Positions 1 through 64,000 of a DNA stretch of 64,000 nucleotides are shown piece by piece. How positions within the stretch are numbered: the stretch's first letter is position 1; each line of letters starts with the position of its first letter. Source of the DNA: a virus; IMG/VR virus record IMGVR_UViG_3300035703_000076, positions 1-64,000 of that record; one strand, written 5' to 3'. The position numbers and the translations under genes were made by a program. Below the pieces are notes generated by a model, which did no database searches, was not told the origin of the DNA, and worked only from the letters and a program-made list of their open reading frames with translations.

Positions 1-436
1 GTAGTAGGTAGTACCAAGTTATCAGGTAGCGTGCAGCCTCTGAGGTAGAGATAGCCGCCGATAGTAGTAGGTAGTACCAAGTTATCAGGTAGCGTGCAGT
101 CTTCGAGGTCGAGATAGCCGCCGATAGTAGTAGGTAGTACCAAGTTATCAGGTAGCGTGCAGCCTCTGAGGTAGAGATAGCCGCCGATAGTAGTAGGTAG
201 TACCAAGTTATCAGGTAGCGTGCAGCCTCCGAGGTAGAGAGAGCCGCCGATAGTAGTAGGTAGTACCAAGTTATCAGGTAGCGTGCAGCCTCTGAGGTCG
301 AGAGAGCCGCCGATAGTAGTAGGTAGTACCAAGTTATCAGGTAGCGTGCAGCCTTCGAGGTCGAGATAGCCGCCGATAGTAGTAGGTAGTACCAAGTTAT
401 CAGGTAGCGTGCAGCCTCTGAGGTCGAGAGAGCCGC
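1..436. repeat. 63-bp tandem repeat, 7 copies
   Basis: Seven head-to-tail copies of a 63-bp unit start at 1, 64, 127, 190, 253, 316 and 379; the last is slightly short. They differ by only a few substitutions, for example gaggtagagatag against gaggtcgagagag. The unit is exactly 21 codons and is translated on the minus strand in the repeat protein. High identity suggests recent expansion and length variability. The array may continue left of the window. Confidence 0.95.
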
Positions 437-512
437 TAAATACCGATTGTCCGTTTTCAAATCCGTAGCGTTGACAGAATTCGTTTAATTCTTTTTGGTT
501 AGATTTTTTCAT
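1..512 (-). CDS. LRR-like tandem-repeat protein, C-terminal part beyond window
   Basis: The gene starts at the ATG at 512 (minus) and runs off the left window edge with no stop, giving at least 170 codons. After about 25 unique residues (MKKSNQKELNEFCQRYGFEN...) the protein becomes perfect 21-residue repeats with consensus IGGSLDLRGCTLPDNLVLPTT. The alternating Leu/Gly pattern resembles the short leucine-rich or beta-solenoid repeats seen in phage and bacterial repeat proteins, which usually mediate binding; no enzyme motif is seen. A strong promoter lies just upstream (536-543). Function unknown; a solenoid fold is inferred from periodicity. Confidence 0.75.
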   Translation of the reverse strand, partial: MKKSNQKELNEFCQRYGFENGQSVFSGSLDLRGCTLPDNLVLPTTIGGYLDLEGCTLPDNLVLPTTIGGSLDLRGCTLPDNLVLPTTIGGSLYLGGCTLPDNLVLPTTIGGYLYLRGCTLPDNLVLPTTIGGYLDLEDCTLPDNLVLPTTIGGYLYLRGCTLPDNLVLPT

Positions 513-521
513 CGTTTTAAA

Positions 522-563
522 TTGTTATTGACGCACAAATGTAGTACAATTATTTATGTAGTA
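522..563 (-). promoter_or_regulatory. Early promoter P1 with conserved GTCAATAACAA element
   Basis: On the minus strand a TTTTTG -33-like element is followed by 20 nt and then TACATTTG (536-543), a match to the Bacteroidota TAnnTTTG -7 box. Three nt later comes GTCAATAACAA (522-532), then the ATG at 512. The same element follows three other -7 boxes at 10822, 13165 and 18411. Confidence 0.75.
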
Positions 564-584
564 CAAAAATGTTTAATTATTTTG

Positions 585-818
585 TTAATATTCAAACAAA
601 GTTTTCCGTTCTTCCTCGGTAAAAGAATCTTGCAATTTTTTGAGGGCAACTAAAACTTCATTATAGTTTGAAGCAGAAGCAATTTTAGCATAATAACGCA
701 ATGCTATTTCTTTTTCAATTACTTCATTCAGTTCCTTTTCAAACGCTTCATTTAGCTGTTTGGCGTTATTATTGAACTGCCACCAGTTCGACCATTTGGT
801 AATAAATTGTTCTTTCAT
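585..818 (-). CDS. Hypothetical 77-aa protein
   Basis: Charged, helix-rich small protein (MKEQFITKWSNWWQFNNN...) ending LFEY. No recognised domain. It is one nt from the next gene upstream on the same strand (ends 820), so the two are probably co-transcribed in the early arm. Confidence 0.6.
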   Translation of the reverse strand: MKEQFITKWSNWWQFNNNAKQLNEAFEKELNEVIEKEIALRYYAKIASASNYNEVLVALKKLQDSFTEEERKTLFEY

Positions 819-819
819 T

Positions 820-1038
820 TTATTGTTTTTTGATTAATAGTTTCGCAATCTCATTCCCATAAATTATCTCGTCCTTGCGTTTCAGACTTACTTCTTTTCC
901 TGTACTTCTCCATTTCTCATTAATCCCGCCGCAATATTTCATTGCTGGAGGGTTGAAAGTTCGTTTGAAAAGTCGCATCTTGCCATCAATTATCTCGGTA
1001 ATTTCAAGGCTTCCATCAGGTAGTTTGTAGGCGGTCAT
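820..1038 (-). CDS. Hypothetical 72-aa protein
   Basis: Small basic protein (MTAYKLPDGSLEITEI...GNEIAKLLIKKQ). No recognised motif. Tightly spaced before the 585-818 gene, suggesting a shared transcript. Confidence 0.6.
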   Translation of the reverse strand: MTAYKLPDGSLEITEIIDGKMRLFKRTFNPPAMKYCGGINEKWRSTGKEVSLKRKDEIIYGNEIAKLLIKKQ

Positions 1039-1098
1039 GGTTATTTGATTAAAAGTTAGTGTTCGGTTGGATGTCGGAAAAGTTATTAAAAGTCTGGG

Positions 1099-1797
1099 TT
1101 AAGTCCCAATTCTATATCTTGGCTCAATCCAAGTTGTTTCCCAATCAAGCATTTCAGACAAGGTAAATATCTGATGATGCTCGTTAAGGTAAGCTTGGAG
1201 TATAGGATTGTTGCCGCTTTTGTCTTCAATGTAAAGTGCATTTTCAAAACTATGGGTTGCGTTCTTTGTGAAGTTGAAAGAACCTGTCCATACGGCGGTA
1301 GGCCAATAATCAAAATCAAACTTATTTTCGTTTTCTGTGTAATCACAAAATACTAAAAATTTATGGTGGCTTCTTGGGAATGCTGGATGCTTGTCTTCAT
1401 TGTGATTGCCTACGCACATTACAGGATGAACCGTTGGGTCGGAAGCGAAAGAAAGTTCTCCAATTGGGTCTTTTAACATGTGACGTTCATATTCAAATGA
1501 TAAATTTCCGTAAAGTTTTTGTAGCTTTTTGTTCCAATAGGTTTTTGAATCGCTATCTGGCCGCAAGAAATCTTCCTTTTGAACTAATATTTGAACATTT
1601 TTACAAGTCGCCAAGGCGTTAAGGATAGGCTCGGACGTTAACCAAGCTACGCACCCAAAAATAAACCCATTCTTGTGTTTGTTTATTTTTTCAATCAAAG
1701 CGTCTTCAAGATTGTCAAAGTAAGCTTCTATGTTTGGAACTCTAATGTTTTCACATGAAACATTTTTTCGGGTTACTCTTTCGTTTAAATTTTCCAT
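1099..1797 (-). CDS. Phospholipase D-like nuclease-fold protein
   Basis: A 232-aa protein with one PLD half-site: HHK at residues 144-146 followed by a hydrophobic strand and Asp152, then GSFNFT at 172-177 and an EN pair at about 185. This is the HxK...GSxNFT signature of the PLD superfamily, known from nucleases such as Nuc and BfiI and from helicase-associated PLD modules. The Asp lies five rather than four residues after the Lys, a small deviation from HxKx4D. With a single motif it would act as a dimer. A DNA-processing or host-DNA-degradation role is inferred; the substrate is unknown. It lies downstream of the primase-helicase on the same strand. Confidence 0.75.
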   Translation of the reverse strand: MENLNERVTRKNVSCENIRVPNIEAYFDNLEDALIEKINKHKNGFIFGCVAWLTSEPILNALATCKNVQILVQKEDFLRPDSDSKTYWNKKLQKLYGNLSFEYERHMLKDPIGELSFASDPTVHPVMCVGNHNEDKHPAFPRSHHKFLVFCDYTENENKFDFDYWPTAVWTGSFNFTKNATHSFENALYIEDKSGNNPILQAYLNEHHQIFTLSEMLDWETTWIEPRYRIGT

Positions 1798-1823
1798 TGT
1801 TATTTATTATTTAAGTTAAATTG

Positions 1824-3794
1824 TTAAAAATCAGGGTCGGGAAATCTTTCCTCTCTCAAAGCTCTTGGTGTTGAAATTGACTTTACGTCAAATTCGTTAT
1901 TTGGCTTTATTGAAGAATTAGGTTGTTGCTTGTTGTCAAATTCGTCCAAAGATGGCCTAAATTTAACGCCTGTTGCCTCCAAAGCTTGTTGCATAGGGTC
2001 AACGCCATTTATTGTAAATCGTCGCTTAGAATAAACGTAATTCATTATAACGAAAGTTCCCCTTTTCCCAACAGCTTTTCTTTTGATTTTCTTGGCGTGA
2101 AATTCAACATCAGGATTTTGTTCCATTGTCTGCGCAAATGGCCTATGATAAACCAAAATATTATCTACCTTATTGTTCCACATAGCGCCATCGGCAATGT
2201 CATAAACGTCAGGGCATGGGTAATTACCTTTCAATGTTCCTTCTTTAATTTTTTGCATTGACTTAGGGTGTGCTATAATCCAAAAATAAACATCGTTCGA
2301 CTTTGCCCACCTTGAACAATCGGAAAGGAATGTTTCAAGATACTTGTCAGACCTACCTCCTGCGCTTGAATAATCGTTTGAAAGCTGGTTGAAAGGGTCA
2401 ATACAAACAAATGATACTTTTTCTTGAATTACAAGTTCCAAAAATCTTTCTTTGATTAATGCAGGTGTTGGCGCAAGAACATCGGGGTTTATGTAGAAAA
2501 TTTTATCAGAAATAAAATCATAAGCCTTTTGATAAACTTCCTTGCTTGGCCTATTCGGGTTGTTGGGTGTACATTCGCATCCCAATAACATTTCGACATA
2601 GTCATGGAAATACTCTTCTGGCGGAGAATCTTCGGGGCTAAAAGTAGCAACCTTTTCTCCGTAAAGGATAATTCTCATTAAAAAATACCACTTCTTGAAA
2701 GAAGATTTGCCATAATTTCCAATACCCGTTAGCAAGGTCAAGTCGCCTCTTTTTGGCTTAAACGACCTGTCAAGGTCTGCGTTGTTTATCCCAACTACAT
2801 TTTTAAATCCTTCTTCGTTTAGCCTTATAGCATTATCCCTAACGTCAAAACCATAAATCGTATCTCGAACACGGAAGTTTTGGTCTTCAACAGGAACAAA
2901 GGTAATTGCGTTCACTTCTTGCCTGCTGACAACGTCAATCAGCTTGTCCTTTTCAAACATTGCCGAACCGAAGGTATTGCTTCTGTATGCAGAAGATACG
3001 GCCGCCCTCATTTCGGAGGAGGAAAAATCGTTTCCTATTGGGAAATGGCTTTGTATTAAATTTTCGGTGTCGAACTTGTCTATTCCAAACCTGCAACAAG
3101 CAGAGGCAAGTTTAAAAACAAAAATGTTTCTTTCGCCCGACTGAAAGGCTGCGTTTTTCTTTTCGGTAATCCAAGTAACAAGTTTTTTGAAAGCCTCATT
3201 GCTTTCCATGTGTTCAACTTGCTTGACAACAATCTGCTCAAGCTTTTTTATTTTGTTGAAAGGAACGGCATTTTCGTTTATGTAAATTTCGGGGTCGTAA
3301 CTTTCAAAACAAAACCTTGCCACGTTAACACCGCTTCGGTCAATGCCTTTTATTTCATCTTGCAATGCGTGGAAGTGCTGAATGTGTTTACTGCCATCGG
3401 CAATTTTAACAAGCACCTTTACGCCATCACCGCTTGGGCTTACCCACACAGCGTACACGTAGGGCAATTCTTTCATTTTGTTTTTAAACTCTTCCATTTT
3501 GGCAGAAAAGTCAGCTTCGAGAATGTTGCCAATGTGGTCAAAGTCTAAAATCATAAATCCGCTATGCTGTAAAAGGTCTTGATTTTTTCTTGGCGCTTTG
3601 AATGTTCCAGCAAACAATACGCTTGGCAAAGTTTCTTTGAGCGCTTTTTTCTTTTCAGCGTTCAAGCATTGCCTTATGGCTAAAATCTTATCCTTAGACC
3701 TTTCGCCTGTTTTTATCCTACGAAGGGCAACACTAAGTTCAATTTCGATAGGATTATTGTCTAATGCGTTTCTGCAAATACTTATCTTGGTCAT
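1824..3794 (-). CDS. Primase-helicase fusion (VirE_N/BT4734-like AEP domain + RecA-fold helicase)
   Basis: A 656-aa replication protein. Residues about 20-180 look like the BT4734/VirE N-terminal archaeo-eukaryotic-primase-type domain: ILDFDH at 82-87 supplies the paired acidic residues and SPSGDGVKV at 119-127 the second conserved turn. A helical linker (about 200-280) resembles PriCT. Residues about 345-620 form a RepA/DnaB/Twinkle-like ATPase with Walker A TGIGNYGKSS (356-365) and Walker B FVCIDPFN (462-469). It probably both primes and unwinds at the phage fork. Its start overlaps the end of the upstream initiator gene by 4 nt, so translational coupling is likely. Confidence 0.88.
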   Translation of the reverse strand: MTKISICRNALDNNPIEIELSVALRRIKTGERSKDKILAIRQCLNAEKKKALKETLPSVLFAGTFKAPRKNQDLLQHSGFMILDFDHIGNILEADFSAKMEEFKNKMKELPYVYAVWVSPSGDGVKVLVKIADGSKHIQHFHALQDEIKGIDRSGVNVARFCFESYDPEIYINENAVPFNKIKKLEQIVVKQVEHMESNEAFKKLVTWITEKKNAAFQSGERNIFVFKLASACCRFGIDKFDTENLIQSHFPIGNDFSSSEMRAAVSSAYRSNTFGSAMFEKDKLIDVVSRQEVNAITFVPVEDQNFRVRDTIYGFDVRDNAIRLNEEGFKNVVGINNADLDRSFKPKRGDLTLLTGIGNYGKSSFKKWYFLMRIILYGEKVATFSPEDSPPEEYFHDYVEMLLGCECTPNNPNRPSKEVYQKAYDFISDKIFYINPDVLAPTPALIKERFLELVIQEKVSFVCIDPFNQLSNDYSSAGGRSDKYLETFLSDCSRWAKSNDVYFWIIAHPKSMQKIKEGTLKGNYPCPDVYDIADGAMWNNKVDNILVYHRPFAQTMEQNPDVEFHAKKIKRKAVGKRGTFVIMNYVYSKRRFTINGVDPMQQALEATGVKFRPSLDEFDNKQQPNSSIKPNNEFDVKSISTPRALREERFPDPDF

Positions 3795-4642
3795 GTGTTT
3801 AAAAATGTTCCGTGTTTAGCTATATGTTCTGCTCTTGCCTCTTCAATCAATTGCTCGTTTGTTTTGTAAATCCCTTCGTATGGGTTATCGCTTTTTTCTT
3901 TTGGTTGACCTACTTCATTCAAATATTTTTCAAATTTCGATTCGTTGAACAAAGTTGAAGGAACAAGATGCGTTTTCATCTTTTCGTCATTCTGCCATTG
4001 AGCAACCTTGGTGTCAATTACATTCTTGCAATCTTCAATGGTGTGTGTTTTCAGTCTTGCACCAATCAGCCTTTTTGTTTCTTTTGTTTCGGGCTTAAAG
4101 TTTGAACCTGTTTTTTGATTGAGGTAACTTACAACCTCTGCAACTTCACTTTCGTCAATCGGTAAACAGTTTAAAATATCCTCTTGCAGCTTACGAAGTA
4201 TAGGTATGTTTTCTTCAACAGACACTAACCCCATAATAGTTTCTTTGTTTATTAGTTTAATTGTTTCTATGTTTATAGTATTATAGGTATCATCACCTTT
4301 ATCGCCACCTTTACCACTACCTTTATTGATACCTTTATCACCACCTTTATCGAAATTGTAAAGGCTAACTACACTTGGAACTAAGGGATTCATACTTGGT
4401 TTGTAGGTAATAAATCCTGCTTTTTGGAGGTCGGATAATACTTTGGTGTATGTGTTGGCAGAACCAACTTTTGATAAGGTCATTACTTCTCTTCTAACAA
4501 TCTGAAATTCCTTTTGGAAACCTGACTGATTCCATAAAAGAAACAATGCGTTGTATATTGAAACGTGGCCTGAATGAAAACCCTTTATATCAAAAAGCTT
4601 ATTGTTAGCCTCTCTATGCTGTATGATGTAATTTACTGACAT
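3791..4642 (-). CDS. Replication initiator / helicase-loader-like protein
   Basis: 283 aa. The N-terminal ~100 residues look like a winged-helix DNA-binding domain, then comes a Gly/Lys/Asp-rich linker (KGGDKG repeats, residues about 97-117). The C-terminal ~100 residues match the conserved phage C-terminal domain (Phg_2220_C): VVSYLNQKTGSNFKP followed by RLIGARLKT and a helix around VAQWQND. Proteins with this build are lambda O- or DnaD-like initiators that recruit a helicase, and here the primase-helicase follows with a 4-nt overlap. The ATG is preceded by a -7 box only 4 nt away, so the mRNA may be leaderless. The linker DNA is itself a 12-bp repeat array. Confidence 0.8.
   Translation of the reverse strand: MSVNYIIQHREANNKLFDIKGFHSGHVSIYNALFLLWNQSGFQKEFQIVRREVMTLSKVGSANTYTKVLSDLQKAGFITYKPSMNPLVPSVVSLYNFDKGGDKGINKGSGKGGDKGDDTYNTINIETIKLINKETIMGLVSVEENIPILRKLQEDILNCLPIDESEVAEVVSYLNQKTGSNFKPETKETKRLIGARLKTHTIEDCKNVIDTKVAQWQNDEKMKTHLVPSTLFNESKFEKYLNEVGQPKEKSDNPYEGIYKTNEQLIEEARAEHIAKHGTFLNT
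4295..4354. repeat. Five 12-bp direct repeats inside the initiator gene
   Basis: Five consecutive 12-mers start at 4295, 4307, 4319, 4331 and 4343, each beginning ACCTTTA and differing mainly in the last five bases. They encode the KGGDKG-type linker. In lambda the origin iterons lie in the linker-coding part of gene O, so this may be a replication origin. The position and repeat pattern are observed; the origin role is inferred. Confidence 0.6.
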
Positions 4643-4646
4643 GACG

Positions 4647-4654
4647 CAAAAATA
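4647..4654 (-). promoter_or_regulatory. -7 box directly before initiator ATG
   Basis: TATTTTTG on the minus strand ends 4 nt before the ATG at 4642. With usual Bacteroidota spacing, transcription would start at or beside the A of the ATG, making a leaderless mRNA. Confidence 0.55.
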
Positions 4655-4777
4655 AACCCCCCAAATTCAAGCAAAGGCTAACCCAAGGATTCTGTTGCGT
4701 CAACAGATTTTTTTTGGCAATGCGAGAAAAGGGGGGAATGTGAATTGTAGATTTCATATCCTTGATTGTTAGCGAAG

Positions 4778-4785
4778 CAAAGATA
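4778..4785 (-). promoter_or_regulatory. Candidate second -7 box upstream of initiator
   Basis: TATCTTTG on the minus strand between the 60-aa gene and the initiator would give a leader of about 130 nt. That leader contains a small hairpin (CTGTTG cgt CAACAG, 4692-4706) beside a run of eight T on the plus strand. Tandem promoters for the replication operon are possible. Confidence 0.4.
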
Positions 4786-4793
4786 GTTATTTT

Positions 4794-4976
4794 TCAAACC
4801 ATCAATGAAATTTCTTTCATCAACCGATTTTCTTTTTCAACAGCTTTTTCAACTTCAACGATTGAAAGCTTTCCTTCAATGCGTGAAAGCCTTGAATCAA
4901 CTACTTGCTGGAAGAGTTGAAAAGCTTTGTCGTTGGTTTTGATTTTGTCGGGGCAGATGGCGGCGTGGTTTTTCAT
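4794..4976 (-). CDS. Hypothetical 60-aa protein
   Basis: Small protein (MKNHAAICPDKIKTND...) whose second half (SRIEGKLSIVEVEKAVEKEN) is likely one amphipathic or coiled-coil helix. No family recognised. Located just upstream of the replication operon. Confidence 0.5.
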   Translation of the reverse strand: MKNHAAICPDKIKTNDKAFQLFQQVVDSRLSRIEGKLSIVEVEKAVEKENRLMKEISLMV

Positions 4977-4981
4977 TGGTT

Positions 4982-5398
4982 TTATTTAAAGGCAAGGTTT
5001 ATTTTTTCTGAAAGAAGTTTCTCTGCGTCAAGGGTATAAGATAATTCTTGCCAAAGCGGGACTTTGTGATTACTCCATTCTAAAAACTTGTATTCCATAT
5101 ATCTTTTTTTTGCTAATTCCAATCTTTCTTTTTGTTTTTTTGGCAATTTTGATTTACAGAAAAAAACTAATCTTAAATCAATTTTACGAATGCGTAAATC
5201 ATCCTCAAAAACATTAAAATCAGCCCTTACTCCAATAAGTTCAAATTCTATGCCGTTTTCAAAAAAAGTTTTATTTTGGTATCTGTCAAAAGTTTCCCTT
5301 TCTACTTTTTCTTTTATTTTCTCAACAATAGCGTTTACTGCCGAGGCTGCTTTAAATCTTTCTTGTTGAGCTTCAATTAAAAATTTCACTAATTCCAT
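4982..5398 (-). CDS. Hypothetical 138-aa protein
   Basis: A helical N-terminus is followed by a strand-rich centre (FELIGVRADFNVFEDDLRIR) and a Lys/Glu-rich helix. No recognisable motif. Five nt from the 60-aa gene downstream, suggesting one operon. Confidence 0.6.
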   Translation of the reverse strand: MELVKFLIEAQQERFKAASAVNAIVEKIKEKVERETFDRYQNKTFFENGIEFELIGVRADFNVFEDDLRIRKIDLRLVFFCKSKLPKKQKERLELAKKRYMEYKFLEWSNHKVPLWQELSYTLDAEKLLSEKINLAFK

Positions 5399-5429
5399 TG
5401 GTTTAAAGTTTTTGGTTATTAATAATCGG

Positions 5430-5516
5430 TCATTGGTTCAATCCTTCAAAAATTAATTCTTCGCCGGTCAAGGCGTGGTAAAGATTTCCAATCCTGAGTT
5501 CGTGTGCTTTTATCAT
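5430..5516 (-). pseudogene. Fragment of a KELRIGN-type phage protein
   Basis: A 28-codon ORF reading MIKAHELRIGNLYHALTGEE...LNQ. Its start resembles the N-terminus of a common small phage family (M..KELRIGN...) whose members are usually near 100 aa, so this looks truncated. It may alternatively be a genuine micro-protein. Confidence 0.35.
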
Positions 5517-5521
5517 TGGTT

Positions 5522-5560
5522 ATGTGGATAGTTAATGTGGATAGTTAATGTGGATAGTTA
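5522..5560. repeat. Three 13-bp direct repeats carrying DnaA-box-like sites
   Basis: ATGTGGATAGTTA is repeated three times exactly, starting at 5522, 5535 and 5548. Each contains TGTGGATAG, whose reverse complement CTATCCACA matches the DnaA box TTATCCACA at 8 of 9 positions. Regular phasing suggests cooperative binding of an initiator such as host DnaA. Function inferred. Confidence 0.5.
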
Positions 5561-5580
5561 TGTTTGCTTAATTTTGTTGG

Positions 5581-5620
5581 ATATGTGCAAGTTTATGGCA
5601 CATGTCTGGTAGTTATAGGA
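5581..5620 (-). other. attC-like site D (end of 57-aa cassette)
   Basis: Read on the minus strand, the stop of the 57-aa ORF is followed by TCCTATAAC (5612-5620, R''-like), then a hairpin with arms ACATGTGC/GCACATAT (5581-5605). TCCTATAAC is complementary to the GTTATAGGA at the start of the same cassette (plus strand TCCTATAAC ending at 5824), as expected for a cassette that circularises through attC. No clear next core site follows, so the site may be degenerate. Confidence 0.4.
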
Positions 5621-5622
5621 AA

Positions 5623-5796
5623 TTAAAAAATTGAAGTGAGCCTTTTCCAAAATGACTTCCATCTAAATTTAATTATCCTGTCACAAATCATACACCTATC
5701 AGTTGTGTAGTGTTCGGTATTTGTGTAAATAATGTTTCTAAAATCACCACAATCGTGTTTAGCGTGGGTGTATGCTTTGTCTTGTTCTTTATTCAT
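5623..5796 (-). CDS. 57-aa zinc-knuckle-like protein in cassette-like unit
   Basis: Starts MNKEQDKAYTHAKHDCGDF and has TDRCMICDR (CxxC) with nearby His and Cys residues, a possible single zinc site; it ends in a basic, aromatic tail (WKSFWKRL). No family assigned. It is the only ORF between attC-like sites C and D and is bracketed by inverted GTTATAGGA sequences, so it fits the form of one integron gene cassette. Confidence 0.6.
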   Translation of the reverse strand: MNKEQDKAYTHAKHDCGDFRNIIYTNTEHYTTDRCMICDRIIKFRWKSFWKRLTSIF

Positions 5797-5816
5797 CGTA
5801 TCAATTTTTTAACTAT

Positions 5817-5917
5817 CCTATAACAGCACCTAACAAAAATGGCTGCATAAGCATTGGTTTTCAATTCAGAAGTTCTTACAAGCAGCCACTTCTGTTAGCC
5901 GCAAAACGTTATGTGCC
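5817..5917 (-). other. attC-like site C
   Basis: On the minus strand: R'' GGCACATAAC (5908-5917), a G/T-rich spacer, arm CGGCTAACAGAAGTGGCTGC (5882-5901), a loop, arm GCAGCCATTTTTGTTAGG (5829-5846), then R' GTTATAGG (5817-5824). The inner arms pair over two blocks (TGGCTGC/GCAGCCA and CTAACA/TGTTAG) split by a small internal loop, like the bulged stem of integron attC sites. About 101 nt, within the known attC size range. It follows the lipoprotein ORF and precedes the 57-aa ORF. Confidence 0.55.
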
Positions 5918-5920
5918 ATT

Positions 5921-6202
5921 TTAAGGCGACACGTAATAAGGGTTTGAAGCAATCTTTATGTAGCTTTTAGCATACAAATTGAATCTACTTCCATCAACCC
6001 AATAAACAGCATGTTGCGTGCTTAACATATTTACAGAATCGCATTCTATTTGTGCAGACGTAGTCCAGTTATCATCATCTGTTTTTGCTATTATGTAAGC
6101 ACGTTTTGGTTTTGGTTCTAACTCACACGAAGAAAAAACGGCACATAACAACAAACTTGCAAAAGCAAGGGTTAATCGGTTAATTGAAAATTTGTAATTC
6201 AT
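5921..6202 (-). CDS. Small putative lipoprotein in cassette-like unit
   Basis: 93 aa. The N-terminus MNYKFSINRLTLAFASLLLC is a basic then hydrophobic signal peptide followed by AVFSSC (Cys26), a plausible lipobox for signal peptidase II. The mature part (about 67 aa, beginning CELEPKPKRAY) is unrecognised and would be anchored to a membrane. A secreted lipoprotein is unusual in a phage early region. It lies alone between attC-like sites B and C, and integron cassettes often carry such proteins. Inferred cargo gene, function unknown. Confidence 0.65.
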   Translation of the reverse strand: MNYKFSINRLTLAFASLLLCAVFSSCELEPKPKRAYIIAKTDDDNWTTSAQIECDSVNMLSTQHAVYWVDGSRFNLYAKSYIKIASNPYYVSP

Positions 6203-6241
6203 ATTACATTTGTTTTAAGTTGAAATTTTGTGCTTCTAAAT

Positions 6242-6275
6242 ACTTGCCTTCGCAAGTTTGCAAAACGTTAGTGGC
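6242..6275 (-). other. attC-like site B (short, possibly degenerate)
   Basis: On the minus strand: R'' GCCACTAAC (6267-6275), a spacer, then a short hairpin ACTTGC gaag GCAAGT (6242-6257). GCCACTAAC is exactly complementary to the GTTAGTGGC that opens the same 71-aa cassette at 6526-6534. The matching R' before the lipoprotein gene is not recognisable, so this site is incomplete. Confidence 0.45.
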
Positions 6276-6279
6276 AAGT

Positions 6280-6495
6280 TTAAAAACCGCACTTGACACA
6301 TTTTATATCCTTTTTATCCATTGAAGTGAATCCAATTGGTAATTCTGGAACATCGCATATACATTTAGATTCTTCGTTGAATATTTTATAATCATTACAA
6401 ATTTTCTGCAATTCGTCTTTCTCTATAAGAAAATCACCTGTAAATTGGTCAATTCTTAGTTCATATTTTTGGATTAATTTATCTATTAGTTTCAT
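6280..6495 (-). CDS. 71-aa protein with C-terminal zinc ribbon, in cassette-like unit
   Basis: An acidic helical N-terminus (MKLIDKLIQKYELRID...) precedes a cysteine-rich end: CICD at about residues 45-48 and CVKCGF at the C-terminus, a probable CxC...CxxC zinc site. No family recognised. It is the only ORF between attC-like sites A and B, and matching GTTAGTGGC sequences in inverted orientation mark both ends of the unit. Confidence 0.6.
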   Translation of the reverse strand: MKLIDKLIQKYELRIDQFTGDFLIEKDELQKICNDYKIFNEESKCICDVPELPIGFTSMDKKDIKCVKCGF

Positions 6496-6525
6496 ATTTT
6501 AATTTATAAATGTTAATAAAAACCA

Positions 6526-6659
6526 GCCACTAACACTCGCTATAAGTAATGGCGGGTTCAGTGGTAATTGTTGTGTTGTGCTTTCTATTGTCATTTGTTG
6601 TATTTTGATAGTGAGTAGTTCCAATACCGCCACTACTCATAGCGGAAACGTTATAGGGC
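6526..6659 (-). other. attC-like site A
   Basis: On the minus strand: R'' GCCCTATAAC (6650-6659), a GTTTC spacer, arm CCGCTATGAGTAGTGGCGG (6627-6645), a 71-nt loop, arm CCGCCATTACTTATAGCG (6538-6555), then R' GTTAGTGGC (6526-6534). The arms pair as CGCTAT/ATAGCG, AGTA/TACT and TGGCGG/CCGCCA with single-base mismatches between blocks. Length about 134 nt, near the upper end of known attC sites. It separates the 69-aa ORF from the 71-aa ORF. Confidence 0.6.
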
Positions 6660-6688
6660 ATTTAAACTGTTTGGCACATAATCTTAAA

Positions 6689-6898
6689 TTACTCAATCAA
6701 TAAATTATATTCGGATAGGTACTCTCGTATCTTCTCCCTGCTATCTTGATAGGCAATATACATATCTTCTGGCAGAGTCTCATACTTGAGTTTGCCTCGT
6801 AAATACTGGTCATATTCAAATATAGCCGCAGCATACTTACTGCCATTAATTGCTAATTGTGCTTCTTCAATCGTGTCAAATTCTATGACTATTTTCAT
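6689..6898 (-). CDS. Hypothetical 69-aa phage protein
   Basis: MKIVIEFDTIEEAQLAING... followed by an aromatic helix (KYAAAIFEYDQYLRGKLKY) resembles a small conserved type in phage early regions, but no function is known to me. It lies just before attC-like site A and only 24 nt after the 117-aa gene, with no core site upstream, so it may be resident rather than a cassette. Confidence 0.55.
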   Translation of the reverse strand: MKIVIEFDTIEEAQLAINGSKYAAAIFEYDQYLRGKLKYETLPEDMYIAYQDSREKIREYLSEYNLLIE

Positions 6899-6922
6899 TT
6901 TAAATAAATTTAAGATTTTCTT

Positions 6923-7276
6923 TTACACCCCATACACCCGAACATTCAACCTTACCTCACCATTTGGCCGCTTCCTTCCAAGGCCAGTTAACTCGTCAAA
7001 AACGGCGTAGATTAAAGCCTTGTCCAAATCGAAGCAATCGGCTGAAAATTGACTTACCTCCATTTTGACAAACCGAAGATTCTTTTCAGGCATGGATGGA
7101 ACGGAATGAAGTTTACCAGGAATCAATCCCTTTTCCTTCATTGTTCTATTCGCCTTGTTCATTGCAAGTTTGAGAAATGCTTTTCTAGCTTCGGCAGAAT
7201 GGATTTCAATTTGTTTGCGGTGCTGCTCGATTTGGTCTAATCGGTAGTTAAGGATGGTTTCGTAGTTTTGGAGCAT
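6923..7276 (-). CDS. Hypothetical 117-aa early protein
   Basis: A helical N-terminal half (MLQNYETILNYRLDQIEQHR) and a strand-rich C-terminal half ending NVRVYGV. No catalytic motif recognised. Three nt downstream of the 110-aa gene, within a tightly packed early operon. Confidence 0.6.
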   Translation of the reverse strand: MLQNYETILNYRLDQIEQHRKQIEIHSAEARKAFLKLAMNKANRTMKEKGLIPGKLHSVPSMPEKNLRFVKMEVSQFSADCFDLDKALIYAVFDELTGLGRKRPNGEVRLNVRVYGV

Positions 7277-7278
7277 GG

Positions 7279-7611
7279 TTAAAGATTTATTATTTCTCCT
7301 GATTCTGTTTTGTAATTAAACTTAAATCCATCGTTTACGAAGTTTCGCACAAGCGATGGGCTTGAAAAAACCTTGCCATTTTTTATGCAATTTGAAATAT
7401 CTTCAATGGTTGCTCGCCCAAACTCGTAACTGTTTCCATGTAAGGTGAAAGTATCGCTTTCTCGGTCAAGCGACCACCAACCGCCACCTTTTACGTTATT
7501 TTTGTTCGTAACAAGTTGTTTGTGATAGGTGCATTTCGCCAATATCAAACAATCCCCATGTTCTTCGTCAGTTTCGATAATAAATTTTGTAAAAACGTCC
7601 ATTTTCTTCAA
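7279..7611 (-). CDS. Hypothetical 110-aa early protein
   Basis: Contains HKQLVTNKNNVKGGGWWSLD and a C-terminal helical segment. No family assigned. It may start at 7611 (MKKMDVF) or 7602 (MDVF); 7611 leaves a 3-nt gap to the preceding gene. Confidence 0.6.
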   Translation of the reverse strand: MKKMDVFTKFIIETDEEHGDCLILAKCTYHKQLVTNKNNVKGGGWWSLDRESDTFTLHGNSYEFGRATIEDISNCIKNGKVFSSPSLVRNFVNDGFKFNYKTESGEIINL

Positions 7612-7614
7612 TTT

Positions 7615-7863
7615 TTATTTGTGGTTATTTTTTGCAATTTGATTCAATACTTCAACGTGTTCGGCTGTCAATTCAAACTCATCCCAAGCCCCGTACCTGC
7701 ATTTGTAGCCGAAAAGGTACTTTAGGGCGTACTTTAATCGGTGAAAAAACGGCCTCGGTGCTAAGTGGATTTGAAGGTAAGTTGTGTTGTCGTCCTCGTC
7801 ATGGTTGACAATGATTTGATGCTCGGTTGAGTAACAATTGCAGATTAAGATTTGTGGGTGCAT
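7615..7863 (-). CDS. Hypothetical 82-aa early protein
   Basis: MHPQILICNCYSTEHQIIV..., rich in His and aromatic residues, with a possible beta-hairpin N-terminus. Function unknown. Three nt after the YqaJ gene. Confidence 0.6.
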   Translation of the reverse strand: MHPQILICNCYSTEHQIIVNHDEDDNTTYLQIHLAPRPFFHRLKYALKYLFGYKCRYGAWDEFELTAEHVEVLNQIAKNNHK

Positions 7864-7866
7864 GGT

Positions 7867-8784
7867 TTACTTCTCCTTCAATGGTTTAAACAAAAACTTC
7901 CTTGGTGTGGTCGAAGGAACTGAACATTCCTCAACGATTTCGGGGTAGGTTTCCTTCAATTTCTTGCTGTCTAATTTCGTTGTTTCTTCCCCTCCCTTCC
8001 AAGTGAACAATGGCTTTCCTTCTTTGCTTAAAATAACCTCATTTTCAAGCATCTTCATCTTGATAGTTTCCTCAATCGTTTCCTTCTCGCTTTCAAGCCT
8101 TGTCAATTCTTTTCGTACATTCCCAAGGGCTTTGTGTAGTTCAACGATTCCATCATCCGCAACAATTGACTTGGCGTTGCTTTTCGGAAACATTTCAAGC
8201 ACGTCCTCTGCGTTTTTCGGTTCGGGTGCAACATCAGTCAAAACGTGGTTGTGCCAAAAGTTCCTTGCCGATTCAAGTTGTTCCTCAAACAAATCTTCTT
8301 GGAACGTCCATTGCATACTTCCGATTGAACTACCACTTTTAAGGTAGAAAATGATTCCTGTTTTTAGGCCGCAAATGCCCAACTCCCAATTGATTTGCTC
8401 AATCCAATAAACGGGAATGTCATCAACCGATTCAATTCTTTGCTGGGTGTTTTTGAGGGAAATAATTACTTCCTCGTAATCCAATCGGGCAAAGGCATCA
8501 GGAACGGCAACAATACCGATTTCCTTGGTGAACATTTCCTTGTTAAGCCTTTCATGGGTTAATCGAACAACCCCGCCTTCTTGGTTGATTTTTTCAACCC
8601 CCATTTGAAGGATAAATGGTTCAATTTTGATTCCAATAAGTTGCTTTTCGGAAAGTTCACCTTTTGTGGCTTTGCCCGTTTTTTGTTGCCAGATTTGGAA
8701 GGGGGTAACGTAATCGTTAAACCCCCTGATTGCGGCAATGTCGGAACCTCCAATGCCGTGTGCTTTGATGTTTGATTTTTCCAT
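7867..8784 (-). CDS. YqaJ-like viral recombinase exonuclease
   Basis: 305 aa with YqaJ/lambda-exonuclease family marks: GGSD at residues 12-15, Glu55 in GIKIEPF, PDA at 95-97 and QINWELGICGLKTG at 130-142. The C-terminal ~90 residues hold a coiled coil (RKELTRLESEKETIEE). This enzyme resects double-stranded ends for single-strand annealing; the SSB-like and NinB genes lie immediately upstream in the same operon. The usual E-x-K metal motif reads S109-L110-K111, so the family Glu is replaced by Ser and activity may be altered. Confidence 0.85.
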   Translation of the reverse strand: MEKSNIKAHGIGGSDIAAIRGFNDYVTPFQIWQQKTGKATKGELSEKQLIGIKIEPFILQMGVEKINQEGGVVRLTHERLNKEMFTKEIGIVAVPDAFARLDYEEVIISLKNTQQRIESVDDIPVYWIEQINWELGICGLKTGIIFYLKSGSSIGSMQWTFQEDLFEEQLESARNFWHNHVLTDVAPEPKNAEDVLEMFPKSNAKSIVADDGIVELHKALGNVRKELTRLESEKETIEETIKMKMLENEVILSKEGKPLFTWKGGEETTKLDSKKLKETYPEIVEECSVPSTTPRKFLFKPLKEK

Positions 8785-8786
8785 GA

Positions 8787-9425
8787 TTAGAAAGGTAAAG
8801 AAGTGTCTTCGTCCTCAGCCGCTGGATATTGGTTGTTTGAAATGTGAGTTTCGGCAGGGCTTGTTAGTTTTGCGTACTGCTCCGAAGATTTGATTTTGTC
8901 CTTGATAAAGTCTGGCAAAGATTCAAATTTGGCTTTGTCAAAGTTGTCAAGTTCAAAAACAAAGGTTGGATTAACTTGTGGTGGACACTCCATACCTTTA
9001 ATCATTGGTGAAACAGAAGCGATTTCGTTGTAAACAACAGAAGGGTCTTTTGCTCCTGGTTTCTCAATGATGTTAAGCATACAAGCAACTCCAAGAAGCT
9101 TTGTGATGTCGAACGATTTTGCTTCCGCCTCGGTGAAATCTTTGCCCCTCCAAGAAGCAAGCATCTTGCGAAGTGTTGCTTTCTCATTCATTGACAAAGT
9201 GTATTCCTTGGAAATCACACAAGGCTGTTCACCTTTGTCCTCGTTAAACACTTTCTTTTCGGTTGGAAGTTCCCATCCGATTCTCACTTTGTGAAGAAGT
9301 TTTTCTTCGCCTTGGAAGCTTTCTTTGATTGTTCCAAGTTCAATCATTTGGTAACACCTTGCAAGGTAGTTGCCTGATGGGATTAATTCTCTTTTAACCC
9401 CTTTGTTGGTTGCGTTGATAGCCAT
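8787..9425 (-). CDS. SSB-like / DUF669-type single-strand-binding protein
   Basis: 212 aa. The strand-rich core (SGNYLARCYQMIELGTIKE, KVRIGWELPTE, ISKEYTLSMNEKATLRKML) resembles DUF669-type proteins that accompany phage recombination nucleases. It ends in the acidic tail AAEDEDTSLPF, very like the -DDDIPF tip of bacterial SSB that docks partner proteins. A role coating ssDNA for the neighbouring nuclease is inferred. It abuts the YqaJ gene with a 2-nt gap. Confidence 0.75.
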   Translation of the reverse strand: MAINATNKGVKRELIPSGNYLARCYQMIELGTIKESFQGEEKLLHKVRIGWELPTEKKVFNEDKGEQPCVISKEYTLSMNEKATLRKMLASWRGKDFTEAEAKSFDITKLLGVACMLNIIEKPGAKDPSVVYNEIASVSPMIKGMECPPQVNPTFVFELDNFDKAKFESLPDFIKDKIKSSEQYAKLTSPAETHISNNQYPAAEDEDTSLPF

Positions 9426-9437
9426 TGTTTATTTGAT

Positions 9438-9866
9438 TTAAAAATTAAAGTTTACTTGTTCGTTTGGGTCGGGAATATACACGTTCAATTCCTCCGCCGC
9501 AAATTGTTTGATGTCTGCAAGATACTCCATAAACTGCGAAGTTGTTAGGTTTGAGGTGTGTCCTGTAATAGTTTTCACCTCCCCTGTTGTTTCATTTATC
9601 AAATCTTCTTTGACAAAGGTTTGCTTCATTAGTTCGTGTACTTGCCCGGTTGTTAATTTGTACCCAATTTGATAAAAACCATCTTTGAGGATTGGGTAAA
9701 CTACTCCCCACAGATAGGCGTTTTGTTCGTTGCTTCGTTTTTTACGTTTTCTTTCGATTGTAAGAACTATTTCCTTCCCTTCAAAGGATTTTATCGCTTC
9801 GGTAATTGGCTGTCTATTAGACGAAATTAGGCCGTTAATTACTTTGGTCGGGAAGGATAGTTTCAT
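9438..9866 (-). CDS. NinB-like recombination protein
   Basis: 142 aa. The segment RSNEQNAYLWGVVYPILKDG with later KQTFVKED, ITGHTSNLTTSQFMEYL and AAEELNVYIPDP follows the NinB (lambda Orf) pattern. NinB binds ssDNA and helps load annealing or recombinase proteins. It sits with the nuclease and SSB-like genes, forming a lambda Red-like module with no separate annealing protein recognised. Confidence 0.8.
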   Translation of the reverse strand: MKLSFPTKVINGLISSNRQPITEAIKSFEGKEIVLTIERKRKKRSNEQNAYLWGVVYPILKDGFYQIGYKLTTGQVHELMKQTFVKEDLINETTGEVKTITGHTSNLTTSQFMEYLADIKQFAAEELNVYIPDPNEQVNFNF

Positions 9867-10078
9867 TACGCAATTACGTTTTGATTGAAAACAACATGAC
9901 TCCTGTCAAGTTCTGGATTGCCTCGCTCGTTTACTAAACAGGCTTCAAGTTCAAGTTTAATATCTTCAAGGTTTACAGGTTCAACTTTTCGGATATAAAA
10001 TGTTTCTTTGTCGCCTTGGTTCGCAAGGTCGTAAAATATCTCTACTTGAAATGTTGCTAATGTTTTTAGGCTTTCCAT
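9866..10078 (-). CDS. Hypothetical 70-aa early protein
   Basis: Begins MESLKTLATFQVEIFYDLA; its stop overlaps the NinB start by one nt, so it is co-translated. No family recognised. Confidence 0.6.
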   Translation of the reverse strand: MESLKTLATFQVEIFYDLANQGDKETFYIRKVEPVNLEDIKLELEACLVNERGNPELDRSHVVFNQNVIA

Positions 10079-10083
10079 ATTAT

Positions 10084-10476
10084 TTAGTTCTCGTCAAAGA
10101 AATCTGATAATGATGGTTTCGAGTACCAATTTGAAATAAATCCATTTTCTCCAATATGCAAATCGATATAATCGCCATATTTTCCTGGAATTAATTCATT
10201 TGGAACATAGTCATTTTCAATAGAAGATATGGTATTTCCTTCTGAATCTAAAAGGAAATATGAACCTTCGTCACAAACCTTCATGCTTAAATGACCTTTT
10301 TGACCTTTTGGCCAATCCAAAACTCGCCCTTCGTCAATATTAATAATAGCAGACCACGTATTTCCACTTCTTAATGGGAAATCATTTGGTATATCCTCTT
10401 CTCCATATCTTACAGCTACGTCAACTTTGACCATTACAATTTCAACCTCTTTTTCCGCTTTAATTATTGCTTTCAT
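10084..10476 (-). CDS. Hypothetical 130-aa early protein
   Basis: Strand-rich protein (MKAIIKAEKEVEIVMVKVDVAVRYGEEDIP...) with WSAIINIDEGRVLDWP in the centre and an acidic C-terminus SLSDFFDEN. The pattern recalls small beta proteins common in Bacteroidota phage early operons. Function unknown. Confidence 0.65.
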   Translation of the reverse strand: MKAIIKAEKEVEIVMVKVDVAVRYGEEDIPNDFPLRSGNTWSAIINIDEGRVLDWPKGQKGHLSMKVCDEGSYFLLDSEGNTISSIENDYVPNELIPGKYGDYIDLHIGENGFISNWYSKPSLSDFFDEN

Positions 10477-10499
10477 TTTATTATTGATTTTTAATTGAT

Positions 10500-10811
10500 T
10501 TACTTTTCCCTGTTGTCGTATCTTACAACTGCTGCGCTTTCCCTTTCACCATCCCCTAATTCAGCATCAACGGCATTTTGCAATTCTTTGATAAACTCGT
10601 TCGGCTTGGCTAATTCAAAGCCTGTTATCTCGTGGCTTGCTGCGTACCTTGCCCCTGTAATATCATCGACGTAGCCTTCATTGGTTGAAACTGATACTTC
10701 AAGGTCAACCACTACCGAAATGGTTATGGTGTCATCTTTTCTTTGCGGGGTTCGGCCAAATGTGGCCTGACTTGCTGCGGCAATTGCAGCCTTGATTTGT
10801 TCTGATTTCAT
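10500..10811 (-). CDS. Hypothetical 103-aa protein, first gene behind promoter P2
   Basis: Starts MKSEQIKAAIAAASQATFG; no domain known. It is the first gene after promoter P2 and probably heads the operon carrying NinB, SSB-like and YqaJ genes. Confidence 0.65.
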   Translation of the reverse strand: MKSEQIKAAIAAASQATFGRTPQRKDDTITISVVVDLEVSVSTNEGYVDDITGARYAASHEITGFELAKPNEFIKELQNAVDAELGDGERESAAVVRYDNREK

Positions 10812-10821
10812 CGCTTAAATG

Positions 10822-10870
10822 TTGTTATTGACTCTGCGAAAATAGTAAATATTTTGATTGGAGTACAGAA
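10822..10870 (-). promoter_or_regulatory. Early promoter P2 with GTCAATAACAA element
   Basis: On the minus strand TTTCTG is followed by 21 nt, TATTTTCG (10837-10844, one mismatch from TAnnTTTG), 4 nt and GTCAATAACAA (10822-10832). The upstream AATAATTAAACA-type stretch is shared with P1. Confidence 0.65.
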
Positions 10871-10902
10871 ATTGTTTAATTATTTTTCATGGCGCAAATA
10901 AG

Positions 10903-11172
10903 TTAGGCGCAACTAATAAGAACCGCAGATTTGAGATTGCTTGCACCATCTGACGGGTCGATAAACATTCCATAATTAAAATACAGGTTGTTCTTAGTTT
11001 GCAAAATAATTTCCTTCGTCCTTGTTTTTACTTCGACAATTTCAAATACTTTAAACCTGAATGACCTCCTTGGGTGGTCGTGCATATCTCTATGAAATTC
11101 ACAAGCCAATAAATCGCCCTTTTCCAAGCCTTCAAAGTCTGCTATTGTTTTTAACTCTTTTGTCGTTATCAT
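10903..11172 (-). CDS. Hypothetical 89-aa protein
   Basis: MITTKELKTIADFEGLEKGD... with a basic HDHPRRSFRFK segment in a likely small beta-barrel. No function assigned. It ends just upstream of P2. Confidence 0.6.
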   Translation of the reverse strand: MITTKELKTIADFEGLEKGDLLACEFHRDMHDHPRRSFRFKVFEIVEVKTRTKEIILQTKNNLYFNYGMFIDPSDGASNLKSAVLISCA

Positions 11173-11222
11173 TTCTTTTTCAAATTATTCCCCTGCCGAA
11201 AAGCCGCCCAGCAGGATAGCGG

Positions 11223-11272
11223 TTAGTTGGTTTCATTCAAAATTAGCCTTCCATCGAGGGTAAACATTGGGG
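11223..11272 (-). pseudogene. Remnant of a second copy of the 163-aa gene
   Basis: About 40 bp (CATTCAAAATTAGCCTTCCA onward) repeat, with few changes, the 3' end of the gene at 12408-12899. In frame it reads PMFTLDGRLILNETN and then stop, against PMFTLDGRLILND in the intact gene. It follows the stop of the 59-aa gene, so it is probably scar DNA from a duplication or recombination. Confidence 0.5.
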
Positions 11273-11452
11273 TTAATCTGAAACCAACAACTCAATAGAA
11301 ATGTTTGATAAATCTACCCCACACCTTTCATAAATTGCCATTTTCATATCCCATTCAAGGTCTTTTAACTCTTTTGCCTTTTCGTTTTCGTTTTTCCAAT
11401 CTGTGTTCCATTTTTCAACTTCTGATAATTCAATTTTTGCTACAATTTTCAT
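11273..11452 (-). CDS. Hypothetical 59-aa protein
   Basis: Starts MKIVAKIELSEVEKWNTDWK and is mostly one charged helix, ending SIELLVSD. No family recognised; strand and spacing match its neighbours. Confidence 0.55.
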   Translation of the reverse strand: MKIVAKIELSEVEKWNTDWKNENEKAKELKDLEWDMKMAIYERCGVDLSNISIELLVSD

Positions 11453-11479
11453 TTTTTTTTGTATGTTTTTAAAATATTA

Positions 11480-11899
11480 CTATCTGCTTTCCATATCGAA
11501 AATCAACTTTGCCTCTATTGACTTCATCAGTTCTTTTATCGCCCCTTCTTTTGTTCCAGATTCGGCAACCATACCTTCTACTCCAACAAGTTCTGCCGTC
11601 CAAGAATGAAATTTACCATACGCCGTATCGGTTTTAATTTCTTGAAATTTAATATCTAATTTTGGGAGTGCTTTGTTTGTTTTTGGCACGTGCTGACTTA
11701 ATTTTTCCACTACCAATGCAAGGGTAGTAGACGGCAACCTTAACGCATTAACGATGCACCAATTAGCAATTTCTGAATTTTGGTTAGGCAGTAAAATAGT
11801 TCTGCAAATTGCCACTATTTCGGAAAGTTGCGTTTCGGTCAAATTAAGGCCGTACTCAAATTCCATGTGTTTAAAAAGTGTTTGATTTTCTGATGCCAT
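11480..11899 (-). CDS. Hypothetical 139-aa protein
   Basis: I chose the ATG at 11899 (MASENQTLFKHMEFEYG) over 11947 because an upstream gene ends at 11905. The N-terminal half is helical; the C-terminal half (FHSWTAELVGVEGMVAESGT...) could be a small alpha/beta domain. Unknown function. Confidence 0.6.
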   Translation of the reverse strand: MASENQTLFKHMEFEYGLNLTETQLSEIVAICRTILLPNQNSEIANWCIVNALRLPSTTLALVVEKLSQHVPKTNKALPKLDIKFQEIKTDTAYGKFHSWTAELVGVEGMVAESGTKEGAIKELMKSIEAKLIFDMESR

Positions 11900-11904
11900 T
11901 GGGT

Positions 11905-12084
11905 TTATTTTTTGCTTGTTAAATGATAGCTTCCGCAATACGGACATTTGTAAACTCGTTTAGGCTTTTTCGTTGCCAACCTTCGCTGACTTTTTCCGTA
12001 AGCCCTTCCTTGCTTGGAAAAGCTATTAACTACCTTTTGCGCTTGTTCAAATGTATCAAATGAAGTTTTTCCGCAATTAGACAT
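11905..12084 (-). CDS. 59-aa zinc-ribbon protein
   Basis: Reads MSNCGKTSFDTFEQAQKVVN... and ends KRVYKCPYCGSYHLTSKK. The CPYCxxYH end is a typical single zinc knuckle (CxxC...H) found in many small phage proteins; a nucleic-acid-binding role is inferred. It overlaps the next gene upstream by 8 nt. Confidence 0.65.
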   Translation of the reverse strand: MSNCGKTSFDTFEQAQKVVNSFSKQGRAYGKSQRRLATKKPKRVYKCPYCGSYHLTSKK

Positions 12085-12415
12085 TATCTACCTCCTTTGC
12101 CTGGGTTCGTATTTCATCAAGGCTTCTCAATATAGAATCTACTCTATCATTTGGGAACTCCTCTCTAATTACCGAAAGCAGTAATTTTACTTCTTCGCAT
12201 TTCACATAAAAATCAAATGCCAATCTTTGGTTTTCCGTAGGGTTTTGAATTTCCTTGAATCGTCGAATATTTAGGTCGATTTCGTGGATTCGAATAAGGG
12301 CTGCAACCTTTGGAATAAGTTTCGATTTGTCAAAGTATGGTTCGTTTTCAATTGCTTCAATTATCTTGGTCGCAATGAAAATAGGCGATTGGGTTTTTAT
12401 ATCTCGTTTAGCCAT
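12077..12415 (-). CDS. Hypothetical 112-aa protein
   Basis: The start at 12415 (MAKRDIKTQSPIFIATK) is preferred because ATGGCTAA overlaps the stop of the preceding gene, indicating coupling. All-helical with a Leu-rich C-terminal half. No family recognised. Confidence 0.6.
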   Translation of the reverse strand: MAKRDIKTQSPIFIATKIIEAIENEPYFDKSKLIPKVAALIRIHEIDLNIRRFKEIQNPTENQRLAFDFYVKCEEVKLLLSVIREEFPNDRVDSILRSLDEIRTQAKEVDNV

Positions 12416-12899
12416 TGTTATTATCATTCAAAATTAGCCTTCCATCAAGGGTGAACATTGGGGCGGCCTCGTCGTGGATTAGACACCTGTTCCATTTAGC
12501 GGATTTAACGATTACAGGGATAGGGCTGTGCATTTTTGCAACTTTTTCCAAGTCCTTAATCGCTTGCTTGCAGTCCTTTTCGAAATATGGCCGAACTGCT
12601 AAGCCTCGGTCTTTCATTGTGGATTGGTTTTCCTCGGTTCCGTTCCAAAGTTGCTCAAGCTGTCTAATGCGTTCTAATCGCTCGGAAACGATGAAGGTGT
12701 GGAAATGGTCAATGAAGATGTACTCGAAGCCTATATCTAAGGCAATGCATAGATTAATGAACTTAAAGCCAAGGGTTCGGTTTGCCAAATTGAAAACTCG
12801 TTCAACTCGTTTTGGCGTGGTCGGTTTCTTGTTTAAAAGCCTGTTTGCTTCTTCGGGTTTGTAAAGGAACAGGCGGTCGGGGTAGGTGTCGGATAGCAT
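12408..12899 (-). CDS. Hypothetical 163-aa protein
   Basis: Contains KPTTPKRVERVFNLANRTLG and IDHFHTFIVSERLERIRQLE and ends PMFTLDGRLILNDNNNG. No known motif. A remnant of its 3' end is found at 11223-11272. Confidence 0.6.
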   Translation of the reverse strand: MLSDTYPDRLFLYKPEEANRLLNKKPTTPKRVERVFNLANRTLGFKFINLCIALDIGFEYIFIDHFHTFIVSERLERIRQLEQLWNGTEENQSTMKDRGLAVRPYFEKDCKQAIKDLEKVAKMHSPIPVIVKSAKWNRCLIHDEAAPMFTLDGRLILNDNNNG

Positions 12900-12913
12900 A
12901 GTTTCTCTTGATT

Positions 12914-13057
12914 TTAGTGGTTATTTCCCAAATATTCCCAAACCTTAACTAAGGATGGCCAGGCTACGTTGACAATCAAACCTGCAACGTAAACAATTGC
13001 CATCCAAGATACGGCAAGTAATAGGAATCGGCAAATGCCGTGGGTTCGGGCTTTCAT
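12914..13057 (-). CDS. 47-aa single-pass membrane protein
   Basis: MKARTHGICRF is followed by a hydrophobic stretch (LLLAVSWMAIVYVAGLIV), then VNVAWPSLVKVWEYLG. One membrane helix with a positive N-terminus. ATGA overlap with the 33-aa gene upstream couples the two. Possible roles are holin-like, superinfection exclusion or host-membrane modulation; none is proven. Confidence 0.6.
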   Translation of the reverse strand: MKARTHGICRFLLLAVSWMAIVYVAGLIVNVAWPSLVKVWEYLGNNH

Positions 13058-13155
13058 GCGAAGCAAAAATTAATGGTTGATATAATGACTAATAAGCCAA
13101 TAGAAAAGATAATTGCGGCAGCAAGTAGCAGCCTTTTAAGGAGGTTAGGTTTCAT
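13054..13155 (-). CDS. 33-aa membrane micro-protein
   Basis: MKPNLLKRLLLAAAIIFSIG then LLVIISTINFCFA: basic N-terminus and one hydrophobic helix. It lies directly behind promoter P3 and shares an ATGA stop/start overlap with the 47-aa membrane protein, which argues that both are translated. Confidence 0.55.
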   Translation of the reverse strand: MKPNLLKRLLLAAAIIFSIGLLVIISTINFCFA

Positions 13156-13164
13156 TGTTTTAAG

Positions 13165-13187
13165 TTGTTATTGACATTGCAAATGTA
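13165..13187 (-). promoter_or_regulatory. Early promoter P3 with GTCAATAACAA element
   Basis: TACATTTG (13180-13187), 4 nt, then GTCAATAACAA (13165-13175) on the minus strand. A TTG lies about 18 nt upstream. It drives the two tiny membrane proteins and perhaps the genes below. Confidence 0.7.
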
Positions 13188-13194
13188 GTAATTT

Positions 13195-13419
13195 CTAAAT
13201 ATCATCAATATCTTTTCGGATAAAACTTTCGGGGTTTCGGTAAAAATACCCAGCCCTAACCACCACCTCTCTCATTTTGGTTTCGGATAAGATTCCTAAA
13301 GCATAACGGTTTCGGATGTTGTTTCCCCATTGGCTGCTCATCCCGCATCTGCGGTAAAAGTATTTAAAGTTTAAGGTGTAGCAGAAAGCCTGCTCTAAAC
13401 TCATTGTTTCTGTTCTCAT
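13195..13419 (-). CDS. Hypothetical 74-aa protein
   Basis: MRTETMSLEQAFCYTLNFKY... with GMSSQWGNNIRNRYALGILS, a segment that could be a small helix-turn-helix. It ends where P3 begins. Function unknown. Confidence 0.55.
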   Translation of the reverse strand: MRTETMSLEQAFCYTLNFKYFYRRCGMSSQWGNNIRNRYALGILSETKMREVVVRAGYFYRNPESFIRKDIDDI

Positions 13420-13438
13420 TGTTGTTACATTGATTTGA

Positions 13439-14131
13439 TTAAAGTAAATTTTCTTGTTTGTAATAGTTTATTAGATACCACACATTTTGAGGTGTAAACT
13501 CCTTCCCATCGGTTGTTATGTAGCCGCTTCGTTTGTAGCCTAAGCGATTAAGGTTGTAGCTAATTTCCTTTAGAAGATAGTCGGGGTTGGCGGCAATATA
13601 CATTTTGATGTACTCGTATATCTGAACTTTGTTGTTATCCTCCCATACGGCTCTTTTCCTTGCTATTCCTCCATTAACTGCGGCTTCATAGCTTAGGTTT
13701 TCAGGTTTTCCAAGTTTCACTCCATTGGATTTCTTTACTTGCAATGCAGCCTTTGTTCGTTTGCTTATCAGTTCCCTTTCGTGCTGTGCCATCGTTGCGA
13801 AGATGCCAAGGGTTAGGGTGTTGAGGTCGGGCAAATCTAAACAAACAAAGTTAACTGATTCCTTCAAAGTAAACAAAAAAGATACATTTCTACTTAGTCT
13901 GTCTAACTTAGCTATGAGCAAAGTTGCTTCTTTTTGTTTACATTCCTTTATAGCTTGTTCAAGTTGAGGTCGCTTGTCCTTCTTACCCGATTCAACTTCT
14001 GTAAACTCCTGCAATATACGGCCATTATTTTTGGCGTATAAGTTAACAGCTTGCTTTTGTGCTTCCAAACCTAAGCCTGATTCGCCTTGTCGCTTTGTTG
14101 ATACTCGGTAGTATGCAATGTAGGTTTTCAT
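13439..14131 (-). CDS. Serine recombinase / resolvase
   Basis: 230 aa. The catalytic domain of the resolvase/invertase family is clear: YYRVST with nucleophile Ser11, LIAKLDRLSRN at about 71-81, and FATMAQHERELISKRTKAAL. The C-terminal ~80 residues contain a helical DNA-binding region (LLKEISYNLNRLGYKRSGYI). Too small for a large serine integrase, so it is more likely a resolvase (multimer resolution) or invertase. No res site or invertible segment was identified. With the RepL-like gene it supports plasmid-style maintenance. Confidence 0.88.
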   Translation of the reverse strand: MKTYIAYYRVSTKRQGESGLGLEAQKQAVNLYAKNNGRILQEFTEVESGKKDKRPQLEQAIKECKQKEATLLIAKLDRLSRNVSFLFTLKESVNFVCLDLPDLNTLTLGIFATMAQHERELISKRTKAALQVKKSNGVKLGKPENLSYEAAVNGGIARKRAVWEDNNKVQIYEYIKMYIAANPDYLLKEISYNLNRLGYKRSGYITTDGKEFTPQNVWYLINYYKQENLL

Positions 14132-14133
14132 AT

Positions 14134-14370
14134 TTAATTTAGCGTAAAGGATTCCAAGGTTAAGATTTCAAGTTTGGCGAATTGTAGCTGCCAATACATT
14201 CTTCTGACGGCTTTATAATATTCCCAAAATTGTTCCTGTTCCCTTTTCGGCAACTTGAATAATTCGCCCGAATTTATGAAGTTTCTACATTCCGCTTTTT
14301 GGGCGGAAAGTTCGGCAATGGCTTCATCGTTTGAAGTCAAACGACTGATGGTGTCGGTGTGGTAGTACAT
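14134..14370 (-). CDS. Hypothetical 78-aa protein
   Basis: Start taken at 14370 (MYYHTDTISRLTSNDEAIAE) because the longer frame overlaps a better gene. Predicted helical, ending LEILTLESFTLN. Separated by 2 nt from the recombinase start. Confidence 0.55.
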   Translation of the reverse strand: MYYHTDTISRLTSNDEAIAELSAQKAECRNFINSGELFKLPKREQEQFWEYYKAVRRMYWQLQFAKLEILTLESFTLN

Positions 14371-14401
14371 TGTTTGTTGGTTGGTTTTAAAGATTAATGT
14401 T

Positions 14402-14634
14402 TTAGGGCAATTCAAAGAATGGATAGTCATTATCATCAAAGTCATTCTCAAAAGCAATCAATCCCTTTTTGCTAAGGTATTTCCTTTCGCCTCCGCTATG
14501 CCGAAAGTACATTGTATTTTCTTCGTCCAATTTCTCGAACTTCAATAGGGTTGCAAAAGGTAGTGTTGGGTTTGTGTCGCTGTATATTTTACCAGCAACA
14601 AGTTCTTTTGGGTGGTTGATTTTTTGTAGGTCAT
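14402..14634 (-). pseudogene. Small phage protein interrupted by a frameshift at an A6 tract
   Basis: From the ATG at 14634 the frame reads MTYKK and then leaves the long open frame. With one extra A in the A6 tract (14620-14625) the product would be 77 aa: MTYKKINHPKELVAGKIYSD ... LPFATLLKFEKLDEEN ... FENDFDDNDYPFFELP. The downstream frame looks clearly coding. Either it is a sequencing or real indel in a homopolymer, or it is expressed by slippage. Confidence 0.55.
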
Positions 14635-14684
14635 TTGATTATTTTTTTTGATTGGTTTAACATTAAGTTTTTTTCGGGTTTGGG

Positions 14685-14909
14685 TTAAGCGCACCACCGA
14701 GGAAAGTCAATTTCTCCCGTTTTTATAATAATTTGGGCTACTTCTTGGGCTTCGTTCCCTTGGTACAAACCATCGGCAATGCAAGCTATAAACCATGAAT
14801 GTAAATTATCCTCCTCGCTGTGCGCTGCTTCGGGGTCTGCCGCTAAACTGGAAATTCTTAAAAGTTCATTTGTGGCAAGTTCTTTTGTTAATTTTTCACG
14901 TTCGTTCAT
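14685..14909 (-). CDS. Hypothetical 74-aa protein
   Basis: MNEREKLTKELATNELLRIS... ending EIDFPRWCA; helical and acidic. No family recognised. Confidence 0.6.
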   Translation of the reverse strand: MNEREKLTKELATNELLRISSLAADPEAAHSEEDNLHSWFIACIADGLYQGNEAQEVAQIIIKTGEIDFPRWCA

Positions 14910-14942
14910 TTTGATTAATTTTTACTCGGTTAATACATTTCC

Positions 14943-15140
14943 CTATTTCGGGTTTGTTGTTACATTATTTACATTGTTATTGCCCCATTCAACGATTTCT
15001 TGCAATGGTGTGGACTGCGAAAAGTTTTCCTCTTTAAAAGGAAACTTAAAGCCCTCCTTCCAAAGTTCGGCAGTTCGGTTGTACGCTGTACCATTTTGGA
15101 CGATTAAATAATGGTTGTTTTTTAGCTTGATTTTTAACAT
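14943..15140 (-). CDS. Hypothetical 65-aa protein
   Basis: MLKIKLKNNHYLIVQNGTAY..., a short strand-rich protein with an Asn-rich tail. Eight nt from the following gene start; likely same operon. Confidence 0.55.
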   Translation of the reverse strand: MLKIKLKNNHYLIVQNGTAYNRTAELWKEGFKFPFKEENFSQSTPLQEIVEWGNNNVNNVTTNPK

Positions 15141-15148
15141 TGTGTTTT

Positions 15149-15370
15149 TTATTGGTTGGTTAATAGTTCTTTTGCTCTTATCATTCCCAAAAGGAAATAA
15201 TTTAATTCATTGTAGGGCAATGTAGGGCTAATTGTACTTTGTCCTAATTGGGCGAAAAAGTGAGGGGTTGTTTTTCGTTTATCATTAAAGATATATTGAC
15301 GAATGGTTATGCCCAATTTTAAACAATTGGCTGCATTTTGCAGGGCTTCAAGTTCGGTTATGTTTGACAT
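15149..15370 (-). CDS. Hypothetical 73-aa protein
   Basis: MSNITELEALQNAANCLKLG...; helical N-terminus, hydrophobic C-terminal region (LNYFLLGMIRAKELL). No family recognised. Confidence 0.55.
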   Translation of the reverse strand: MSNITELEALQNAANCLKLGITIRQYIFNDKRKTTPHFFAQLGQSTISPTLPYNELNYFLLGMIRAKELLTNQ

Positions 15371-15395
15371 TGCTTTTTTTTGGTTGGTTAATTAA

Positions 15396-15644
15396 TTAAA
15401 ACTCTTTGTTGTCCTTTATGATTTCATTGCATAGGGCTAAATATCCTTGATGTACCCTATTTTTCCCATTGTGGTCGGTTTCGTCGGGTAAGCTATGCCA
15501 ATTGTCAACTGCCTTGCTGTTGGTTGTTACGGTGTGAATTTCTTTGCCATAGTGGACACATGAGATATACCAATGTCCGTAAGTTGAGGGTTCGACATTC
15601 AGTTTTTTAACGTTGTGAAATGCTTGGGCTTTTGTGGCGTTCAT
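15396..15644 (-). CDS. Hypothetical 82-aa protein
   Basis: MNATKAQAFHNVKKLNVEPS..., rich in His, Tyr and Trp, with STYGHWYISCVHYGKEIHTV. Unknown. It lies 26 nt downstream of the methyltransferase. Confidence 0.6.
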   Translation of the reverse strand: MNATKAQAFHNVKKLNVEPSTYGHWYISCVHYGKEIHTVTTNSKAVDNWHSLPDETDHNGKNRVHQGYLALCNEIIKDNKEF

Positions 15645-15670
15645 TTGATTGGGGGGTTAGTTTATTAAAG

Positions 15671-17143
15671 TTAAAATTCCATTTCAAAAATTACTGATTG
15701 GGCTTGTTGACTGGTTGTTTCTTTTGCTCTGCCCGTTTGTCTTTTTTGGTAGGCTGTTTGCGGTTTAGCTTCAAAAAGTGGAAAGCCTTTTAGTTGAGCA
15801 ACTTTAGCGTTGAAAGTTTCCCATACTTTTTCACTTTTAAATTCAAAGTGCATGTTTCCATTTTTGAAAGCTTTGTATTTAAAAAACTCGCACCCATCAA
15901 AATATTCACCGTAAGCATTGCGGTTTATGGATTGGTATAATGTTCTTATTTTGTCGTAATCAATACCACAGGCAAAACAAAGGGCTTTTTCAAGGTCTTC
16001 AACTTTGGTACTATTGTATGAACTAAGGTAGTTGTAAGTTGTGCTTGTAACGCCGTATTCTTTTGCAGGGTTTACAATGTTAGGAAGAATAAACTTTTTA
16101 CCTACTAAAAAATGGCCGTTTGTTTTCCATCCTTGGACATTGTACCTGTTGTCGTGGTGATGCTTGGTAATTGTGTCGAAAGCTTCTAAAATCGCTTTAT
16201 CCATACGATTTCCAGCAGTTCCAATAATCATTTCCACCATTTTGTAAATGTTTCGCATGGTAAAGGGAACATTTTGCTGCGTTTCAGTAAATTTATTAAT
16301 ATCCTCCCTTAATGACTTGGTTGAATATTTGTCTAATTCAAATTTTTTGATGATAAAAAGCCAAGCGGATTTTTGAAGATTAATTTTAAATTCATTTCTT
16401 AGAACTGTCGCACCCTTCTCTGTGCAACTAAAGCTTAAACTTTCACCATAAAATCCGCTTAGTAAAGCATTCATTTTTTTGGCCGTGTTTAATTGTTCGT
16501 CATAAATTTTAATTGCAGCCACATACCTATTAACCAAGTCCCTTACAAAGTTGTAAGTAATTAGTCCGTTTCCCTGCGCTTCGATTGGGTCTTCCTCCAT
16601 AAAAAAACCTTCAAATTCTTGGCTGTATTCGCTTGATGGCTTTTGAATGGATACCAAAGCTATGTTAACATCTGTTTGCCTTTCAGAAGTAGAAAAACAA
16701 TTGCCTAAATTTACATAGTTTCCATTCTGTTTAACAACTTCATAAAGTTCTTTTCTTTGCTGCGAATATGTGTTTTTTAATGTTTCCAAATTCAGTAGGC
16801 TAATAATCCTGCATCCTGATGGGGCAATGTTGAAAGCATGAAGCAAATGTTCAGCACCTCGGCTAAAAGGAGGATTCATTACGATAAAATCAATATGACT
16901 AACATCTTCGCTTTTCAGTTCTAAAAAGTTTTCAGCAATTAACTTGCATTTGCTTTTAATGATTTCTTTTAGCCTTGAGTCGTTTTCACATGCAATAACA
17001 TTACCTCCTTTATTTTTTAGGAAGTCAACTATGTTACCACTCCCTGCGCTTGGTTCTAAAATGGTCTTGCCTTGGAAATCTATTCCAAAAGTCATTTGTT
17101 CAATTACGTCCGTAGGGGTTGGGTAAAAATCTTGATTAAACAT
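15671..17143 (-). CDS. DNA adenine methyltransferase with DUF4942 C-terminal domain
   Basis: 490 aa. The N-terminal half is a class I SAM-dependent methyltransferase: FYPTPTDVIEQM at the start, SAM-binding motif LEPSAGSGNI (29-38), acidic turn ACENDSRL and catalytic NPPF (90-93), the N6-adenine signature. The C-terminal ~270 residues match DUF4942 (TMRNIYKMVEMIIGTAGN, DTITKHHHDNR, GWKTNGHFLVGKKFILP). No restriction partner is adjacent, so it is likely an orphan methylase protecting phage DNA or tuning gene expression. Confidence 0.88.
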   Translation of the reverse strand: MFNQDFYPTPTDVIEQMTFGIDFQGKTILEPSAGSGNIVDFLKNKGGNVIACENDSRLKEIIKSKCKLIAENFLELKSEDVSHIDFIVMNPPFSRGAEHLLHAFNIAPSGCRIISLLNLETLKNTYSQQRKELYEVVKQNGNYVNLGNCFSTSERQTDVNIALVSIQKPSSEYSQEFEGFFMEEDPIEAQGNGLITYNFVRDLVNRYVAAIKIYDEQLNTAKKMNALLSGFYGESLSFSCTEKGATVLRNEFKINLQKSAWLFIIKKFELDKYSTKSLREDINKFTETQQNVPFTMRNIYKMVEMIIGTAGNRMDKAILEAFDTITKHHHDNRYNVQGWKTNGHFLVGKKFILPNIVNPAKEYGVTSTTYNYLSSYNSTKVEDLEKALCFACGIDYDKIRTLYQSINRNAYGEYFDGCEFFKYKAFKNGNMHFEFKSEKVWETFNAKVAQLKGFPLFEAKPQTAYQKRQTGRAKETTSQQAQSVIFEMEF

Positions 17144-17178
17144 TTTTTAAAGTATTTATTGATTAATAAAATTGAACA

Positions 17179-18186
17179 TTAGTTTTTTGAACTGATTAAA
17201 AAACTTTTTACGTCTTCTAATTTGCGCTTGCTGAAAATAATACCTTTTCCACATTTTAAACGTGGGTTGTAACTTCCTCCGATTTTTATTAAACCTTCGT
17301 AGTGTTTGGTTAAATCCCCAACAACGGCGAAAGCTTTTTCGGAATAGTCAACTATTTTGATTTTACCTTTTACCTCTACTTCTGTTTCAACGGTTTCGGG
17401 TTTAACATTGGCTGCTTCATCAGTTACAAATTGAATGTAGAAAAAGTTTTCAATCCCACTTGTGGCTGTTTTGTCGTTCCTTTTTACCTCAAAACTTTTG
17501 AAACCGTCGGGAATAGAGGTATGATATAAAAGCCTGTGCGCTATCCTGTTCGGTTGGTCATTATAGTCTAGGTTTGAAAAATCAAAAAGTAACTCTAATT
17601 GCTTTTCAACTTCTTGGGAAATCTCATTAGAAATATCCCTGTGTGAACTTACATACTTTGCTTGGGGAATGTCGGTTCTTTGGTTGCTGTATTCATAAAT
17701 ATCCTCCATGCCGTTGAAATGGCCGTATTGATATTTATCAATAATATTATCAACTTCGCCAGTCGTTGGGCCGTTTGACCAATTAACATGAACGCTGTTT
17801 CCTCCTGAAAAAGAATCGGACTTTACAGAGAATTTAACAGAAGGGAAAACCTTTTTCAATTCTTGCTTAATCGCTGCGCTCGCTGCTGCGTGGCTGCTTG
17901 ACTTTCCTTTGTTGGCTTCTTTTTGTTTTGCCTTCCATTCTTCTCGGCTGTCTGCTGCTGCTTTTAAGCTATTAACCTTGGCTGTTAATAGCTCAATTGT
18001 TCTATACCTGAAAAAGTCAGTATGATTGGCCGCAGTACCCCAAAAGGATTTTAAATAAAAATCGGTTTCGTGTATAAAAATAAATAGATTTTTATATTCA
18101 ATTTTTTTGTATCCATTGCGTAATAGCCAATCAAATTGGGTTGCTCTGCTGTTGTCCCTGTCTGCTTTGGTTAATAGTCTGTTCAT
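17179..18186 (-). CDS. LPD29-type protein with C-terminal GDT/GGxxNPRL-like module
   Basis: 335 aa. Residues about 100-170 match large polyvalent protein-associated domain 29: AIKQELKKVFPSVKFSVKSD, GGNSVHVNWSNGPTTGEVD and YGHFNGMEDIYEY. The C-terminal ~50 residues (EKAFAVVGDLTKHYEGL then GGSYNPRLKCGKGIIFSKRK) match the short module appended to many plasmid and phage polyvalent proteins. Such proteins are thought to act early after DNA entry, though the biochemistry is unknown. It lies upstream of the methylase in the same orientation. Confidence 0.75.
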   Translation of the reverse strand: MNRLLTKADRDNSRATQFDWLLRNGYKKIEYKNLFIFIHETDFYLKSFWGTAANHTDFFRYRTIELLTAKVNSLKAAADSREEWKAKQKEANKGKSSSHAAASAAIKQELKKVFPSVKFSVKSDSFSGGNSVHVNWSNGPTTGEVDNIIDKYQYGHFNGMEDIYEYSNQRTDIPQAKYVSSHRDISNEISQEVEKQLELLFDFSNLDYNDQPNRIAHRLLYHTSIPDGFKSFEVKRNDKTATSGIENFFYIQFVTDEAANVKPETVETEVEVKGKIKIVDYSEKAFAVVGDLTKHYEGLIKIGGSYNPRLKCGKGIIFSKRKLEDVKSFLISSKN

Positions 18187-18230
18187 TGCTTAAAAGTTTA
18201 AAAGTTTAAATATTTGGTTGGTTGGTTGGT

Positions 18231-18398
18231 TTAGTTTTTTGAAGTCAAATTTTCAAGGAAAAGAACGATGCTTAAAATGATGCTTAACAAGGTGAAAAAA
18301 GCGAAAAACTGATATTCCTTTGAAAAGGCTGAAAAACCGACAAGGAAAAGGCAAAGAAATAAGCTAATTAATAGGGGTTGGTTTGGTTGGTTGTTCAT
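18231..18398 (-). CDS. 55-aa two-helix membrane protein
   Basis: MNNQPNQPLLISLFLCLFLV and then GFSAFSKEYQFFAFFTLLSI followed by ILSIVLFLEN: two hydrophobic helices with a short polar turn. It is the first gene after promoter P4. Its function could be membrane modulation or holin-like; no family recognised. Confidence 0.6.
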   Translation of the reverse strand: MNNQPNQPLLISLFLCLFLVGFSAFSKEYQFFAFFTLLSIILSIVLFLENLTSKN

Positions 18399-18410
18399 TG
18401 TTGTATTGTT

Positions 18411-18433
18411 TTGTTATTGACACGACAAACATA
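18411..18433 (-). promoter_or_regulatory. Early promoter P4 with GTCAATAACAA element
   Basis: TATGTTTG (18426-18433), 4 nt, GTCAATAACAA (18411-18421), then the ATG at 18398, all on the minus strand. Probably transcribes the 55-aa membrane protein, the LPD29 gene and the methylase. Confidence 0.7.
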
Positions 18434-18518
18434 CGGCAACAATTAATACAAAAAACAACAGCAAATAAAAAAAGTTGTAACTGCTTGGAAATCAATGAAA
18501 AAGATTTACATAAAAGGT

Positions 18519-19007
18519 TTATTTCTTGGCCTTTTTTAGTGGTTTTTTACCCAATTTTCGGCGGTTTTCTTCCTGTTGTTCAACAAGGAACGGAAAGGTT
18601 GTACGAAAGTCCAGGGTGAACATATCGCAAAATTCGAGGGTTGGAAGGTAGATTAAACAGACTGAATAAGCTTTAAAAAAGGTGTGGATTGGTAGTCCTC
18701 TTAAATAGTCAGGTTTGCATCGGGAAAATAGTTGGTTGGATATTTTAGCGAGGGCTGAAAATTCAGGTTGACTTAGTCCGCTAATCTTTTGTATGTATAT
18801 CAAATTAGCCCTAAATTTTGCGTAAAATTGCGTTAAGTGGTTTGAAAAGGCTAAACCATTATAATGAGTGTAAAGTATGTTTAAATGGTTAAAATGGGCT
18901 TTTCCTTCATCAGTCTTGAACTTGGAGAGAGCGTTATTAATCATTTTCTCCCTCTGCAATTTATAAGCTTCAAGGCTTTTATTTGCTTTCCATTTCACAT
19001 TTTCCAC
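18519..19007 (-). CDS. XRE-family HTH regulator, GTG start
   Basis: 162 aa. The central segment NLIYIQKISGLSQPEFSALA followed by KISNQLFSRCKPDYLRGLPI has the helix-turn-helix pattern of XRE/Cro-CI proteins, with flanking helices. The start is GTG at 19007 (GTGGAAAATGTG); a clear GGAGG Shine-Dalgarno about 8 nt upstream supports it and is a rarity in this window. Facing away from the RepL-like gene across a palindrome-rich control region, it is a candidate repressor or copy-control regulator. Confidence 0.7.
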   Translation of the reverse strand: MENVKWKANKSLEAYKLQREKMINNALSKFKTDEGKAHFNHLNILYTHYNGLAFSNHLTQFYAKFRANLIYIQKISGLSQPEFSALAKISNQLFSRCKPDYLRGLPIHTFFKAYSVCLIYLPTLEFCDMFTLDFRTTFPFLVEQQEENRRKLGKKPLKKAKK

Positions 19008-19020
19008 CCTTTTCCTCCTT

Positions 19021-19107
19021 TCAATTCAACCTTTCCTTCCTTTCCACAACCTTGAACGTTGGTTTAAGGTTATGAAAATTGGTGGTTTTGGTAATTGATT
19101 GGAGCAT
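19021..19107 (-). CDS. 28-aa leader ORF upstream of XRE gene
   Basis: The first ATG after the divergent promoter opens MLQSITKTTNFHNLKPTFKV...ERLN and stops 14 nt before the XRE start. It could be a translated leader coupling to the regulator. Only position and frame support it. Confidence 0.35.
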   Translation of the reverse strand: MLQSITKTTNFHNLKPTFKVVERKERLN

Positions 19108-19138
19108 TTTGTTAGTTAATAATTTATTTGAATTGCCG

Positions 19139-19146
19139 CAAAGATA
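19139..19146 (-). promoter_or_regulatory. -7 box for XRE transcript
   Basis: TATCTTTG on the minus strand, about 130 nt before the GTG start of the XRE gene and 32 nt before the leader ATG. It faces away from the promoter at 19831. Confidence 0.55.
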
Positions 19147-19327
19147 AAGCAATTTTTTAAATATACAATAGCACCCTGGTCGTATATTGCCTATGCCTTG
19201 CTTCCCTTGCCTTGCCTTGCTTGGTTGTGGTTTGGGTTTGACCTTGAAAAAAAAAGTAAGGCAGGGGGGTTGATGGCAGGGGGGTGCTTTTTTTGTCTGC
19301 TTGGTTTGGCTGAACGTGGGGGTAAAC

Positions 19328-19432
19328 CCCTCTTTCATTGAGGGACAACCCCTCTTTCAATCAGGGATGCTTTCTTCAACCCCTCTTTCTTTGCGCTAAA
19401 CCAATTTTCCTTCAACCCTCTTTCATTGAGGG
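19328..19432. repeat. CCCTCTTTC-N-GAGGG palindromic repeats
   Basis: CCCTCTTTCATTGAGGG occurs exactly at 19328-19344 and 19416-19432. A variant (CCCTCTTTCAATCAGGG) lies at 19350-19366 and a half copy at 19381. The CCCTC/GAGGG ends form an interrupted palindrome suited to a dimeric regulator such as the adjacent XRE protein. Operator role inferred. Confidence 0.55.
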
Positions 19433-19719
19433 ATGCCTTCTTTGACCTTCCTTTCTCCCTTGTCAACCTTTAGCTTTCTTTTCAATCCTTCCTTTCCCTT
19501 CAACAGCTTCTTTCTTTTGGATGATAAGAAAGGTTAGATTGATTGAATGGTAAGTAATCCTTCAACAACAGCTTTGGTTTGAATGTTATGGATGTTTTGG
19601 ATGTTTTGAATGTAAGTCAAGGTTAAAAAAAGTATATCAAAAAAAATAATACTTGGATAATAAACTAATAGAAGCGATTTTGCTTTGCCTACTCTAACAA
19701 GGATTTTATGTATAACTTC

Positions 19720-19782
19720 GGTACTATTAGTGGTATTATCGGTACTATTAGTGGTACTTTTGGTACTATTAGGAGTACTGAC
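19720..19782. repeat. Three 21-bp iterons upstream of RepL-like gene
   Basis: Tandem units start at 19720, 19741 and 19762, each beginning GGTACTATTAG and spaced exactly 21 bp (two helical turns). They lie about 80 nt before the RepL-like start, next to AT-rich DNA. Same-face spacing is typical of initiator-binding iterons or operators. Confidence 0.65.
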
Positions 19783-19830
19783 AGGATAAAAAAAAGTTAT
19801 TATAAATGTAAATTGATAAAATATTAGTAC

Positions 19831-19838
19831 TATATTTG
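19831..19838 (+). promoter_or_regulatory. -7 box of RepL-like gene
   Basis: TATATTTG, 22 nt before the ATG at 19861 and about 50 nt after the last iteron, so protein bound at the iterons could control it. Confidence 0.6.
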
Positions 19839-19860
19839 CGGACTGAAAGTAATTTAATAA

Positions 19861-20337
19861 ATGAAAGAGAGGCACGTAAAAACAACTGAAACTGTTACCA
19901 ATAATTTCTCAGAAGAAACTGGGGAATTGAAGGGGAGCCATAAAGAAACAAAGAGCTATTCGATATTCGTGGAGGATAGCGAAAGCTTTGCTTATGTGTT
20001 TTCTTCGATTATAGGGGCATTAAAGAACTTGAATGGTAATGATGTACTTCTTTTGACTTATTGTTCGTTAAACGCAGAATTTAACACCAACAGGATTACG
20101 ATTAACAAGCCCATCTGTGACGAAATTTATGAGAAGCTTGGCGTTCCATATCAGTCGGTTAAGAACTCGCTTGGAAAAATGACCAAGATTGGTATCTTTC
20201 AAAGGTTGGGTTCGGGAAGTTATTTGATTAATCCCCATTACTATTGGAGGGGTAAAAGGAATGAGAGAGGTAAAGTTGCCAAAGAGTTTAGTATATCAGT
20301 AAAAATCAAACCAAATAATAATTTTGAAAATGAGTAA
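19861..20337 (+). CDS. RepL-like plasmid replication initiator
   Basis: 158 aa. A polar N-terminal ~55 residues is followed by a winged-helix-like domain: NDVLLLTYCSLNAEFNTNRI, YQSVKNSLGKMTKIGIFQRL and YLINPHYYWRGKRNERGKVA. The GSYLINPHYYWRG turn matches the RepL / plasmid-replication winged-helix family, in which a short-lived initiator opens a nearby origin. Three 21-bp iterons and a promoter lie directly upstream. It could instead be only a transcription regulator of that fold. Its stop overlaps the next start (ATGAGTAA). Confidence 0.7.
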   Translation: MKERHVKTTETVTNNFSEETGELKGSHKETKSYSIFVEDSESFAYVFSSIIGALKNLNGNDVLLLTYCSLNAEFNTNRITINKPICDEIYEKLGVPYQSVKNSLGKMTKIGIFQRLGSGSYLINPHYYWRGKRNERGKVAKEFSISVKIKPNNNFENE

Positions 20338-20581
20338 AACAGAATTTTTAGAACTTTACGGAGAAGCAAAAGTTTCCTTTTCTTTTTATTACAAATACAC
20401 CTTTTCGTTTAAGGGCGAATTTGATGGCAAGTCAATTTATGCAAGCGTTGGCGGCATTGCTGATGATATTTACAAGTTAAACATAATCGGAGGGCAGGAA
20501 TACTTGTTGAAGGACTTGGATTTTAATTACGCCGAGGTTACAAAATGCGGAATTACAATTGCTGAATTTAATGACTTTTAA
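20330..20581 (+). CDS. Hypothetical 83-aa protein
   Basis: Begins MSKTEFLELYGEAKVSFSFY at the ATG overlapping the RepL stop. Strand-rich, with YASVGGIADDIYKLN. Function unknown; translationally coupled to RepL. Confidence 0.6.
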   Translation: MSKTEFLELYGEAKVSFSFYYKYTFSFKGEFDGKSIYASVGGIADDIYKLNIIGGQEYLLKDLDFNYAEVTKCGITIAEFNDF

Positions 20582-20595
20582 TAAAAACCAATAAA

Positions 20596-20820
20596 ATGAG
20601 TGAACCTAAAAAAAGACATTTCTTTGTAGGCTATTGGGCAATCACGGCTGATGGTGAGAAGGTTGTGAGTTCTATTATGATAGATACGTTTGGTGTTTTT
20701 CCAAGCATAGATAGCTTAGCTGATTCTATAAAGCCTTTTTATGATAATTCGGACGTAGAGATTATTTCCATTACCGAACTATCTGAAACTGATTACAAAC
20801 AATTTTACGGGGAGGAATAA
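20596..20820 (+). CDS. Hypothetical 74-aa protein
   Basis: MSEPKKRHFFVGYWAITADG... with a central acidic helix and an ISITELSETDYKQFYGEE end. The alpha/beta pattern resembles small conserved phage proteins of unknown role. Confidence 0.6.
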   Translation: MSEPKKRHFFVGYWAITADGEKVVSSIMIDTFGVFPSIDSLADSIKPFYDNSDVEIISITELSETDYKQFYGEE

Positions 20821-20822
20821 CC

Positions 20823-21047
20823 ATGACCTACCAAAAATGTCCAATCTGCGATGGAATCGGTATGGTTCCCGAACCCTATGCTGTAACAACAAGCTTCCAC
20901 GTCAAATGCCCCACTTGCAAAGGTGCAAGGATTATCAGTTCAATGACGGGCTTGCCTCCTGAAATGGTTGTCAAGGAAGTTGAGGAAAGGGAAAAGGATG
21001 AGCAATTTAAAAAAGAATTGCAACTTATTATCAATCAACAATTATAA
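20823..21047 (+). CDS. 74-aa DnaJ-type zinc-finger protein
   Basis: Two CxxC pairs, CPICDGIG at residues 6-13 and CPTCKGAR at about 30-37, with the CxxCxGxG spacing of the DnaJ central zinc finger. No J domain. Probably a small zinc-stabilised binding protein. Two nt after the previous gene. Confidence 0.65.
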   Translation: MTYQKCPICDGIGMVPEPYAVTTSFHVKCPTCKGARIISSMTGLPPEMVVKEVEEREKDEQFKKELQLIINQQL

Positions 21048-21051
21048 TCTT

Positions 21052-21237
21052 ATGCAACAATTAATCAAATCAGAACTACGCCGAAGGAAGGAACAACGCC
21101 ACCTTGACTATTATGGCAAATGGGTTGAACGAGCAATGGCAATGACTGCACGAAACAAACCCCGCCCCATCCTCCAAGATGAAATTGAGTATCCCGAAGC
21201 TGAAACATTTTGCTTTGAACTGAAAAATAGGAAGTAA
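21052..21237 (+). CDS. Hypothetical 61-aa protein
   Basis: Start chosen at 21052 (MQQLIKSELRRRKEQRHLDY), just after the previous stop. Very basic N-terminal helix, acidic C-terminal end. May bind nucleic acid; unknown. Confidence 0.5.
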   Translation: MQQLIKSELRRRKEQRHLDYYGKWVERAMAMTARNKPRPILQDEIEYPEAETFCFELKNRK

Positions 21238-21362
21238 CCCCCTAAAAACACCGAAGGCCACCTATTACAGCAGCCTTTGATGAAAACTTTAAACTATGAA
21301 AAAAAGTGAATCAAAACCAACCACGGAAAATTCACGCCACAAAGGTAAATAAACTTTTTTAA

Positions 21363-21623
21363 ATGAGAAACTTCCTTATTGTAATTTTATTTCTGTTGTG
21401 TGTAGTCCAGGCAAATGAGATTGACAAGCTTGAAAAGATTGACGAGGTTCACATCATGGAGGCTTGTTACCCCGAAATTGACACAATGGTTGGGCAGGAT
21501 TGCGTTAAAATTGTTTTTGGAAGGATTGCCAAGCAAATTTATGACGACACGCTTAAAACGAACAGAATTTACATAGAAAAAGCAACTTTTAAATATTACT
21601 CCAATGACCCTCACCGCCGTTGA
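21363..21623 (+). CDS. 86-aa secreted or membrane-anchored protein
   Basis: The N-terminus MRNFLIVILFLLCVVQANE is a clear signal peptide or membrane anchor with a likely cleavage site near VQA-N. The mature ~68 residues have two Cys (EACYPEID, GQDCVKIVF) that could form a disulfide. An exported protein in this block suggests a host-envelope function; no family recognised. Confidence 0.6.
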   Translation: MRNFLIVILFLLCVVQANEIDKLEKIDEVHIMEACYPEIDTMVGQDCVKIVFGRIAKQIYDDTLKTNRIYIEKATFKYYSNDPHRR

Positions 21624-21828
21624 CCAACTGATACTTGACTTGACTTCCAACCGAATGCTTGAATTGAAAGACCCGTTTCTTTTCCAAGACCTTGTAACCA
21701 AAGCTAAGGAAATCGAAATGAAGCAAATCGTTGAAGCGAGAAGCACCGCCCCTTTGTTGTTGAACCCAATGAAGGAAGATTATAAGGTTGAAGCGGAGCA
21801 TTATTACAACAAGAAGTTTAAAAAATAA
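21604..21828 (+). CDS. Hypothetical 74-aa protein
   Basis: MTLTAVDQLILDLTSNRMLE..., helical, ending YYNKKFKK. It overlaps the secreted-protein gene by 20 nt in another frame. Confidence 0.55.
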   Translation: MTLTAVDQLILDLTSNRMLELKDPFLFQDLVTKAKEIEMKQIVEARSTAPLLLNPMKEDYKVEAEHYYNKKFKK

Positions 21829-21850
21829 TTTGTAGTTTCAAAAAAGTTTT

Positions 21851-21981
21851 TACCTTTGCTCCAAGTTCACTCTTGGCGGAGCGCACTAAAAAGACATTTT
21901 TTATTCCTCGGGCATAGCCCAAAGAATTCGCCCCACTTGAAGTTCCCCTCCGCCAAGAGAACAAGTGGGCTTTTCTTTTTT
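21851..21981 (+). ncRNA. Structured leader RNA with interleaved stems and terminator
   Basis: A TACCTTTG -7 box (21851-21858) is followed by about 120 nt of structured RNA. Stem A pairs CTCTTGGCGGAG (21870-21881) with CTCCGCCAAGAG (21948-21959), 12 perfect bp, enclosing a GGGC ATA GCCC hairpin (21910-21920). Stem B pairs CCCACTTG (21932-21939) with CAAGTGGG (21962-21969) and is followed by TTTTCTTTTTT, an intrinsic terminator. One arm of A lies in the loop of B, so the stems are interleaved and probably exclude each other. Just after the T run is the ATG of the 255-aa gene. Candidate attenuator/riboswitch or a short terminated ncRNA. Confidence 0.6.
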
Positions 21982-21982
21982 A

Positions 21983-22750
21983 ATGCCAAACCACAAAAGA
22001 GATAGGGAGTATGTAAGGTTTCAAGCTAAACTTAGCGATGAGGGCTTGCTTTCTTTGTGGTGCAACTTCGATACATTAAAAAGGCATTGCGAAGTAATTA
22101 ACGGAAAATGGGCAGACCTTGATGGAGGTTTTGTTCGTACAAAAGACCTCGAAATTCACGCTAAAAGGTTAAAGGTAAGGAAAGATACCCTTCGCAAGAA
22201 ATTAAGCCAAATGGTGAAAGAAGGATGGGCAATAAAGAAGCGTACAGGCGTTCAATTAGTTTCTTGGAAAAAGGTTGCGGCTAAATATGGTTTCAACCTT
22301 AAACAGAGAATGATTTTAGGCCACAACAAAAAGACGTTTAGGCAAAATGCCACTTATGCTTACATAAGAAGTTCAATAAATCAAAAAGTTCACCGAAGAT
22401 TTCAAGAACTTAACAGAAAGGAAATGATTGTTAAAAAGGAGCTTATCAGAGAAACCAAGCTCGCTTTGATTAACAACCCCAGCGATGATTACAACTTTGC
22501 TCCTTCTGTTAGAGAGATTGCAAGGAATATCGGATTAAAGTCAGCAAGAAGCGTTTCAGCAATTAATCAGAACCTTGAAGCAAGGGGATTGATTGAAATG
22601 GAGAAAAGAATAGCTTTTTTTTGCATGACTTCGTACTTTCCAATCCATATCAAAGGACAACCCGAATTTGAAGGACATTGTTTCCGTTCAAAGAATGACA
22701 AAGGGCTTGTTGTAATGAGAAGATTGAAGCAATTTATTTTTTTAAAATGA
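21983..22750 (+). CDS. Winged-helix DNA-binding protein, possibly replication-related
   Basis: 255 aa from the ATG at 21983 (MPNHKRDREYVRFQAKLSDE), which directly follows the terminator T run. It is strongly basic. The first half has KDLEIHAKRLKVRKDTLRKK and the C-terminal half a second helix-turn-helix (SVREIARNIGLKSARSVSAI then NQNLEARGLIEMEKRI). Two winged-helix-like units recall replication initiators or regulators. Expression may be gated by the leader RNA. It overlaps the next gene by ATGA. Confidence 0.6.
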   Translation: MPNHKRDREYVRFQAKLSDEGLLSLWCNFDTLKRHCEVINGKWADLDGGFVRTKDLEIHAKRLKVRKDTLRKKLSQMVKEGWAIKKRTGVQLVSWKKVAAKYGFNLKQRMILGHNKKTFRQNATYAYIRSSINQKVHRRFQELNRKEMIVKKELIRETKLALINNPSDDYNFAPSVREIARNIGLKSARSVSAINQNLEARGLIEMEKRIAFFCMTSYFPIHIKGQPEFEGHCFRSKNDKGLVVMRRLKQFIFLK

Positions 22751-22890
22751 GGCTTTGGCAAGAAAATGCACATATTGAAAGAAACCCAATACCTTTAGAC
22801 CATTTGGCATTAAGACAACAGCAAGGAGTGTTTGACCCCCTTGAGATAGCTAAAAACCCGACAAAAACTAAAAAAAACTTGAAAAAATGA
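22747..22890 (+). CDS. Hypothetical 47-aa protein
   Basis: MRLWQENAHIERNPIPLDHL..., linked by ATGA overlaps to the genes before and after it, which is the main evidence that it is translated. Confidence 0.5.
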   Translation: MRLWQENAHIERNPIPLDHLALRQQQGVFDPLEIAKNPTKTKKNLKK

Positions 22891-23267
22891 AAAAACTGAC
22901 TTACAACCTTGAGAAAGATATGGAATCGGGAGAAATCGAAATTTATAGCTCAAACAGCAAAACTAAGCCTCCATACACTTTCGAAGGCTTGCTTAATCTT
23001 GCAAATTTGCATTCTACAAGCGCACTGCAAGCGGCGCATAGCTCTATGACTTATTACAAATTTAATTACCTTAATACAGAGGAAGAAAGAGCCGAAAATC
23101 CACGTTATGCTATGGTGAAAAAATGGGAGCAATATTACGAAACCATAAAAAGTAACAAAAGGTACAAGTGTTCTTGTGGATGGAAAGGAAAAGAAATCGA
23201 AACGCAGGAAAATCATTTTGGAGAATGTATTTGCCCTGATTGCAGGACTACAATAAACACAGATTAA
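22887..23267 (+). CDS. 126-aa zinc-ribbon protein
   Basis: Starts MKKLTYNLEKDMESGEIEIY. The C-terminal ~35 residues hold YKCSCGWKG and ECICPDCRT, four cysteines in a CxC...CxxC arrangement, so a zinc ribbon likely. No enzyme domain seen; nucleic-acid or protein binding inferred. Confidence 0.6.
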   Translation: MKKLTYNLEKDMESGEIEIYSSNSKTKPPYTFEGLLNLANLHSTSALQAAHSSMTYYKFNYLNTEEERAENPRYAMVKKWEQYYETIKSNKRYKCSCGWKGKEIETQENHFGECICPDCRTTINTD

Positions 23268-23276
23268 ACAATAAAA

Positions 23277-23468
23277 ATGGAAACCTCAAAACAAAATGGC
23301 GATTTTGTAATTGTTGACAAACAGGTTTACGCCAAAATGAAAGAATTTATTGAAGGCTACAAATACGCTTTGCAAACAACAAAGTCAATGCCAAATTTCG
23401 AACCTCTTGAAAAGCTGAAAATGCTCAAAATAATAGAGCAAATTAAGGAATGTCAAAAATTTATGTAA
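23277..23468 (+). CDS. Hypothetical 63-aa protein
   Basis: METSKQNGDFVIVDKQVYAK..., mostly helical. No family recognised. Overlaps the next gene. Confidence 0.5.
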   Translation: METSKQNGDFVIVDKQVYAKMKEFIEGYKYALQTTKSMPNFEPLEKLKMLKIIEQIKECQKFM

Positions 23469-23725
23469 GCATGGAAAAAGAAACTACCGAACACTTAATA
23501 AGAATTCATTATAGAATTAAAGATTTTGCCGATGCAAGAGATAAAGAAGGGCTGAAAAATTACCTTGAATCTTTAAACAAAGAAGAATCTACTTGCGGCG
23601 AGTTAAGGATAGCTCTTATAATTTGCAAGGATATTAGAAGCTTTGTGGATAAAGATTTAATTCCTGACGATATTTTTGAAAGCATGAAAAAACTCCTATT
23701 TAGCAAAACCAATAGTAAATATTAA
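23450..23725 (+). CDS. Hypothetical 91-aa protein
   Basis: Starts at 23450 (MSKIYVSMEKETTEHL) or 23471 (MEKETTEHL). Acidic helical protein with a single CxxC-free Cys pair. Function unknown. Confidence 0.55.
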   Translation: MSKIYVSMEKETTEHLIRIHYRIKDFADARDKEGLKNYLESLNKEESTCGELRIALIICKDIRSFVDKDLIPDDIFESMKKLLFSKTNSKY

Positions 23726-23726
23726 A

Positions 23727-23855
23727 ATGTTAGAACTAATTGAAACCTCAAACCAGCATTCGTCAATAAGCCCCTTGTTGCTTGTAGTTGCTTTTTTATT
23801 TTTATTGGTAGTCCTTGCAATAATGCTGGTTGGTGATGATGAAAATGAAAAATAA
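23727..23855 (+). CDS. 42-aa membrane micro-protein
   Basis: MLELIETSNQHSSISP leads into a long hydrophobic helix (LLLVVAFLFLLVVLAIMLV) and an acidic tail GDDENEK. One transmembrane segment, probably N-out. Role unknown. Confidence 0.55.
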   Translation: MLELIETSNQHSSISPLLLVVAFLFLLVVLAIMLVGDDENEK

Positions 23856-23879
23856 TTTTTTTTAATTCATAATTATTCA

Positions 23880-23887
23880 TAACTTTG
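23880..23887 (+). promoter_or_regulatory. -7 box upstream of 107-aa gene
   Basis: TAACTTTG, 20 nt before the ATG at 23908. The preceding TTCATAA-type sequence also precedes the TAACTTTG at 25528. Confidence 0.55.
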
Positions 23888-23907
23888 CACAACCATTACT
23901 GGTAAAC

Positions 23908-24231
23908 ATGGAAGATTTAAACAACTCTAAAGACCTAAAGGTAATTGCCAAAGGGATTCATGAAATGCTTGCAAATGAAACGCCTTCATCATTTCAAATT
24001 TGGCTTGAAGAAAATGGGTTCGAGAACGACTTTGAAGAAGAAAAAGAATTAAGCGAAAAAGACCTGTTTCAAATTGGATTTAGGGGTATGGGAAAATATA
24101 TTCAATTCTTTAACGAATTTATTGATTTGCCTCTTGATGAAAATTTTAGAAAAACCATAAGCGGAAACGATAAAATGAGGGCTATTATGGTAAGAATGAT
24201 TGAAGTTAAAATTATTGAAAAAGGGGTGTAG
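23908..24231 (+). CDS. Hypothetical 107-aa acidic protein
   Basis: MEDLNNSKDLKVIAKGIHEM..., acidic and helical. No domain recognised. First gene after the promoter at 23880. Confidence 0.6.
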   Translation: MEDLNNSKDLKVIAKGIHEMLANETPSSFQIWLEENGFENDFEEEKELSEKDLFQIGFRGMGKYIQFFNEFIDLPLDENFRKTISGNDKMRAIMVRMIEVKIIEKGV

Positions 24232-24232
24232 G

Positions 24233-24514
24233 ATGGAAAAGATTAAATTCAAATGTTTGCTTTGCGGAAGGGATAATTTCGATGCAAAACAACCCCATAG
24301 ATGCCAAGGCGGATTTAGGAAAAGGGGGCTGAAGTGGGAAATGATAGTTCCTGAATTAACAGGCTTTGAAATGCTTGAACTTGGTAAACGCGCAAGCGAT
24401 AAGGCCGACCTGTTTATGATGGCAACGCACCAAATAAGGGAAGCAATGAAGTTGCATAAAATGAACAGGGAGAAAGGCGCAATTTTGTATGTAATTAACA
24501 AATTTAATCTATAA
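24233..24514 (+). CDS. 93-aa zinc-finger protein
   Basis: Starts at 24233 (MEKIKFKCLLCGRDNF), one nt after the previous stop. CLLC and HRCQGG (CxxC...HxC) form a likely zinc knuckle at the N-terminus; the rest is helical and basic. Confidence 0.55.
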   Translation: MEKIKFKCLLCGRDNFDAKQPHRCQGGFRKRGLKWEMIVPELTGFEMLELGKRASDKADLFMMATHQIREAMKLHKMNREKGAILYVINKFNL

Positions 24515-24515
24515 C

Positions 24516-24668
24516 ATGGACGAAATAACTAAGCGAGAATTAAAAGGCGCAATAATAATGCTGTTAGGCGTTTTGGTTGCTGTAGTGTCCGAGCATTGGC
24601 TAAATCTTACATTTGGATTGATAATGGGATTTATCTCGCTAAGCTATTTTTCACACCTTTTTAAATAA
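24516..24668 (+). CDS. 50-aa two-helix membrane protein
   Basis: MDEITKRELKGAIIMLLGVL and LTFGLIMGFISLSYFSHLF: two hydrophobic segments separated by SEHWLN. Size and layout are holin-like, but no lysis enzyme was recognised nearby. Confidence 0.55.
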   Translation: MDEITKRELKGAIIMLLGVLVAVVSEHWLNLTFGLIMGFISLSYFSHLFK

Positions 24669-24674
24669 AACATA

Positions 24675-24956
24675 ATGGACAAAAAACAAAAGCAATTTCC
24701 CTCATACGAAGATTTTGAAGTTCAAAAAGAGGCTTTCAAAGGAACTATTGAGGGCTCGTTTATCTACGAATTTATTTTCAACAAAAAACTTGACAGCGTA
24801 GGTTATTTTAAGGCAATTGAAAAGGCTTTGAAAAACCAAGACTACGCCTATTATTTGTATGAAAGAAATAAGTGGAACATGGAACACAGACCAACACGGA
24901 AGCAAAGGGTTATTAGGTGGTGGAATAGGTTAATTGCTAAACTTTTAATTAAATAA
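24675..24956 (+). CDS. Hypothetical 93-aa basic protein
   Basis: MDKKQKQFPSYEDFEVQKEA... with a very basic, Trp-rich C-terminal helix (RKQRVIRWWNRLIAKLLIK) that could associate with membranes. Between two membrane-protein genes. Confidence 0.55.
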   Translation: MDKKQKQFPSYEDFEVQKEAFKGTIEGSFIYEFIFNKKLDSVGYFKAIEKALKNQDYAYYLYERNKWNMEHRPTRKQRVIRWWNRLIAKLLIK

Positions 24957-24958
24957 CA

Positions 24959-25192
24959 ATGGAAAAATTTTATCATGCACTTTTTGCGTATTTTACCGTA
25001 AGCTCTGCGCTTGGCATACTTTACATGATTTGGAAAACATGGATTTTAGATGGACAATATCATAAAGACCCTTATCTTAGAAGGGATTGGTACTATTTTG
25101 TATTAATAGGATGGTTAATCACTATTCCTTTAATTTTAATAACCCTCGTTGCCATTGTTGTTGACGACATTAAAAAAATAAAATGGAAATGA
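24959..25192 (+). CDS. 77-aa two-helix membrane protein
   Basis: Two hydrophobic helices (ALFAYFTVSSALGILYMIW and YYFVLIGWLITIPLILITLV) and a Lys-rich tail. Another holin-sized membrane protein in this cluster. Overlaps the next start by 10 nt. Confidence 0.6.
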   Translation: MEKFYHALFAYFTVSSALGILYMIWKTWILDGQYHKDPYLRRDWYYFVLIGWLITIPLILITLVAIVVDDIKKIKWK

Positions 25193-25488
25193 CACTAACT
25201 GAAATCCTGAAAGACTATTTTGCCAAAACTCCACTTGCCCAAGTGAAAAAAGACTGGGAAGAATCACAAGAATTTGACAAAGTTGGGCCACCTTTGGATG
25301 AGTACATGAAATTCTTGGAGGAAAAGCATTTTCCAACTCCGATTACAAACACTATAAATTTTGGGGATATTGCTTGCATGCACAATTCTTGCACAAAATG
25401 TCACGGAAGAGGCGTTGACAATGAAGGAAGGGCTTGTATTCATTTAATAAGCTGCAATTGTAAAAGATGCAAGCCAATGGCGTATTAA
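25183..25488 (+). CDS. 101-aa protein with C-terminal DnaJ-like zinc cluster
   Basis: Starts MEMTLTEILKDYFAKTPLAQ (25183, or 25189 for MTLTEIL). The C-terminal third has CMHNSC, CHGRG, CIHLISCNC and CKPM, seven cysteines including a CxxCxGxG-like unit, so one or two zinc ions are likely. Function unknown. Confidence 0.6.
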   Translation: MEMTLTEILKDYFAKTPLAQVKKDWEESQEFDKVGPPLDEYMKFLEEKHFPTPITNTINFGDIACMHNSCTKCHGRGVDNEGRACIHLISCNCKRCKPMAY

Positions 25489-25504
25489 TTTTTCCCAAAA
25501 TAAA

Positions 25505-25535
25505 TTTGTTTGTTTCATAAAACTTCATAACTTTG
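25505..25535 (+). promoter_or_regulatory. Consensus promoter of the RNA region
   Basis: TTTG (25505-25508), 19 nt, TAACTTTG (25528-25535): the best full match to the Bacteroidota TTTG-N19-TAnnTTTG consensus in the window. No ORF follows for about 350 nt, so it probably transcribes the structured RNA and tRNA-like element. Confidence 0.65.
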
Positions 25536-25540
25536 CATCC

Positions 25541-25744
25541 AATAAACATATCCTCTTCTGGTGTAATAAAACACGTTTTAGGATAAGGTGGCGTAATTAA
25601 CCACAACTTGTCTTGAAAAGATGGGGGTGAAAATCCCCCAAAGAGGCGCTCTAAGTGTAGGATTAATCCGAACAACGAGGCGACGCAATGCGCCTACAAT
25701 GCGAAAGCAAGAGGCTTGGAGATAGATATGTTTACTGAAACCTT
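25541..25744 (+). ncRNA. Candidate structured RNA between promoter and tRNA-like element
   Basis: No credible gene on either strand. Hairpins are visible: GGGGG tgaaaat CCCCC (about 25622-25638), GGCG acgcaat CGCC near 25680 and GGATTAATCC near 25662. The region lies directly downstream of a consensus promoter and runs into the tRNA-like fold, so it may be a 5' part of the same RNA. I did not recognise tmRNA, RNase P or group I intron signatures. Confidence 0.35.
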
Positions 25745-25872
25745 GGACAAATGGCGGGATAGGTACACGCAACAGGATGGTGTGATAGAGATTTGAAACT
25801 ATAATCGTAAGCGCACCTCGTTCTTAGGAGAAATCCGATAATAGGTCGCTGGTTCGAACCCAGCTTTGTCCG
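25745..25872 (+). tRNA. tRNA-like RNA with an extra hairpin (Leu-UAG-like, possibly degenerate)
   Basis: A perfect 7-bp acceptor stem GGACAAA/TTTGTCC (25745-25751 and 25865-25871), TG, a 3-bp D stem GCG/CGC with GG in its loop, and an ideal T arm GCTGG-TTCGAAC-CCAGC (25848-25864). The middle is about 40 nt too long. GGAT (25775-25778) can pair with ATCC, and TTC-TTAGGA-GAA forms an anticodon-like loop containing TAG. Between them an inserted hairpin, GGTGTG...CGCACC (25779-25816), breaks the 5' side of the stem. A short variable arm (GAT/GTC) fits a class II tRNA. It could be a functional unusual tRNA, a decayed tRNA or another tRNA-like RNA. No CCA is encoded. Confidence 0.5.
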
Positions 25873-25890
25873 CAAAACTTTTAAACTAAA

Positions 25891-26112
25891 ATGAAAGGAA
25901 TTTATTTAACAGAAGAAGGCGTAAATGAAATAGGAAAAGCTATTTACGTTTTAGAGCGTTCCATTTCTAATGCAGAAGGCCAAATAAAAGAATTCAAGGA
26001 AATGGGATTTGATGTTAAGCAAAACGAAGCATCTATTCGTTCCGATAAAAAAGTTTTGGCTGTTTACAAAGAAATCGCTTCATCTTATAAACCTTTTTCA
26101 AAAAAAAATTAA
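25891..26112 (+). CDS. Hypothetical 73-aa protein
   Basis: MKGIYLTEEGVNEIGKAIYV..., helical with a probable short coiled coil. First gene after the tRNA-like RNA. Unknown. Confidence 0.55.
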   Translation: MKGIYLTEEGVNEIGKAIYVLERSISNAEGQIKEFKEMGFDVKQNEASIRSDKKVLAVYKEIASSYKPFSKKN

Positions 26113-26117
26113 CCACC

Positions 26118-26264
26118 ATGCCCAAACTCCGCAAAACGATAAACATTGACAAGGAAACAGCCAACAAGGTTGAAAAGTTGTCTGTCAAGCAGAAAAGGTC
26201 GTTCAGCCAAATGAGCGATATTTTGTTGAACAAAGGGATTGAAGTAACTGAAAAGGGAAAGTGA
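26118..26264 (+). CDS. 48-aa ribbon-helix-helix-like protein
   Basis: MPKLRKTINIDKETANKVEK then RSFSQMSDILLNKGIEV: a short N-terminal strand and two helices, the Arc/CopG layout. Likely a small DNA-binding regulator. Its TGA overlaps the next ATG. Confidence 0.6.
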   Translation: MPKLRKTINIDKETANKVEKLSVKQKRSFSQMSDILLNKGIEVTEKGK

Positions 26265-26404
26265 TGCCACGCTACGCCAAAGTAATCGCAACAGGAATCA
26301 TTGGAAGGGTTCACGATATGGACGAGCATTTTGTTGGCTTGTGGATTGATGGGAAAAGTCGGTTGCAAGTGTACCTAATTGGGGAGGTTGAATTAATTGA
26401 TTAA
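26264..26404 (+). CDS. Hypothetical 46-aa protein
   Basis: MPRYAKVIATGIIGRVHDMD..., strand-rich and possibly a small SH3-like barrel. TGATG coupling to the RHH gene supports translation. Confidence 0.5.
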   Translation: MPRYAKVIATGIIGRVHDMDEHFVGLWIDGKSRLQVYLIGEVELID

Positions 26405-26408
26405 AGCT

Positions 26409-26636
26409 ATGAACATAACTATCAAAGCCGATTCCGAGGATATAAGGATTTACGTTGATAAATTGCTTCATTTGAGGTTTCCAAGGGATAAAAACATAAT
26501 TGTGCATAGTTGGATTGAAGGACACAGCAAAGCTTTCTACATTAGCCTCGATGTCAATGGAAGGAAGGAAGTTGTTATTTACGACAGCAAGGAAATGTGG
26601 GAGAAGGTGTTGAAAGTATTAGATTGTGAATTGTAA
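26409..26636 (+). CDS. Hypothetical 75-aa protein
   Basis: ATG at 26409 (MNITIKADSEDIRIYVDKLL) preferred over the upstream TTG. Alternating strands and one helix. No family recognised. Confidence 0.55.
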   Translation: MNITIKADSEDIRIYVDKLLHLRFPRDKNIIVHSWIEGHSKAFYISLDVNGRKEVVIYDSKEMWEKVLKVLDCEL

Positions 26637-26647
26637 AAAATTAAAAA

Positions 26648-26842
26648 ATGAAAAATCAATCACTCCCCACCTTTGAAACATTCGTTGAAGATAACTTCAT
26701 CAGAATCCATTTCAATCTTTACCAATCCATTGACACGAAAATTTACTTCACCTACGAACAGGTTGAGGCAAGGTACGCCAACTTGAAGTTTCAAGAAAGG
26801 GCAAAGAAATTAAACTTAAATCAGGAGGAAAAAGAACAATGA
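26648..26842 (+). CDS. Hypothetical 64-aa protein
   Basis: MKNQSLPTFETFVEDNFIRI... ending in a Lys/Glu-rich helix. Overlaps the protease start by 4 nt (ATGA). Confidence 0.55.
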   Translation: MKNQSLPTFETFVEDNFIRIHFNLYQSIDTKIYFTYEQVEARYANLKFQERAKKLNLNQEEKEQ

Positions 26843-27321
26843 AACACCATTCAATCATTGGCCGAATTGATGCCGAAAACTACAACAGCTTAATCAACTT
26901 CTTGAACGAAAGCCAGGGTGAACAGAAATCAATTTTGCTCAATAGTGGGGGAGGGGAAATAGCTTATTGTTATGCTACCTTGCACGCAATTGAAAAGGTT
27001 GTGGACGAAGTTGAACTTGTTGGCTCTAATGGCGTTTATAGCGCAGCCTTTGAAATATTCTATAAATTTAGCGGCAAAAAAGTTCTTTTGCCATACTGTA
27101 AAGGAATGACACATAGGCCAATGGTCGGCGTATCTTTAACAGACAACCTCCAAACGGTTTTCAGAGAGGACGATTGCCAAAAAAGAACATTGAAGGACAA
27201 TCAACAGAACCTAATTGACGAATGTTCAAAGTTTTTAACGCCAAAAGAAATGAAGGACTACAAGCGTGGGGTTGACGTTTATTTCACCTACAACCGAATG
27301 AAAGAAATCTTTAATTTGTAA
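26839..27321 (+). CDS. ClpP-like serine protease (possible head-maturation protease)
   Basis: 160 aa with ClpP/crotonase-fold marks: NSGGGEI (35-41) for the oxyanion loop, VYSAAFEIF with probable nucleophile Ser68, and THRPMVG with His92. Spacing matches ClpP (Ser, then His about 24 residues later). Phage members of this family usually cleave scaffold or capsid N-termini; here it lies about 8 kb before the capsid, separated by small genes and the terminase. A proteolytic role in head maturation is inferred; another cytoplasmic role is possible. Confidence 0.75.
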   Translation: MKHHSIIGRIDAENYNSLINFLNESQGEQKSILLNSGGGEIAYCYATLHAIEKVVDEVELVGSNGVYSAAFEIFYKFSGKKVLLPYCKGMTHRPMVGVSLTDNLQTVFREDDCQKRTLKDNQQNLIDECSKFLTPKEMKDYKRGVDVYFTYNRMKEIFNL

Positions 27322-27323
27322 CA

Positions 27324-27758
27324 ATGAAAATATTAGCACTTGACATAGCCACCAACACGGGGTGGAAAACAGAAACAGCAAGCGGGGTGTGGAACTTAAA
27401 ACCTGCAAGGGGTGAAAGCGAAGGAATGAGGGTTGTAAGGTTTAAATCCAAAGTAAGGGAACTTATCGACATGGAATCAATTACCCTTGTCAGTTATGAA
27501 CGCCCTGCGGGAATGCACAAAGCCTCCATTATGGTTGCATCAGAAATGGTGGGGGTACTGAAAGACCTTTGTATTGAAAAGGGGATTGAACTTGCTTGTT
27601 ATTCAGCAACAGAAATCAAAAAGTTTGCAACGGATAAAGGCAATGCGAACAAGGAGCAAATGATTGAAGCGGCAAGGAAACGTGGATTTAATCCAGCTGA
27701 CGACAATGAGGCTGACGCTATATGGTTATACCTTTTAACTAAAAAAGATGTTAACTAA
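27324..27758 (+). CDS. RuvC-like Holliday-junction resolvase
   Basis: 144 aa of RNase H fold. Acidic catalytic residues sit where RuvC has them: Asp7 in ILALDIATNTGW, Glu59 in YERPAG, and Asp127 and Asp131 in ADDNEADAIWLY. Such enzymes cut branched DNA before packaging or after recombination. It is 2 nt after the protease gene and close to the terminase, consistent with resolving replication intermediates for packaging. Confidence 0.85.
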   Translation: MKILALDIATNTGWKTETASGVWNLKPARGESEGMRVVRFKSKVRELIDMESITLVSYERPAGMHKASIMVASEMVGVLKDLCIEKGIELACYSATEIKKFATDKGNANKEQMIEAARKRGFNPADDNEADAIWLYLLTKKDVN

Positions 27759-27759
27759 C

Positions 27760-28017
27760 TTAGCAGTTCCACCTTTTTCTTGCGGCTTTGCCTCGTTCGC
27801 CTGTCCAACCCTTAGACCTTGCACAGAAACTTTTCTTTCTTGCAGCGTCCTTTTCTGTTTTTGGATTTGGAGCAGGTGGTTTAAGGTTAGAACCCGTTTT
27901 AGCATTTAGAAGTCTGCGACCTCTTTCAGTCATACCAGCTCCCTGAGAAACGGGTAAGTAGTTTTTATTTTTGCCCTTTGTGGTTTTAGGAATTGGTTTG
28001 TCGTGTTTGTTTGCCAT
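27760..28017 (-). CDS. Small basic DUF6321-like protein, counter-oriented
   Basis: 85 aa. The second half, SNLKPPAPNPKTEKDAARKK and SFCARSKGWTGERGKAARKR, matches the Lys/Arg-rich DUF6321-type module (K..SFCARs.G). Very basic, probably nucleic-acid-binding. It opposes the surrounding plus-strand genes and has its own TAATTTTG box 4 nt before its ATG, so it behaves like an independently expressed moron. Confidence 0.7.
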   Translation of the reverse strand: MANKHDKPIPKTTKGKNKNYLPVSQGAGMTERGRRLLNAKTGSNLKPPAPNPKTEKDAARKKSFCARSKGWTGERGKAARKRWNC

Positions 28018-28021
28018 AAGA

Positions 28022-28049
28022 CAAAATTACAAAAAAATAATTATCTTTG
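28022..28049. promoter_or_regulatory. Divergent pair of ATG-proximal -7 boxes
   Basis: Minus strand: TAATTTTG (28022-28029), 4 nt from the ATG at 28017. Plus strand: TATCTTTG (28042-28049), 3 nt from the ATG at 28053. Both would give leaderless transcripts, back to back within 36 nt. Confidence 0.65.
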
Positions 28050-28052
28050 CCT

Positions 28053-28421
28053 ATGCAATATTTTGGAATCATACTTATAGCAGTAGCTATATTAATTTTT
28101 ATTTACGCCACACTTGAACTAAGGAGAAGCCGTATATTAGAACGTGAAGACCTGGAAGATGGGGATTTGTCTCAAAATGCAAGTAGTATTATTGGTGAAG
28201 TTGCCGAAAAGCCGTTTGACCTTGTTACCTTTCGTGGTGAAACAATAAAAATGGGAATATACGAAGCTTGGTATTTTAATAATGTACTGAAAGACAGGAA
28301 AGCAAGAAGCAAAGCTTGGGCTTTAGCCAAAAAAGGAAAGTACCCCTTTCCTGAAATATTGGAAATGGAGAAAGATTGGAGAGCAACGAAGGATAATCCT
28401 ATTGAAGTAACTCTACCCTAA
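28053..28421 (+). CDS. 122-aa N-terminally anchored membrane protein
   Basis: ATG at 28053 follows the -7 box by 3 nt. MQYFGIILIAVAILIFIYA is a membrane anchor, followed by basic and acidic linkers and a soluble domain (KMGIYEAWYFNNVLKDRKAR). Function unknown. Its 3' end overlaps the convergent gene by 23 nt. Confidence 0.6.
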   Translation: MQYFGIILIAVAILIFIYATLELRRSRILEREDLEDGDLSQNASSIIGEVAEKPFDLVTFRGETIKMGIYEAWYFNNVLKDRKARSKAWALAKKGKYPFPEILEMEKDWRATKDNPIEVTLP

Positions 28422-28683
28422 ATGCTCTATTAATGGAAATTTCATTTCCTTCGATTCCTTTTGAATCAGGCAGAAACAAAACCTTTACGTTGTCTCCCTT
28501 TTTGATTCTTTCAAGGATATTAAATATGCCTTCTTTCGCTTCAAAGAACGGAAAGAAAGATTTTCCATTTTTCTCGTTTACGACTTCTAACTTGAAGCAA
28601 GTTTTTTTAAAAGGCTCTCCTTCTCTTGTTGTTAAGTGTCTATGTGACAGACTTACGAATTTTCCTGTAATTGATGATGACAT
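28399..28683 (-). CDS. 94-aa OB-fold-like protein, counter-oriented
   Basis: Start at 28683 (MSSSITGKFVSLSHRHLTTR). Strands such as CFKLEVVNEKNGKSFFPFFE and KGDNVKVLFLPDSKG suggest a small OB fold able to bind ssDNA or RNA. Its promoter (TATTTTTG, 28701-28708) faces left inside the plus-strand block. A further moron-like unit; family not proven. Confidence 0.6.
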   Translation of the reverse strand: MSSSITGKFVSLSHRHLTTREGEPFKKTCFKLEVVNEKNGKSFFPFFEAKEGIFNILERIKKGDNVKVLFLPDSKGIEGNEISINRAFRVELLQ

Positions 28684-28700
28684 TTCAAATAAATAAAGCA

Positions 28701-28708
28701 CAAAAATA
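28701..28708 (-). promoter_or_regulatory. -7 box of OB-fold-like gene
   Basis: TATTTTTG on the minus strand, 17 nt before the ATG at 28683 and adjoining the start of the plus-strand gene at 28711. Confidence 0.5.
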
Positions 28709-28710
28709 GT

Positions 28711-29097
28711 ATGGAAGACGAATATTTTGACTATATCCCTGAAATTCCTAAACTTCTTACTGACCAAGAGTTTGAAGAAGCGGAAAAAGATTCGATAAGA
28801 AAGCCTTATGTGGCAAAGTTATTAAAGTTATTTAGGCACGTTAAGGAAAGGCCAGAATTAAAGGTAAAGGCAATGCTAAATTCAAGCCTTGATAGCATCT
28901 ATACGATGACTTCTGATGGCGGGTTAAGTGTTGTTAAGGATGGTGATGTGAACCCACTTTTAAAAGCAAATTTGCTTATTGCAGAAAAGTCTGCTTCAAT
29001 AATGAAAGGAATTAACGAAACGAAAAAATTAACAGGAGAACCTAACCAAGAAAGTGAAGGAGTAAAAGAATCAAAATTTAAACCTAAGTTGGGATAA
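28711..29097 (+). CDS. Probable small terminase subunit
   Basis: 128 aa, acidic at the N-terminus (MEDEYFDYIPEIPKLLTDQE), helical in the middle (LLKLFRHVKERPELKVKAML), with a helix around LLKANLLIAEKSASIMKGIN and a basic tail. No sequence match I can name; the position directly before TerL and the size are the reasons for the call. Confidence 0.5.
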   Translation: MEDEYFDYIPEIPKLLTDQEFEEAEKDSIRKPYVAKLLKLFRHVKERPELKVKAMLNSSLDSIYTMTSDGGLSVVKDGDVNPLLKANLLIAEKSASIMKGINETKKLTGEPNQESEGVKESKFKPKLG

Positions 29098-29102
29098 ATT
29101 AG

Positions 29103-29110
29103 TAATTTTG
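29103..29110 (+). promoter_or_regulatory. -7 box directly before terminase ATG
   Basis: TAATTTTG, 4 nt before the ATG at 29115, predicted leaderless. It likely starts late transcription of the packaging and head genes. Confidence 0.6.
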
Positions 29111-29114
29111 CGAA

Positions 29115-31070
29115 ATGGGTTTAATTAAAAACAATCAATACTTTAAGTCTTTACCGAAAGACGTTGCTGACGTATTGGAAAAATTCGACCCCAAAAAACC
29201 TATTTTTCAATTTACGAATATACCTACTTTTCGGACAAATCTTGAAAAGGAAAAGTATTGGGCAACAGAATTTGAAAGGTGGAATGTTGGATATGGTGGA
29301 CTTCCTGCAACCTTGTACTTTATGGCAACTCAAGGGATGCTTAAAAATCGTATAACAGGTGGGTTAGAACGTCCCGTTTGTCGTGATGTTGATTTGTACC
29401 TTCACACAAGACTTGAGATTGCAAAGAAACAAAAACGTAGCGCAGGAATATTAAAAGGTAGGGGTGTTGGGCTATCAACCTTGTTTGGCATATTGGCTAA
29501 TCATACTATGCTTATAAAGCCTGGTAGTAATATTAATATGACCTCAAAAGACCAGCCAACCCTTGCTAAGATTTTTTCCGACAAATTGATTGTTTGCTAC
29601 GAGAATCTTCATAAGGATATACGACCCGAAGAAAAGAACAGAAACGAAACCAAACAAACCTCTTACCTTGCTGTAAAAAGCGAATATGTTAATCAGTTTG
29701 GTGAAACAAAAGAAGGGGTGAGTACAATCTTTGCAAGGGAAACTTCTGATAGCGATAAAAGTGCTTCTTCTTTTTCGGGTAGTGGTGCTGCATTAGGTTT
29801 ATACGACGAGCTTCCTTTGCATAGAAGGAAAAACAAGCTTTTAAACTCGTCTATTGAGTGTTATAGAAATCCAAGGACAAAAGAACTTGATGGATTTTTG
29901 ATTTGGGGAGGAACGGTGGAGGACACTTTAACAAACGATGACTTGATGGAGTTCAAGAAAACTGTTGAAAAGTCTGACACTTGGAAAAGCGATATAATTT
30001 TTCTTGACTGTCTTTGGGGTTTTCAAAAAACAAGCACCGATTATACGGGATGGACAGATTGGGAGAACGGGCAAATATGGTATGAAAAGGAAATCGAAAG
30101 TATGATTTCTAAGTCTGACGATGAAGCTATACGTTCTTTTAAGAAAAACAACCCAAGAAGTATTAATGATATTTTTGAACTTGCTCAAGGCGGATTTTGG
30201 GAGGACGATGTTGCTTCAATAGCCAAGCAGCACTACGATGAATTGATTTCAATTCCCGAAGCCAAGATGCCTCTTGTAACAGGAAACATATTTAGAAACG
30301 GAAGAAAATCTACCTTTATGCCAAGCGCAAAAGGTTTTTGTGAAGTTATTGAACAACCAAAAAGTGGGGTAAAATATTTTATCGGCGTGGATGGTGCTGC
30401 TTCGCAAGAAAACACAACCAATAGTTCTGAAAAGGATAGGTCTAAGGTGTCGGCAACGGTGATGAAAATATACGAAAGCCCCGAAGGGTTGAATTTTGCT
30501 CCTGTTTGCCAATATACAGAACTTCCAAAACAAATGGAAAAGTGTTACGAGGTATTAACCGCTCTTGCCACTTGGTATAACGCTAAAGTGCATATTGAAT
30601 CCAACCAAGGACAAGCAACAGGAATTGTAACGTATTTTATAAACCAAAATCTTGAAGATTATTTATTTGCCCTTCAAGCGGAGGTGGGGACACATATATT
30701 AAAGAAGAAAGCAATATACGGTCAATATAGAACGGAGCAAATATTGTCTAAGCAAATTGACCTTGGAAATATTTATCTAAGAAAACATTGTAAGGATATT
30801 TTTATCCCTTCATTGATGTATGAAATAGCTTTTGCAAATCATACAGACAACTTTGATAGGCTAAGTAGCTTTTTAACGGTTCTTGCTATTGCTTGGCCTT
30901 TAATAAACAAGCCTATTCAAAAAGAAAATAAAATTCAGCAATTCATAGAACACCCTGTAATGGTAAGGAATCAAGACGGAAGTTGGGGGTGGGGTATGAA
31001 AAGGCAATATCTTGTAAATCCACACGAACACACAAATAATCTTTTACCCGACACATACTCAAGACAATGA
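29115..31070 (+). CDS. terL: Terminase large subunit (TerL)
   Basis: 651 aa. The N-terminal ATPase has a lambda-gpA-style deviant Walker A, KGRGVGLST (114-122), with the Lys at the front and Leu where the classical Lys sits, and Walker B LGLYDE (227-232). The C-terminal RNase H-like nuclease has Asp426 (FIGVDGA), Glu494 (VHIESNQG) and Asp578/581 (NFDRLSSFL). It powers DNA packaging and cuts concatemers at the portal. It overlaps the portal start by 4 nt (ATGA). Confidence 0.93.
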   Translation: MGLIKNNQYFKSLPKDVADVLEKFDPKKPIFQFTNIPTFRTNLEKEKYWATEFERWNVGYGGLPATLYFMATQGMLKNRITGGLERPVCRDVDLYLHTRLEIAKKQKRSAGILKGRGVGLSTLFGILANHTMLIKPGSNINMTSKDQPTLAKIFSDKLIVCYENLHKDIRPEEKNRNETKQTSYLAVKSEYVNQFGETKEGVSTIFARETSDSDKSASSFSGSGAALGLYDELPLHRRKNKLLNSSIECYRNPRTKELDGFLIWGGTVEDTLTNDDLMEFKKTVEKSDTWKSDIIFLDCLWGFQKTSTDYTGWTDWENGQIWYEKEIESMISKSDDEAIRSFKKNNPRSINDIFELAQGGFWEDDVASIAKQHYDELISIPEAKMPLVTGNIFRNGRKSTFMPSAKGFCEVIEQPKSGVKYFIGVDGAASQENTTNSSEKDRSKVSATVMKIYESPEGLNFAPVCQYTELPKQMEKCYEVLTALATWYNAKVHIESNQGQATGIVTYFINQNLEDYLFALQAEVGTHILKKKAIYGQYRTEQILSKQIDLGNIYLRKHCKDIFIPSLMYEIAFANHTDNFDRLSSFLTVLAIAWPLINKPIQKENKIQQFIEHPVMVRNQDGSWGWGMKRQYLVNPHEHTNNLLPDTYSRQ

Positions 31071-33289
31071 TTTCATTAAACATGATTGAACCCCAGGTTT
31101 TTCGTCCTGACCCTTGGATTAGCAAAAACGAAATCGACAAACAAATGGTTGAAGTCGATGAGGACAAAAGGCAGATTACTTGGTTTAGTCAAAACCTTAG
31201 ATTTTTCTTATACAACTATTACAACCGACCTGCTGGAAGTTGGTCTATTGACGACCCAATGGAGAATCTTCGGATTGTTTCAAGGGGTGTTGAGTTTAGT
31301 AGGTACTTGTTTGGAAAGCAAAACAATCTTTTCTACAAGCAGTTTACAACGGATATGGATAACAACAATCTTCAAGTTCGTTGGGAGGCAGGAAAGGAAA
31401 TTTCAAATATTTACAGGCATCATTTAGGTTTGTTTGAAAAACAACTTGGAAACAAGAAGATAACTGCATTAACTTTAAGTAGAGATGTTGTTGTTGAAAG
31501 GAAAGCGTTTATTGAGGCGGCAATGCTTCAAGGTAGCGAAGAGTTTATGCAAGTTCTTGGTCAAATTGATGGAATGAGCTTAAATCCACTTGGAACAAAA
31601 GAGAACCCTAAAACTCCGCAAAAAGCTGCGGAAATGGCTATGAAGAAGTGGAAAGACAAGGCGGCTGACAATGCAGTTAAATTGGGGTACGCCTTGCAAG
31701 AGGGGCAGTTTATGGATATGATTATGAAGGCTTGTTTTGCTGACAAGTATGCCGCAAACTTTACAGGCGTTAGTATCCTTGCAAAAAATGGAAAGCCCGA
31801 AATTCAGCATCATCCCTTTTACAATTTGTTTTGGGAGAAAGCGACAAACGACCCCTTCAATAGAAAAATGAAAGCTGCTGGGTATATCGAGCAATTAACT
31901 GCCCAAGAAATATTAACAAGGTGGAGTGTAAACGAGCAAACGGCACAAGAAATAAAAGATGCGTATATGAACATAACGCCAAACGCCAACTATTATAATT
32001 GGCCTTTATTTTCTTGGTATGGCCCTGCGACAACAAGCAGAGCAGGAACGATAAGCGTTGTTACTTGTTTTTGGATTGGGCCAAGACACTTAAACAAAAA
32101 GAAAATAAATGACAAGTATGGCAACGTAAATTACGTTAAGCCAAGAAAGAACGAAAAGTCTGAACTTGTAACAAACGATTTATACTATTGTGTTTTTGCT
32201 GGTGATAGATGGATTTTGGAAGAAGGTCTTGCAAATAATGTTGTTCGTTCTTGGGACAACAAGAGCAACCCTGAAATGCCCATCAAGATTTTTGATGGAT
32301 TCAATATAATGGGCGATGGCACGTCTATGGTTGGTCTTATGAATCAAATCCAAGATATGCTTGACTTCCTTCGGTTCAAGATTAAATCCATTATGGCAAG
32401 GGATAAGGGTGTTGTATATTTGATGGATGGAAGCAAATTGAACAGCCTTACTGATAATCCGAAAAGGCTTATCAATGACTTTAGTGCTTTTGGTTTTAGC
32501 GTATACAATGGTGCATCAGGCGAGTATGGGGACGTTCAGTTTGGTGATGGTGAACTAATAAAGCCGCTTGACTTTAGGCTTGATAGCGCAGCAATAAACG
32601 TATACACCAACCAATATGCTTTCTTCCTTAATCAAATGGAGAAGATTGCATCATTAAGCGGCGTTGCTATGGGGCAACAAACAACCTACGTTTCGGAGAA
32701 GGTGAGAAAAGCCTCAATGGAAGCTGCATATACAGGACTGCTTTCCGAGTTTACCAACTTTACAAGGTACGAAGAAGAGATTTTGCAATACGCAGTAAAC
32801 TTGTATATTTTGCTTTTAAAAGGCAAGAAAGAAAACATTGTTATTGGCAAGGAAGGTATTGATGTGCTTGATGTTGATGGAGAATGGACGTTGCAAGATG
32901 TTTTGATATACCTCAAAACAGACGATGTTATTGATGAAGAAAGAAAACTAAGCCTTGATGGAAAACTTCTTGCTTACTTACAAAATAGTGGAAACCCAAA
33001 TAGCGCAGAAGCGTTCTTGACTTCAATTAAAATGATGAAGGCGGAAACGTATCAAGAGGCGGAAGATATTTTAGAGGACTATATCGAGAAAGCTAAAAAA
33101 GCCCTTGACGAAGCAAATGCACAAGCACAAGCAATGAAACTTGCAGAAATGCAAAACTATCAAAACGCTGTTGACAAACAAGAGTCGGGAGCAACGGCAA
33201 GAAAGGAAATGGAGGTTAACTCTAAAATGGCAGTTGAAGCAGCAAATCTTGAAGCAAAAGAACAAGAAATGCAGCAACCTTCGGCTTAA
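31067..33289 (+). CDS. Portal protein
   Basis: 740 aa, directly after TerL with an ATGA overlap. Typical portal composition: a helical wing region (NNLQVRWEAGKEISNIYRHH), a beta-rich core (FAGDRWILEEGLANNVVRSW), then a long helix near MVGLMNQIQDMLDFLRFKIK, and a Gln/Ala/Glu-rich C-terminal coiled coil (EANAQAQAMKLAEMQNYQNA). It forms the dodecameric vertex ring. Size and order match podovirus portals. Family inferred mainly from size, order and pattern. Confidence 0.85.
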   Translation: MISLNMIEPQVFRPDPWISKNEIDKQMVEVDEDKRQITWFSQNLRFFLYNYYNRPAGSWSIDDPMENLRIVSRGVEFSRYLFGKQNNLFYKQFTTDMDNNNLQVRWEAGKEISNIYRHHLGLFEKQLGNKKITALTLSRDVVVERKAFIEAAMLQGSEEFMQVLGQIDGMSLNPLGTKENPKTPQKAAEMAMKKWKDKAADNAVKLGYALQEGQFMDMIMKACFADKYAANFTGVSILAKNGKPEIQHHPFYNLFWEKATNDPFNRKMKAAGYIEQLTAQEILTRWSVNEQTAQEIKDAYMNITPNANYYNWPLFSWYGPATTSRAGTISVVTCFWIGPRHLNKKKINDKYGNVNYVKPRKNEKSELVTNDLYYCVFAGDRWILEEGLANNVVRSWDNKSNPEMPIKIFDGFNIMGDGTSMVGLMNQIQDMLDFLRFKIKSIMARDKGVVYLMDGSKLNSLTDNPKRLINDFSAFGFSVYNGASGEYGDVQFGDGELIKPLDFRLDSAAINVYTNQYAFFLNQMEKIASLSGVAMGQQTTYVSEKVRKASMEAAYTGLLSEFTNFTRYEEEILQYAVNLYILLLKGKKENIVIGKEGIDVLDVDGEWTLQDVLIYLKTDDVIDEERKLSLDGKLLAYLQNSGNPNSAEAFLTSIKMMKAETYQEAEDILEDYIEKAKKALDEANAQAQAMKLAEMQNYQNAVDKQESGATARKEMEVNSKMAVEAANLEAKEQEMQQPSA

Positions 33290-33444
33290 ATTTTATACCT
33301 TTCTCTAAGGATTTGATTTATAAGTTCAGTTGGGCTTATATCTCTTTCTTGGCATTCTTGACGAAATTTTCTTAGTAAATTAGGACGAGGGGTAATTCTC
33401 AACAAAGAGGATTGCCCCTTTCTGCTTGTTGCAATTTTTTCCAT
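33286..33444 (-). CDS. 52-aa RHH-like regulator, counter-oriented
   Basis: MEKIATSRKGQSSLLRITPR ... ECQERDISPTELINQILRER: a short strand followed by two helices, the Arc/MetJ layout. It opposes the late genes, sitting between portal and scaffold. Its -7 box TATATTTG (33449-33456) is 4 nt before the ATG. Likely a small repressor; target unknown. Confidence 0.6.
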   Translation of the reverse strand: MEKIATSRKGQSSLLRITPRPNLLRKFRQECQERDISPTELINQILRERYKI

Positions 33445-33448
33445 TAGG

Positions 33449-33456
33449 CAAATATA
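33449..33456 (-). promoter_or_regulatory. -7 box of RHH gene in head module
   Basis: TATATTTG, 4 nt from the ATG at 33444, minus strand, leaderless prediction. Confidence 0.55.
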
Positions 33457-33537
33457 GGCAATTAAACCGATATACATAACTTTCTTAATGTATAAGCCAA
33501 GGTATTTTTGTGGTTGATTTATAAAAACGAAAGCAAA

Positions 33538-34650
33538 ATGGAAAACAGCAACGAAATGGACTGGACACAAAACCCAGCATTGACGCAAGCAATTGAAAGC
33601 AAAACCGTTCAACAAACAGAAGCTCCGAAAGGGGATTTGATGGAAGAAAAGGTTGAAACGATTGAAAGTGAAACAAAAGTCGAAAAACCTGTTGAACAAG
33701 CGAATCCTCAAGGGGAGCAAGAGCAGCAAATTGAAGTTAATAAGGCTGCTGAATCAAAGGATGATATTTTTGATGTTGATGATTCAGAAGTTTTTTCTCA
33801 AATCATTACCGACCCAAGTAAGGAGAAAGAAGTACAAGAAAACAAAATCAACCCAGAGGTTGAAAAGAAAATAAAGTTCCTTGAAGATTTAGAATCAGAC
33901 CCAATTGCCAAATTGGTTATTGAAGCAAGATTAAGAGGCGAAGATGTTTATGAGGCTTTAGAGAAAGTAAAACCAATCAATGTAGAAAAACTTTCTATTG
34001 ATGATTTGAAGAAAGAATACTTTAAAGAAGCGGAAAAAACATTAAAACAAATTGGACTTGATGAAGACGAGGTGAGGGATGAAATGGAAAGGGAGATGGA
34101 CAAGTTCAATGATATGACAAGGCTTGAACAAGCTCAAAAGCTTGGCGACATAAAGCAGAAAATGATAGCGGAAAATGCCAAACGCTTGGAAGAAGCAGGC
34201 AACAATCCGTTTAAACAAGCAGCAGCCAAGTTAAGTGAGATAAGAAAGCAAAATATAGAAAACGCACAGGCAGAATGGGGGCAAATGAAAAAAGACCTTG
34301 TTGGTAAGTCGATGTATGGTTTGGAATTAACCCAAGAACGTATCGGCATGGTTGAAAAATTCATTCAACACCCAAACTACCCTCCCGTTTTAAACTCTGA
34401 TGGCTCTATCAATATGCAAAAAACCTTCCTTTTGTACGGGCCTTATGCACTTCGGAATGATGTGTCAAAGGCAATAGCGGCAAAAGCAAAAGGTGAAGGC
34501 AAAGATGAAGTTTACAGAGAGGTGACACGCCCTGACGATTACACCACAAGGCGACCAAATTCACCAGCGTTGAACGGCAATACTGACCGCAAGACGGCAT
34601 TAGCAAACACAATCGCAGAGGCGTTCGGTGGTGGCCTCGACAAATTTTAA
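33538..34650 (+). CDS. Scaffolding protein (probable)
   Basis: 370 aa from the ATG at 33538 (MENSNEMDWTQNPALTQAIE). Highly acidic, Glu/Lys/Gln-rich and largely helical (EEKVETIESETKVEKPVEQA; LKKEYFKEAEKTLKQIGLDE), with few aromatics until the C-terminal third. That composition and its place between portal and capsid are typical of head scaffolds; it could be cut by the ClpP-like protease. Ends EAFGGGLDKF. Confidence 0.75.
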   Translation: MENSNEMDWTQNPALTQAIESKTVQQTEAPKGDLMEEKVETIESETKVEKPVEQANPQGEQEQQIEVNKAAESKDDIFDVDDSEVFSQIITDPSKEKEVQENKINPEVEKKIKFLEDLESDPIAKLVIEARLRGEDVYEALEKVKPINVEKLSIDDLKKEYFKEAEKTLKQIGLDEDEVRDEMEREMDKFNDMTRLEQAQKLGDIKQKMIAENAKRLEEAGNNPFKQAAAKLSEIRKQNIENAQAEWGQMKKDLVGKSMYGLELTQERIGMVEKFIQHPNYPPVLNSDGSINMQKTFLLYGPYALRNDVSKAIAAKAKGEGKDEVYREVTRPDDYTTRRPNSPALNGNTDRKTALANTIAEAFGGGLDKF

Positions 34651-34672
34651 CAACAATTTTTAATCAAAAAAA

Positions 34673-36058
34673 ATGGCACAAGCTTTAACCCCCAACACAA
34701 ACCTGATTGCGAACGGTTTGACGCTTCCTTCGTTGGATAGCATGAAACTCGCCGCAGACATTTCAGGTCAATATTGCGAATTTATGAAAGTAATTTGGAT
34801 GCTCAACTATGACCGTCCAATGGAAGAAATGAGTATTTCCACAGTTGATGGTAAACGTACAACTACAATTCTTCCTGACACAATCCGTACTGCTACCTTG
34901 GCTGCAAATGCAATTCCTCTTGGTGGTGGACAATTTCAAGTAACCTTTACAGACCCTAACTACTCTTTGTTCCGTGTTGACGACATCATCCGTGATACCT
35001 ACGCCAACAAATCGGCTCGTGTGGTTAGCTTTGTACCAGGTTCGGCTATCATTACTGCTGCTGATGCAACAGGTATTAACGTAGCTTCTCAATTCCTTGC
35101 AGGACGCAACGTAACTTGTTTAGATGGTGTTCAATCTCCAAACCTTTACAGTTCTTCTCCTGATGGAATCTACAACGACCCAAGCCAACAATTCAACTAC
35201 GCTAACATCGTTCGTGAAGGAGCGCAAATTAGCCGTCGTAATGGAGTTGATTCCACAATGGTTCAATTCAAAGGTAAAGGTTGGTACTTTGCTTATGAGC
35301 AACAAATGGTACAACGTATCTTCCGTGGTCTTTCTTTCCGTTTCTTGTTTGGCGACCGTTTCTCTGATGGTACTCGTAACTACAATGGCGGATTGGATTG
35401 GTTAATTCCAAACCGTGGTGGTTCAGTTTTCTCTTTGCCAACTCCATTTAGCTTGACTGACATCAACGATTGGATTCAAAAAATCATCATTTCAAACGCT
35501 ACTCCAACTTTGGATATTTGGGCTTTCTGCGGAACACAATTTATGTTGAGATTTCAACAACTTGCTACCGCTAACGCCCAATACATTACCAACCTTGGCC
35601 CACGTGCGGAACTTAACGGTAAATCATTGGTTAACTACAACGTGATGACTTATAGCATTATGGGTGTAAACGTAACCTTTATGCGTCTACCTGTTCTTGA
35701 CTACGCTAAAGCGTTCCCTGATGTATCAGTAAACGGTGGTTTGAAATCTTCTTGGACTTGTTATATGATGAACCTTGCCCCAATCCCAGGTGTGGGTGGT
35801 GGAATGTTGCCAGCTCTTGAGTTCTTCTACTTTGGCGCACAACCTGTATTCTATGGTTATGTTGCAGGAACAATCAAAGATTGGAACGGAGTAGCAGGCG
35901 GCTCAATGGGTTCAGTAAACGCCCTTGCAGGTGACGTGAATCTTGCCTCTTACCTAAGCGCAACTGATAAAGACGGTATTTCTGCCTATATCGGTGCTGA
36001 CGTGGGAATTGACGCTCGTGACACTAAAGCAATGGTTAAATTCTACATTAGCGCATAA
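34673..36058 (+). CDS. Major capsid protein
   Basis: 461 aa, directly after the scaffold. Mixed alpha/beta protein with balanced composition and distinct codon use (frequent aac, cgt, ggt), as expected of the most highly expressed virion gene. Features include VDGKRTTTILPDTIR, FRVDDIIRDTYANK and a C-terminal VGIDARDTKAMVKFYISA. HK97 fold inferred, not shown. An intrinsic terminator follows, so it can be transcribed as a strong separate message. Confidence 0.85.
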   Translation: MAQALTPNTNLIANGLTLPSLDSMKLAADISGQYCEFMKVIWMLNYDRPMEEMSISTVDGKRTTTILPDTIRTATLAANAIPLGGGQFQVTFTDPNYSLFRVDDIIRDTYANKSARVVSFVPGSAIITAADATGINVASQFLAGRNVTCLDGVQSPNLYSSSPDGIYNDPSQQFNYANIVREGAQISRRNGVDSTMVQFKGKGWYFAYEQQMVQRIFRGLSFRFLFGDRFSDGTRNYNGGLDWLIPNRGGSVFSLPTPFSLTDINDWIQKIIISNATPTLDIWAFCGTQFMLRFQQLATANAQYITNLGPRAELNGKSLVNYNVMTYSIMGVNVTFMRLPVLDYAKAFPDVSVNGGLKSSWTCYMMNLAPIPGVGGGMLPALEFFYFGAQPVFYGYVAGTIKDWNGVAGGSMGSVNALAGDVNLASYLSATDKDGISAYIGADVGIDARDTKAMVKFYISA

Positions 36059-36074
36059 TTAAGTAAACACATTT

Positions 36075-36098
36075 GGGGGCTTATACGCCCCCTTAATA
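36075..36098 (+). terminator. Intrinsic terminator after capsid gene
   Basis: GGGGGC ttatac GCCCCC followed by TTAATAAAAAAA. A 6-bp GC stem, 17 nt after the capsid stop. The downstream tract is A/T-mixed, so termination may be partial or bidirectional. Confidence 0.65.
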
Positions 36099-36116
36099 AA
36101 AAAATCAAACAAAAAA

Positions 36117-37184
36117 ATGACACCTCCAATAGTAAACATTCTTAACACCGTAACAGGTGCGGCTGATGCCACAATTACAGGTGGAAAAGTTGCTTTTCCA
36201 AACGTATCAGGTTTTCCTGTAATTGACTACTTGAAAATCAAGGATTCAGTTTTCAATCAATCAACTGTTTATACACCAGTAACTCCTGTTGTATTTGCCG
36301 CAGGATGCAAACGTGCCTTGCAAGAACAATCAGCAAGTTTTGACATCACCTTTACTGCTGCTAACAGCACAACTTATGCTTTTACAATTGAGCAAGTTGT
36401 AAACGAAAGATTGCAAGTTGTTCCATTTTCATTCACCTCTGATTCAACTGCTACTGCTGCTGAAATCGCAGGTGCTTTTGTAAGTGCAATCAACGCTGCA
36501 ACTTCCTTGCGTGTAACTGCATCAGGAACAGGCTCTCCTATAACTGTTGTTGCTCAACCAATCGTAAATGGTGGAACTGCCAACTTTACAATCATTCCAC
36601 AAGGTAACGTAGCCGTTGACTTGACAAAAAACGCTGCTTTATCGGCAGGTGGTGGAAGCGCAATTAGCGGTATTACCAATGCTACACCAAGAGTTGTAAG
36701 TGCTACTGCTCACGGCTTGAAAAATGGACAAACAATCGTATTGAGAGCTTGCGCAGGTGCGGGAGCTACTTCTGTAAACGGAATTGCTTTCCAAGTTCAA
36801 GTGGTTAATGCAAACTCTTTTAGCCTTGTAGGTTCAACAAATGCTGGTGCTATTACAGTTGCCGCAGTAGAGGTTTATTTTCCTGGTCAAGAGCCTTTGG
36901 GTCAATATGCTGATGTATTGAAAAGTCTTGTTGCCGCAGGAAGCACAAACTTGCCAACTGTTGGTCAGCAATATGCTCAAGTTAACCTTGTGTACAACAC
37001 AGACGATACATCTTTGTTGAACACTCAAAGGGAAGACTACAACCAAGCAATTCTTTGGGTTAACCAAGGTTCTTCCACTACCGTATCTGCTGCTCCTGAC
37101 GCAAACTACTTGCTTCTTGAAACGCAGGTTGCTACTATCTTGGGTGGTGGCGGAAGTGCTTACCTTGCTGTTCCAACTCCTTAA
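36117..37184 (+). CDS. Head decoration / fibre-like structural protein
   Basis: 355 aa, rich in Ala, Thr, Val and Asn. Residues about 200-260 carry a beta module seen in other proteins here (HGLKNGQTIVLRACAGAGAT ... FQVQVVNANSFSLVG). The N-terminal part is strand-rich (GCKRALQEQSASFDITFTAA). Flanked by terminators, with capsid-like codon use, so probably abundant on the head. Decoration or head-fibre role inferred. Confidence 0.65.
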   Translation: MTPPIVNILNTVTGAADATITGGKVAFPNVSGFPVIDYLKIKDSVFNQSTVYTPVTPVVFAAGCKRALQEQSASFDITFTAANSTTYAFTIEQVVNERLQVVPFSFTSDSTATAAEIAGAFVSAINAATSLRVTASGTGSPITVVAQPIVNGGTANFTIIPQGNVAVDLTKNAALSAGGGSAISGITNATPRVVSATAHGLKNGQTIVLRACAGAGATSVNGIAFQVQVVNANSFSLVGSTNAGAITVAAVEVYFPGQEPLGQYADVLKSLVAAGSTNLPTVGQQYAQVNLVYNTDDTSLLNTQREDYNQAILWVNQGSSTTVSAAPDANYLLLETQVATILGGGGSAYLAVPTP

Positions 37185-37211
37185 TTTGTCTTAGCAAACT
37201 GAAAGCCTTAT

Positions 37212-37240
37212 GGGGGGCTATTGACTTAGCCCCCTTTTTA
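37212..37240 (+). terminator. Intrinsic terminator
   Basis: GGGGGCTA ttgact TAGCCCCC followed by TTTTTATT, an 8-bp stem with T run, ending the decoration-protein transcript. Confidence 0.8.
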
Positions 37241-37263
37241 TTAATCAAAAAAAAGAAAGCAAA

Positions 37264-38412
37264 ATGAAAAACAAAGTATTACCAGCAGGCACTTACATCG
37301 TTGAGGCCAACTCTTCTGAACTTACAGAAGGAACACACGTTATCCCAGGTGTATACAGGGATGGAACAAAAACCGTATATCTTCTTACTGATTTTGGAAT
37401 TTCAGACGAATCGCCCGAAATAGGTTCAGGCAAAACCAAATGGAACTTGGAGCTAAAAAGGGGCTATGAATCGCATCCTTTTGAAATTACCATCACGGAT
37501 ATGGATGATGACAATGAGCGTTCAAGAAAAGAATCGTTCATTTTAGCTTTGCGTAGACATAGCCATTGCAACAATCCTGAAAACTCCAACTACAAATTTG
37601 TTACTCCATCGTTTAAGGTAATCAACAAGGCTGATAAAATCAATGAGCGTGTTGGAATTATCAAAGGCAAAGGAAGTGTATACAACTACATTAGCGACCT
37701 TACCTTTGAAGAATTGCGTGACCTTGAATTTGCGGAAGGCGGAAATGCTATTGGGAAAACATACGATGACCTTTTTGTGAAATGGGCTGATTTTGACACA
37801 AGCCCTGCAATGATTGACCCTGAAAACTTTATGAGGAAACAAAAAGGAAGCGACAGGGCTATTGAGGTTATTGTAAACAAAGCAATCAGGCTTCTTATTG
37901 TTGAACAAAGGGATGGTTACTATTATATTAGCGGTGAACTGATTGGTAAATCGGTTGCCGATGTAATTAACTATTGCAAAGAAAACACCGAGAAGTACGA
38001 AAAGCATATTCTACCAATGGTGAGAAAGTCGGATGTTCTTTTGGAAACTCCTGAAAAATCTGCAAGAATTGTTGCCAACCCAAACGAGGAAGCAAAACAA
38101 GAGCAAGCAAAAAGGGATGAATTACGCAAGATTTGTTTTCAAAAAGGAATCCATTACAACCATACTTGGACTTCTTCTAAGTTAGAGGCTTTGATTCAGG
38201 AATATGACAATGCTCCTGAGAATAGCACTTTAAGAAAAGAGGCTAAGATTATGGCTAAGGAAAACGAAAAGGTTGGCGAAAAAGTAAGGATGAAAACTGT
38301 TGTTGCCTATTTAAAAACCTACAATGTTCCCCACGTTGAGGGCGACACGTTGGAGAATTTAGAAAAGGCAATGAAAAATCATCAGCTTGAAAAAGCCGCC
38401 GCAGCACTTTAA
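37264..38412 (+). CDS. Structural protein with SAP/LEM-like tail
   Basis: 382 aa. Begins MKNKVLPAGTYIVEANSSEL, with a beta-rich first half (KTVYLLTDFGISDES) and a helical second half. The last ~40 residues (MKTVVAYLKTYNVPHVEGDT then LENLEKAMK) resemble a SAP/HeH-type helix-extended-loop-helix DNA-binding motif, and an earlier stretch (RDELRKICFQKGIHYNHTWT) may be another. Probably a virion or neck-assembly protein; exact role unknown. Confidence 0.6.
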   Translation: MKNKVLPAGTYIVEANSSELTEGTHVIPGVYRDGTKTVYLLTDFGISDESPEIGSGKTKWNLELKRGYESHPFEITITDMDDDNERSRKESFILALRRHSHCNNPENSNYKFVTPSFKVINKADKINERVGIIKGKGSVYNYISDLTFEELRDLEFAEGGNAIGKTYDDLFVKWADFDTSPAMIDPENFMRKQKGSDRAIEVIVNKAIRLLIVEQRDGYYYISGELIGKSVADVINYCKENTEKYEKHILPMVRKSDVLLETPEKSARIVANPNEEAKQEQAKRDELRKICFQKGIHYNHTWTSSKLEALIQEYDNAPENSTLRKEAKIMAKENEKVGEKVRMKTVVAYLKTYNVPHVEGDTLENLEKAMKNHQLEKAAAAL

Positions 38413-38437
38413 TATACACCCTCAACCCCTATGTATA

Positions 38438-38468
38438 AGCCGCTTTTAATCAAGGCGGCTTTCTTTTT
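38438..38468 (+). terminator. Intrinsic terminator
   Basis: AGCCGC ttttaatcaag GCGGCT followed by TTCTTTTT, ending the transcript of the 382-aa gene. Confidence 0.8.
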
Positions 38469-38512
38469 GCCTAAAAACATCCACAACTTTAATTTAAGTG
38501 TAAAATAAGCTA

Positions 38513-38520
38513 TATTTTTG
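38513..38520 (+). promoter_or_regulatory. -7 box for neck/tail genes
   Basis: TATTTTTG directly after a terminator, 11 nt before the ATG at 38532. It starts the long neck-to-ejection transcript. Confidence 0.6.
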
Positions 38521-38531
38521 CGTATACAACC

Positions 38532-39428
38532 ATGACAGGCTTAGAACTAAAACGCATATTTGACCTTCAAGTCGACAAGGACTACACAGGCTATTGGGAC
38601 AATATTAAGCTCAATAGAATCTTTGCAAGAGCCTTGATTAATGCGATGGAGAAGATTTATCGTAATTTGTCTGAACAAGGCGAATACGATGAATTAAGGG
38701 GCTTTATTAAAGTTAACAGAACCTTTACCCCCGCAGCGTTTAATATTCTGTATACGGACATAACCGCTACTGCTACACCAAACATACAGGACTACTACCA
38801 CTTGTTGCACGTTAGCGCACAATTTAACGAGCCGCTTTATAATGTAAATGTTGTTTCAGCAACCAACGCAAGTCCAATAGTTGTAACCTTTAGTGGTCAA
38901 AACAATATACGGACAGGAGATAAGTTGTTTTTTAGTGGTGCTGTTGGCAATACTAACCTTAATGGTTTAAGGTATCCGAAAAAGGTAAAGAACAATGTGT
39001 TTGCTTTATACCTGGACGAGAACTTTCAAACCCCAACCACAGGAAACGGAGCGTACACAACATTGAGCGCAAGCGTAGCGAGGTATTGGTATGAGGCTTG
39101 TCAAAGGTATTTTTCTGACAGAAAGAATACGCAGTTTGGTTCACCCTCAGCAAGCAATCCAAAGTTTGAACAACAAAATGGAACGGCTTTAACGCCAACT
39201 ATGATTTTGTTTCATCCGTTAACCTTGCAATGCAACCAAGTTAGCGTAGATTATATTTCTCAACCTCCACAAGTTATTGACGTTGCTGACAATGTAATTG
39301 ACCTTGAAAGGTGGTACGACAAAACAATGCTTTACCTTGTTGTTGAACAAGCCTCTTTATTGGCTGCACAACAAATAAGGGATGGTGAACTTTATCAATC
39401 TACGGCTGCTCAAATAGTACAACAATGA
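38532..39428 (+). CDS. Head-tail connector / neck protein 1
   Basis: 298 aa. The N-terminal helices (MTGLELKRIFDLQVDKDYTG, ARALINAMEKIYRNLSEQGE) and C-terminal helices flank a beta module (SPIVVTFSGQNNIRTGDKLF) like that of the 36117 gene. Position after the head genes and ATGA coupling to two more small genes suggest a connector ring protein. Confidence 0.6.
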   Translation: MTGLELKRIFDLQVDKDYTGYWDNIKLNRIFARALINAMEKIYRNLSEQGEYDELRGFIKVNRTFTPAAFNILYTDITATATPNIQDYYHLLHVSAQFNEPLYNVNVVSATNASPIVVTFSGQNNIRTGDKLFFSGAVGNTNLNGLRYPKKVKNNVFALYLDENFQTPTTGNGAYTTLSASVARYWYEACQRYFSDRKNTQFGSPSASNPKFEQQNGTALTPTMILFHPLTLQCNQVSVDYISQPPQVIDVADNVIDLERWYDKTMLYLVVEQASLLAAQQIRDGELYQSTAAQIVQQ

Positions 39429-40060
39429 CAGGAAACGAAGTATACGAAAGATTTGTAAGGCTTGCATCTGCTGGTATTCAAACCGACGAAAGCCGTTGGG
39501 ATGAGCCTTATGTTCAAAACCTTGTTGACACTTGTAGGGCAACTGCTATACAAACGATTTATGTAAAGACTAAAATCATTCACCCCAATTGGGTTCAAGA
39601 ATTGAATTTAGAATTTAGCGAAGATTTGCAAGAGGATAATTGTTTTCAACGATTTGAATGTCCGATGTTTGTTTCTCTTGATGGAAGCACTCAAGGGCTG
39701 ATGTTTGCAGGAAGCCAAAGAAACAATTGCACAATTCCTGTTGTTCGTACAAGAGCAGAACTTGGAATTTATCAAAACAATAGGGTTACAGCAAACAGAA
39801 TGATGGGGTTGTATGTTTACCCTTACCTCGATATTTACCAAAAGGGCATAATGCTTGAACAAGTAAGAGTTAGTGGCGTATTTCAATATCCATTTCAACT
39901 TCCTACATACAACAAAATGATTGACGAATATCCTGTTACAACGGATGTTCTTGAAATAATGGAAGAAATTTGGGTAAATAAACTTAAAGTTATTATGGCA
40001 ACGCCACTTGACATTTTGCCTGATTCAAAAGAAACCCCAGCAACACTACCTAAACAATGA
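39425..40060 (+). CDS. Head-tail connector / neck protein 2
   Basis: 211 aa. MTGNEVYERFVRLASAGIQT resembles the N-terminus of the previous product (MTGLELKRIF), which may reflect related connector subunits. Helical ends and a strand-rich centre (RVTANRMMGLYVYPYLDIYQ). Overlaps both neighbours by 4 nt. Confidence 0.6.
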   Translation: MTGNEVYERFVRLASAGIQTDESRWDEPYVQNLVDTCRATAIQTIYVKTKIIHPNWVQELNLEFSEDLQEDNCFQRFECPMFVSLDGSTQGLMFAGSQRNNCTIPVVRTRAELGIYQNNRVTANRMMGLYVYPYLDIYQKGIMLEQVRVSGVFQYPFQLPTYNKMIDEYPVTTDVLEIMEEIWVNKLKVIMATPLDILPDSKETPATLPKQ

Positions 40061-40773
40061 GCGAAATTCACGGAACATACGCAAAGGTTAGTATGGATGA
40101 GGTAATCCAACAAGCTAAATCTGAACTTGATATTGAGAACACGACCCAATGGGATTTGTTTTTGCAAGTTGAGGGAGAGGAAGCTGTTAGAAATCTTAAT
40201 TGCCAATCGCTTGTTTACAAAAAGCAAGAATGTATTGATATTTGCGAGGGGCAAACTCCGTTGCCTTGCGGTTTTTATAAGTTTTTAGGATTAAGGTACT
40301 ACGACCAAAGGTTGGGTAATTGCCAAAAAGTTATTTATGCAGACACAATGTTTTTAAATGCAGAGGGTTGCAATAATTGGCCTTTCCCTGCGGGAGAAAC
40401 AAGTTGGTTTACCAAAAATTGGTTTACCGCAATGCAGATAGTAAACGGAAAGATGAGTTTTGTTAATGGACACGGTTTTGACAAAGCTGTTATTGCTTAC
40501 CTTGGCTTTAATGTGGACGAGAACGGACACCTTATAATATACGAACACTACGTTAGGGCTGTTAAGGCGTATATGAAATATCGCTTTATGATGAAAAAGC
40601 CGCAGAACTATGTTCGTATGCAAATTGACGATGCTATGGCAGAATGGAAGGCGCAAAAAAGATTTGTTAAAGGGGAGGACAATGCCTTTAATGCTGATTT
40701 ATACAGAAGGGAGATTATGGCAGCAATGACCGCTTTAATTGTTTCACCGACAATACCAACTTGGACTTATTAA
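40057..40773 (+). CDS. Head-tail connector / neck protein 3
   Basis: 238 aa, beginning MSEIHGTYAKVSMDEVIQQA. Several Cys residues lie at about 61-74 (KKQECIDICEGQTPLPCG). It ends in helices rich in Met, Lys and Ala. Third small protein of a tightly coupled set before the giant hub protein; a neck role is inferred. Confidence 0.6.
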   Translation: MSEIHGTYAKVSMDEVIQQAKSELDIENTTQWDLFLQVEGEEAVRNLNCQSLVYKKQECIDICEGQTPLPCGFYKFLGLRYYDQRLGNCQKVIYADTMFLNAEGCNNWPFPAGETSWFTKNWFTAMQIVNGKMSFVNGHGFDKAVIAYLGFNVDENGHLIIYEHYVRAVKAYMKYRFMMKKPQNYVRMQIDDAMAEWKAQKRFVKGEDNAFNADLYRREIMAAMTALIVSPTIPTWTY

Positions 40774-40774
40774 G

Positions 40775-43700
40775 ATGCCTGAACAATCAGTTGTACCTAT
40801 TGGAAATTTAAACCTTGATGTTGATATAGCAAGGATTAAGGATGGCGATTATTCAAACGCTTTGGATATTACTTTCATAACAGACGAAGGTGGGTCAAGT
40901 GTTAGTGCTGAAAACCAATATGGAAACAAGTTTTCCTTTAAGTTAGGAAGTGTTGTTCCGCAGGTAAAGAAGTTTGTGATAAATATGCCCTCAAGCACGA
41001 TTCCAAACGATATTCATTCTGCAACAGTATTTAGAAGCAACGGACTGCCTTGGTTTAGTTTTAATTTTTATTATCTTTCAACCCAAGCGGCAACTATATT
41101 AGATTTTGAAAGCGAATTTATATCTGAAATAAACGTAGCAGCTTCTTCGCCTCCATTCCCTTTTCAATCGTCTTTAAGCGGTGGGGTTTATTCTATTTGG
41201 CTTGCACAGGACGGTCTTGATTGGAATATCCTTATTGATGGAGTTCCGCAAACAATTATTCAAGAGCCTGTTGGTAAACCTGGAATATTTAAACCAATAG
41301 GAAGTTCGTATATTGACAACGACCTATTTGTTTGGTCTTGTGTAACTGATGATGAACCTTTGAAAGTTGACGTTGTAAATAGTCAGCAATTAGGGCAAAT
41401 GATTGTCGTAAACACAGTTCCCTTTGCTAATCCCTATATCGGTTTACAACACGTTTATATTAGCGGAACAAACAATGGAATGGACGGGGCTTGGCTTGCT
41501 CAAAATAGCGTTGGTAGTCCTTTTTCATTCTTGCTTATTGGAAGCCAATGGACGGTTAATTCAAGCGGTGGAACAATACTTATTGGAACAGAAGCGATAG
41601 GAGAGCTTGGAGTTGCTCAATATACGGAAGGAACAGATTCGTATACATACACAAGACTTGCAAGGTCAAGGAAATTTAATTTTGTTTCAAAGCATCAAAT
41701 TGACGCTCGTCCAACCGAAAGGAACATAAGAAGTACAAATTTCTATTGGACTGACAATTACAACCAACAAAGGTGTATGTACTATAAAGGTGCATATATT
41801 CAAGATGGTTTTATTTCTTATTTTAACCCTTTAGGGCTATACGAGTATCAAACGCTTAATGAAGAAATACGTTCGCAAGTAATTGCTAATTTTAAGGTTC
41901 AATTTGTTTCGCAAGATTCAACAGGAGGTGCAGTAAAGGCAGGAAATCATAGGTACGTTGTAAGAGCAAGGAGCGGGGGTAGAAATAAGACTGAAATATC
42001 ATTACCATCAGGACTTGTAAACGTATACGCTCAACCAAATAGCAACTTAGCTTTGGGTTCGGAAGTTGGAACGGTTACTCCAAAAATAAACAACTTGCTA
42101 ATTACAAACATTCCACCTGGCGTGTTTGAGGAAATTGAACTTATTGATATTCTTTACAGTTCAAGTTTTGGTTTAATTAGCGCAACGGTTGTCAATATTT
42201 TTCCTTTAGGCATAGATGATATTGAATTAAAAGTAAGCCATACAGGTAATGAGGCGGGTTCGTTTGGAATTGATTCAACAGAACTTCAATATATTACAGA
42301 GATTTATAAAACCGTAAAAAGCAATCAAGTGATTGACAATAGAATGGTCAACACAAATGTTACTTTATACGAAGAGCTTGACTTGTCGGAGTTTTTTAAA
42401 ACTTGGAAACATAGTATCATAAGGCAAACGATAAATGATAGTGGAAATTTTTTCAGTAGATTTGATATTCAGTATAATTCAAACTCTATTGGCAATCTAT
42501 GCTATCCTTCAAAAGCTAATTTAGCCTATGGAGAATATCAAAATCCTTCAAATGTAAATTCAAATATGAGCCTTATGTTGAATGAAACATATAGGTTTAT
42601 GGCTGTTTGCAAAAGAAAAGATAATGGCCAACTTACTTCTGCTTTTTGGATTGATGACATTTGTGTAAACAATAGGGGTGTAAATGAAAATGCCCTTGGT
42701 TTGCCTATTACAGTAAATAGAAGGGTTGCTACGGTTGCGGATGCTGATATTGTTGTCCCTGCAAGCGGAGCGGGTTCGATAGGCTTTCAAAATGTAATAT
42801 TTGCCTACGATAGCGGAGCTTTGCCTGGTTCTCCATTGATTTATAATTATGGGCAAATATATTACGCAGGACACGGACTACAAACGGGGGATACTGTGTT
42901 TGTAGCAAATTTTACAGGAGCGGGTGCTGTTGCAAATGGGATAGATGTCGGTGCATATTTTACAGTTAGTGTTATTTCTTCTGATACCTTTAATTTAAAC
43001 GGATGGGTTAATGCTGGTAATGTTTTTTCAGTTGGCTTGACTTCTTATTGGGCTACTGCCGTTGCTCCATCGGGCAACCTTCCGCAGAATTATGGATGGA
43101 ATAATTTAATGGTGTATAGCTATGGTGTTGAGTTTAGCGGATTCGACCTTGCCTTTCAAATTGATGGTAAACCATTTTATGAGTTGTTTGATGAGATTTA
43201 TATATTTAGAGCAGATTGTGTTCCCGAAATACTTTATACAGGAGTTTTAGTTCCATCTGTTTCGGGCAGAATATATGTTCCTGAATATAAATTTGGGCAT
43301 GGCGATGGTGGTTTATTGACCGATTTTTTTGATGCACAAGGAAGTCATCCATATCAAAGCGGGGGGTCAACCGACCAAGAGGCTTACAATTCGGGAGATT
43401 ATACTTCTTATCCTGCCCAAGGAACAGGCGGAGCTGACTACGAAAAATATACGGCTCAATGTGCTTTTTATAGCCCCGACCACGATATGGTGGGCAATAA
43501 TGTTGACAGGTATTTCGCTTCTGATATTATTTTAAATTATGGGCCAATGAGCTTCATAAGAAGTTCAAACGGTTTAGGTAAAATTGAAAGCGGAGGTAAA
43601 AACCCTTGGCATTTAGATACAGCAATGGAACTTGCTTGGCTTCAAAGGCCACAATACCCTAACATAATGCAAAATTTTACGGGTGCTGGTTTTGTTGAAA

Positions 43701-45691
43701 AAGGCGGAGTGTACACAAACCAAGGTTTTCCTAATTATGTAAAGAAGCAAGTTTATATTGTAGACCCTTCTCAGCCGAATAAGGGTACAACAAATTTTGA
43801 CCTTGCACCTTCTTGGTTTTTTGACTTAAATCAACCCTTATGGACTTGGGGTAGCGACCCTATACAAAACGGTTATTTAGATACAATTTGCTATGGTCAA
43901 TATTACAGGCCAAAAGCTTACGATATAAATAATCCCGAAGCAAATAAATACGGAAGTTTCAAGCAAACAGTAAGTTATTATACGGGATTTTCTTTAAACG
44001 TACAACAGTATTCAACATTTGCAGGTCAACAATTTCCTACAAATATTGTTCAAGTTTATGGCGGAGATGTTTACAATCAAAAGTATTTTCACAAAGTAAG
44101 AATACCTGTTTCAACCGACCAATCTGGTTTTGTTGACACGACTTATTGGGTTGGCGGAGGCGGAGCTTTAATTTACTATTCACAAAATAGGCACAACGCA
44201 AGAATGATTAGGGACGTGAATGGTGATGGCGATGCTCAATTTCCTATTTCAAATTATGGAGGATGGTTAAGCCCTCAAAAGTCTGCTCGTCCTGTATATG
44301 ACCCTACCTATGATTATTGGACAAGTGTTAAACAAAAATTAGGCTACTCAACTGATGTTCGGGACTATGCCGCCCCATCCCGAACTGTTTACTCCGCTTT
44401 AAAACCTCAAGACGGAACGTATGATGGTTATAGGGACTTTCAGCCACTTGACTTCCTTGATGTTCCCCTTACGGATGGGGAAATAACCCATCACGAAAAG
44501 GTAAATGGCGAGTTGTTTATACAGCAAGTTAAGAAGTGGCTTAAATACTTCTTCAACACAAGGGGTGAACTTCAAGTTACAGGCAATTCAACTTCAATTG
44601 CAATTGGCGATGGAAGCGTTCTTTCTCGTCCACCAATCGAACTTTCTGCCTATGGTTCAAGAAACAAATGGTCTTTTATAAAAGGCAAAAGCGTTGGAGG
44701 GCAAGAAGTTGTTTACATATTTGATTTGACCTCAAAAGCTATCATCAGATACGCTGGGGATGGCACAAGGAACATTTCTCTTGAAAACAATATTGACAGC
44801 TTTATACGCAATAATACACGCTTTTTGGATGGTGTTGATACTCCCGCTTGGAAGTATGGTATTGCGGCGGTGTGGAACGAAAAAAGAAAGGTTGCCATTT
44901 GGACTGCAAGGGCTATTAACCCAACAAAGCCGATATGGTTTGTAACACTACCTTATCAAGTTGGCGACATAGTTTGGTTTGGCGACAACAATACAGATGC
45001 AGGATGGGAACAGTTGCCTGCGTTTTTTGAATGTATACAAGCAAACAATGGTTCTTTATCCAACAAGCCATTAAGTGGTGCTGATTGGCAAGACTATTGG
45101 GTTCAGTTACCTTTGTCCGACAATAGGGTTTATAATGTTTGGACGTTAGAATTTAACGAACTAAAGAATGGATTTAGTACCTTTGGCACTCCAAAACCTA
45201 AAATCTATATGCCATTTAGAAATACCGTTCTTACAGGCGACCCAAGGGTTAGTTTTAGCTTGCAGTATGAACAAGATATTTACGAGCAAGACAATGGCGA
45301 AAAGGGTGTTTGGTATGATTACAGAACTGGTGAGGGGCTTTATGCCGATGGTTTTATAGAGCTTGTTTTTAATTCACAAACGCAGGATATTAAACATTAT
45401 TTAGCCCTTCGTGTAAATAGTTTGATAAAACCTTTTAAATTTGAACTTTTTACGAAAAAGAATCAAACTTTCATGTTGGCTTCGGATGTTGAAGAAAGGG
45501 AGGATTTGTTCTTTACTGCTGTAAAAAATGACTCTAATACGCCGCCGTATATTGGTCAAAACGACCAAGATACTTCTGCTATTTTTGGTCAATATGTAAA
45601 AATTAAAATGTACTTTGAAAAAAGAACAAGGCAATATTTAACTGATTTGATGGTAAGGTTTAAATTTAGTCCAAGAAACTCAAATAAGTAA
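40775..45691 (+). CDS. Giant tail-hub / muzzle-like structural protein
   Basis: 1638 aa from the ATG at 40775 (MPEQSVVPIGNLNLDVDIAR), one nt after the previous stop. Almost entirely strand-rich, high in Asn, Gly, Tyr and Ser, without membrane segments. A beta module near residues 690-750 (GHGLQTGDTVFVANFTGAGA) recurs in two upstream structural proteins. Very large beta proteins at this point in podovirus genomes form the tail hub, nozzle or muzzle. A membrane-penetrating or fibre-anchoring role is possible. Assignment by size, composition and order. Confidence 0.65.
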   Translation: MPEQSVVPIGNLNLDVDIARIKDGDYSNALDITFITDEGGSSVSAENQYGNKFSFKLGSVVPQVKKFVINMPSSTIPNDIHSATVFRSNGLPWFSFNFYYLSTQAATILDFESEFISEINVAASSPPFPFQSSLSGGVYSIWLAQDGLDWNILIDGVPQTIIQEPVGKPGIFKPIGSSYIDNDLFVWSCVTDDEPLKVDVVNSQQLGQMIVVNTVPFANPYIGLQHVYISGTNNGMDGAWLAQNSVGSPFSFLLIGSQWTVNSSGGTILIGTEAIGELGVAQYTEGTDSYTYTRLARSRKFNFVSKHQIDARPTERNIRSTNFYWTDNYNQQRCMYYKGAYIQDGFISYFNPLGLYEYQTLNEEIRSQVIANFKVQFVSQDSTGGAVKAGNHRYVVRARSGGRNKTEISLPSGLVNVYAQPNSNLALGSEVGTVTPKINNLLITNIPPGVFEEIELIDILYSSSFGLISATVVNIFPLGIDDIELKVSHTGNEAGSFGIDSTELQYITEIYKTVKSNQVIDNRMVNTNVTLYEELDLSEFFKTWKHSIIRQTINDSGNFFSRFDIQYNSNSIGNLCYPSKANLAYGEYQNPSNVNSNMSLMLNETYRFMAVCKRKDNGQLTSAFWIDDICVNNRGVNENALGLPITVNRRVATVADADIVVPASGAGSIGFQNVIFAYDSGALPGSPLIYNYGQIYYAGHGLQTGDTVFVANFTGAGAVANGIDVGAYFTVSVISSDTFNLNGWVNAGNVFSVGLTSYWATAVAPSGNLPQNYGWNNLMVYSYGVEFSGFDLAFQIDGKPFYELFDEIYIFRADCVPEILYTGVLVPSVSGRIYVPEYKFGHGDGGLLTDFFDAQGSHPYQSGGSTDQEAYNSGDYTSYPAQGTGGADYEKYTAQCAFYSPDHDMVGNNVDRYFASDIILNYGPMSFIRSSNGLGKIESGGKNPWHLDTAMELAWLQRPQYPNIMQNFTGAGFVEKGGVYTNQGFPNYVKKQVYIVDPSQPNKGTTNFDLAPSWFFDLNQPLWTWGSDPIQNGYLDTICYGQYYRPKAYDINNPEANKYGSFKQTVSYYTGFSLNVQQYSTFAGQQFPTNIVQVYGGDVYNQKYFHKVRIPVSTDQSGFVDTTYWVGGGGALIYYSQNRHNARMIRDVNGDGDAQFPISNYGGWLSPQKSARPVYDPTYDYWTSVKQKLGYSTDVRDYAAPSRTVYSALKPQDGTYDGYRDFQPLDFLDVPLTDGEITHHEKVNGELFIQQVKKWLKYFFNTRGELQVTGNSTSIAIGDGSVLSRPPIELSAYGSRNKWSFIKGKSVGGQEVVYIFDLTSKAIIRYAGDGTRNISLENNIDSFIRNNTRFLDGVDTPAWKYGIAAVWNEKRKVAIWTARAINPTKPIWFVTLPYQVGDIVWFGDNNTDAGWEQLPAFFECIQANNGSLSNKPLSGADWQDYWVQLPLSDNRVYNVWTLEFNELKNGFSTFGTPKPKIYMPFRNTVLTGDPRVSFSLQYEQDIYEQDNGEKGVWYDYRTGEGLYADGFIELVFNSQTQDIKHYLALRVNSLIKPFKFELFTKKNQTFMLASDVEEREDLFFTAVKNDSNTPPYIGQNDQDTSAIFGQYVKIKMYFEKRTRQYLTDLMVRFKFSPRNSNK

Positions 45692-45695
45692 AACA

Positions 45696-46391
45696 ATGGG
45701 ATTAACTGAATTAATAATCGGTGCTTATCAGGTTGATAAAGGCAAAAAAGCTATGAAAGCTTTGGAGGCTAAAGGAGTCGACCCTTTATCTCCCGAATAT
45801 TTAAAGATGCAAGGTGTTGCAGAAGAAATGGCAAGGAGGGGTTTTAGTCAGCAAGAAATAGAGGCGTATATGAACGAGCAGCTTTCTGCCTCAAATGCCG
45901 CCTTTAATGCTCAACGCAATATGGCGGGGGGCAATCTTGCTCAAGCGATGGGTGCAACCCAAGTTTTGCAAATGCAAAAAGCAAATGCTGCAATGGCGGC
46001 TAAGGATGCAGAATTAAAAAGGTCAAATGTTCAGACATTGTTTAACGTATATCAAACGCTGCAACAACAAAAGAACATAAACCAAGAAAGGTTTGATAGG
46101 CAAATGGCTGCTGCAAATGCCATTGCTGCTGCTGGAGCGCAAAATGTTGCAACAGGGATAACTGATATTAAAAACACAGTTCTTGGTGCGTTTACGGCTG
46201 GCGCAGGCAATACAGGGCAAAGTGGCTTCAAAACACCAGACCCTTATCAACAATCGCCAACAACAACAACGGCATCTAACCCAATGGCAAGCAATCCTGA
46301 AATTAATATTTCTTCTTATCAAAGCCCATACGAAGGGCAACCGTATAACCCTTACGATATAGGAGGATTTTCAGGCAATAAAGGATTTTAA
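45696..46391 (+). CDS. Internal virion (ejection) protein 1, gp14/gp7-like
   Basis: 231 aa. The N-terminal ~160 residues are helical and Ala/Gln/Met-rich (EEMARRGFSQQEIEAYMNEQ; ALKKANAAMAAKD-type segments); the C-terminal ~70 are disordered and rich in Pro, Ser, Asn and Thr. Size and build recall the smallest ejection protein of podoviruses (T7 gp14, P22 gp7), which forms the outer-membrane pore. First of three graded proteins. Confidence 0.6.
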   Translation: MGLTELIIGAYQVDKGKKAMKALEAKGVDPLSPEYLKMQGVAEEMARRGFSQQEIEAYMNEQLSASNAAFNAQRNMAGGNLAQAMGATQVLQMQKANAAMAAKDAELKRSNVQTLFNVYQTLQQQKNINQERFDRQMAAANAIAAAGAQNVATGITDIKNTVLGAFTAGAGNTGQSGFKTPDPYQQSPTTTTASNPMASNPEINISSYQSPYEGQPYNPYDIGGFSGNKGF

Positions 46392-46395
46392 TTAA

Positions 46396-47910
46396 ATGGC
46401 ATACGTTATATCACCATACGCACAACCTGCGATACTGCCGAGAGATAATACGGGGGTTCAACTTGTTTCTGAAATTGCCAAAGCTGGCTATGCTCGCCGT
46501 ATGAAGGAAATGGAGAACAAGATGAAGTTGGAAGAAGAGGGAAGAAAGGCTTTTGATGAAGCGTATAAATATGCAAATCTTGATTTAAGCAAGGTTGACC
46601 CAATTTATCACGATGAGTTAAAGAGGCAAGCAGATGCTTTGGCTAAAGGAATGATTGAGGCTTACAAGCAAAATCCTGCATCGTTTAAATACAATACCGC
46701 CATTGCAGACGAGGCTCGGAGGCTAAGTACAATTAAAACGCAAAGGGAGGCTCAAAGTGCTGACATACAAAAGTCTATGGATGCGAGAAGGCAACTTGAA
46801 AAAGAAGGCAAGTTTGATGTAGCATTTAACGAGCTTGGGCAAGCTTACTCGGCTTGGCAAAATGCAACAGACCCTGCTGAAAAAGCTAAAAAACAACAGG
46901 AGTTTATTGAAAGATACACTTCTGGCGATTTGAACATAGCAACGCCTAAAGTTGAAGATTATACTTGGGCGGGCAATGTGGCTAAAGAAGCTAAAGATTT
47001 AATACAAAGTCAACAAGGCAGAAAATTAGATTACACACAAAGGAAAACATTTGAAGATGTAATAATGAATGATGAACGTAAGAAATCATCATTAGCAAAA
47101 CAAATAGGATTAGACAGTTCAACACCCGAAGGCGAACAAGAACTTAGAAAAAGAATTCAAAGCTATTTGCCGTCAGGTGAAAAACCAGCTCCGCAAGGTG
47201 GGGGTTATGGATTAGGTTATGCTTCTTCCATAACAAATCCAACACCTGGCAGAGTGGATTTTGGTATGACTACGGAAAAACAAGGGGGAGGAACAATGAC
47301 GGCACAATCTTCTGTTACCTCGCCCGCTCAAATTACTTTTTCTACTGCAATGCCAACAACGCTTGTTCAGCCATCAGTTTCATATGGCCTTGAAAATGGG
47401 AAAACATTAAATAACGATGCCGATTTTAAGGATAACAAGCTGTTTGAGGTCGCTTTGAGTAAAGTTGCTTTATTGCCTGTATATAAAAAGGGTGTTACAA
47501 GGAAAGGCGGGGTTGACGTTTCGGGAGAAATTGTTGACGACTTGAATCTTAATGATGAAAGATTAAATGGCAAATATGAGTATAAGGTTTTTGCAATAGG
47601 TCAAGGAACGAAGGAAATTGGTGAAGATAGCAGAGACAAGCAATTGATAACAAAAGATTTGTATATACCAATAAACCAAGTAAAAGACGCAGTTTGGGAT
47701 AAGCTTGCTCAATCAGAAAAGCAAAGCGTTATGAAGAACATTTTTGATATGAAGGAATTGGCGAGAGATTATAATTCTAAATTAAAAAGCCCAAGTAGCG
47801 AAAAGCCTGCTGCTGAAAAGCCGAAGGGTGAATATAAAATTACCATGCAGTACAAGGGGGCTACTTATGGCAGAAATTCAGAAAAAGACCAATGGGTTAA
47901 AATAAAATAA
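46396..47910 (+). CDS. Internal virion (ejection) protein 2
   Basis: 504 aa. Helical first half (YARRMKEMENKMKLEEEGRK; RRLSTIKTQREAQSADIQKS), a disordered Gly/Gln/Thr linker (residues about 255-330), a beta-rich region and a Lys/Pro tail. No catalytic motif. Middle-sized member of the ejection set by position; its stop overlaps the next ATG (TAATGG). Confidence 0.55.
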   Translation: MAYVISPYAQPAILPRDNTGVQLVSEIAKAGYARRMKEMENKMKLEEEGRKAFDEAYKYANLDLSKVDPIYHDELKRQADALAKGMIEAYKQNPASFKYNTAIADEARRLSTIKTQREAQSADIQKSMDARRQLEKEGKFDVAFNELGQAYSAWQNATDPAEKAKKQQEFIERYTSGDLNIATPKVEDYTWAGNVAKEAKDLIQSQQGRKLDYTQRKTFEDVIMNDERKKSSLAKQIGLDSSTPEGEQELRKRIQSYLPSGEKPAPQGGGYGLGYASSITNPTPGRVDFGMTTEKQGGGTMTAQSSVTSPAQITFSTAMPTTLVQPSVSYGLENGKTLNNDADFKDNKLFEVALSKVALLPVYKKGVTRKGGVDVSGEIVDDLNLNDERLNGKYEYKVFAIGQGTKEIGEDSRDKQLITKDLYIPINQVKDAVWDKLAQSEKQSVMKNIFDMKELARDYNSKLKSPSSEKPAAEKPKGEYKITMQYKGATYGRNSEKDQWVKIK

Positions 47911-50900
47911 TGGAAGATTTAAACAACCTACCCGAAACTTTACCTGCGGACTTCAAGTTTGACGAAGCGCCCGAAACGCTTCCTGCTGATTTTAAATTTG
48001 ATTCCGAGGCTGAAAAAAAAAATTCTATTGGGAACGCTTTACCGACTGGTGGCAAAGTTGGGGTATCCGCAACCCCTTCTACTGGAAATGAAGTTGCTGG
48101 TTTGCTTGGTGTTAAACCGATTAAGCCAAGTCAATACGCTGCTCCTACCCCATTGGTTGAAAAGGCAAAAACGATTGTCGAGCCTGTTGCAAAGGGGCAA
48201 GTAATTGACGAAAAAAACAAAACTATCATTGAGCCAATTTTAATAAAAATTGGACAAGAAAAAGACCAACCATTACCCGCTTCGTTCGACAAAACGACTT
48301 TTGATAATTACAACAGAACCTTTGAGGATTACAAGCAAAAAAATAAATGGCTTGGTGATGCTATAAAAAACAACACTTTAAATTACTATGTAAACAGCGG
48401 AGGTGCTTTAAGCGACTTGGGCAACATAGCAAGCGGAGTTTTATCTGCTCCTGCTTACAAAAAAGCGGAAGAAGAATATAAAAAAAGCCCAAGTTATGCT
48501 CAATTTGCAAAACAAATACAACAATCTAAAAACGCTTTCTTTGAAGCAAAAGCAAAAGCCGACAAAGAAACTGAAAGACAATCAGAAGCTATTGCACAAT
48601 CATTAGGCGGTTGGGGTTCTTTAGTTGACAAAGTTGGCAATGCTGATGTTGAAAAAATAAGGGAAGGTGTAGATTCTTTCCTTGAAAAAAATAAAATTGA
48701 ATCAGATAGCCCAATAGCTTACAAACTTAGAAATGAATTAAAAGCCCAAGCCGAATTTAAGCAAATTGAGCCAAAGATTAATAAGGAATTTGAGGCTCAA
48801 TATCAAAAACTTTATGGCACAACGCCCGAAGAAGATATTAAAAAGGAATATGGCGTAACAGTTGAAAAAGCCAAAGGTATAAAGGCGGCAAAGCAAGAAC
48901 TTGAAAAGAAAAGATTATTGGAAGACAAAGCTCTTGAAGCTGAATTTAAACCCGAATACGAAAGCCTTGGTTCTTCATATAAGGCAAAGACAACGGAAAT
49001 AGACAGCCAAATTGAAAACGACCCTGAACTAAATTCTTTTGCACAACAACTTGGCCAAGAAAGGCAAAGTAGATATCAAGCAATGGTTGACAACGGGCAA
49101 ATGTCTGTTGAACAGGCTAATGCAGAAATGAATAGTCCTGCGTCAATAGAAGAGGAGAAAAAAAAGATATTGCAGAAGGTTAATGAAAAATATGGAAAGG
49201 TTTACGAAAGTGCTTTTGCTGAATATCAAAAAAGCTTAAATGAAGTTGGTTCTCGTTACAAATCTGCTTATAGGCAACAAGAAAACGCAAGGGTAGAACA
49301 AGCAAACAAAAAGATACAATCAGAAATTGAATCTTTGAAAGGACAATTTGAAATAAGCCCTGCCTTAATTGAGAAAAGAAAGAAGGCTTATGGCGAAGCT
49401 TATACAAAAGTTTCAGAATCAGGATTGAAAGCGGAAATTGCGGCAGGCAGAACTTTGCCATTTTTGGCGCAAGCAGGAATGTCGTTATTAATGGGTCTTG
49501 GAGGTGGATTAAAGGGCGTTGGTGCTGAATTTGACAACAAAACGCTGTATGACCTTGGTGAATCGCTTGAAAGTGATTTCAAAATCAATGTAGGCGAATC
49601 TAAAGAGTTTTCCGATTGGCTTGATTCAAGCAAGTTGACAGTTGGCACGGGTAACATTATTGGCCGTATGATTCCTGGTATTGGATTAACCGCCGCCGCT
49701 GCCGCTTTAACAAAAGATTGGGGATTAACAGCAAGGCTTGCAACAACGGCTGTTACAAGTTTCGCTGCTGAATCTTCAGATATGGCAGGGACAATTAGGG
49801 ATGAAGTTTTACAATCAACTGGCGACCCTGCAAAAGCGGATGATGCCGCAAGGGATATGTGGAGGTCGCAATTGTATCTATTCCCTTTGTATGGGATTGA
49901 GGGTGCGCCATATATTGATGAATTTTTTACTCAATTAGGAAAAAAAATTGCGCCAAAGATTTTTGCAGAAACGGCAAAGGGTGCAAGAAAAACACTTGGA
50001 CAATGGGCAAAAGAAACTGCTGTAAAAACATTAGCAGGTGGCGTTGGTGAAACTATCACAGAAATAGCCCAAGAGTTTCCTCAAAACATAAACGAAGAAG
50101 CTATTAGAAACGGAAAAGAAATTAAAGGAATTGTTGACCAAATTGACGTTTACAATGAGGGCGCAACCCTTCCTAAATTAAAGGAAACAATTGTAACGGT
50201 ATCGCCTTCTACGTTAATAATGGGTGCTACTCCTGTTTTTGTTTCTTCTGCTTACAACAAAGCAAAAAGCAGTTATTATGAAAGGAGTGTTGACAATTAT
50301 TTAAACTCTGCTTCAATAAGTGCTTCTTTAGAAACAAGCCCCGAACAATATTTGTTTAACATTAACAGAGAAAAGGGAAAGAATTTTACAGGAACGCTTT
50401 TAAATACTTTATTTACAAGTGGGAAAATAAGCGAAAGCGAGTTTGATAGGCTTAGTGAGAAGATGGTAAATATGGAAGCCTATAATGAAGTTGTCAAAAA
50501 GGCCAAAGCAAAAGGCACTGAAATTGGTAATTTAGTCGGATACAGGCTTTATGACCAATATATCTCTGCAACTCAAGCTTACGAATCTGAAAAGGATGAA
50601 CTTGCAAAAGAAGTTCTGAAAAAACAAGCAGATGAAGCAAAGGCTCAATTTGTCAATCTTTTGCAAGGTAAAGGGGCAAATATTTCTGTAATGACTTTAG
50701 GTAACGGACAGGAATACGCCTTTTTGCCTGACGAAATGATGTTTGCATTGCAGTTTCCAAATATTAGGGAAAGTATTAAAAATGGCGACATTGGAGTGGT
50801 TGTTGGTGGTGACAAAGCAGTTGTTGGCGATTTGTTAAATGAATTAAATTCGTTAGAAAAAGAGCCGCAAGTTGAAGAACCCACCCAAGCTCAAGAAGTT

Positions 50901-51917
50901 GTTGTTGAAGAAAAACCCATACCAACAGAAGCTGTTTTAGTTGAAAGGCAAAAAGAAAAAAGGGATGCTGAAATTGAGGAAGTTCAAGCGTTGCGTGATG
51001 ACTTGGGGCAAGAAGTTGAACTTATCAACGACATACCTTCTTTTATTGACGATGTGATTGATAGGATTGACCTTGGAATGATGGTTGCGCCTGAAATGCT
51101 AAGTGATGCAGTTGGTGAACTTGACAAGCAATTTGACAAACTTCAAGAATATAAAAACGACCCATCAAGAACACACACAACTGCTCAAATTGATGCAATG
51201 ATTGATGTTCTTTCTGCGGTTAAAACAGAGATTCAAGATTATCAATTAAAACAATCAGAAAATGAACAACCAACAAAAACCGAGCCTACAACTGAGGCTG
51301 CTCCGAGCGTTGAGCCAAGCCAAACAATCGAAACAAACCAAGTAACTCAATCACAAACCACAAATACAAACCAAAATGAACAAAAAACCAAAATTGGGGA
51401 GCGGGGAACGCTTCAAGAAAATGACCAACAAGTTGGAGAAGGAGGGCAAGTTCAAGGAATCAGCGAAGAAAATCGCGGCATCAGCGGGGATGAAAGCCTA
51501 CGGGAAAGCCAAGATGCAGAAGATGGCACAGGCGGGCAAGAAGAAAATGTAACGGAACAAGGGGGTGTAACAGCCCCCTCTCCTAAAACACAACCCAATG
51601 AAACAAAAACAGAACAAGAAAAGCCCCTGCTGGAAGGGGTACGAAATGGTGGGAATGAAACCCAAGGCGGGCAAGAAAGTACCGAACTGCGTGCCGAAGC
51701 CCAAAACCAAGAAGAAGTAAAAGCAACCATTGCAGATGCCGTAGCAAAGTTTTATGCTATTGAAGGCAAAGGTTCTCAAAAGCGTGAGGCAGCAAAAGCG
51801 TATAGGCAAACTTTAGAAAAAATGCCAACGGTAAAAAACATTTTTGACAATATAAAGCCTATATTTGCACAACTTGAAAGAGAAGGAATTATAACAAAAT
51901 CTAAAGAATGTCCATAA
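47910..51917 (+). CDS. Large internal virion protein 3
   Basis: 1335 aa. The N-terminus repeats PETLPADFKFD twice. Long coiled-coil regions (residues about 150-500) lead to hydrophobic segments around 515-600 (LAQAGMSLLMGLGGGLKGVG; MIPGIGLTAAAAALTKDWGL), then a helical zone and a very acidic, Gln-rich disordered tail (about 1080-1280). Hydrophobic helices in a huge soluble protein fit the T7 gp16-type ejected protein that crosses the envelope. No lytic transglycosylase motif was found. Confidence 0.6.
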   Translation: MEDLNNLPETLPADFKFDEAPETLPADFKFDSEAEKKNSIGNALPTGGKVGVSATPSTGNEVAGLLGVKPIKPSQYAAPTPLVEKAKTIVEPVAKGQVIDEKNKTIIEPILIKIGQEKDQPLPASFDKTTFDNYNRTFEDYKQKNKWLGDAIKNNTLNYYVNSGGALSDLGNIASGVLSAPAYKKAEEEYKKSPSYAQFAKQIQQSKNAFFEAKAKADKETERQSEAIAQSLGGWGSLVDKVGNADVEKIREGVDSFLEKNKIESDSPIAYKLRNELKAQAEFKQIEPKINKEFEAQYQKLYGTTPEEDIKKEYGVTVEKAKGIKAAKQELEKKRLLEDKALEAEFKPEYESLGSSYKAKTTEIDSQIENDPELNSFAQQLGQERQSRYQAMVDNGQMSVEQANAEMNSPASIEEEKKKILQKVNEKYGKVYESAFAEYQKSLNEVGSRYKSAYRQQENARVEQANKKIQSEIESLKGQFEISPALIEKRKKAYGEAYTKVSESGLKAEIAAGRTLPFLAQAGMSLLMGLGGGLKGVGAEFDNKTLYDLGESLESDFKINVGESKEFSDWLDSSKLTVGTGNIIGRMIPGIGLTAAAAALTKDWGLTARLATTAVTSFAAESSDMAGTIRDEVLQSTGDPAKADDAARDMWRSQLYLFPLYGIEGAPYIDEFFTQLGKKIAPKIFAETAKGARKTLGQWAKETAVKTLAGGVGETITEIAQEFPQNINEEAIRNGKEIKGIVDQIDVYNEGATLPKLKETIVTVSPSTLIMGATPVFVSSAYNKAKSSYYERSVDNYLNSASISASLETSPEQYLFNINREKGKNFTGTLLNTLFTSGKISESEFDRLSEKMVNMEAYNEVVKKAKAKGTEIGNLVGYRLYDQYISATQAYESEKDELAKEVLKKQADEAKAQFVNLLQGKGANISVMTLGNGQEYAFLPDEMMFALQFPNIRESIKNGDIGVVVGGDKAVVGDLLNELNSLEKEPQVEEPTQAQEVVVEEKPIPTEAVLVERQKEKRDAEIEEVQALRDDLGQEVELINDIPSFIDDVIDRIDLGMMVAPEMLSDAVGELDKQFDKLQEYKNDPSRTHTTAQIDAMIDVLSAVKTEIQDYQLKQSENEQPTKTEPTTEAAPSVEPSQTIETNQVTQSQTTNTNQNEQKTKIGERGTLQENDQQVGEGGQVQGISEENRGISGDESLRESQDAEDGTGGQEENVTEQGGVTAPSPKTQPNETKTEQEKPLLEGVRNGGNETQGGQESTELRAEAQNQEEVKATIADAVAKFYAIEGKGSQKREAAKAYRQTLEKMPTVKNIFDNIKPIFAQLEREGIITKSKECP

Positions 51918-52444
51918 TGATACTCGATTCTCCAATGATGGTTATGCCTGAGTTTCCAAAAAAACTTGACGCAAAGATTGTTAGCCTTTTAATGCCACGT
52001 TTAAATGACGAGTACAAGGCTTTCTACTTCTACCGAGCCGCTTCAAATTACTGCAAAGGTGTAGGTTACGAAAAAGCCGCAGAGTTCTTTGCAGCCGAAT
52101 CTCTTGATGAACTTTCCCACGCAAAGGGTATTGAAACATACCTTGTTGATTGGAACATTGACGTTAATTTGCCTATCGTTGAAACCCCACAAATTGTTTT
52201 TAGTGGACTATTTGAGGTTCTTGTAAAGGCTTATGAACTTGAGTACAACCTTTGGAAAGAGTACAACGATACTTCTGATGAGATTTTTGGCAAAGGCGAT
52301 ATTGCCACGTTTAACTTCCTTAGAACATATACGGATATACAAACCAAGTCTGTTGCTGAATACAGCGACAAGCTCAATATGCTTCAAGGGGTTAATGTGA
52401 TGAGCAAGTTTGAACTTCTTACTTTAGAGAAAAAATTATTCTAA
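51908..52444 (+). CDS. Ferritin (FtnA-like), phage-encoded
   Basis: 178 aa, a four-helix ferritin. The ferroxidase ligands fall at exactly the E. coli FtnA spacing: Glu35, Glu68-x-x-His71, Glu112 and Gln145 (FtnA Glu17, Glu50/His53, Glu94, Gln127), while the Glu130 position is Ser148. Other FtnA-like stretches include NLP after helix B and TFNFLRTY before helix D. It should bind and oxidise iron and may form a cage. It overlaps the large internal-protein gene by 10 nt and precedes the 1830-aa gene by 1 nt, so it is co-expressed with virion proteins. Confidence 0.88.
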   Translation: MSIMILDSPMMVMPEFPKKLDAKIVSLLMPRLNDEYKAFYFYRAASNYCKGVGYEKAAEFFAAESLDELSHAKGIETYLVDWNIDVNLPIVETPQIVFSGLFEVLVKAYELEYNLWKEYNDTSDEIFGKGDIATFNFLRTYTDIQTKSVAEYSDKLNMLQGVNVMSKFELLTLEKKLF

Positions 52445-52445
52445 T

Positions 52446-55400
52446 ATGGCTTGCGAGGTCAAATACCAAGGGCAGACACTTTCTTTTGAAGAGTTTGCCG
52501 AAAAGTTGCATAATGGACTTTTGGACGAATTTATTGCCCAAGGTGTTGTTAAGAATGTACCAACCATAAAATCAATTCAAGATGCCGTACAAAAGCAAAG
52601 CGCAGAGGGCGTTCTTTCACGCCAACAAGGAGAAGCTGGAAAAGCAGGGGGTGAACGTCAAGGAATGGGACAAGGCAAGCAAGGGCAAGAAGCTGCCAAG
52701 CCGAGCAAAGAAGAAATAACTTCCGCAGAAGCAACGGTTGCTCTTGATGAAGAAACCGAACTATTGCTTGAAGGACTTGCCGCAGAAAGGAGAAGGGCGG
52801 GCAAATATACAGTTGACGGAGTAACATATACAAGAAACGAAAAAGGACAAGGCATTGTTTCGGAAGAAGGTGGGGATGTTAGGTTTACAAATGAACCTGG
52901 CGGTGGTGGCGTTGTCGTTCCTTTCAGATACAAACTTGTTGAAGCAAACACAGTTCAGCCTTCACACGAAGGAGGTTTGAGAAATCCAAACTTCTTTATA
53001 CCCGAAGCGCAACCTAAAAATAGGAACGACCAAGCAAGTTTATTGGCGGAGGATGATTTTGCCAACAACCCAAGGTTTGGCGAGCTTGGACAAGATACAG
53101 GGGCGTATAAAGGTGCGCCCGTTGTAAACGAAAGGGGTGAAGTTATTCAAGGAAACAACAGGGCTGCTGGACTTAAAAAGGGATATGCTGTTGGCAATAA
53201 AAAGTACAAGCAAGACTTAGCTGCAAATGCAGAGAAGTTTGGGTTTACCAAAGAGCAAGTTGAAAGCATGGAAAACCCCGTGCTTGTTCGTGAAGTTATT
53301 GTAACTGATGAAAAAGCTATTGAACTTGGAAACTACGATGTAAAAGACCTTGAAACCGCAGGAAAAAGAAGGATTGACCCTTCTGCCCTTGTTCGTAGGC
53401 TTCCTTCAAAAGTTAAAGCGAGCCTTGCTAAAGTTATTTCAGCAGGGGAAACGATTAAAGAATCTATTAAAGAAAATGCGGATGAGATTTATCAACTTAT
53501 ACGTCCGTATATCAATACAAGTATTGCCAACACTATAATCACAAATGGCAAATTAAATTCTGTTGGTATTGAGGACGTTGAGGGCTTATTTACGCAGTTC
53601 TTGTTTCAGAATGGCGACCCTAACCTTCCTCAAATGTTTGAAGGTTTGTCTAATACGCAACGTGAGGGTATTAAAAAGTCTTTACCATACTTGCTAAGTG
53701 CAGGAGCAGGCAAAAGTATCATACCCGATGTTCAAGAAGCGATAATTGCTATTTCCGATTTTATGGCAAGCGGTAGCTCTGATTTTAATGCTTGGCTTTC
53801 TCAAGGGGATATTTTTGTAGACAACAAAACGCCAAAAGATATTTATTCTCCGCTTGCTTTAAAGATTGCAGAGATATTAAATACAGCCAAAACACAAGCC
53901 GATATAGTTGGAACTACTACAAGGTCAAAAACAGAACCAACATCTTTTGTTAAGTATAGCGAATTGACAAAAGGAACAGAAGCGGGTTTATTTGAGGAAG
54001 CTAAAGAGGGTATTTCAAAAAAAGAAGCAATAAAACAAGCATTTAATGTAGATTACAATGAAAGAAAAACTTATTCAAATAGTCAAAGAATCGAAGAAAA
54101 GGCTTATAGAAAGCAAGAAGAAGAAAACTCAGTTAAGCAAAAATATAAAGATGACCTTGCCAAAGGATTAGATAATTTAATTACTAAGCTCGGAGGAAAG
54201 AAAAATATAACACCAGAAGAAAGAACTTTTATAATAGAAGATTTACGAAATATAATAAAAGGTCTTGTTGGGTTAACTTATGAGGAAATAAAAGAAATGG
54301 TTGTTCCTGCTTTGAAAAAGTTAGGATTAACTTCTCGTGAAGTTGACGATATTTTAGTCGAAGCAACTACCGAAGAAAGAAGAAGGCCAGACTATTCAGA
54401 ACCTTCTTTAGAAAGAGAAACTGAAACAAAGAAAAGTAGAACATTAGAAACGGTTGAAACTTTTTCTTCAAAAAGAATAGCGGAAAGAATTAAAAAACTT
54501 GAAAACTATTACTACAAAGTTCTTCCAAATGAAGAAGTTAAAGCTGCCGTAAATAAGATTTTTGAACTTTATTCTGTCGAAGAAATCGCTGACGATTTCC
54601 TTAACCCTGATGTAAATTCAAAAATGTATGGGCCTGTAAAAACGGTAATAGGTCTTGAACTTATGAAACGATTCAGTAAGGAAAAGAACTATGAAATGTT
54701 TAACAAGGTCGCAAATGAATATGCAGAAATAGCAAAAGAAGGGGCAAGAACAATTCAAATTATAAACATATTTGATATTGTAAAATCAATGGGAGGGATA
54801 TTTGCTAAATTAAAAGCAAAGGAAATTATACAAGAAAGAAACCAAAGATTGCGCGATTTGAACAAACAGAAGATGGAGCAAATTGCTATGCAACTTAAAA
54901 ATGCAAATACGCAAGCAATAGATGAGGCATTAGGCGATGAAAAGATAAGGGAAATAGTTGGCAAGATTTTACAAAAATATGCGCCCCAAACAACAACAAC
55001 TGATGAAAAACAAAAAGAGGCGAGTAAAGCAAAATCAAAAACAAATCTTAATGAAGGTAGGATAAAAGAGCTTATTGATAAAAAGAAATTATTAAAAGAA
55101 AAAATAAAAAAAGGCGGCTATTTTACAAGCGGAGGAATTACGCCAGAGCTATTCGAGCTTGCTGCTACAAATATCGAATTAGGTACAAGAACATTTGCTG
55201 AATTTTCAAAGCAAATGACAAAGGATGTTGGTAAGGCTATTAAACCATATTTACTTGAATTATACAAAGAAGGCAAGTCTATATTAAAAAATCAAGGACA
55301 AGACGTTTCTGATACAACAAGTAATGTTGACGCATCTTCTGAATTTTCTTCTATGTTTGAAGATAAGGACATAAAAACCCTTGTTGGTAAAACTATACAA

Positions 55401-57938
55401 GAAAATCTTGAAACTATATTACGCAAAGGACTTGGTGAATCTCAAAGAAGTAAAACAATAAAAGAAATCACCGACAAGCTTGGACTTGAGCCGTCTGACG
55501 CTGCTTCTATCGTTGATAAGATAAATTCAGAGTTTGACAAAAGGGTTAAAAATAAGCAAGAAGGCATAAAGAAAAAGCTATTAAAGGGTCTTAATAAACA
55601 AACAAGAGAGAGGAAAGAGTCTTGGGAAAAATTAGCAGAAGCGTCAAGGTCGGGAATTTTATCTGATGAAGAATTAAAGCCTTACTTAGAGAAAGCTTTT
55701 GGTATAGAAGAATTAAGCGAAAAGGACGCAAATGAAATAGAAAGGATTGCAGATAATATAACAAAGTTTCCAGAAGGCAGCCCTTTTCAAACAAGGGAAA
55801 TTTATAGGCTTGCTCAAAAATTAAACTCTTTATCTCCTTTTACTTTTTCTGAAATTATGACTTCCATTTTTTACGGAAACATACTTTCAGGGCCTAAAAC
55901 CCAAGAAGGCAACTTTGTTTCAAACTTATCAAAAGCAATAGAATTATTATCCATTGACACTATAAGAGCTATTTCAAAGGGTGATTATAGATTTTTAGGC
56001 ACAGCCTTAAAGGGGTTATTAATAGGCTTGCAAGGCGAAGGTATTCCTGGTTTTAAATCTGCATTGCTTACAGGGAAAATACCAACAAGGGAAAAAATTA
56101 AAGGCTTTAGGGGTATTGAAGATTGGAATCCGACAAGTCTTGTAGGAAAAGGTTATAAGCAGTTGAAATATGTTACGAGGCTTATGGGTGGTGTTGATGC
56201 TTTATATTACGAATCAGCAAAATATAAAAGGGCTTTTCAGTTGGCTTACGATAAAGCCAAAAGAGATAATAAGGGCATGACATCTTCGGAAGCTTATCAA
56301 AAGTTTATAAACGAAATTTACAATAACGACCCTACTTTAAAAAATTTTATAGCACAAGCAGATGCAGATTATAATGAAAGGGTGAGTCAAATAAATGATG
56401 ACTTGGATTTAACTGACGAGCAAAGAAAAAGTCAAATTATGGAGGCTGGTATAGATAGGGATTCACAAGTATATTATTATATATTTGGAAATCTACCCGA
56501 AGATATACAAGAAGAATCTAAAATTTACGCCAAAAGAGCAACGTATACACAAACGCCTGAAGGGTTTATTGGCCTTTTAGCAAGGAACTTAAATTCTTTT
56601 ATACAAGGAGTTCCTTTAATGAATAGGGTTATTCCTTTTGTTAATATTATTGGAAACGTAGCAAATGATGCTTTTAACTATGGAAACTTCGGTTTAGCAC
56701 CTATTGCTCGTTCTGTGACAGAAAAGGGCTCTATAAGCGAAGCTATTAATAGGAATCTTGAAAGGTTTGGAATAGTAACAACCAATAAGTATAAGTTTAA
56801 CGAAAAAAGCCCCTTAACTGAAAATGAAAAAGCGGATTTAAGGGCAAAGGCTGTTCTTGCTTTTTCTTTAAGTGCCGCAAGTATGTTGTACTTATTGAGG
56901 CCGAAAGATGATGATGATGAAGATTATGAAACAGAAGTTTCGGGTGCAGGCCCAAGTACGAGAAAAGAAAGGGATGAACTTTTAGCAAAAGGATGGAGGC
57001 CATATTCAATAAGAATAGGAAATAATTATGTAAGCTATAAGTATACTCCTTTTGTTTTATTATTTGCAATTGTTGGAAACATTCAAGACCAAACAAGGTA
57101 TAAATCAAGTGATGATGAGCTTGAACTAAAGGTCACAAATGCTTTATTTAAAACATACTCAAGAACTTTTTTTGATATGACCTTCTTAACAGGGTTGGCT
57201 GATTTATTTTCTGCAATAGCAAATAAAAACGATAAAGGCGTGTGGCAACAAGACCTTGGTAAGTGGGTATCTAAAAACCTAAAAGCTGCCGTTGTACCGT
57301 TTTCAAATTTTATTGAGCAATCTTATAATTACTATCTTGATTATATGGATATGCCAATGCCAGAAACAAGAAGAAGCGAAGGTGAAAAAACATTTACTGC
57401 TAATCTTTTAAGCGGCATACCCATAATAAGCAATATGTATAATATGCCAAGAATGAATGCACTTGGCGAGCCTATAATGGTTGAAAATGAATTTTTGATT
57501 ACTGAAAAGAAGGAATCAAAGGGTATATGGAAACTTTTTGAAGATAAAAAATATAGGCCAACCTATCCTTATCCAAATGAAATTGCTGTTATTGATGAAG
57601 ATGGTATAAAGAATATTTCTTCTAAAGAATATTCGACCTTTATGAAAGTTCGAGGCAACTTTATAAAAAGTGTAATAAACCATAGAGAAAACAAAAGTAA
57701 ACTTGAAGGCTATCCAATAAAAGATGGCAAAAAAGAGCCTTTTAAAAAAGAAATAAACGAAGTGTTTTATAACGGAAATAAATTTGCTACTCACTTTATT
57801 TTACTTCAAAGAAGAGGCGAAAAGTTAGATGAAGAAAATATAGAAAAAATTATACCTAACTATATGAAAAAGATAAAAGCGTATAAACAACCAAAAGAAG
57901 AGTCAAAAAAGATTGACTACGTAATCAAGGGTTACTAA
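52446..57938 (+). CDS. Giant polyvalent protein with DdrB-ParB domain (injected virion protein)
   Basis: 1830 aa. After a disordered Gln/Gly/Glu region, residues about 160-330 match the DdrB-like ParB domain of polyvalent proteins: FIPEAQPKNRNDQASLLAED, RGEVIQGNNRAAGLKKGY and MENPVLVREVIV. Long helical and Lys/Glu-rich regions follow. Near residues 1460-1490 is a hydrophobic stretch (AVLAFSLSAASMLYLLRP). Polyvalent proteins are packaged or conveyed with DNA and act early in the new host; the ParB-like fold may bind DNA or CTP. Largest gene in the window and last of the internal-protein cluster. Confidence 0.75.
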   Translation: MACEVKYQGQTLSFEEFAEKLHNGLLDEFIAQGVVKNVPTIKSIQDAVQKQSAEGVLSRQQGEAGKAGGERQGMGQGKQGQEAAKPSKEEITSAEATVALDEETELLLEGLAAERRRAGKYTVDGVTYTRNEKGQGIVSEEGGDVRFTNEPGGGGVVVPFRYKLVEANTVQPSHEGGLRNPNFFIPEAQPKNRNDQASLLAEDDFANNPRFGELGQDTGAYKGAPVVNERGEVIQGNNRAAGLKKGYAVGNKKYKQDLAANAEKFGFTKEQVESMENPVLVREVIVTDEKAIELGNYDVKDLETAGKRRIDPSALVRRLPSKVKASLAKVISAGETIKESIKENADEIYQLIRPYINTSIANTIITNGKLNSVGIEDVEGLFTQFLFQNGDPNLPQMFEGLSNTQREGIKKSLPYLLSAGAGKSIIPDVQEAIIAISDFMASGSSDFNAWLSQGDIFVDNKTPKDIYSPLALKIAEILNTAKTQADIVGTTTRSKTEPTSFVKYSELTKGTEAGLFEEAKEGISKKEAIKQAFNVDYNERKTYSNSQRIEEKAYRKQEEENSVKQKYKDDLAKGLDNLITKLGGKKNITPEERTFIIEDLRNIIKGLVGLTYEEIKEMVVPALKKLGLTSREVDDILVEATTEERRRPDYSEPSLERETETKKSRTLETVETFSSKRIAERIKKLENYYYKVLPNEEVKAAVNKIFELYSVEEIADDFLNPDVNSKMYGPVKTVIGLELMKRFSKEKNYEMFNKVANEYAEIAKEGARTIQIINIFDIVKSMGGIFAKLKAKEIIQERNQRLRDLNKQKMEQIAMQLKNANTQAIDEALGDEKIREIVGKILQKYAPQTTTTDEKQKEASKAKSKTNLNEGRIKELIDKKKLLKEKIKKGGYFTSGGITPELFELAATNIELGTRTFAEFSKQMTKDVGKAIKPYLLELYKEGKSILKNQGQDVSDTTSNVDASSEFSSMFEDKDIKTLVGKTIQENLETILRKGLGESQRSKTIKEITDKLGLEPSDAASIVDKINSEFDKRVKNKQEGIKKKLLKGLNKQTRERKESWEKLAEASRSGILSDEELKPYLEKAFGIEELSEKDANEIERIADNITKFPEGSPFQTREIYRLAQKLNSLSPFTFSEIMTSIFYGNILSGPKTQEGNFVSNLSKAIELLSIDTIRAISKGDYRFLGTALKGLLIGLQGEGIPGFKSALLTGKIPTREKIKGFRGIEDWNPTSLVGKGYKQLKYVTRLMGGVDALYYESAKYKRAFQLAYDKAKRDNKGMTSSEAYQKFINEIYNNDPTLKNFIAQADADYNERVSQINDDLDLTDEQRKSQIMEAGIDRDSQVYYYIFGNLPEDIQEESKIYAKRATYTQTPEGFIGLLARNLNSFIQGVPLMNRVIPFVNIIGNVANDAFNYGNFGLAPIARSVTEKGSISEAINRNLERFGIVTTNKYKFNEKSPLTENEKADLRAKAVLAFSLSAASMLYLLRPKDDDDEDYETEVSGAGPSTRKERDELLAKGWRPYSIRIGNNYVSYKYTPFVLLFAIVGNIQDQTRYKSSDDELELKVTNALFKTYSRTFFDMTFLTGLADLFSAIANKNDKGVWQQDLGKWVSKNLKAAVVPFSNFIEQSYNYYLDYMDMPMPETRRSEGEKTFTANLLSGIPIISNMYNMPRMNALGEPIMVENEFLITEKKESKGIWKLFEDKKYRPTYPYPNEIAVIDEDGIKNISSKEYSTFMKVRGNFIKSVINHRENKSKLEGYPIKDGKKEPFKKEINEVFYNGNKFATHFILLQRRGEKLDEENIEKIIPNYMKKIKAYKQPKEESKKIDYVIKGY

Positions 57939-58102
57939 ATCAACCCCGCCTTTCTCTTGTACTTCAATATTCTTTCATCAACAGTTGTTTGGCAAAAATC
58001 TTGTGTTCTGTAAACCCCGCCAAGAAGTTCAATATCTTTCTGTTTGATATAAACCCTAACTGCAACTTTCTTTAGTTCAGGTGGTAGCTTTTTTCTTGGC
58101 AT
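57935..58102 (-). CDS. 55-aa basic regulator-like protein, counter-oriented
   Basis: Starts MPRKKLPPELKKVAVRVYIK, with helices QKDIELLGG and TTVDERILKYK; a strand-helix-helix pattern of RHH type. Its TATATTTG box (58107-58114) is 4 nt before the ATG. Overlaps the 3' end of the giant gene by 4 nt, tail to tail. Confidence 0.6.
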   Translation of the reverse strand: MPRKKLPPELKKVAVRVYIKQKDIELLGGVYRTQDFCQTTVDERILKYKRKAGLI

Positions 58103-58106
58103 AATG

Positions 58107-58114
58107 CAAATATA
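58107..58114 (-). promoter_or_regulatory. -7 box of 55-aa regulator
   Basis: TATATTTG with a TTG about 21 nt upstream, minus strand; leader of about 4 nt before the ATG at 58102. Confidence 0.6.
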
Positions 58115-58187
58115 CACAATTTCAACAAGTTAAGTCAATAAAAGCGACACGAAATCAAATGCAATTATTGTCAATGTTATAATAGTA

Positions 58188-58195
58188 TAATTTTG
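58188..58195 (+). promoter_or_regulatory. -7 box of tail-fibre module
   Basis: TAATTTTG, 5 nt before the ATG at 58201, with TTATTG 17 nt upstream. Divergent from the promoter at 58107. It probably drives the whole fibre operon. Confidence 0.65.
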
Positions 58196-58200
58196 TGTCC

Positions 58201-58773
58201 ATGCCAACACCATCAGCACCATCAAGTGTACTTATACCTTCGATTAAGGTTTGCATGAATAACAATTGTGCGAAGGTTGAAATCTACGACACAACCTGCC
58301 CTTATTCTAACAGCAATTTAAACGGATGGGGTTTGCCGAATGTGGCAATTACAAGTATTGTTTCTGCTACGTTAGACATCAGCGTTTACAATCCTGTTAC
58401 GGAAACTTTCTCTATTGAAACTTCGGGGATTGACGTTTCTTCTGTTCTTCCTAACATTAGCAATATTCCATACATAGCCACTATTGGGAAGTCTGATATT
58501 TATTACCTTGTTGTAACATATACAACTGATACGGGTGATGTATATACTGCCGAATATTACTATGTTAACCTATGCGATTACTACTGCTGCTACGAAAAGA
58601 AAGCTGCGGCAAGTTGTGGTTGTCAAGGCGGAACAATAGAACTTTTCAACATTTGGACGCTTCTTCAATCAATTGAAGCAACGACTTGTTGCGGGGTGAA
58701 TATTGCCGCCATATTGGATATGATTAAAAAGTTAAAGAAATATTGTTCTGACTGCGACTGCGGTTGTAAATAA
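58201..58773 (+). CDS. Cys-rich tail-module protein
   Basis: 190 aa from the ATG at 58201 (MPTPSAPSSVLIPSIKVCMN). A strand-rich Ig-like first two-thirds is followed by a Cys-rich end: YYCCYEKK, CGCQGG, TCCGV and CSDCDCGCK. About 14 Cys suggest metal binding or disulfides. First gene of the fibre operon. Role unknown; possible fibre adaptor. Confidence 0.6.
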   Translation: MPTPSAPSSVLIPSIKVCMNNNCAKVEIYDTTCPYSNSNLNGWGLPNVAITSIVSATLDISVYNPVTETFSIETSGIDVSSVLPNISNIPYIATIGKSDIYYLVVTYTTDTGDVYTAEYYYVNLCDYYCCYEKKAAASCGCQGGTIELFNIWTLLQSIEATTCCGVNIAAILDMIKKLKKYCSDCDCGCK

Positions 58774-58783
58774 ACTTACCAAA

Positions 58784-59560
58784 ATGTGTAACTGCAAATC
58801 AAATAATTGCACTTGTTGCAACGGAATATTAAGAGGCCCACAAGGCCCTGCTGGCGTACAAGGGCCACAAGGTGTTGCTGGAACAAATGGAACGAACGGG
58901 ACAAATGGCACGAATGGAACGAACGGGACAAATGGTCAAGACGGTGTTGCCGTTATTGATAGTTTGAGTTATACTGAAAACCAACAAACGAATGTTTCAG
59001 GCGGATATGCTGATTCGGGTTTTCAAAATGTGTCTGCTCCAGGCTCTATTTCTAATATACAAATAAGAACGGGTTCTGTTAACGACCTTTGGTTTAGAAA
59101 CGAAGATGATGCTATTCAATTTCAAATGGTATTATCAAACACCAACACAGGCGGAAGGATTATGCAAGCTGTTGGGGTTGCCTTTAACGACCAAGGAAAT
59201 TTAGGAGGTGCTGTTTACGCTGCTCCTTTTCAAGGTTTTACAAAGGGTAATTCAGAGCCAAGTTCTAATATTCTTTTGCATATTGAAGGAACAATAACTC
59301 GCATAACAAATACAACATTTAGAAGCCATTCTAAGTATTTTATAACTCAACCAAATATTGCCTCTGTTCCTTTTACAGGTTTTTCTACTGGCGTATTTGA
59401 AGACCCCGCAGGGAGGCTTTCTGAATCTGTTTATGACATAACTTATTCAACTGATTTTGATAACGTAAACGGTTTATATTTAATTCCATTTATACAAAAT
59501 GAATTTGCCAACGATTGGGGGTTAATTTTCTTTACCGCTTGGGGTCTTAAAAAAGTATAA
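58784..59560 (+). CDS. Collagen-like tail fibre protein with Cys-rich N-terminus
   Basis: 258 aa. MCNCKSNNCTCCNG is followed by a collagen-type Gly-X-Y stretch (GPQGPAGVQGPQGVAG then tandem TNG repeats, about residues 18-52) and a beta-rich C-terminal domain of ~200 aa. Collagen repeats trimerise fibre shafts; the C-terminal domain may bind receptor. The Cys cluster may tie it to the preceding Cys-rich protein. Confidence 0.75.
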   Translation: MCNCKSNNCTCCNGILRGPQGPAGVQGPQGVAGTNGTNGTNGTNGTNGTNGQDGVAVIDSLSYTENQQTNVSGGYADSGFQNVSAPGSISNIQIRTGSVNDLWFRNEDDAIQFQMVLSNTNTGGRIMQAVGVAFNDQGNLGGAVYAAPFQGFTKGNSEPSSNILLHIEGTITRITNTTFRSHSKYFITQPNIASVPFTGFSTGVFEDPAGRLSESVYDITYSTDFDNVNGLYLIPFIQNEFANDWGLIFFTAWGLKKV

Positions 59561-59562
59561 CA

Positions 59563-60486
59563 ATGCCAAAAATAATTAACACACAGATATTTACGGTTAA
59601 CGCAGCAGGCGCAACATTTACCATAAATGATTATGATACATTTGGTGAATATGTTATTTCGGGTGCTGCTGCCCTTGTAGCAAACAACAGCGTCATATTT
59701 GGCGGAACTCCGCTTTTGAATATGAACGTAAAAGTTCGCTACGAAGCGACTTGCACCAATGCAGGAGGAACTGTAACCATTTTGGGAACTGTTCTTAACA
59801 ATACCCAAATGGGTCAACCTTGCTTTGCTGATTGCAATTACAATGGGGCTTCTTGGGATGTTCAAGTGTATGCTGATGCTTCTTCAACAGGATGGATTGT
59901 AAGCACCGATTTTAGCCCAGGTTCTGTTAACACGGCAGCTATTGCCAACAATGCAGTAACTCACGCTAAATATCAAACCATTGCTGACCAAACCTTTTTA
60001 GGGAACGTATCAGGTGGTGTTGCAAGTCCCTCCGCTTTAACCGTTGCTCAAATGCAAACGGCTCTTGGTGTAAATAGTGGGTATGCTACTGTTTATTATG
60101 CAAGTATAACAATACCAACGGCAAGTGTTTTGACGTTAAACACAACTCCGTTGACGATTGTGGCTGCCCCAGGTGCAGGGTTGGCTATACAAGTTGTTTC
60201 TGCAACCGCAAGTATGACCTACAACACAACCGCTTATGCTACAAATGGAGTTTTAAGTTTAATCTCTTTAGGTTCTGTAATTAGCCAAGCCGCCTTAACT
60301 GCAAATGGTTTTTTGTTTGGAACAGTAACAAGAAATGTGTCTTTTGAAATAACAAAATCTGCTCTAATTACAGACACTCAAATTGGGGTAAACACACCAT
60401 TGCTTGTTCAGGTTGATACAGCAGACCCAACGGCAGGAGATAGTGATATAACAGTAACCGTACTTTATCGTATATTGCCAATATAA
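59563..60486 (+). CDS. Tail fibre-type protein
   Basis: 307 aa, low in charge and rich in Thr, Ala, Val and Asn. A shaft-like middle (NTAAIANNAVTHAKYQTIAD then QTFLGNVSGGVASPSALTVA) resembles phage tail fibres; a beta C-terminal domain follows. The stop overlaps the next ATG by one nt. Confidence 0.65.
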   Translation: MPKIINTQIFTVNAAGATFTINDYDTFGEYVISGAAALVANNSVIFGGTPLLNMNVKVRYEATCTNAGGTVTILGTVLNNTQMGQPCFADCNYNGASWDVQVYADASSTGWIVSTDFSPGSVNTAAIANNAVTHAKYQTIADQTFLGNVSGGVASPSALTVAQMQTALGVNSGYATVYYASITIPTASVLTLNTTPLTIVAAPGAGLAIQVVSATASMTYNTTAYATNGVLSLISLGSVISQAALTANGFLFGTVTRNVSFEITKSALITDTQIGVNTPLLVQVDTADPTAGDSDITVTVLYRILPI

Positions 60487-62219
60487 TGTTAACAGCAGCC
60501 GACATAAAAAGACAGTCTACCTTAGCTTGGTGTTGCCTTGGTAAAAGAATGGGCGATTCTTTAGTTATGGAAAAACAAGGTCAAAAGTGTGAAGGAAATA
60601 TGAGGGAGATTGGCTACGGCTTTCTTTATGTAAATGCAGTAAAGGGTTATGTTCCCGAAAATGATGTTGTAACGGCCTATTCAAGTGGTTGCCAAATGAA
60701 TTTTGAAGGCAATCAGTTTATAATCAACAGCTATTTTGATGTAGCAACAAATACATTTTACGAAATGTATGATAGTGCAAATGCTGATAGCGTAGGAAGT
60801 TGGCTTTATTTTGACGCAACGCAAGTAACATCAAGTTCAGCAGGTGGTGGAACAGTTTCTTTATCATACACATACGACCCTGTTACAGGTGTTTTAAGCA
60901 TAGATGGCGGTGCTGATATCTTTCAAGTTACTTATGATAAGTTTTTTGAAAACATATACCTTACCAATGAAGATGGAAATGTTTTGACATTAGGGTTTTA
61001 TGGAGAAAAGACATTAAATGGCTGTTCGGAAGTTGTTGTTCTTGCCGACAAACCTTGTCTTGGGCCAACCGAGGTTCAGTCAATTTTAAACAAGGCAAGC
61101 AAGAATTGCGACTGCAACTGCGAGGATTATGTTAACTCTGAACCAACAAGCAAAAGAGGCGAATCGCTTTATTTAAGTGATGCTGAATTTAATTGCATTG
61201 ATGGGGTTGTTTATATGACAATAAACTTTTCATATTCAGGCTCTCCATTGCCTAATTCTTTTGGAATTTATGTAAACGGAAACATTGTGTATACATTTTC
61301 AGACACAGGGTTAAGTAGCGGAAGTTTTGTTACAACTGTTACAAGCCCAGAAATTGCGGCATTGGCTCAAAACGCCACTTATGATATAACAATTTACGAC
61401 AACTACGGAACAACTTCTTCTTGGGCTTCAAACACAATTGAATCAATTCCATTGAACACTTGTACCCCTCCCGAAGTTTGTTGTACTGTATGCGACCTTA
61501 GTAATGGGCAGTTTTTTGTTTCGGCAATGAACATAAATGGAGATGACTACAATTTATTGAATCCTCCACCTGCTCCATTTGACGCATATATGGGAACGTA
61601 TATAACCTTTGATGGAAGCAATGGCTACACTTGGTCGCCTATAACATCCGATGATAGCTATACTTATAGCTTCGATTGCGAATCAAATGTTGCTGTTATG
61701 GATACCCCTGCGCTTAGAGAGGTGTTTTATTTAACAATAGATTTCAATTGTGCTGCAACAGGCGCAACGGGTTATGCAATAATTGAAGATTCAGAAGGAA
61801 CCCCATTGCCTGTGATATTCACATTAGAAGTGTCAGAAGAATTTACGAAAGATTGTAGCGGGGAATGTTGCAATATAGAAACATTGAATGGTTACACTTT
61901 AGATTCTATTGGCAAGTTTTACTATACAGGCCCAGATAGCGGTTCTTACATAGCCCTGCCTGCTGTTGGGGAGGATGTAATAAAGTTTGTTTTCATCAGC
62001 GAATCGTCTGTTGAGGTTTACACTAACGATGTGTTAACGGGAACTTACAACTATACTTATACGCCATCAAGCGGATTGTTGTATATCGAATCTCCGCCTG
62101 ATGATTCCAATGGTTATCTTCAATTAACTTGCGATTGCGGCTTGTTTATTTACACGGTGTTTATTCCTGATGGTGATGGGTCGTATACAATAGTGAATTA
62201 TTACTTTCAATCAATATAA
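60486..62219 (+). CDS. Cys-rich multi-domain tail protein
   Basis: 577 aa. Several beta domains; clusters ASKNCDCNCEDY (about residue 206), EVCCTVCDL and GECCNIE divide them. The centre (YLSDAEFNCIDGVVYMTINF) looks like an Ig/fibronectin-type unit. Probably a virion appendage carrying repeated small domains; no enzyme signature seen. Confidence 0.6.
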   Translation: MLTAADIKRQSTLAWCCLGKRMGDSLVMEKQGQKCEGNMREIGYGFLYVNAVKGYVPENDVVTAYSSGCQMNFEGNQFIINSYFDVATNTFYEMYDSANADSVGSWLYFDATQVTSSSAGGGTVSLSYTYDPVTGVLSIDGGADIFQVTYDKFFENIYLTNEDGNVLTLGFYGEKTLNGCSEVVVLADKPCLGPTEVQSILNKASKNCDCNCEDYVNSEPTSKRGESLYLSDAEFNCIDGVVYMTINFSYSGSPLPNSFGIYVNGNIVYTFSDTGLSSGSFVTTVTSPEIAALAQNATYDITIYDNYGTTSSWASNTIESIPLNTCTPPEVCCTVCDLSNGQFFVSAMNINGDDYNLLNPPPAPFDAYMGTYITFDGSNGYTWSPITSDDSYTYSFDCESNVAVMDTPALREVFYLTIDFNCAATGATGYAIIEDSEGTPLPVIFTLEVSEEFTKDCSGECCNIETLNGYTLDSIGKFYYTGPDSGSYIALPAVGEDVIKFVFISESSVEVYTNDVLTGTYNYTYTPSSGLLYIESPPDDSNGYLQLTCDCGLFIYTVFIPDGDGSYTIVNYYFQSI

Positions 62220-62222
62220 GCG

Positions 62223-63362
62223 ATGACAAGACAAGAAGAAATAGTTAAGGGGTTTAATGAAAGTTGGAGTCAATTCGGTATAAACGTATCGAGCAATGTT
62301 TCTAACCCTATAAACGGAATTACAGTAAACAATCCAAATGGAGGAAGGGCTGTTGCTTTAAATTTCATTGACGGAGTTAATGCAACAAAACTAACTGCTG
62401 CTCAAATTGCTGCGCTACCAAATCCACAAGCAGGTCAAATTGTATATCAAACCGATGGAGTTACAGGTGTTTATGTTTATGATGGTGCTTCTTGGGCTAA
62501 AGTAGGAGGCTTGTCTTCTGTAAATGGAACAACCAATCGCATCACGGTAACAGGTGGAAATACGATTGATATTGCCTCAACTTATGTTGGACAAACTTCA
62601 ATCACAACACTTGGAACAATCACCACAGGAACTTGGACAGGAATCATTGGTCAAGCAACAATGACACTTGGTTCTGATGCAACAGGTGATATTTATTACA
62701 GAAATTCGGGTGGAAACTTAACAAGGCTTGGAATCGGTTCTGCGGGTCAAGTTCTTGGAGTTAGTGCAGGTATTCCTGCTTGGCAAGCTGCGGGTTCAGG
62801 GATTACAGTAGGCACTACAACAATTACATCAGGCACATCAGGCCGCATTGCATTTAACAATAGCGGCGTGTACGGAGAAAGTGCTGATTTATTTTTTGAT
62901 TTAACCAATAAACGATTAGGAATAGGAACAAGTTCACCAAGCTACTTTGTTGATGTTATAAGTCCAGGCAACCAAAGTACACAGGCAAGGTTTAGAAATA
63001 CCACTACCCAAACCTCAGTAGAAATCTATTCAGGAAGTGGAGTAGTAATTGTCGGCGGTTATGCTTCTCTTGGTTCGACTATTATGGCTGAAATGTACAT
63101 TCAATCAAATACGGTTTATTTCACCAAGTCAACGGGTGCAAGAATGTTTACTTTGAATGATGGTTATATGGCACTTGGCACTAATACATCACCAACGGCA
63201 AGAATACATTTACCCGCAGGAACGGCAAGCGCAGGAACTGCTCCTTTGAAATTAACCGCAGGAACAAACTTAACTACTCCCGAAAGTGGAGCATTTGAAT
63301 TTGATGGAACTAATCTTTACTTCACCGTTGGTGGAGTTAGAAAAACAGTAACTTTAGTATAA
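62223..63362 (+). CDS. Tail fibre protein (copy 1)
   Basis: 379 aa. The N-terminal anchor MTRQEEIVKGFNESWSQFG is shared with a second gene at 63835. The middle has a QAGQIVYQTDGVTGVYVYDG module and a repetitive shaft (TTLGTITTGTWTG); the C-terminus ARIHLPAGTASAGTAPLKL ... ESGAFEFDGTNLYFT is a familiar fibre end that may be receptor-facing or an attachment point for a chaperone. Confidence 0.75.
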   Translation: MTRQEEIVKGFNESWSQFGINVSSNVSNPINGITVNNPNGGRAVALNFIDGVNATKLTAAQIAALPNPQAGQIVYQTDGVTGVYVYDGASWAKVGGLSSVNGTTNRITVTGGNTIDIASTYVGQTSITTLGTITTGTWTGIIGQATMTLGSDATGDIYYRNSGGNLTRLGIGSAGQVLGVSAGIPAWQAAGSGITVGTTTITSGTSGRIAFNNSGVYGESADLFFDLTNKRLGIGTSSPSYFVDVISPGNQSTQARFRNTTTQTSVEIYSGSGVVIVGGYASLGSTIMAEMYIQSNTVYFTKSTGARMFTLNDGYMALGTNTSPTARIHLPAGTASAGTAPLKLTAGTNLTTPESGAFEFDGTNLYFTVGGVRKTVTLV

Positions 63363-63381
63363 ACAATTAAGAATAAATAAA

Positions 63382-63630
63382 ATGCAAGTAGAATTTCTTA
63401 AAACAAATGTGGAGGGTTCGCCCAAAATTGACCTTGTAACAGGCGTAACAACACAAGCGGCTACTATTGTTAGTCAATTTGTTGGAAACCCACACCCTGA
63501 CAAGTTTCTTCAAACCGATTATCAAGTGTTTGACCTTGACAACAGCTTGTCTATTGAACAGGCTTTGGCTCAACTTGATGTTCAAGCTGCTCAATGGGTG
63601 GACGACACTTACAACACACCTCAACCTTAA
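63382..63630 (+). CDS. Hypothetical 82-aa protein in fibre module
   Basis: MQVEFLKTNVEGSPKIDLVT..., acidic, ending QWVDDTYNTPQP. Might be a small fibre accessory. No family recognised. Confidence 0.55.
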   Translation: MQVEFLKTNVEGSPKIDLVTGVTTQAATIVSQFVGNPHPDKFLQTDYQVFDLDNSLSIEQALAQLDVQAAQWVDDTYNTPQP

Positions 63631-63652
63631 TCATAAATAAACAAGAAAGCAA

Positions 63653-63838
63653 ATGGAAAACAATCAAGAAAGCAACGTGCCTGAGTTTGATATAAACGAA
63701 TTTGTGGCAAAGAAAGAGCAAGAGTGTACCGAAAAAATAAATGAAGTCCTAAAAGAATACAACTGCCGTATAAAATCGGAGTTTGTTATTTCCGAATCAG
63801 GAATTTCTCCAATTCTTAAAATAGTTTTCATAAAATGA
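63653..63838 (+). CDS. Hypothetical 61-aa protein in fibre module
   Basis: MENNQESNVPEFDINEFVAK..., helical then strands, ending ILKIVFIK. Its stop overlaps the next ATG (ATGA). Confidence 0.55.
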   Translation: MENNQESNVPEFDINEFVAKKEQECTEKINEVLKEYNCRIKSEFVISESGISPILKIVFIK

Positions 63839-64000
63839 CAAGGCAAGAAGAAATATTAAAAGGGATAAATGATTCTTGGTTTAACTTAGGCGTTAATGCA
63901 ACCTCGAACACATCTTTACTTGTAAATGGGATTACCGCAAATAATCCAGTTCACGGAAGAAGCGTTGTGTTAAATTTCTCCGAAGGATTGAATGTACCAA
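63835..64000 (+). CDS. Tail fibre protein (copy 2), partial at window end
   Basis: Starts MTRQEEILKGINDSWFNLGV and runs off the right edge. About 60% of the visible ~55 residues match the N-terminus of the 62223 gene (MTRQEEI.KG.N.SW..G.N, NGIT.NNP..GR.V.LNF). Tandem paralogues sharing an anchor suggest alternative or heteromeric fibres. Confidence 0.75.
   Translation, partial: MTRQEEILKGINDSWFNLGVNATSNTSLLVNGITANNPVHGRSVVLNFSEGLNVP

Follow-up and report, generated by a model that had tools for sequence, protein, structure and literature searches.

Do the hairpins and small open reading frames packed on one strand near the start of this viral DNA form an array of mobile gene cassettes, and if so, which kind of system do they belong to? 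The window, the 64-kb stretch analyzed here, represents most of a 68,946-bp IMG/VR record (L004), and a first-pass annotation had described four attC-like hairpins in it, alternating with single small ORFs. Judged from sequence and by analogy with known integrons, the block at 5561-6688 is very probably an integrase-less array of three mobile cassettes from a Bacteroidota-specific integron-like system, with a trans-acting recombinase presumably responsible for excision and insertion. The parts of the block are given below, with matches to two Infernal covariance models, R1 and R2, which are our own rather than those of IntegronFinder.

5561..6688 (1128 bp), minus strand: array-1 block as a whole, missing in one piece from the relative L006
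6526..6659, minus strand: attC-like site A, R'' GCCCTATAAC to R' GTTAGTGGC; R1/R2 matches at 6531-6653
6594-6499, minus strand: 31-aa leader ORF in site A, stopping just 5' of the 71-aa ORF
6280..6495, minus strand: cassette 1 gene, 71 aa, with C-terminal cysteine pairs
6267..6275, minus strand: R'' GCCACTAAC, complementary to the cassette 1 R' GTTAGTGGC
~6140..6275, minus strand: attC-like site B; R1/R2 matches at 6146-6270
6149-6140, minus strand: site B R' GTTATGTGCC, within the 5'-terminal portion of the 93-aa lipoprotein ORF
5921..6202, minus strand: cassette 2 gene, 93-aa lipoprotein, with start codon and signal peptide inside site B
5908..5917, minus strand: R'' GGCACATAAC, complementary to the cassette 2 R' GTTATGTGCC
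5816..5917, minus strand: attC-like site C, with R' GTTATAGGA at 5824-5816; R1/R2 matches at 5821-5911
5854-5813, minus strand: 13-aa leader ORF in site C, ending shortly before the start of the 57-aa gene
5623..5796, minus strand: cassette 3 gene, 57 aa
5612..5620, minus strand: R'' TCCTATAAC, complementary to the cassette 3 R' GTTATAGGA
5576..5611, minus strand: element D, attI-like end site TACCAGACATGTGCCATAAACTTGCACATATCCAAC, with near copies in L005 and where array 2 ends, and the same placement as chromosomal attI-like sites

Read along the minus strand from 6660 to 5570, the order is site A, the 71-aa ORF, site B, the 93-aa ORF, site C, the 57-aa ORF, an R'' box, and D. All three units begin and end with boxes that are complementary over 9-10 bp (GTTAGTGGC/GCCACTAAC, GTTATGTGCC/GGCACATAAC, and GTTATAGGA/TCCTATAAC), and these are the only GTTA/TAAC 9-10-mer pairs spaced 90-700 bp apart on the window's minus strand. 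For the 1.25-kb segment, 0.019 such pairs were expected from 3000 Markov simulations (maximum 2), compared with the three observed. The complementarity itself had been recognized earlier, although in just two units; site B, then placed at 6242-6275, is larger than first reported, with its arm CAAACTTGC pairing with GCAAGTTTG in the lipoprotein ORF that also holds its core, and so all three units carry cassette-type complementarity. Element D, originally taken for another attC-like hairpin, is preceded by an R'' but has neither an attC stem nor an R', and the sequence that follows (TACCAGACATGTGC...GCACATA) is the end site of the array. We found no PHROG and no significant Pfam match for the 71-aa protein, no family match for the 57-aa protein, no relatives of the lipoprotein ORF in viral contigs, and no Rfam match at gathering thresholds. 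Tandem TAACTATCCACAT repeats (5510-5560) adjoin the block; they are similar to the start of D (TAACTACCAGACAT) and also border the empty site in L006. On the other side, about 29 bases (TTTAAGATTATGTGCCAAACAGTTTAAAT, 6660-6688) between a phage gene and the first R'' are part of the inserted block and match no unit, and ATGTGCCAAAC within them resembles part of D.

The hairpins form a family with directly observed covariation: 42 aligned sites give a single consensus hairpin in which both partners vary at 18 of 24 pairs, and their covariation score of 0.584 compares with 0.144 for shuffled and at most 0.146 for slid alignments. R2, trained exclusively on stems from Flavobacterium phages (Muminvirus group) with the window's phage left out, matched three places in the 64-kb window and no others, namely A (E 1.6e-7), B (9.4e-9), and C (1.9e-6), and R1 likewise matched only A-C. 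The covariance-model check on the minus strand that the first-pass annotation had suggested therefore recovers all three sites, and together with the sequence and the R'/R'' search it confirms a real cassette-like array with hairpins A and C and three small minus-strand ORFs. By these models, A, B, C, and two sites of a second array stand in a row and alternate with single ORFs, as integron sites do. The boxes are complementary in all three window units and both array-2 units, and the complementarity extends over 10 bp for 35 of the 50 unit pairs; the canonical attC core (GTTRRRY / RYYYAAC) is a different matter, fitting a single one of 50 R' cores. In the 42-site alignment, 10 sites have an extra base at column 22 of A1, no base is bulged in all sites, and a mismatch at columns 15/134 and G.U at 25/125 are frequent. 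We dropped the idea that these hairpins never have bulged bases, as a crude arm alignment placed internal gaps in 40 of 67 stems. Site A shares 118 of 128 bases with a site in an unrelated phage contig, L017, which carries another gene there. Polaribacter phage P12002L (L053), remarked on for its divergent attC directions (Qi et al. 2023, PMC9892861), had been a candidate for an experimentally tested family member; its sites are not clear members by R1 or R2, which lend the candidate no support.

Comparison with relatives shows where the units begin and end. A further array, with two units, occupies record positions 66361-67100 of the same phage, outside the window, and ends in a near copy of D. 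At this locus the related phage L005 has different cassettes in front of the same D, and L010 has still other cassettes and a different end site. Array 1 is absent from L006, where GAGTAA abuts TAACTATCCACAT directly, indicating that the 1128-bp block is cleanly missing; L008 also lacks it, with a junction that differs from that of L006. Two features of D count against the preferred reading of an integrase-less cassette array: it is missing in L006 along with the rest of array 1, and the T that other end sites have at +8 is absent from both D and its copy. Element D may be an insertion target or may have come along with the block. Separately, apparently coding minus-strand tandem repeats at record positions 68600-68946 run past the record end.

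Baltic Flavobacterium phages (Muminvirus, Lillamyvirus, and Hattifnattvirus) carry approximately 7-15 units each, many of them encoding DNA methyltransferases, and 46 of their GenBank records have in common an end flank in which TAAC is followed by TACAATATTACATG. Among the mumin, filifjonk, and tooticki phages, the exchanged unit consists of hairpin, ORF, and R'', with edges between TAAC and G and between TAAC and T, and in phages the hairpin thus precedes its own ORF. This reverses the arrangement first proposed, with attC sites behind the ORFs; that classical order is ruled out for phages by the exchange data and holds for chromosomes. Precise gain or loss of a single cassette was observed in the Muminvirus group, where a single 506-bp unit, lying between AGCGGTTAAC and GTTATCAGG, sets mumin6-1 apart from mumin6-4, and one methyltransferase unit was found in two contexts with TAAC at both edges. 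The comparison of related phages proposed at the outset hence shows units gained and lost independently, and conserved untranslated structures free of unit-wise change were not seen. One cassette shared by mumin6-1 (L015) and mumin6-4 (L035) has two versions of R', GTTATAGGCT and GTTAACCGCT, one per isolate, which differ by a swap of 4 bases within the box amid identical surroundings. Members of the family also form an array in the 642-kb huge phage LR756502.1 (L003), where the repeated end flank is a different one, TAACTACTTTGTATGTATGCAAATAC.

Gene orientation separates phages from chromosomes. For a shared relative orientation of attC and attI, 46 of 47 phage units have a cassette gene that points toward the attI-like site, compared with 6 of 92 chromosomal units, the other 86 pointing away from it; an independent set of pattern-defined units from viral contigs gave 91 of 93 toward. 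At A-type sites, the longest ORF begins inside the hairpin in 28 of 31 cases. We found no precedent in searchable papers for so strict a split in cassette orientation.

These data bear on ordinary phage mosaicism, by which exonuclease and annealing proteins would recombine similar hairpins that serve as mRNA leaders or terminators. The likeness of the hairpins in sequence, the start codons often found inside them, and the YqaJ-type nuclease encoded by the phage are all compatible with such homologous recombination, and it could account for part of the shuffling. As the general explanation it is improbable, because unit edges fall at the same base despite differing sequence on both sides, the R'/R'' complementarity within units would serve no purpose, and the same sites adjoin a recombinase in chromosomes, where the genes run the opposite way and the hairpin is consequently no leader.

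The chromosomal occurrences link the sites to an enzyme. R1 sites were present in 73 of 148 sampled Bacteroidota genomes, as opposed to 1 of 101 genomes from the phylum of a Lachnospiraceae genome and 0 of 100 from the phylum of a Legionellaceae MAG (strict filters, with no genome known to match, in both sets). The recombinase was detected in 52 of the 148 (E 1e-40), in many genomes about 1-10 kb from an array, and its co-occurrence with the sites is strong (table 46/27/6/69, Fisher p 5e-13), with 27 genomes having sites but no recombinase at that threshold and 6 the reverse, which count against our reading. At five chromosomal loci, the recombinase has an attI-like site 70-106 bp from its 3' end, in the interval separating it from the last R'', and in the viral contigs L245, L164, L279, and L275 the recombinase comes directly after an attI-like site, codirectional with the cassettes. 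Position and sequence identify the attI-like sites in viral contigs as well as those at the chromosomal loci; D likewise sits at the array end, with no integrase adjoining. Such arrays are not rare in phages, as had been supposed: two exact attC patterns pull out 99 and 47 IMG/VR stretches, and 8 of these 146 viral loci hold a recombinase match with 33-45% identity. One record initially treated as chromosomal, JAIBBA010000023.1, was rejected as such since it carries genes for a DNA polymerase and for NrdA/NrdB that point to a phage. Another phage contig, within a Chitinophagales MAG (L126, G004:C166), has a long NrdA-like ORF with an apparent intein-like insert at 7580-10141.

PF00589 and TIGR02249 had no match in phage records, and in the window's own phage they detected no tyrosine recombinase across the whole 68.9-kb record, which bears out the earlier statement that no integron integrase lies in the window and also counts against the proposed reading. 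The sole site-specific recombinase noticed in this phage is, by sequence, a resolvase-like serine recombinase of 230 aa at 13439-14131. The array-linked enzyme, of which L041 is an example, is a tyrosine recombinase related to IntI and about 377 aa long; alignments show its catalytic residues R, K, H, R, H, and Y to be conserved. It scores 223 bits with TIGR02249, under the 265 cut-off, and with NF040815 the recombinases reach 169-219 bits versus a cut-off of 220. The IntI-specific insertion is missing: IntI residues ~183-242 correspond to only about 18 residues in the Bacteroidota enzyme. Chromosomal copies have an extra ~90 aa at the N-terminus that is absent from the aligned viral copies. 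The nearest solved structures by sequence are an archaeal Xer and IntI4 (2a3v), and the best fold match to an only moderately confident AlphaFold model (pTM 0.49) of the L041-type enzyme is again IntI4 of Vibrio cholerae.

A canonical IntI-type CALIN, acquired from a bacterial integron and calling for no special system, is for these reasons very unlikely. It would agree with the array layout, the complementarity, and the phage CALINs known from the literature, and the first-pass label "CALIN-like" stands insofar as this is an integrase-less cassette array with attC-like sites; against the canonical form are the near-complete mismatch to the GTTRRRY core, a linked recombinase that falls under the TIGR02249 cut-off and has no insertion, and phage genes inverted relative to attC. 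The core and the insertion together make the system a variant rather than a member of the canonical integron class. That an IS200/IS605-type single-strand transposon or a non-autonomous relative moves these hairpin-flanked genes is scarcely credible, for despite the hairpins and the single-strand asymmetry, the linked enzyme is a tyrosine recombinase with a full R-K-H-R-H-Y set, and there is one hairpin per gene in head-to-tail units with complementary boxes.

If 5561-6688 is the integrase-less array we propose, each cassette would comprise one small gene and one attC-like hairpin and would be cut out as a circle joined through its own R'/R'' boxes. The hairpin would fold as a single strand, and insertion would proceed through tyrosine-recombinase strand exchange between TAA and C (between G and TT on the other strand), into another hairpin or the putative attI-like site D, with the catalytic steps modelled on the integron mechanism. 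The recombinase would act in trans, supplied by the host chromosome or another phage, and the circles would pass among Bacteroidota phages. Once inserted, a phage cassette would join a phage transcription unit with its gene running toward the attI-like site and, as the start codon often lies within the hairpin, would bring its own translation start. The benefit may be a varied supply of small accessory genes, for example anti-restriction methyltransferases.

The system shares the architecture of chromosomal integrons and, by analogy, would work like one. Both have a recombinase beside attI with an array of single-gene cassettes, as in the Treponema layout where the integrase is transcribed toward attI (PMC3607928), as well as imperfect-palindrome attC sites and complementary boxes within the cassette; in Bacteroidota chromosomes, too, genes run away from attI and the integrase 3' end faces it. 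In contrast to integrons, whose core is GTTRRRY, the Bacteroidota sites have boxes of 9-10 bp and a core made up of GTTA and six variable bases, no extrahelical base is common to all of them, and the integrase has no IntI-specific insertion and, in chromosomal copies, carries the N-terminal extension. Phage CALINs (Qi et al. 2023, PMC9892861) are similar as integrase-less attC arrays of virulent phages with methyltransferase cassettes, whereas the Bacteroidota-phage arrays are longer, common, and carry almost every gene in inverted orientation with respect to attC. Archaeal XerA-like and XerC/D recombinases (NF040815, 4a8e, 5hxy) are close, compact, and likewise devoid of the insertion, yet the Bacteroidota enzyme is linked to cassette arrays rather than dif sites and is N-terminally extended in chromosomes; IntI4, the best fold match, has a longer 183-242 stretch.

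Bacteroidota and their phages probably share an integron class of their own, featuring distinct attC and attI sites, an integrase that lacks the IntI insertion, and a separate phage cassette pool with genes inverted relative to attC and start codons often inside the site; some phages would carry the whole integron. The findings point to a distinct integron system, for the most part unnoticed so far, that Bacteroidota have in common with viruses. In the open-licence literature, Bacteroidota integrons are very rare and phage CALINs occasional, and integrons of Bacteroidetes are close to absent from the IntegronFinder 2.0 results (PMC9024848), with In0 elements alone known before and a single complete integron, in Salinibacter, added later. 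In that literature we found no earlier description of such a system in Bacteroidota, and prior art elsewhere is possible. Set against these near-zero reports, half of the sampled Bacteroidota genomes carry the family's attC-like sites. An integrase without the IntI insertion also makes a textbook question testable, namely by what means such an enzyme reads a folded attC. In array-bearing Baltic Flavobacterium phages, missing a particular methyltransferase accompanies reduced plating on a second host (PMC7077304). If active, this would be a major gene-exchange system, apparently missed by current tools, and a direct path for phages to trade small genes, including DNA methyltransferases.

Follow-up and report, generated by a model that had tools for sequence, protein, structure and literature searches.

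A conserved folded leader RNA as a candidate conditional terminator upstream of a replication-initiation-like phage gene

The DNA analyzed here (the window) comprises 64,000 nucleotides and corresponds to positions 1-64,000 of the virus record IMGVR_UViG_3300035703_000076, which has 68,946 bases as a whole. On its plus strand a promoter of the Bacteroidota type, a predicted leader RNA and a gene for a 255-aa protein follow directly upon each other (Table 1). The -33/-7 consensus reported for Bacteroides (PMC7366714) agrees with the TTTG-18-TACCTTTG arrangement found here. Counted over the whole genome, the promoter pattern gave 12 matches versus 9 in the reversed control and thus was not clearly enriched. 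Since TAnnTTTG promoters occur together with a terminase distantly like those of crAss-like phages, a host among the Bacteroidota is suggested. The terminase matched 11 crAss-like phage records with 24-31% identity over about 30% of its length, while the database search with the portal protein gave no match. With equal end points, the leader has 121 nt in the window and 120 and 125 nt in two related phages, L002 and L003. This is long, because the median 5′-UTR of B. thetaiotaomicron has 32 nt (PMC7366714).

Table 1. Features of the leader locus (positions in the window)
Feature	Start	End	Strand	Remarks
Bacteroidota-type promoter	21829	21858	+	TTTG (-33) 21829-21832, 18-nt spacer, TACCTTTG (-7) 21851-21858
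Leader RNA	21862	21982	+	predicted start near 21862-21866; about 120 nt to ATG
P1 5′ arm AAGUUCACU	21863	21871	+	pairs with AGUGGGCUU 21964-21972; 9 bp, 2 G-U
Stem A 5′ arm	21870	21881	+	conserved core 21875-21881; partner 21948-21959
Unpaired or weakly paired AUUUUUUAUU	21896	21905	+	identical in all three phages
P2 hairpin GGGC-AUA-GCCC	21910	21920	+	in L003 GAGGU-UGAA-ACCUC, shifted register
AAAGAA	21921	21926	+	identical in all three phages; can pair with tail UUCUUU (21973-21978), lengthening stem B
Stem B (putative terminator) 5′ arm CCCACUUG	21932	21939	+	identical in all three phages
Stem A 3′ arm	21948	21959	+	conserved core 21948-21954
Stem B 3′ arm CAAGUGGG	21962	21969	+	overlaps P1 3′ arm (21964-21972)
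U-run UUUUCUUUUUU	21971	21981	+	adjoins start codon; one T shorter in L002 and L003
Gene, 255 aa	21983	22750	+	C-terminal winged-helix domain, replication-initiation-like (Pfam, PHROGs)

A sequence-only reading of the locus had proposed a DNA-binding protein gene behind the leader, and this was supported by a Pfam match of the 255-aa protein to the winged-helix family LexA_DNA_bind (1.6e-08). Matches to PHROGs for replication initiation were weak (8e-05 and weaker), and the best PHROG (3.1e-06) is of unknown function. The predicted structure of the protein had low confidence (mean pLDDT 38.7). A second replication-type gene (Pfam RepL, 4e-07) is located at 19861-20337, about 1.6 kb upstream of the leader.

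The -7 box, the T-rich run and the ATG named in the sequence-only reading are all present, and its 12-bp stem A and 8-bp stem B were found to be exact when checked pair by pair. It had further been claimed that the two interleaved stems preclude each other. This does not follow, as the four arms have no nucleotide in common; a switch between stems A and B was therefore ruled out, and both stems could coexist as a pseudoknot. Such a pseudoknot would be of the H-type, with loops of 50, 8 and 2 nt in the window and with 13 nt instead of 2 after the shifted stem A of L003. The loop of stem B is long (22 nt in the window, 26 nt in L003), and stem B was missing from a simple terminator scan with a loop limit of 8.

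Stem A alone is unremarkable, because one perfect 12-bp inverted repeat with a gap of up to 80 was seen in the window and 1.4 were found on average in shuffled windows. The combination of interleaved 12-bp and 8-bp stems with a T tail occurred once on the plus strand of the window, never on the minus strand and in none of 60 shuffled windows. When the 120-nt leader alone was shuffled, 4 of 5000 sequences had a 12-bp stem and 433 of 5000 had one of 8 bp with a gap of up to 40. Also, region 21851-21990 was predicted to fold more stably than its shuffled versions (z-score -2.94).

Folding revealed a third helix, P1, which is absent from the sequence-only reading. It joins the 5′ end of the RNA to the 3′ strand of stem B and thereby caps stem A into a long rod. 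P1 was part of the minimum-energy fold in all three phages, with a pair probability of about 0.99 for most of its pairs. Since P1 and stem B use the same 3′ strand (21964-21969), they are mutually exclusive, so that by sequence and fold prediction it is P1 that competes for the terminator arm, as required of an attenuator. Helices of at least 9 bp arose in 23 of 20000 shuffled arms and for 253 of 20000 random 11-mers of the window (1.3%), which is weak evidence because the comparison was chosen after P1 had been seen. P1 and stem B never vary in the three phages and neither has covariation support, in the case of P1 because the sequence is invariant.

For the window, energies of -35.6 kcal/mol for the rod and -25.8 kcal/mol for the nested form with stem B were calculated. 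The pseudoknot of stems A and B was estimated at roughly -31 to -34 kcal/mol from a background of -29.9 and helix B with -11.5, minus an assumed penalty of 7-10 kcal/mol, which places P1 rod and pseudoknot within a few kcal/mol of each other. For L003, the rod (-43.3 kcal/mol) is favored by about 6-9 kcal/mol over the pseudoknot, estimated with the same penalty at about -34 to -37 kcal/mol; the nested form with stem B reached -34.8 kcal/mol. In folds of the growing chain, with 12 nt assumed to be hidden in the polymerase, stem A formed before the 3′ arm of stem B emerged.

The unit of promoter, RNA and gene was found in two IMG/VR phages, L002 and L003, whose gene products are 96% and 91% identical to that of the window. 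The three elements are linked in all three phages, while the upstream content differs. In L003, conservation spans 21822-22895, i.e. promoter, RNA, gene and a small frame, whereas the part between 21598 and 21822, where the window has a 74-codon gene (21604-21828), finds no match there; the promoter spacing of L003 is 18 as in the window. In L002, the old promoter is parted from the RNA by an insert of 551 bases that carries five tRNAs, and a fresh and different promoter sequence, TTTG-19-TAATTTTG, precedes the RNA. This favors a separate transcription start for the RNA. Because the RNAs of the window and L002 are nearly identical and three sequences were found in all, L003 provides the one real comparison.

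Frozen in L003 are the 5′ 16 nt, AUUUUUUAUU, CAAAGAA, CCCACUUG, and AACAAGUGGGCUUUUC with the subsequent U-run and ATG. Those parts that would have to serve two pairing partners or to stop transcription (5′ end, arms of stem B, tail) are all invariant. Amid the changed sequence between these segments, stem A of L003 consists of GGCAGCGUGAACA and UGUUCACGCUGCC with 13 bp. The 12-bp stem of the sequence-only reading is preserved in part: its 7-bp core is kept in all three phages, with 7 of 7 pairs standing in both the window and L003, while the outer 5 bp have no counterpart in L003, where they are unpaired. Two core pairs differ and are changed on both sides (G-C to A-U and A-U to C-G). Because the MAFFT alignment did not follow the structure in the 3′ arm of stem A, hand-chosen coordinates were used to tabulate the 7 core pairs. 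P2 is a hairpin in both sequences. Loss of both stems in homologues, which would have spoken against the earlier proposal, was looked for, and stem B turned out to be identical and the core of stem A kept in all three phages. Since stem A is replaced in L003 with two compensatory changes in its 7-bp core, folding of the RNA is under selection, judged from sequences of which only two are effectively independent. The frozen segments, the two-sided change of stem A and the retained P2 argue for a folded RNA rather than a DNA binding site.

Further members were sought in several ways. A query with the protein gave 6 candidate stretches, the N-terminal alignment 35 and the terminase 6, each time including the same two relatives. 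The pattern scans returned 1 stretch for stem A (a known relative), 2 for stem B (both known), 12 for the 5′ 16-mer (2 known, 10 dismissed as unrelated on visual inspection) and 6 for P1 (2 known, 4 judged unrelated), so that among the stretches returned by the viral-contig scans for stem A, stem B, 5′ 16-mer, P1 and N-terminal alignment there was no further true member. One match from a single scan of genome contigs (L006) lies inside the antisense of a coding frame and was taken as chance. By chance, the P1 pattern also led to a long hairpin on the reverse strand of IMGVR_UViG_3300037295_000263 (L020; 216,704 bases) at offset 2881, which encloses the ATG of an open frame and has 17 continuous pairs in the MFE fold; it is probably unrelated to the leader and possibly a translation-control hairpin. 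In INPHARED, neither 21001-23400 as DNA nor the 255-aa protein had a match and the leader gave short chance matches only (E 2-6); PLSDB gave no protein match. With Rfam 15, 0 of 4227 families reached the gathering threshold over the 64-kb window, and region 21801-22050 gave three sub-threshold chance matches only (E 2-2.9). A known Rfam riboswitch, leader or 6S-type RNA was therefore rejected, in line with the earlier statement that no known riboswitch class was recognizable. In the three members found, AUUUUUUAUU and AAAGAA are invariant. In the literature searched, judged by title and abstract, no paper describing such a phage leader was found.

We consider it about evenly balanced whether this leader of a phage early gene acts as a conditional intrinsic terminator, i.e. 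as an attenuator. In all three phages the sequence has a promoter upstream and, in the same orientation, a terminator-like hairpin before the first codon. Of the attenuator or riboswitch geometry proposed earlier, the promoter, the structured leader and this hairpin stand and are kept in two relatives with compensatory change, while the switch between stems A and B does not. Transcription from the promoter would give a leader of about 120 nt, in which the last hairpin (stem B) and the U-run form a putative terminator abutting the start codon. Stem A would fold first. The emerging strand CAAGUGGGCUU could then be taken by CCCACUUG in the loop, giving the terminator, possibly as a pseudoknot with stem A. 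Alternatively, CAAGUGGGCUU could be taken by the 5′ end of the RNA through P1, resulting in the long rod, which would keep the AUG and the greater part of the tail free. A factor stabilizing or blocking the rod, such as a protein, a small molecule, another RNA or the polymerase speed, would set the read-through into the gene. Termination, switching and regulation are the parts of the attenuator reading that we infer from the sequences. Because P1 reaches the same U-run, the rod might itself terminate, in which case the switch would be illusory. If the mechanism holds true, a replication-initiator-like gene is controlled by RNA folding right after its promoter, outside all Rfam families, and attenuation in Bacteroidota could be studied on the leader as a compact test object.

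It seems rather unlikely that the locus holds an independent small RNA gene of about 115 nt which has a promoter and a terminator of its own, pairs its 5′ end with its 3′ end for stability and lies by coincidence ahead of the 255-aa protein gene, the latter being read by leakage. Promoter and terminator are indeed the standard layout of small RNAs, P1 would serve as 5′-3′ closing helix, stem A and P2 diverge fast in sequence, a trait of RNAs whose trans partner changes, and these phages insert RNA genes directly 3′ of promoters (tRNA array of L002; window 25537-26117). Yet the U-run abuts the ATG in all three phages and leaves no space for a second promoter, so that the gene must be reached by read-through that begins here or further upstream.

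Also unlikely, by a little more, is a far-reaching version of the attenuator, representing a new class of phage regulatory RNA. Here the terminator would be pseudoknotted, the transcript 5′ end and the in-loop arm would compete for its 3′ arm, and the RNA, in which U-rich and AAAGAA segments are invariant (as a binding site or a U.A-U triple, perhaps), would sense a phage or host signal and gate expression of the replication initiator.

We regard it as distinctly improbable that the leader acts on translation. The form with stem B would pair the U-rich tail with AAAGAA and end its helix beside the AUG, hiding the start region, and the rod would free this region. The invariant AAAGAA is complementary to the tail UUCUUU including the G, and this pairing was present in the forced-B folds of the window and L002, but the same features serve an intrinsic terminator and the tail is conserved as a U-run.

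Even more doubtful is a leaky terminator without regulation, which would reduce read-through or shield the gene from transcription arriving from upstream. In its favor, the terminator stays while the same-strand genes in front of it vary from phage to phage; for such a role, however, a simple hairpin would suffice, and a 120-nt fold that shows compensatory change and has invariant loops as well as a rival helix exceeds the need. A DNA-level element, i.e. inverted operators for the downstream protein with its winged-helix domain or an origin hairpin, is very improbable and the operator was rejected, since the two arms of stem A have changed jointly in L003 despite 91% identity of the protein, which resembles pairing and not a binding site.

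Returning to the attenuator reading, the leader resembles in layout, without being assigned to a riboswitch class, known leaders whose closing helix has one strand in common with a terminator. In adenine riboswitches of the pbuE type (the subject of PMC7707468), the upstream fold is closed by a helix whose 3′ strand also belongs to an intrinsic terminator. The exclusion of fold and terminator via a common 3′ strand is the likeness to the phage leader. In contrast, the phage leader has no purine aptamer, no Rfam match and no known ligand, and its terminator 5′ arm sits inside the loop of stem A. Fluoride riboswitches (the subject of PMC11077080) combine a pseudoknotted aptamer with an intrinsic terminator. 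A pseudoknot intertwined with an intrinsic terminator in a short leader would be common to both. Sequence and layout of the phage leader are different, and again there is no Rfam match. The trp, his and phe leaders are ribosome-mediated, and alternative pairings decide whether an intrinsic terminator forms ahead of the first structural gene. Such a decision before the gene is also proposed for the phage leader, which, unlike these, lacks a leader peptide: the window leader has no ATG, and no open frame is kept across the window, L002 and L003. Ribosome-mediated attenuation is therefore unlikely, and leader-peptide attenuation of the window leader was rejected.

An arrangement of this latter kind does seem to exist close by in L002 (IMGVR_UViG_3300020043_005956), where a candidate attenuator lies within 4290-4450 (4326-4445) in front of the tRNAs at 4451-4840. 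Behind the old promoter TTTGGTAGTTTCAAAAACATATCTATATTTG come, in this order, an ORF (4326-4394) encoding MKQFQHIHFTQPIFSWLGLYCA, a GC hairpin with T6 and tRNAs for Pro, Gln, His, Phe and Met. Codons for Gln, His, Phe and Pro make up 8 of 11 at codons 2-12 (binomial 1.4e-05) and 9 of 21 at codons 2-22 (binomial 0.001), with 19 hand-picked window ORFs as background, and these control codons match four of the five tRNAs. Folding predicted an antiterminator (-16.2 to -19.5) with the ribosome at codons 2-13, which was lost (-5.6 or weaker) beyond; a stalled ribosome was assumed to cover about 11 nt downstream. The predicted pairings have the 1:2 / 2:3 / 3:4 layout of an attenuator, which is the textbook layout of amino-acid attenuators. 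Here, phage tRNAs seem to be subject to ribosome-mediated attenuation in response to a shortage of the very tRNAs concerned. The arrangement was found in 1 viral contig, and no paper on such control of phage tRNAs was found in the literature searched.

In the window, region 25505-25873 comprises a promoter TTTG...TAACTTTG and, behind it, an RNA-like stretch mostly without match in L002 and L003. At the end of this stretch (25745-25873) there is a tRNA-like gene, reported by ARAGORN only with introns allowed, which has a 33-nt intron in the anticodon loop and a long variable arm; its isotype depends on the intron position. In this phage lineage, the tRNA array and the tRNA-like gene are inserted directly 3′ of conserved promoters and before the next gene (window 21829-21862 and 25505-25536 compared with L002 and L003). 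Taken together, the leader and the candidate tRNA-array attenuator suggest that the position just 3′ of a promoter is a slot for RNA regulators in these phages.
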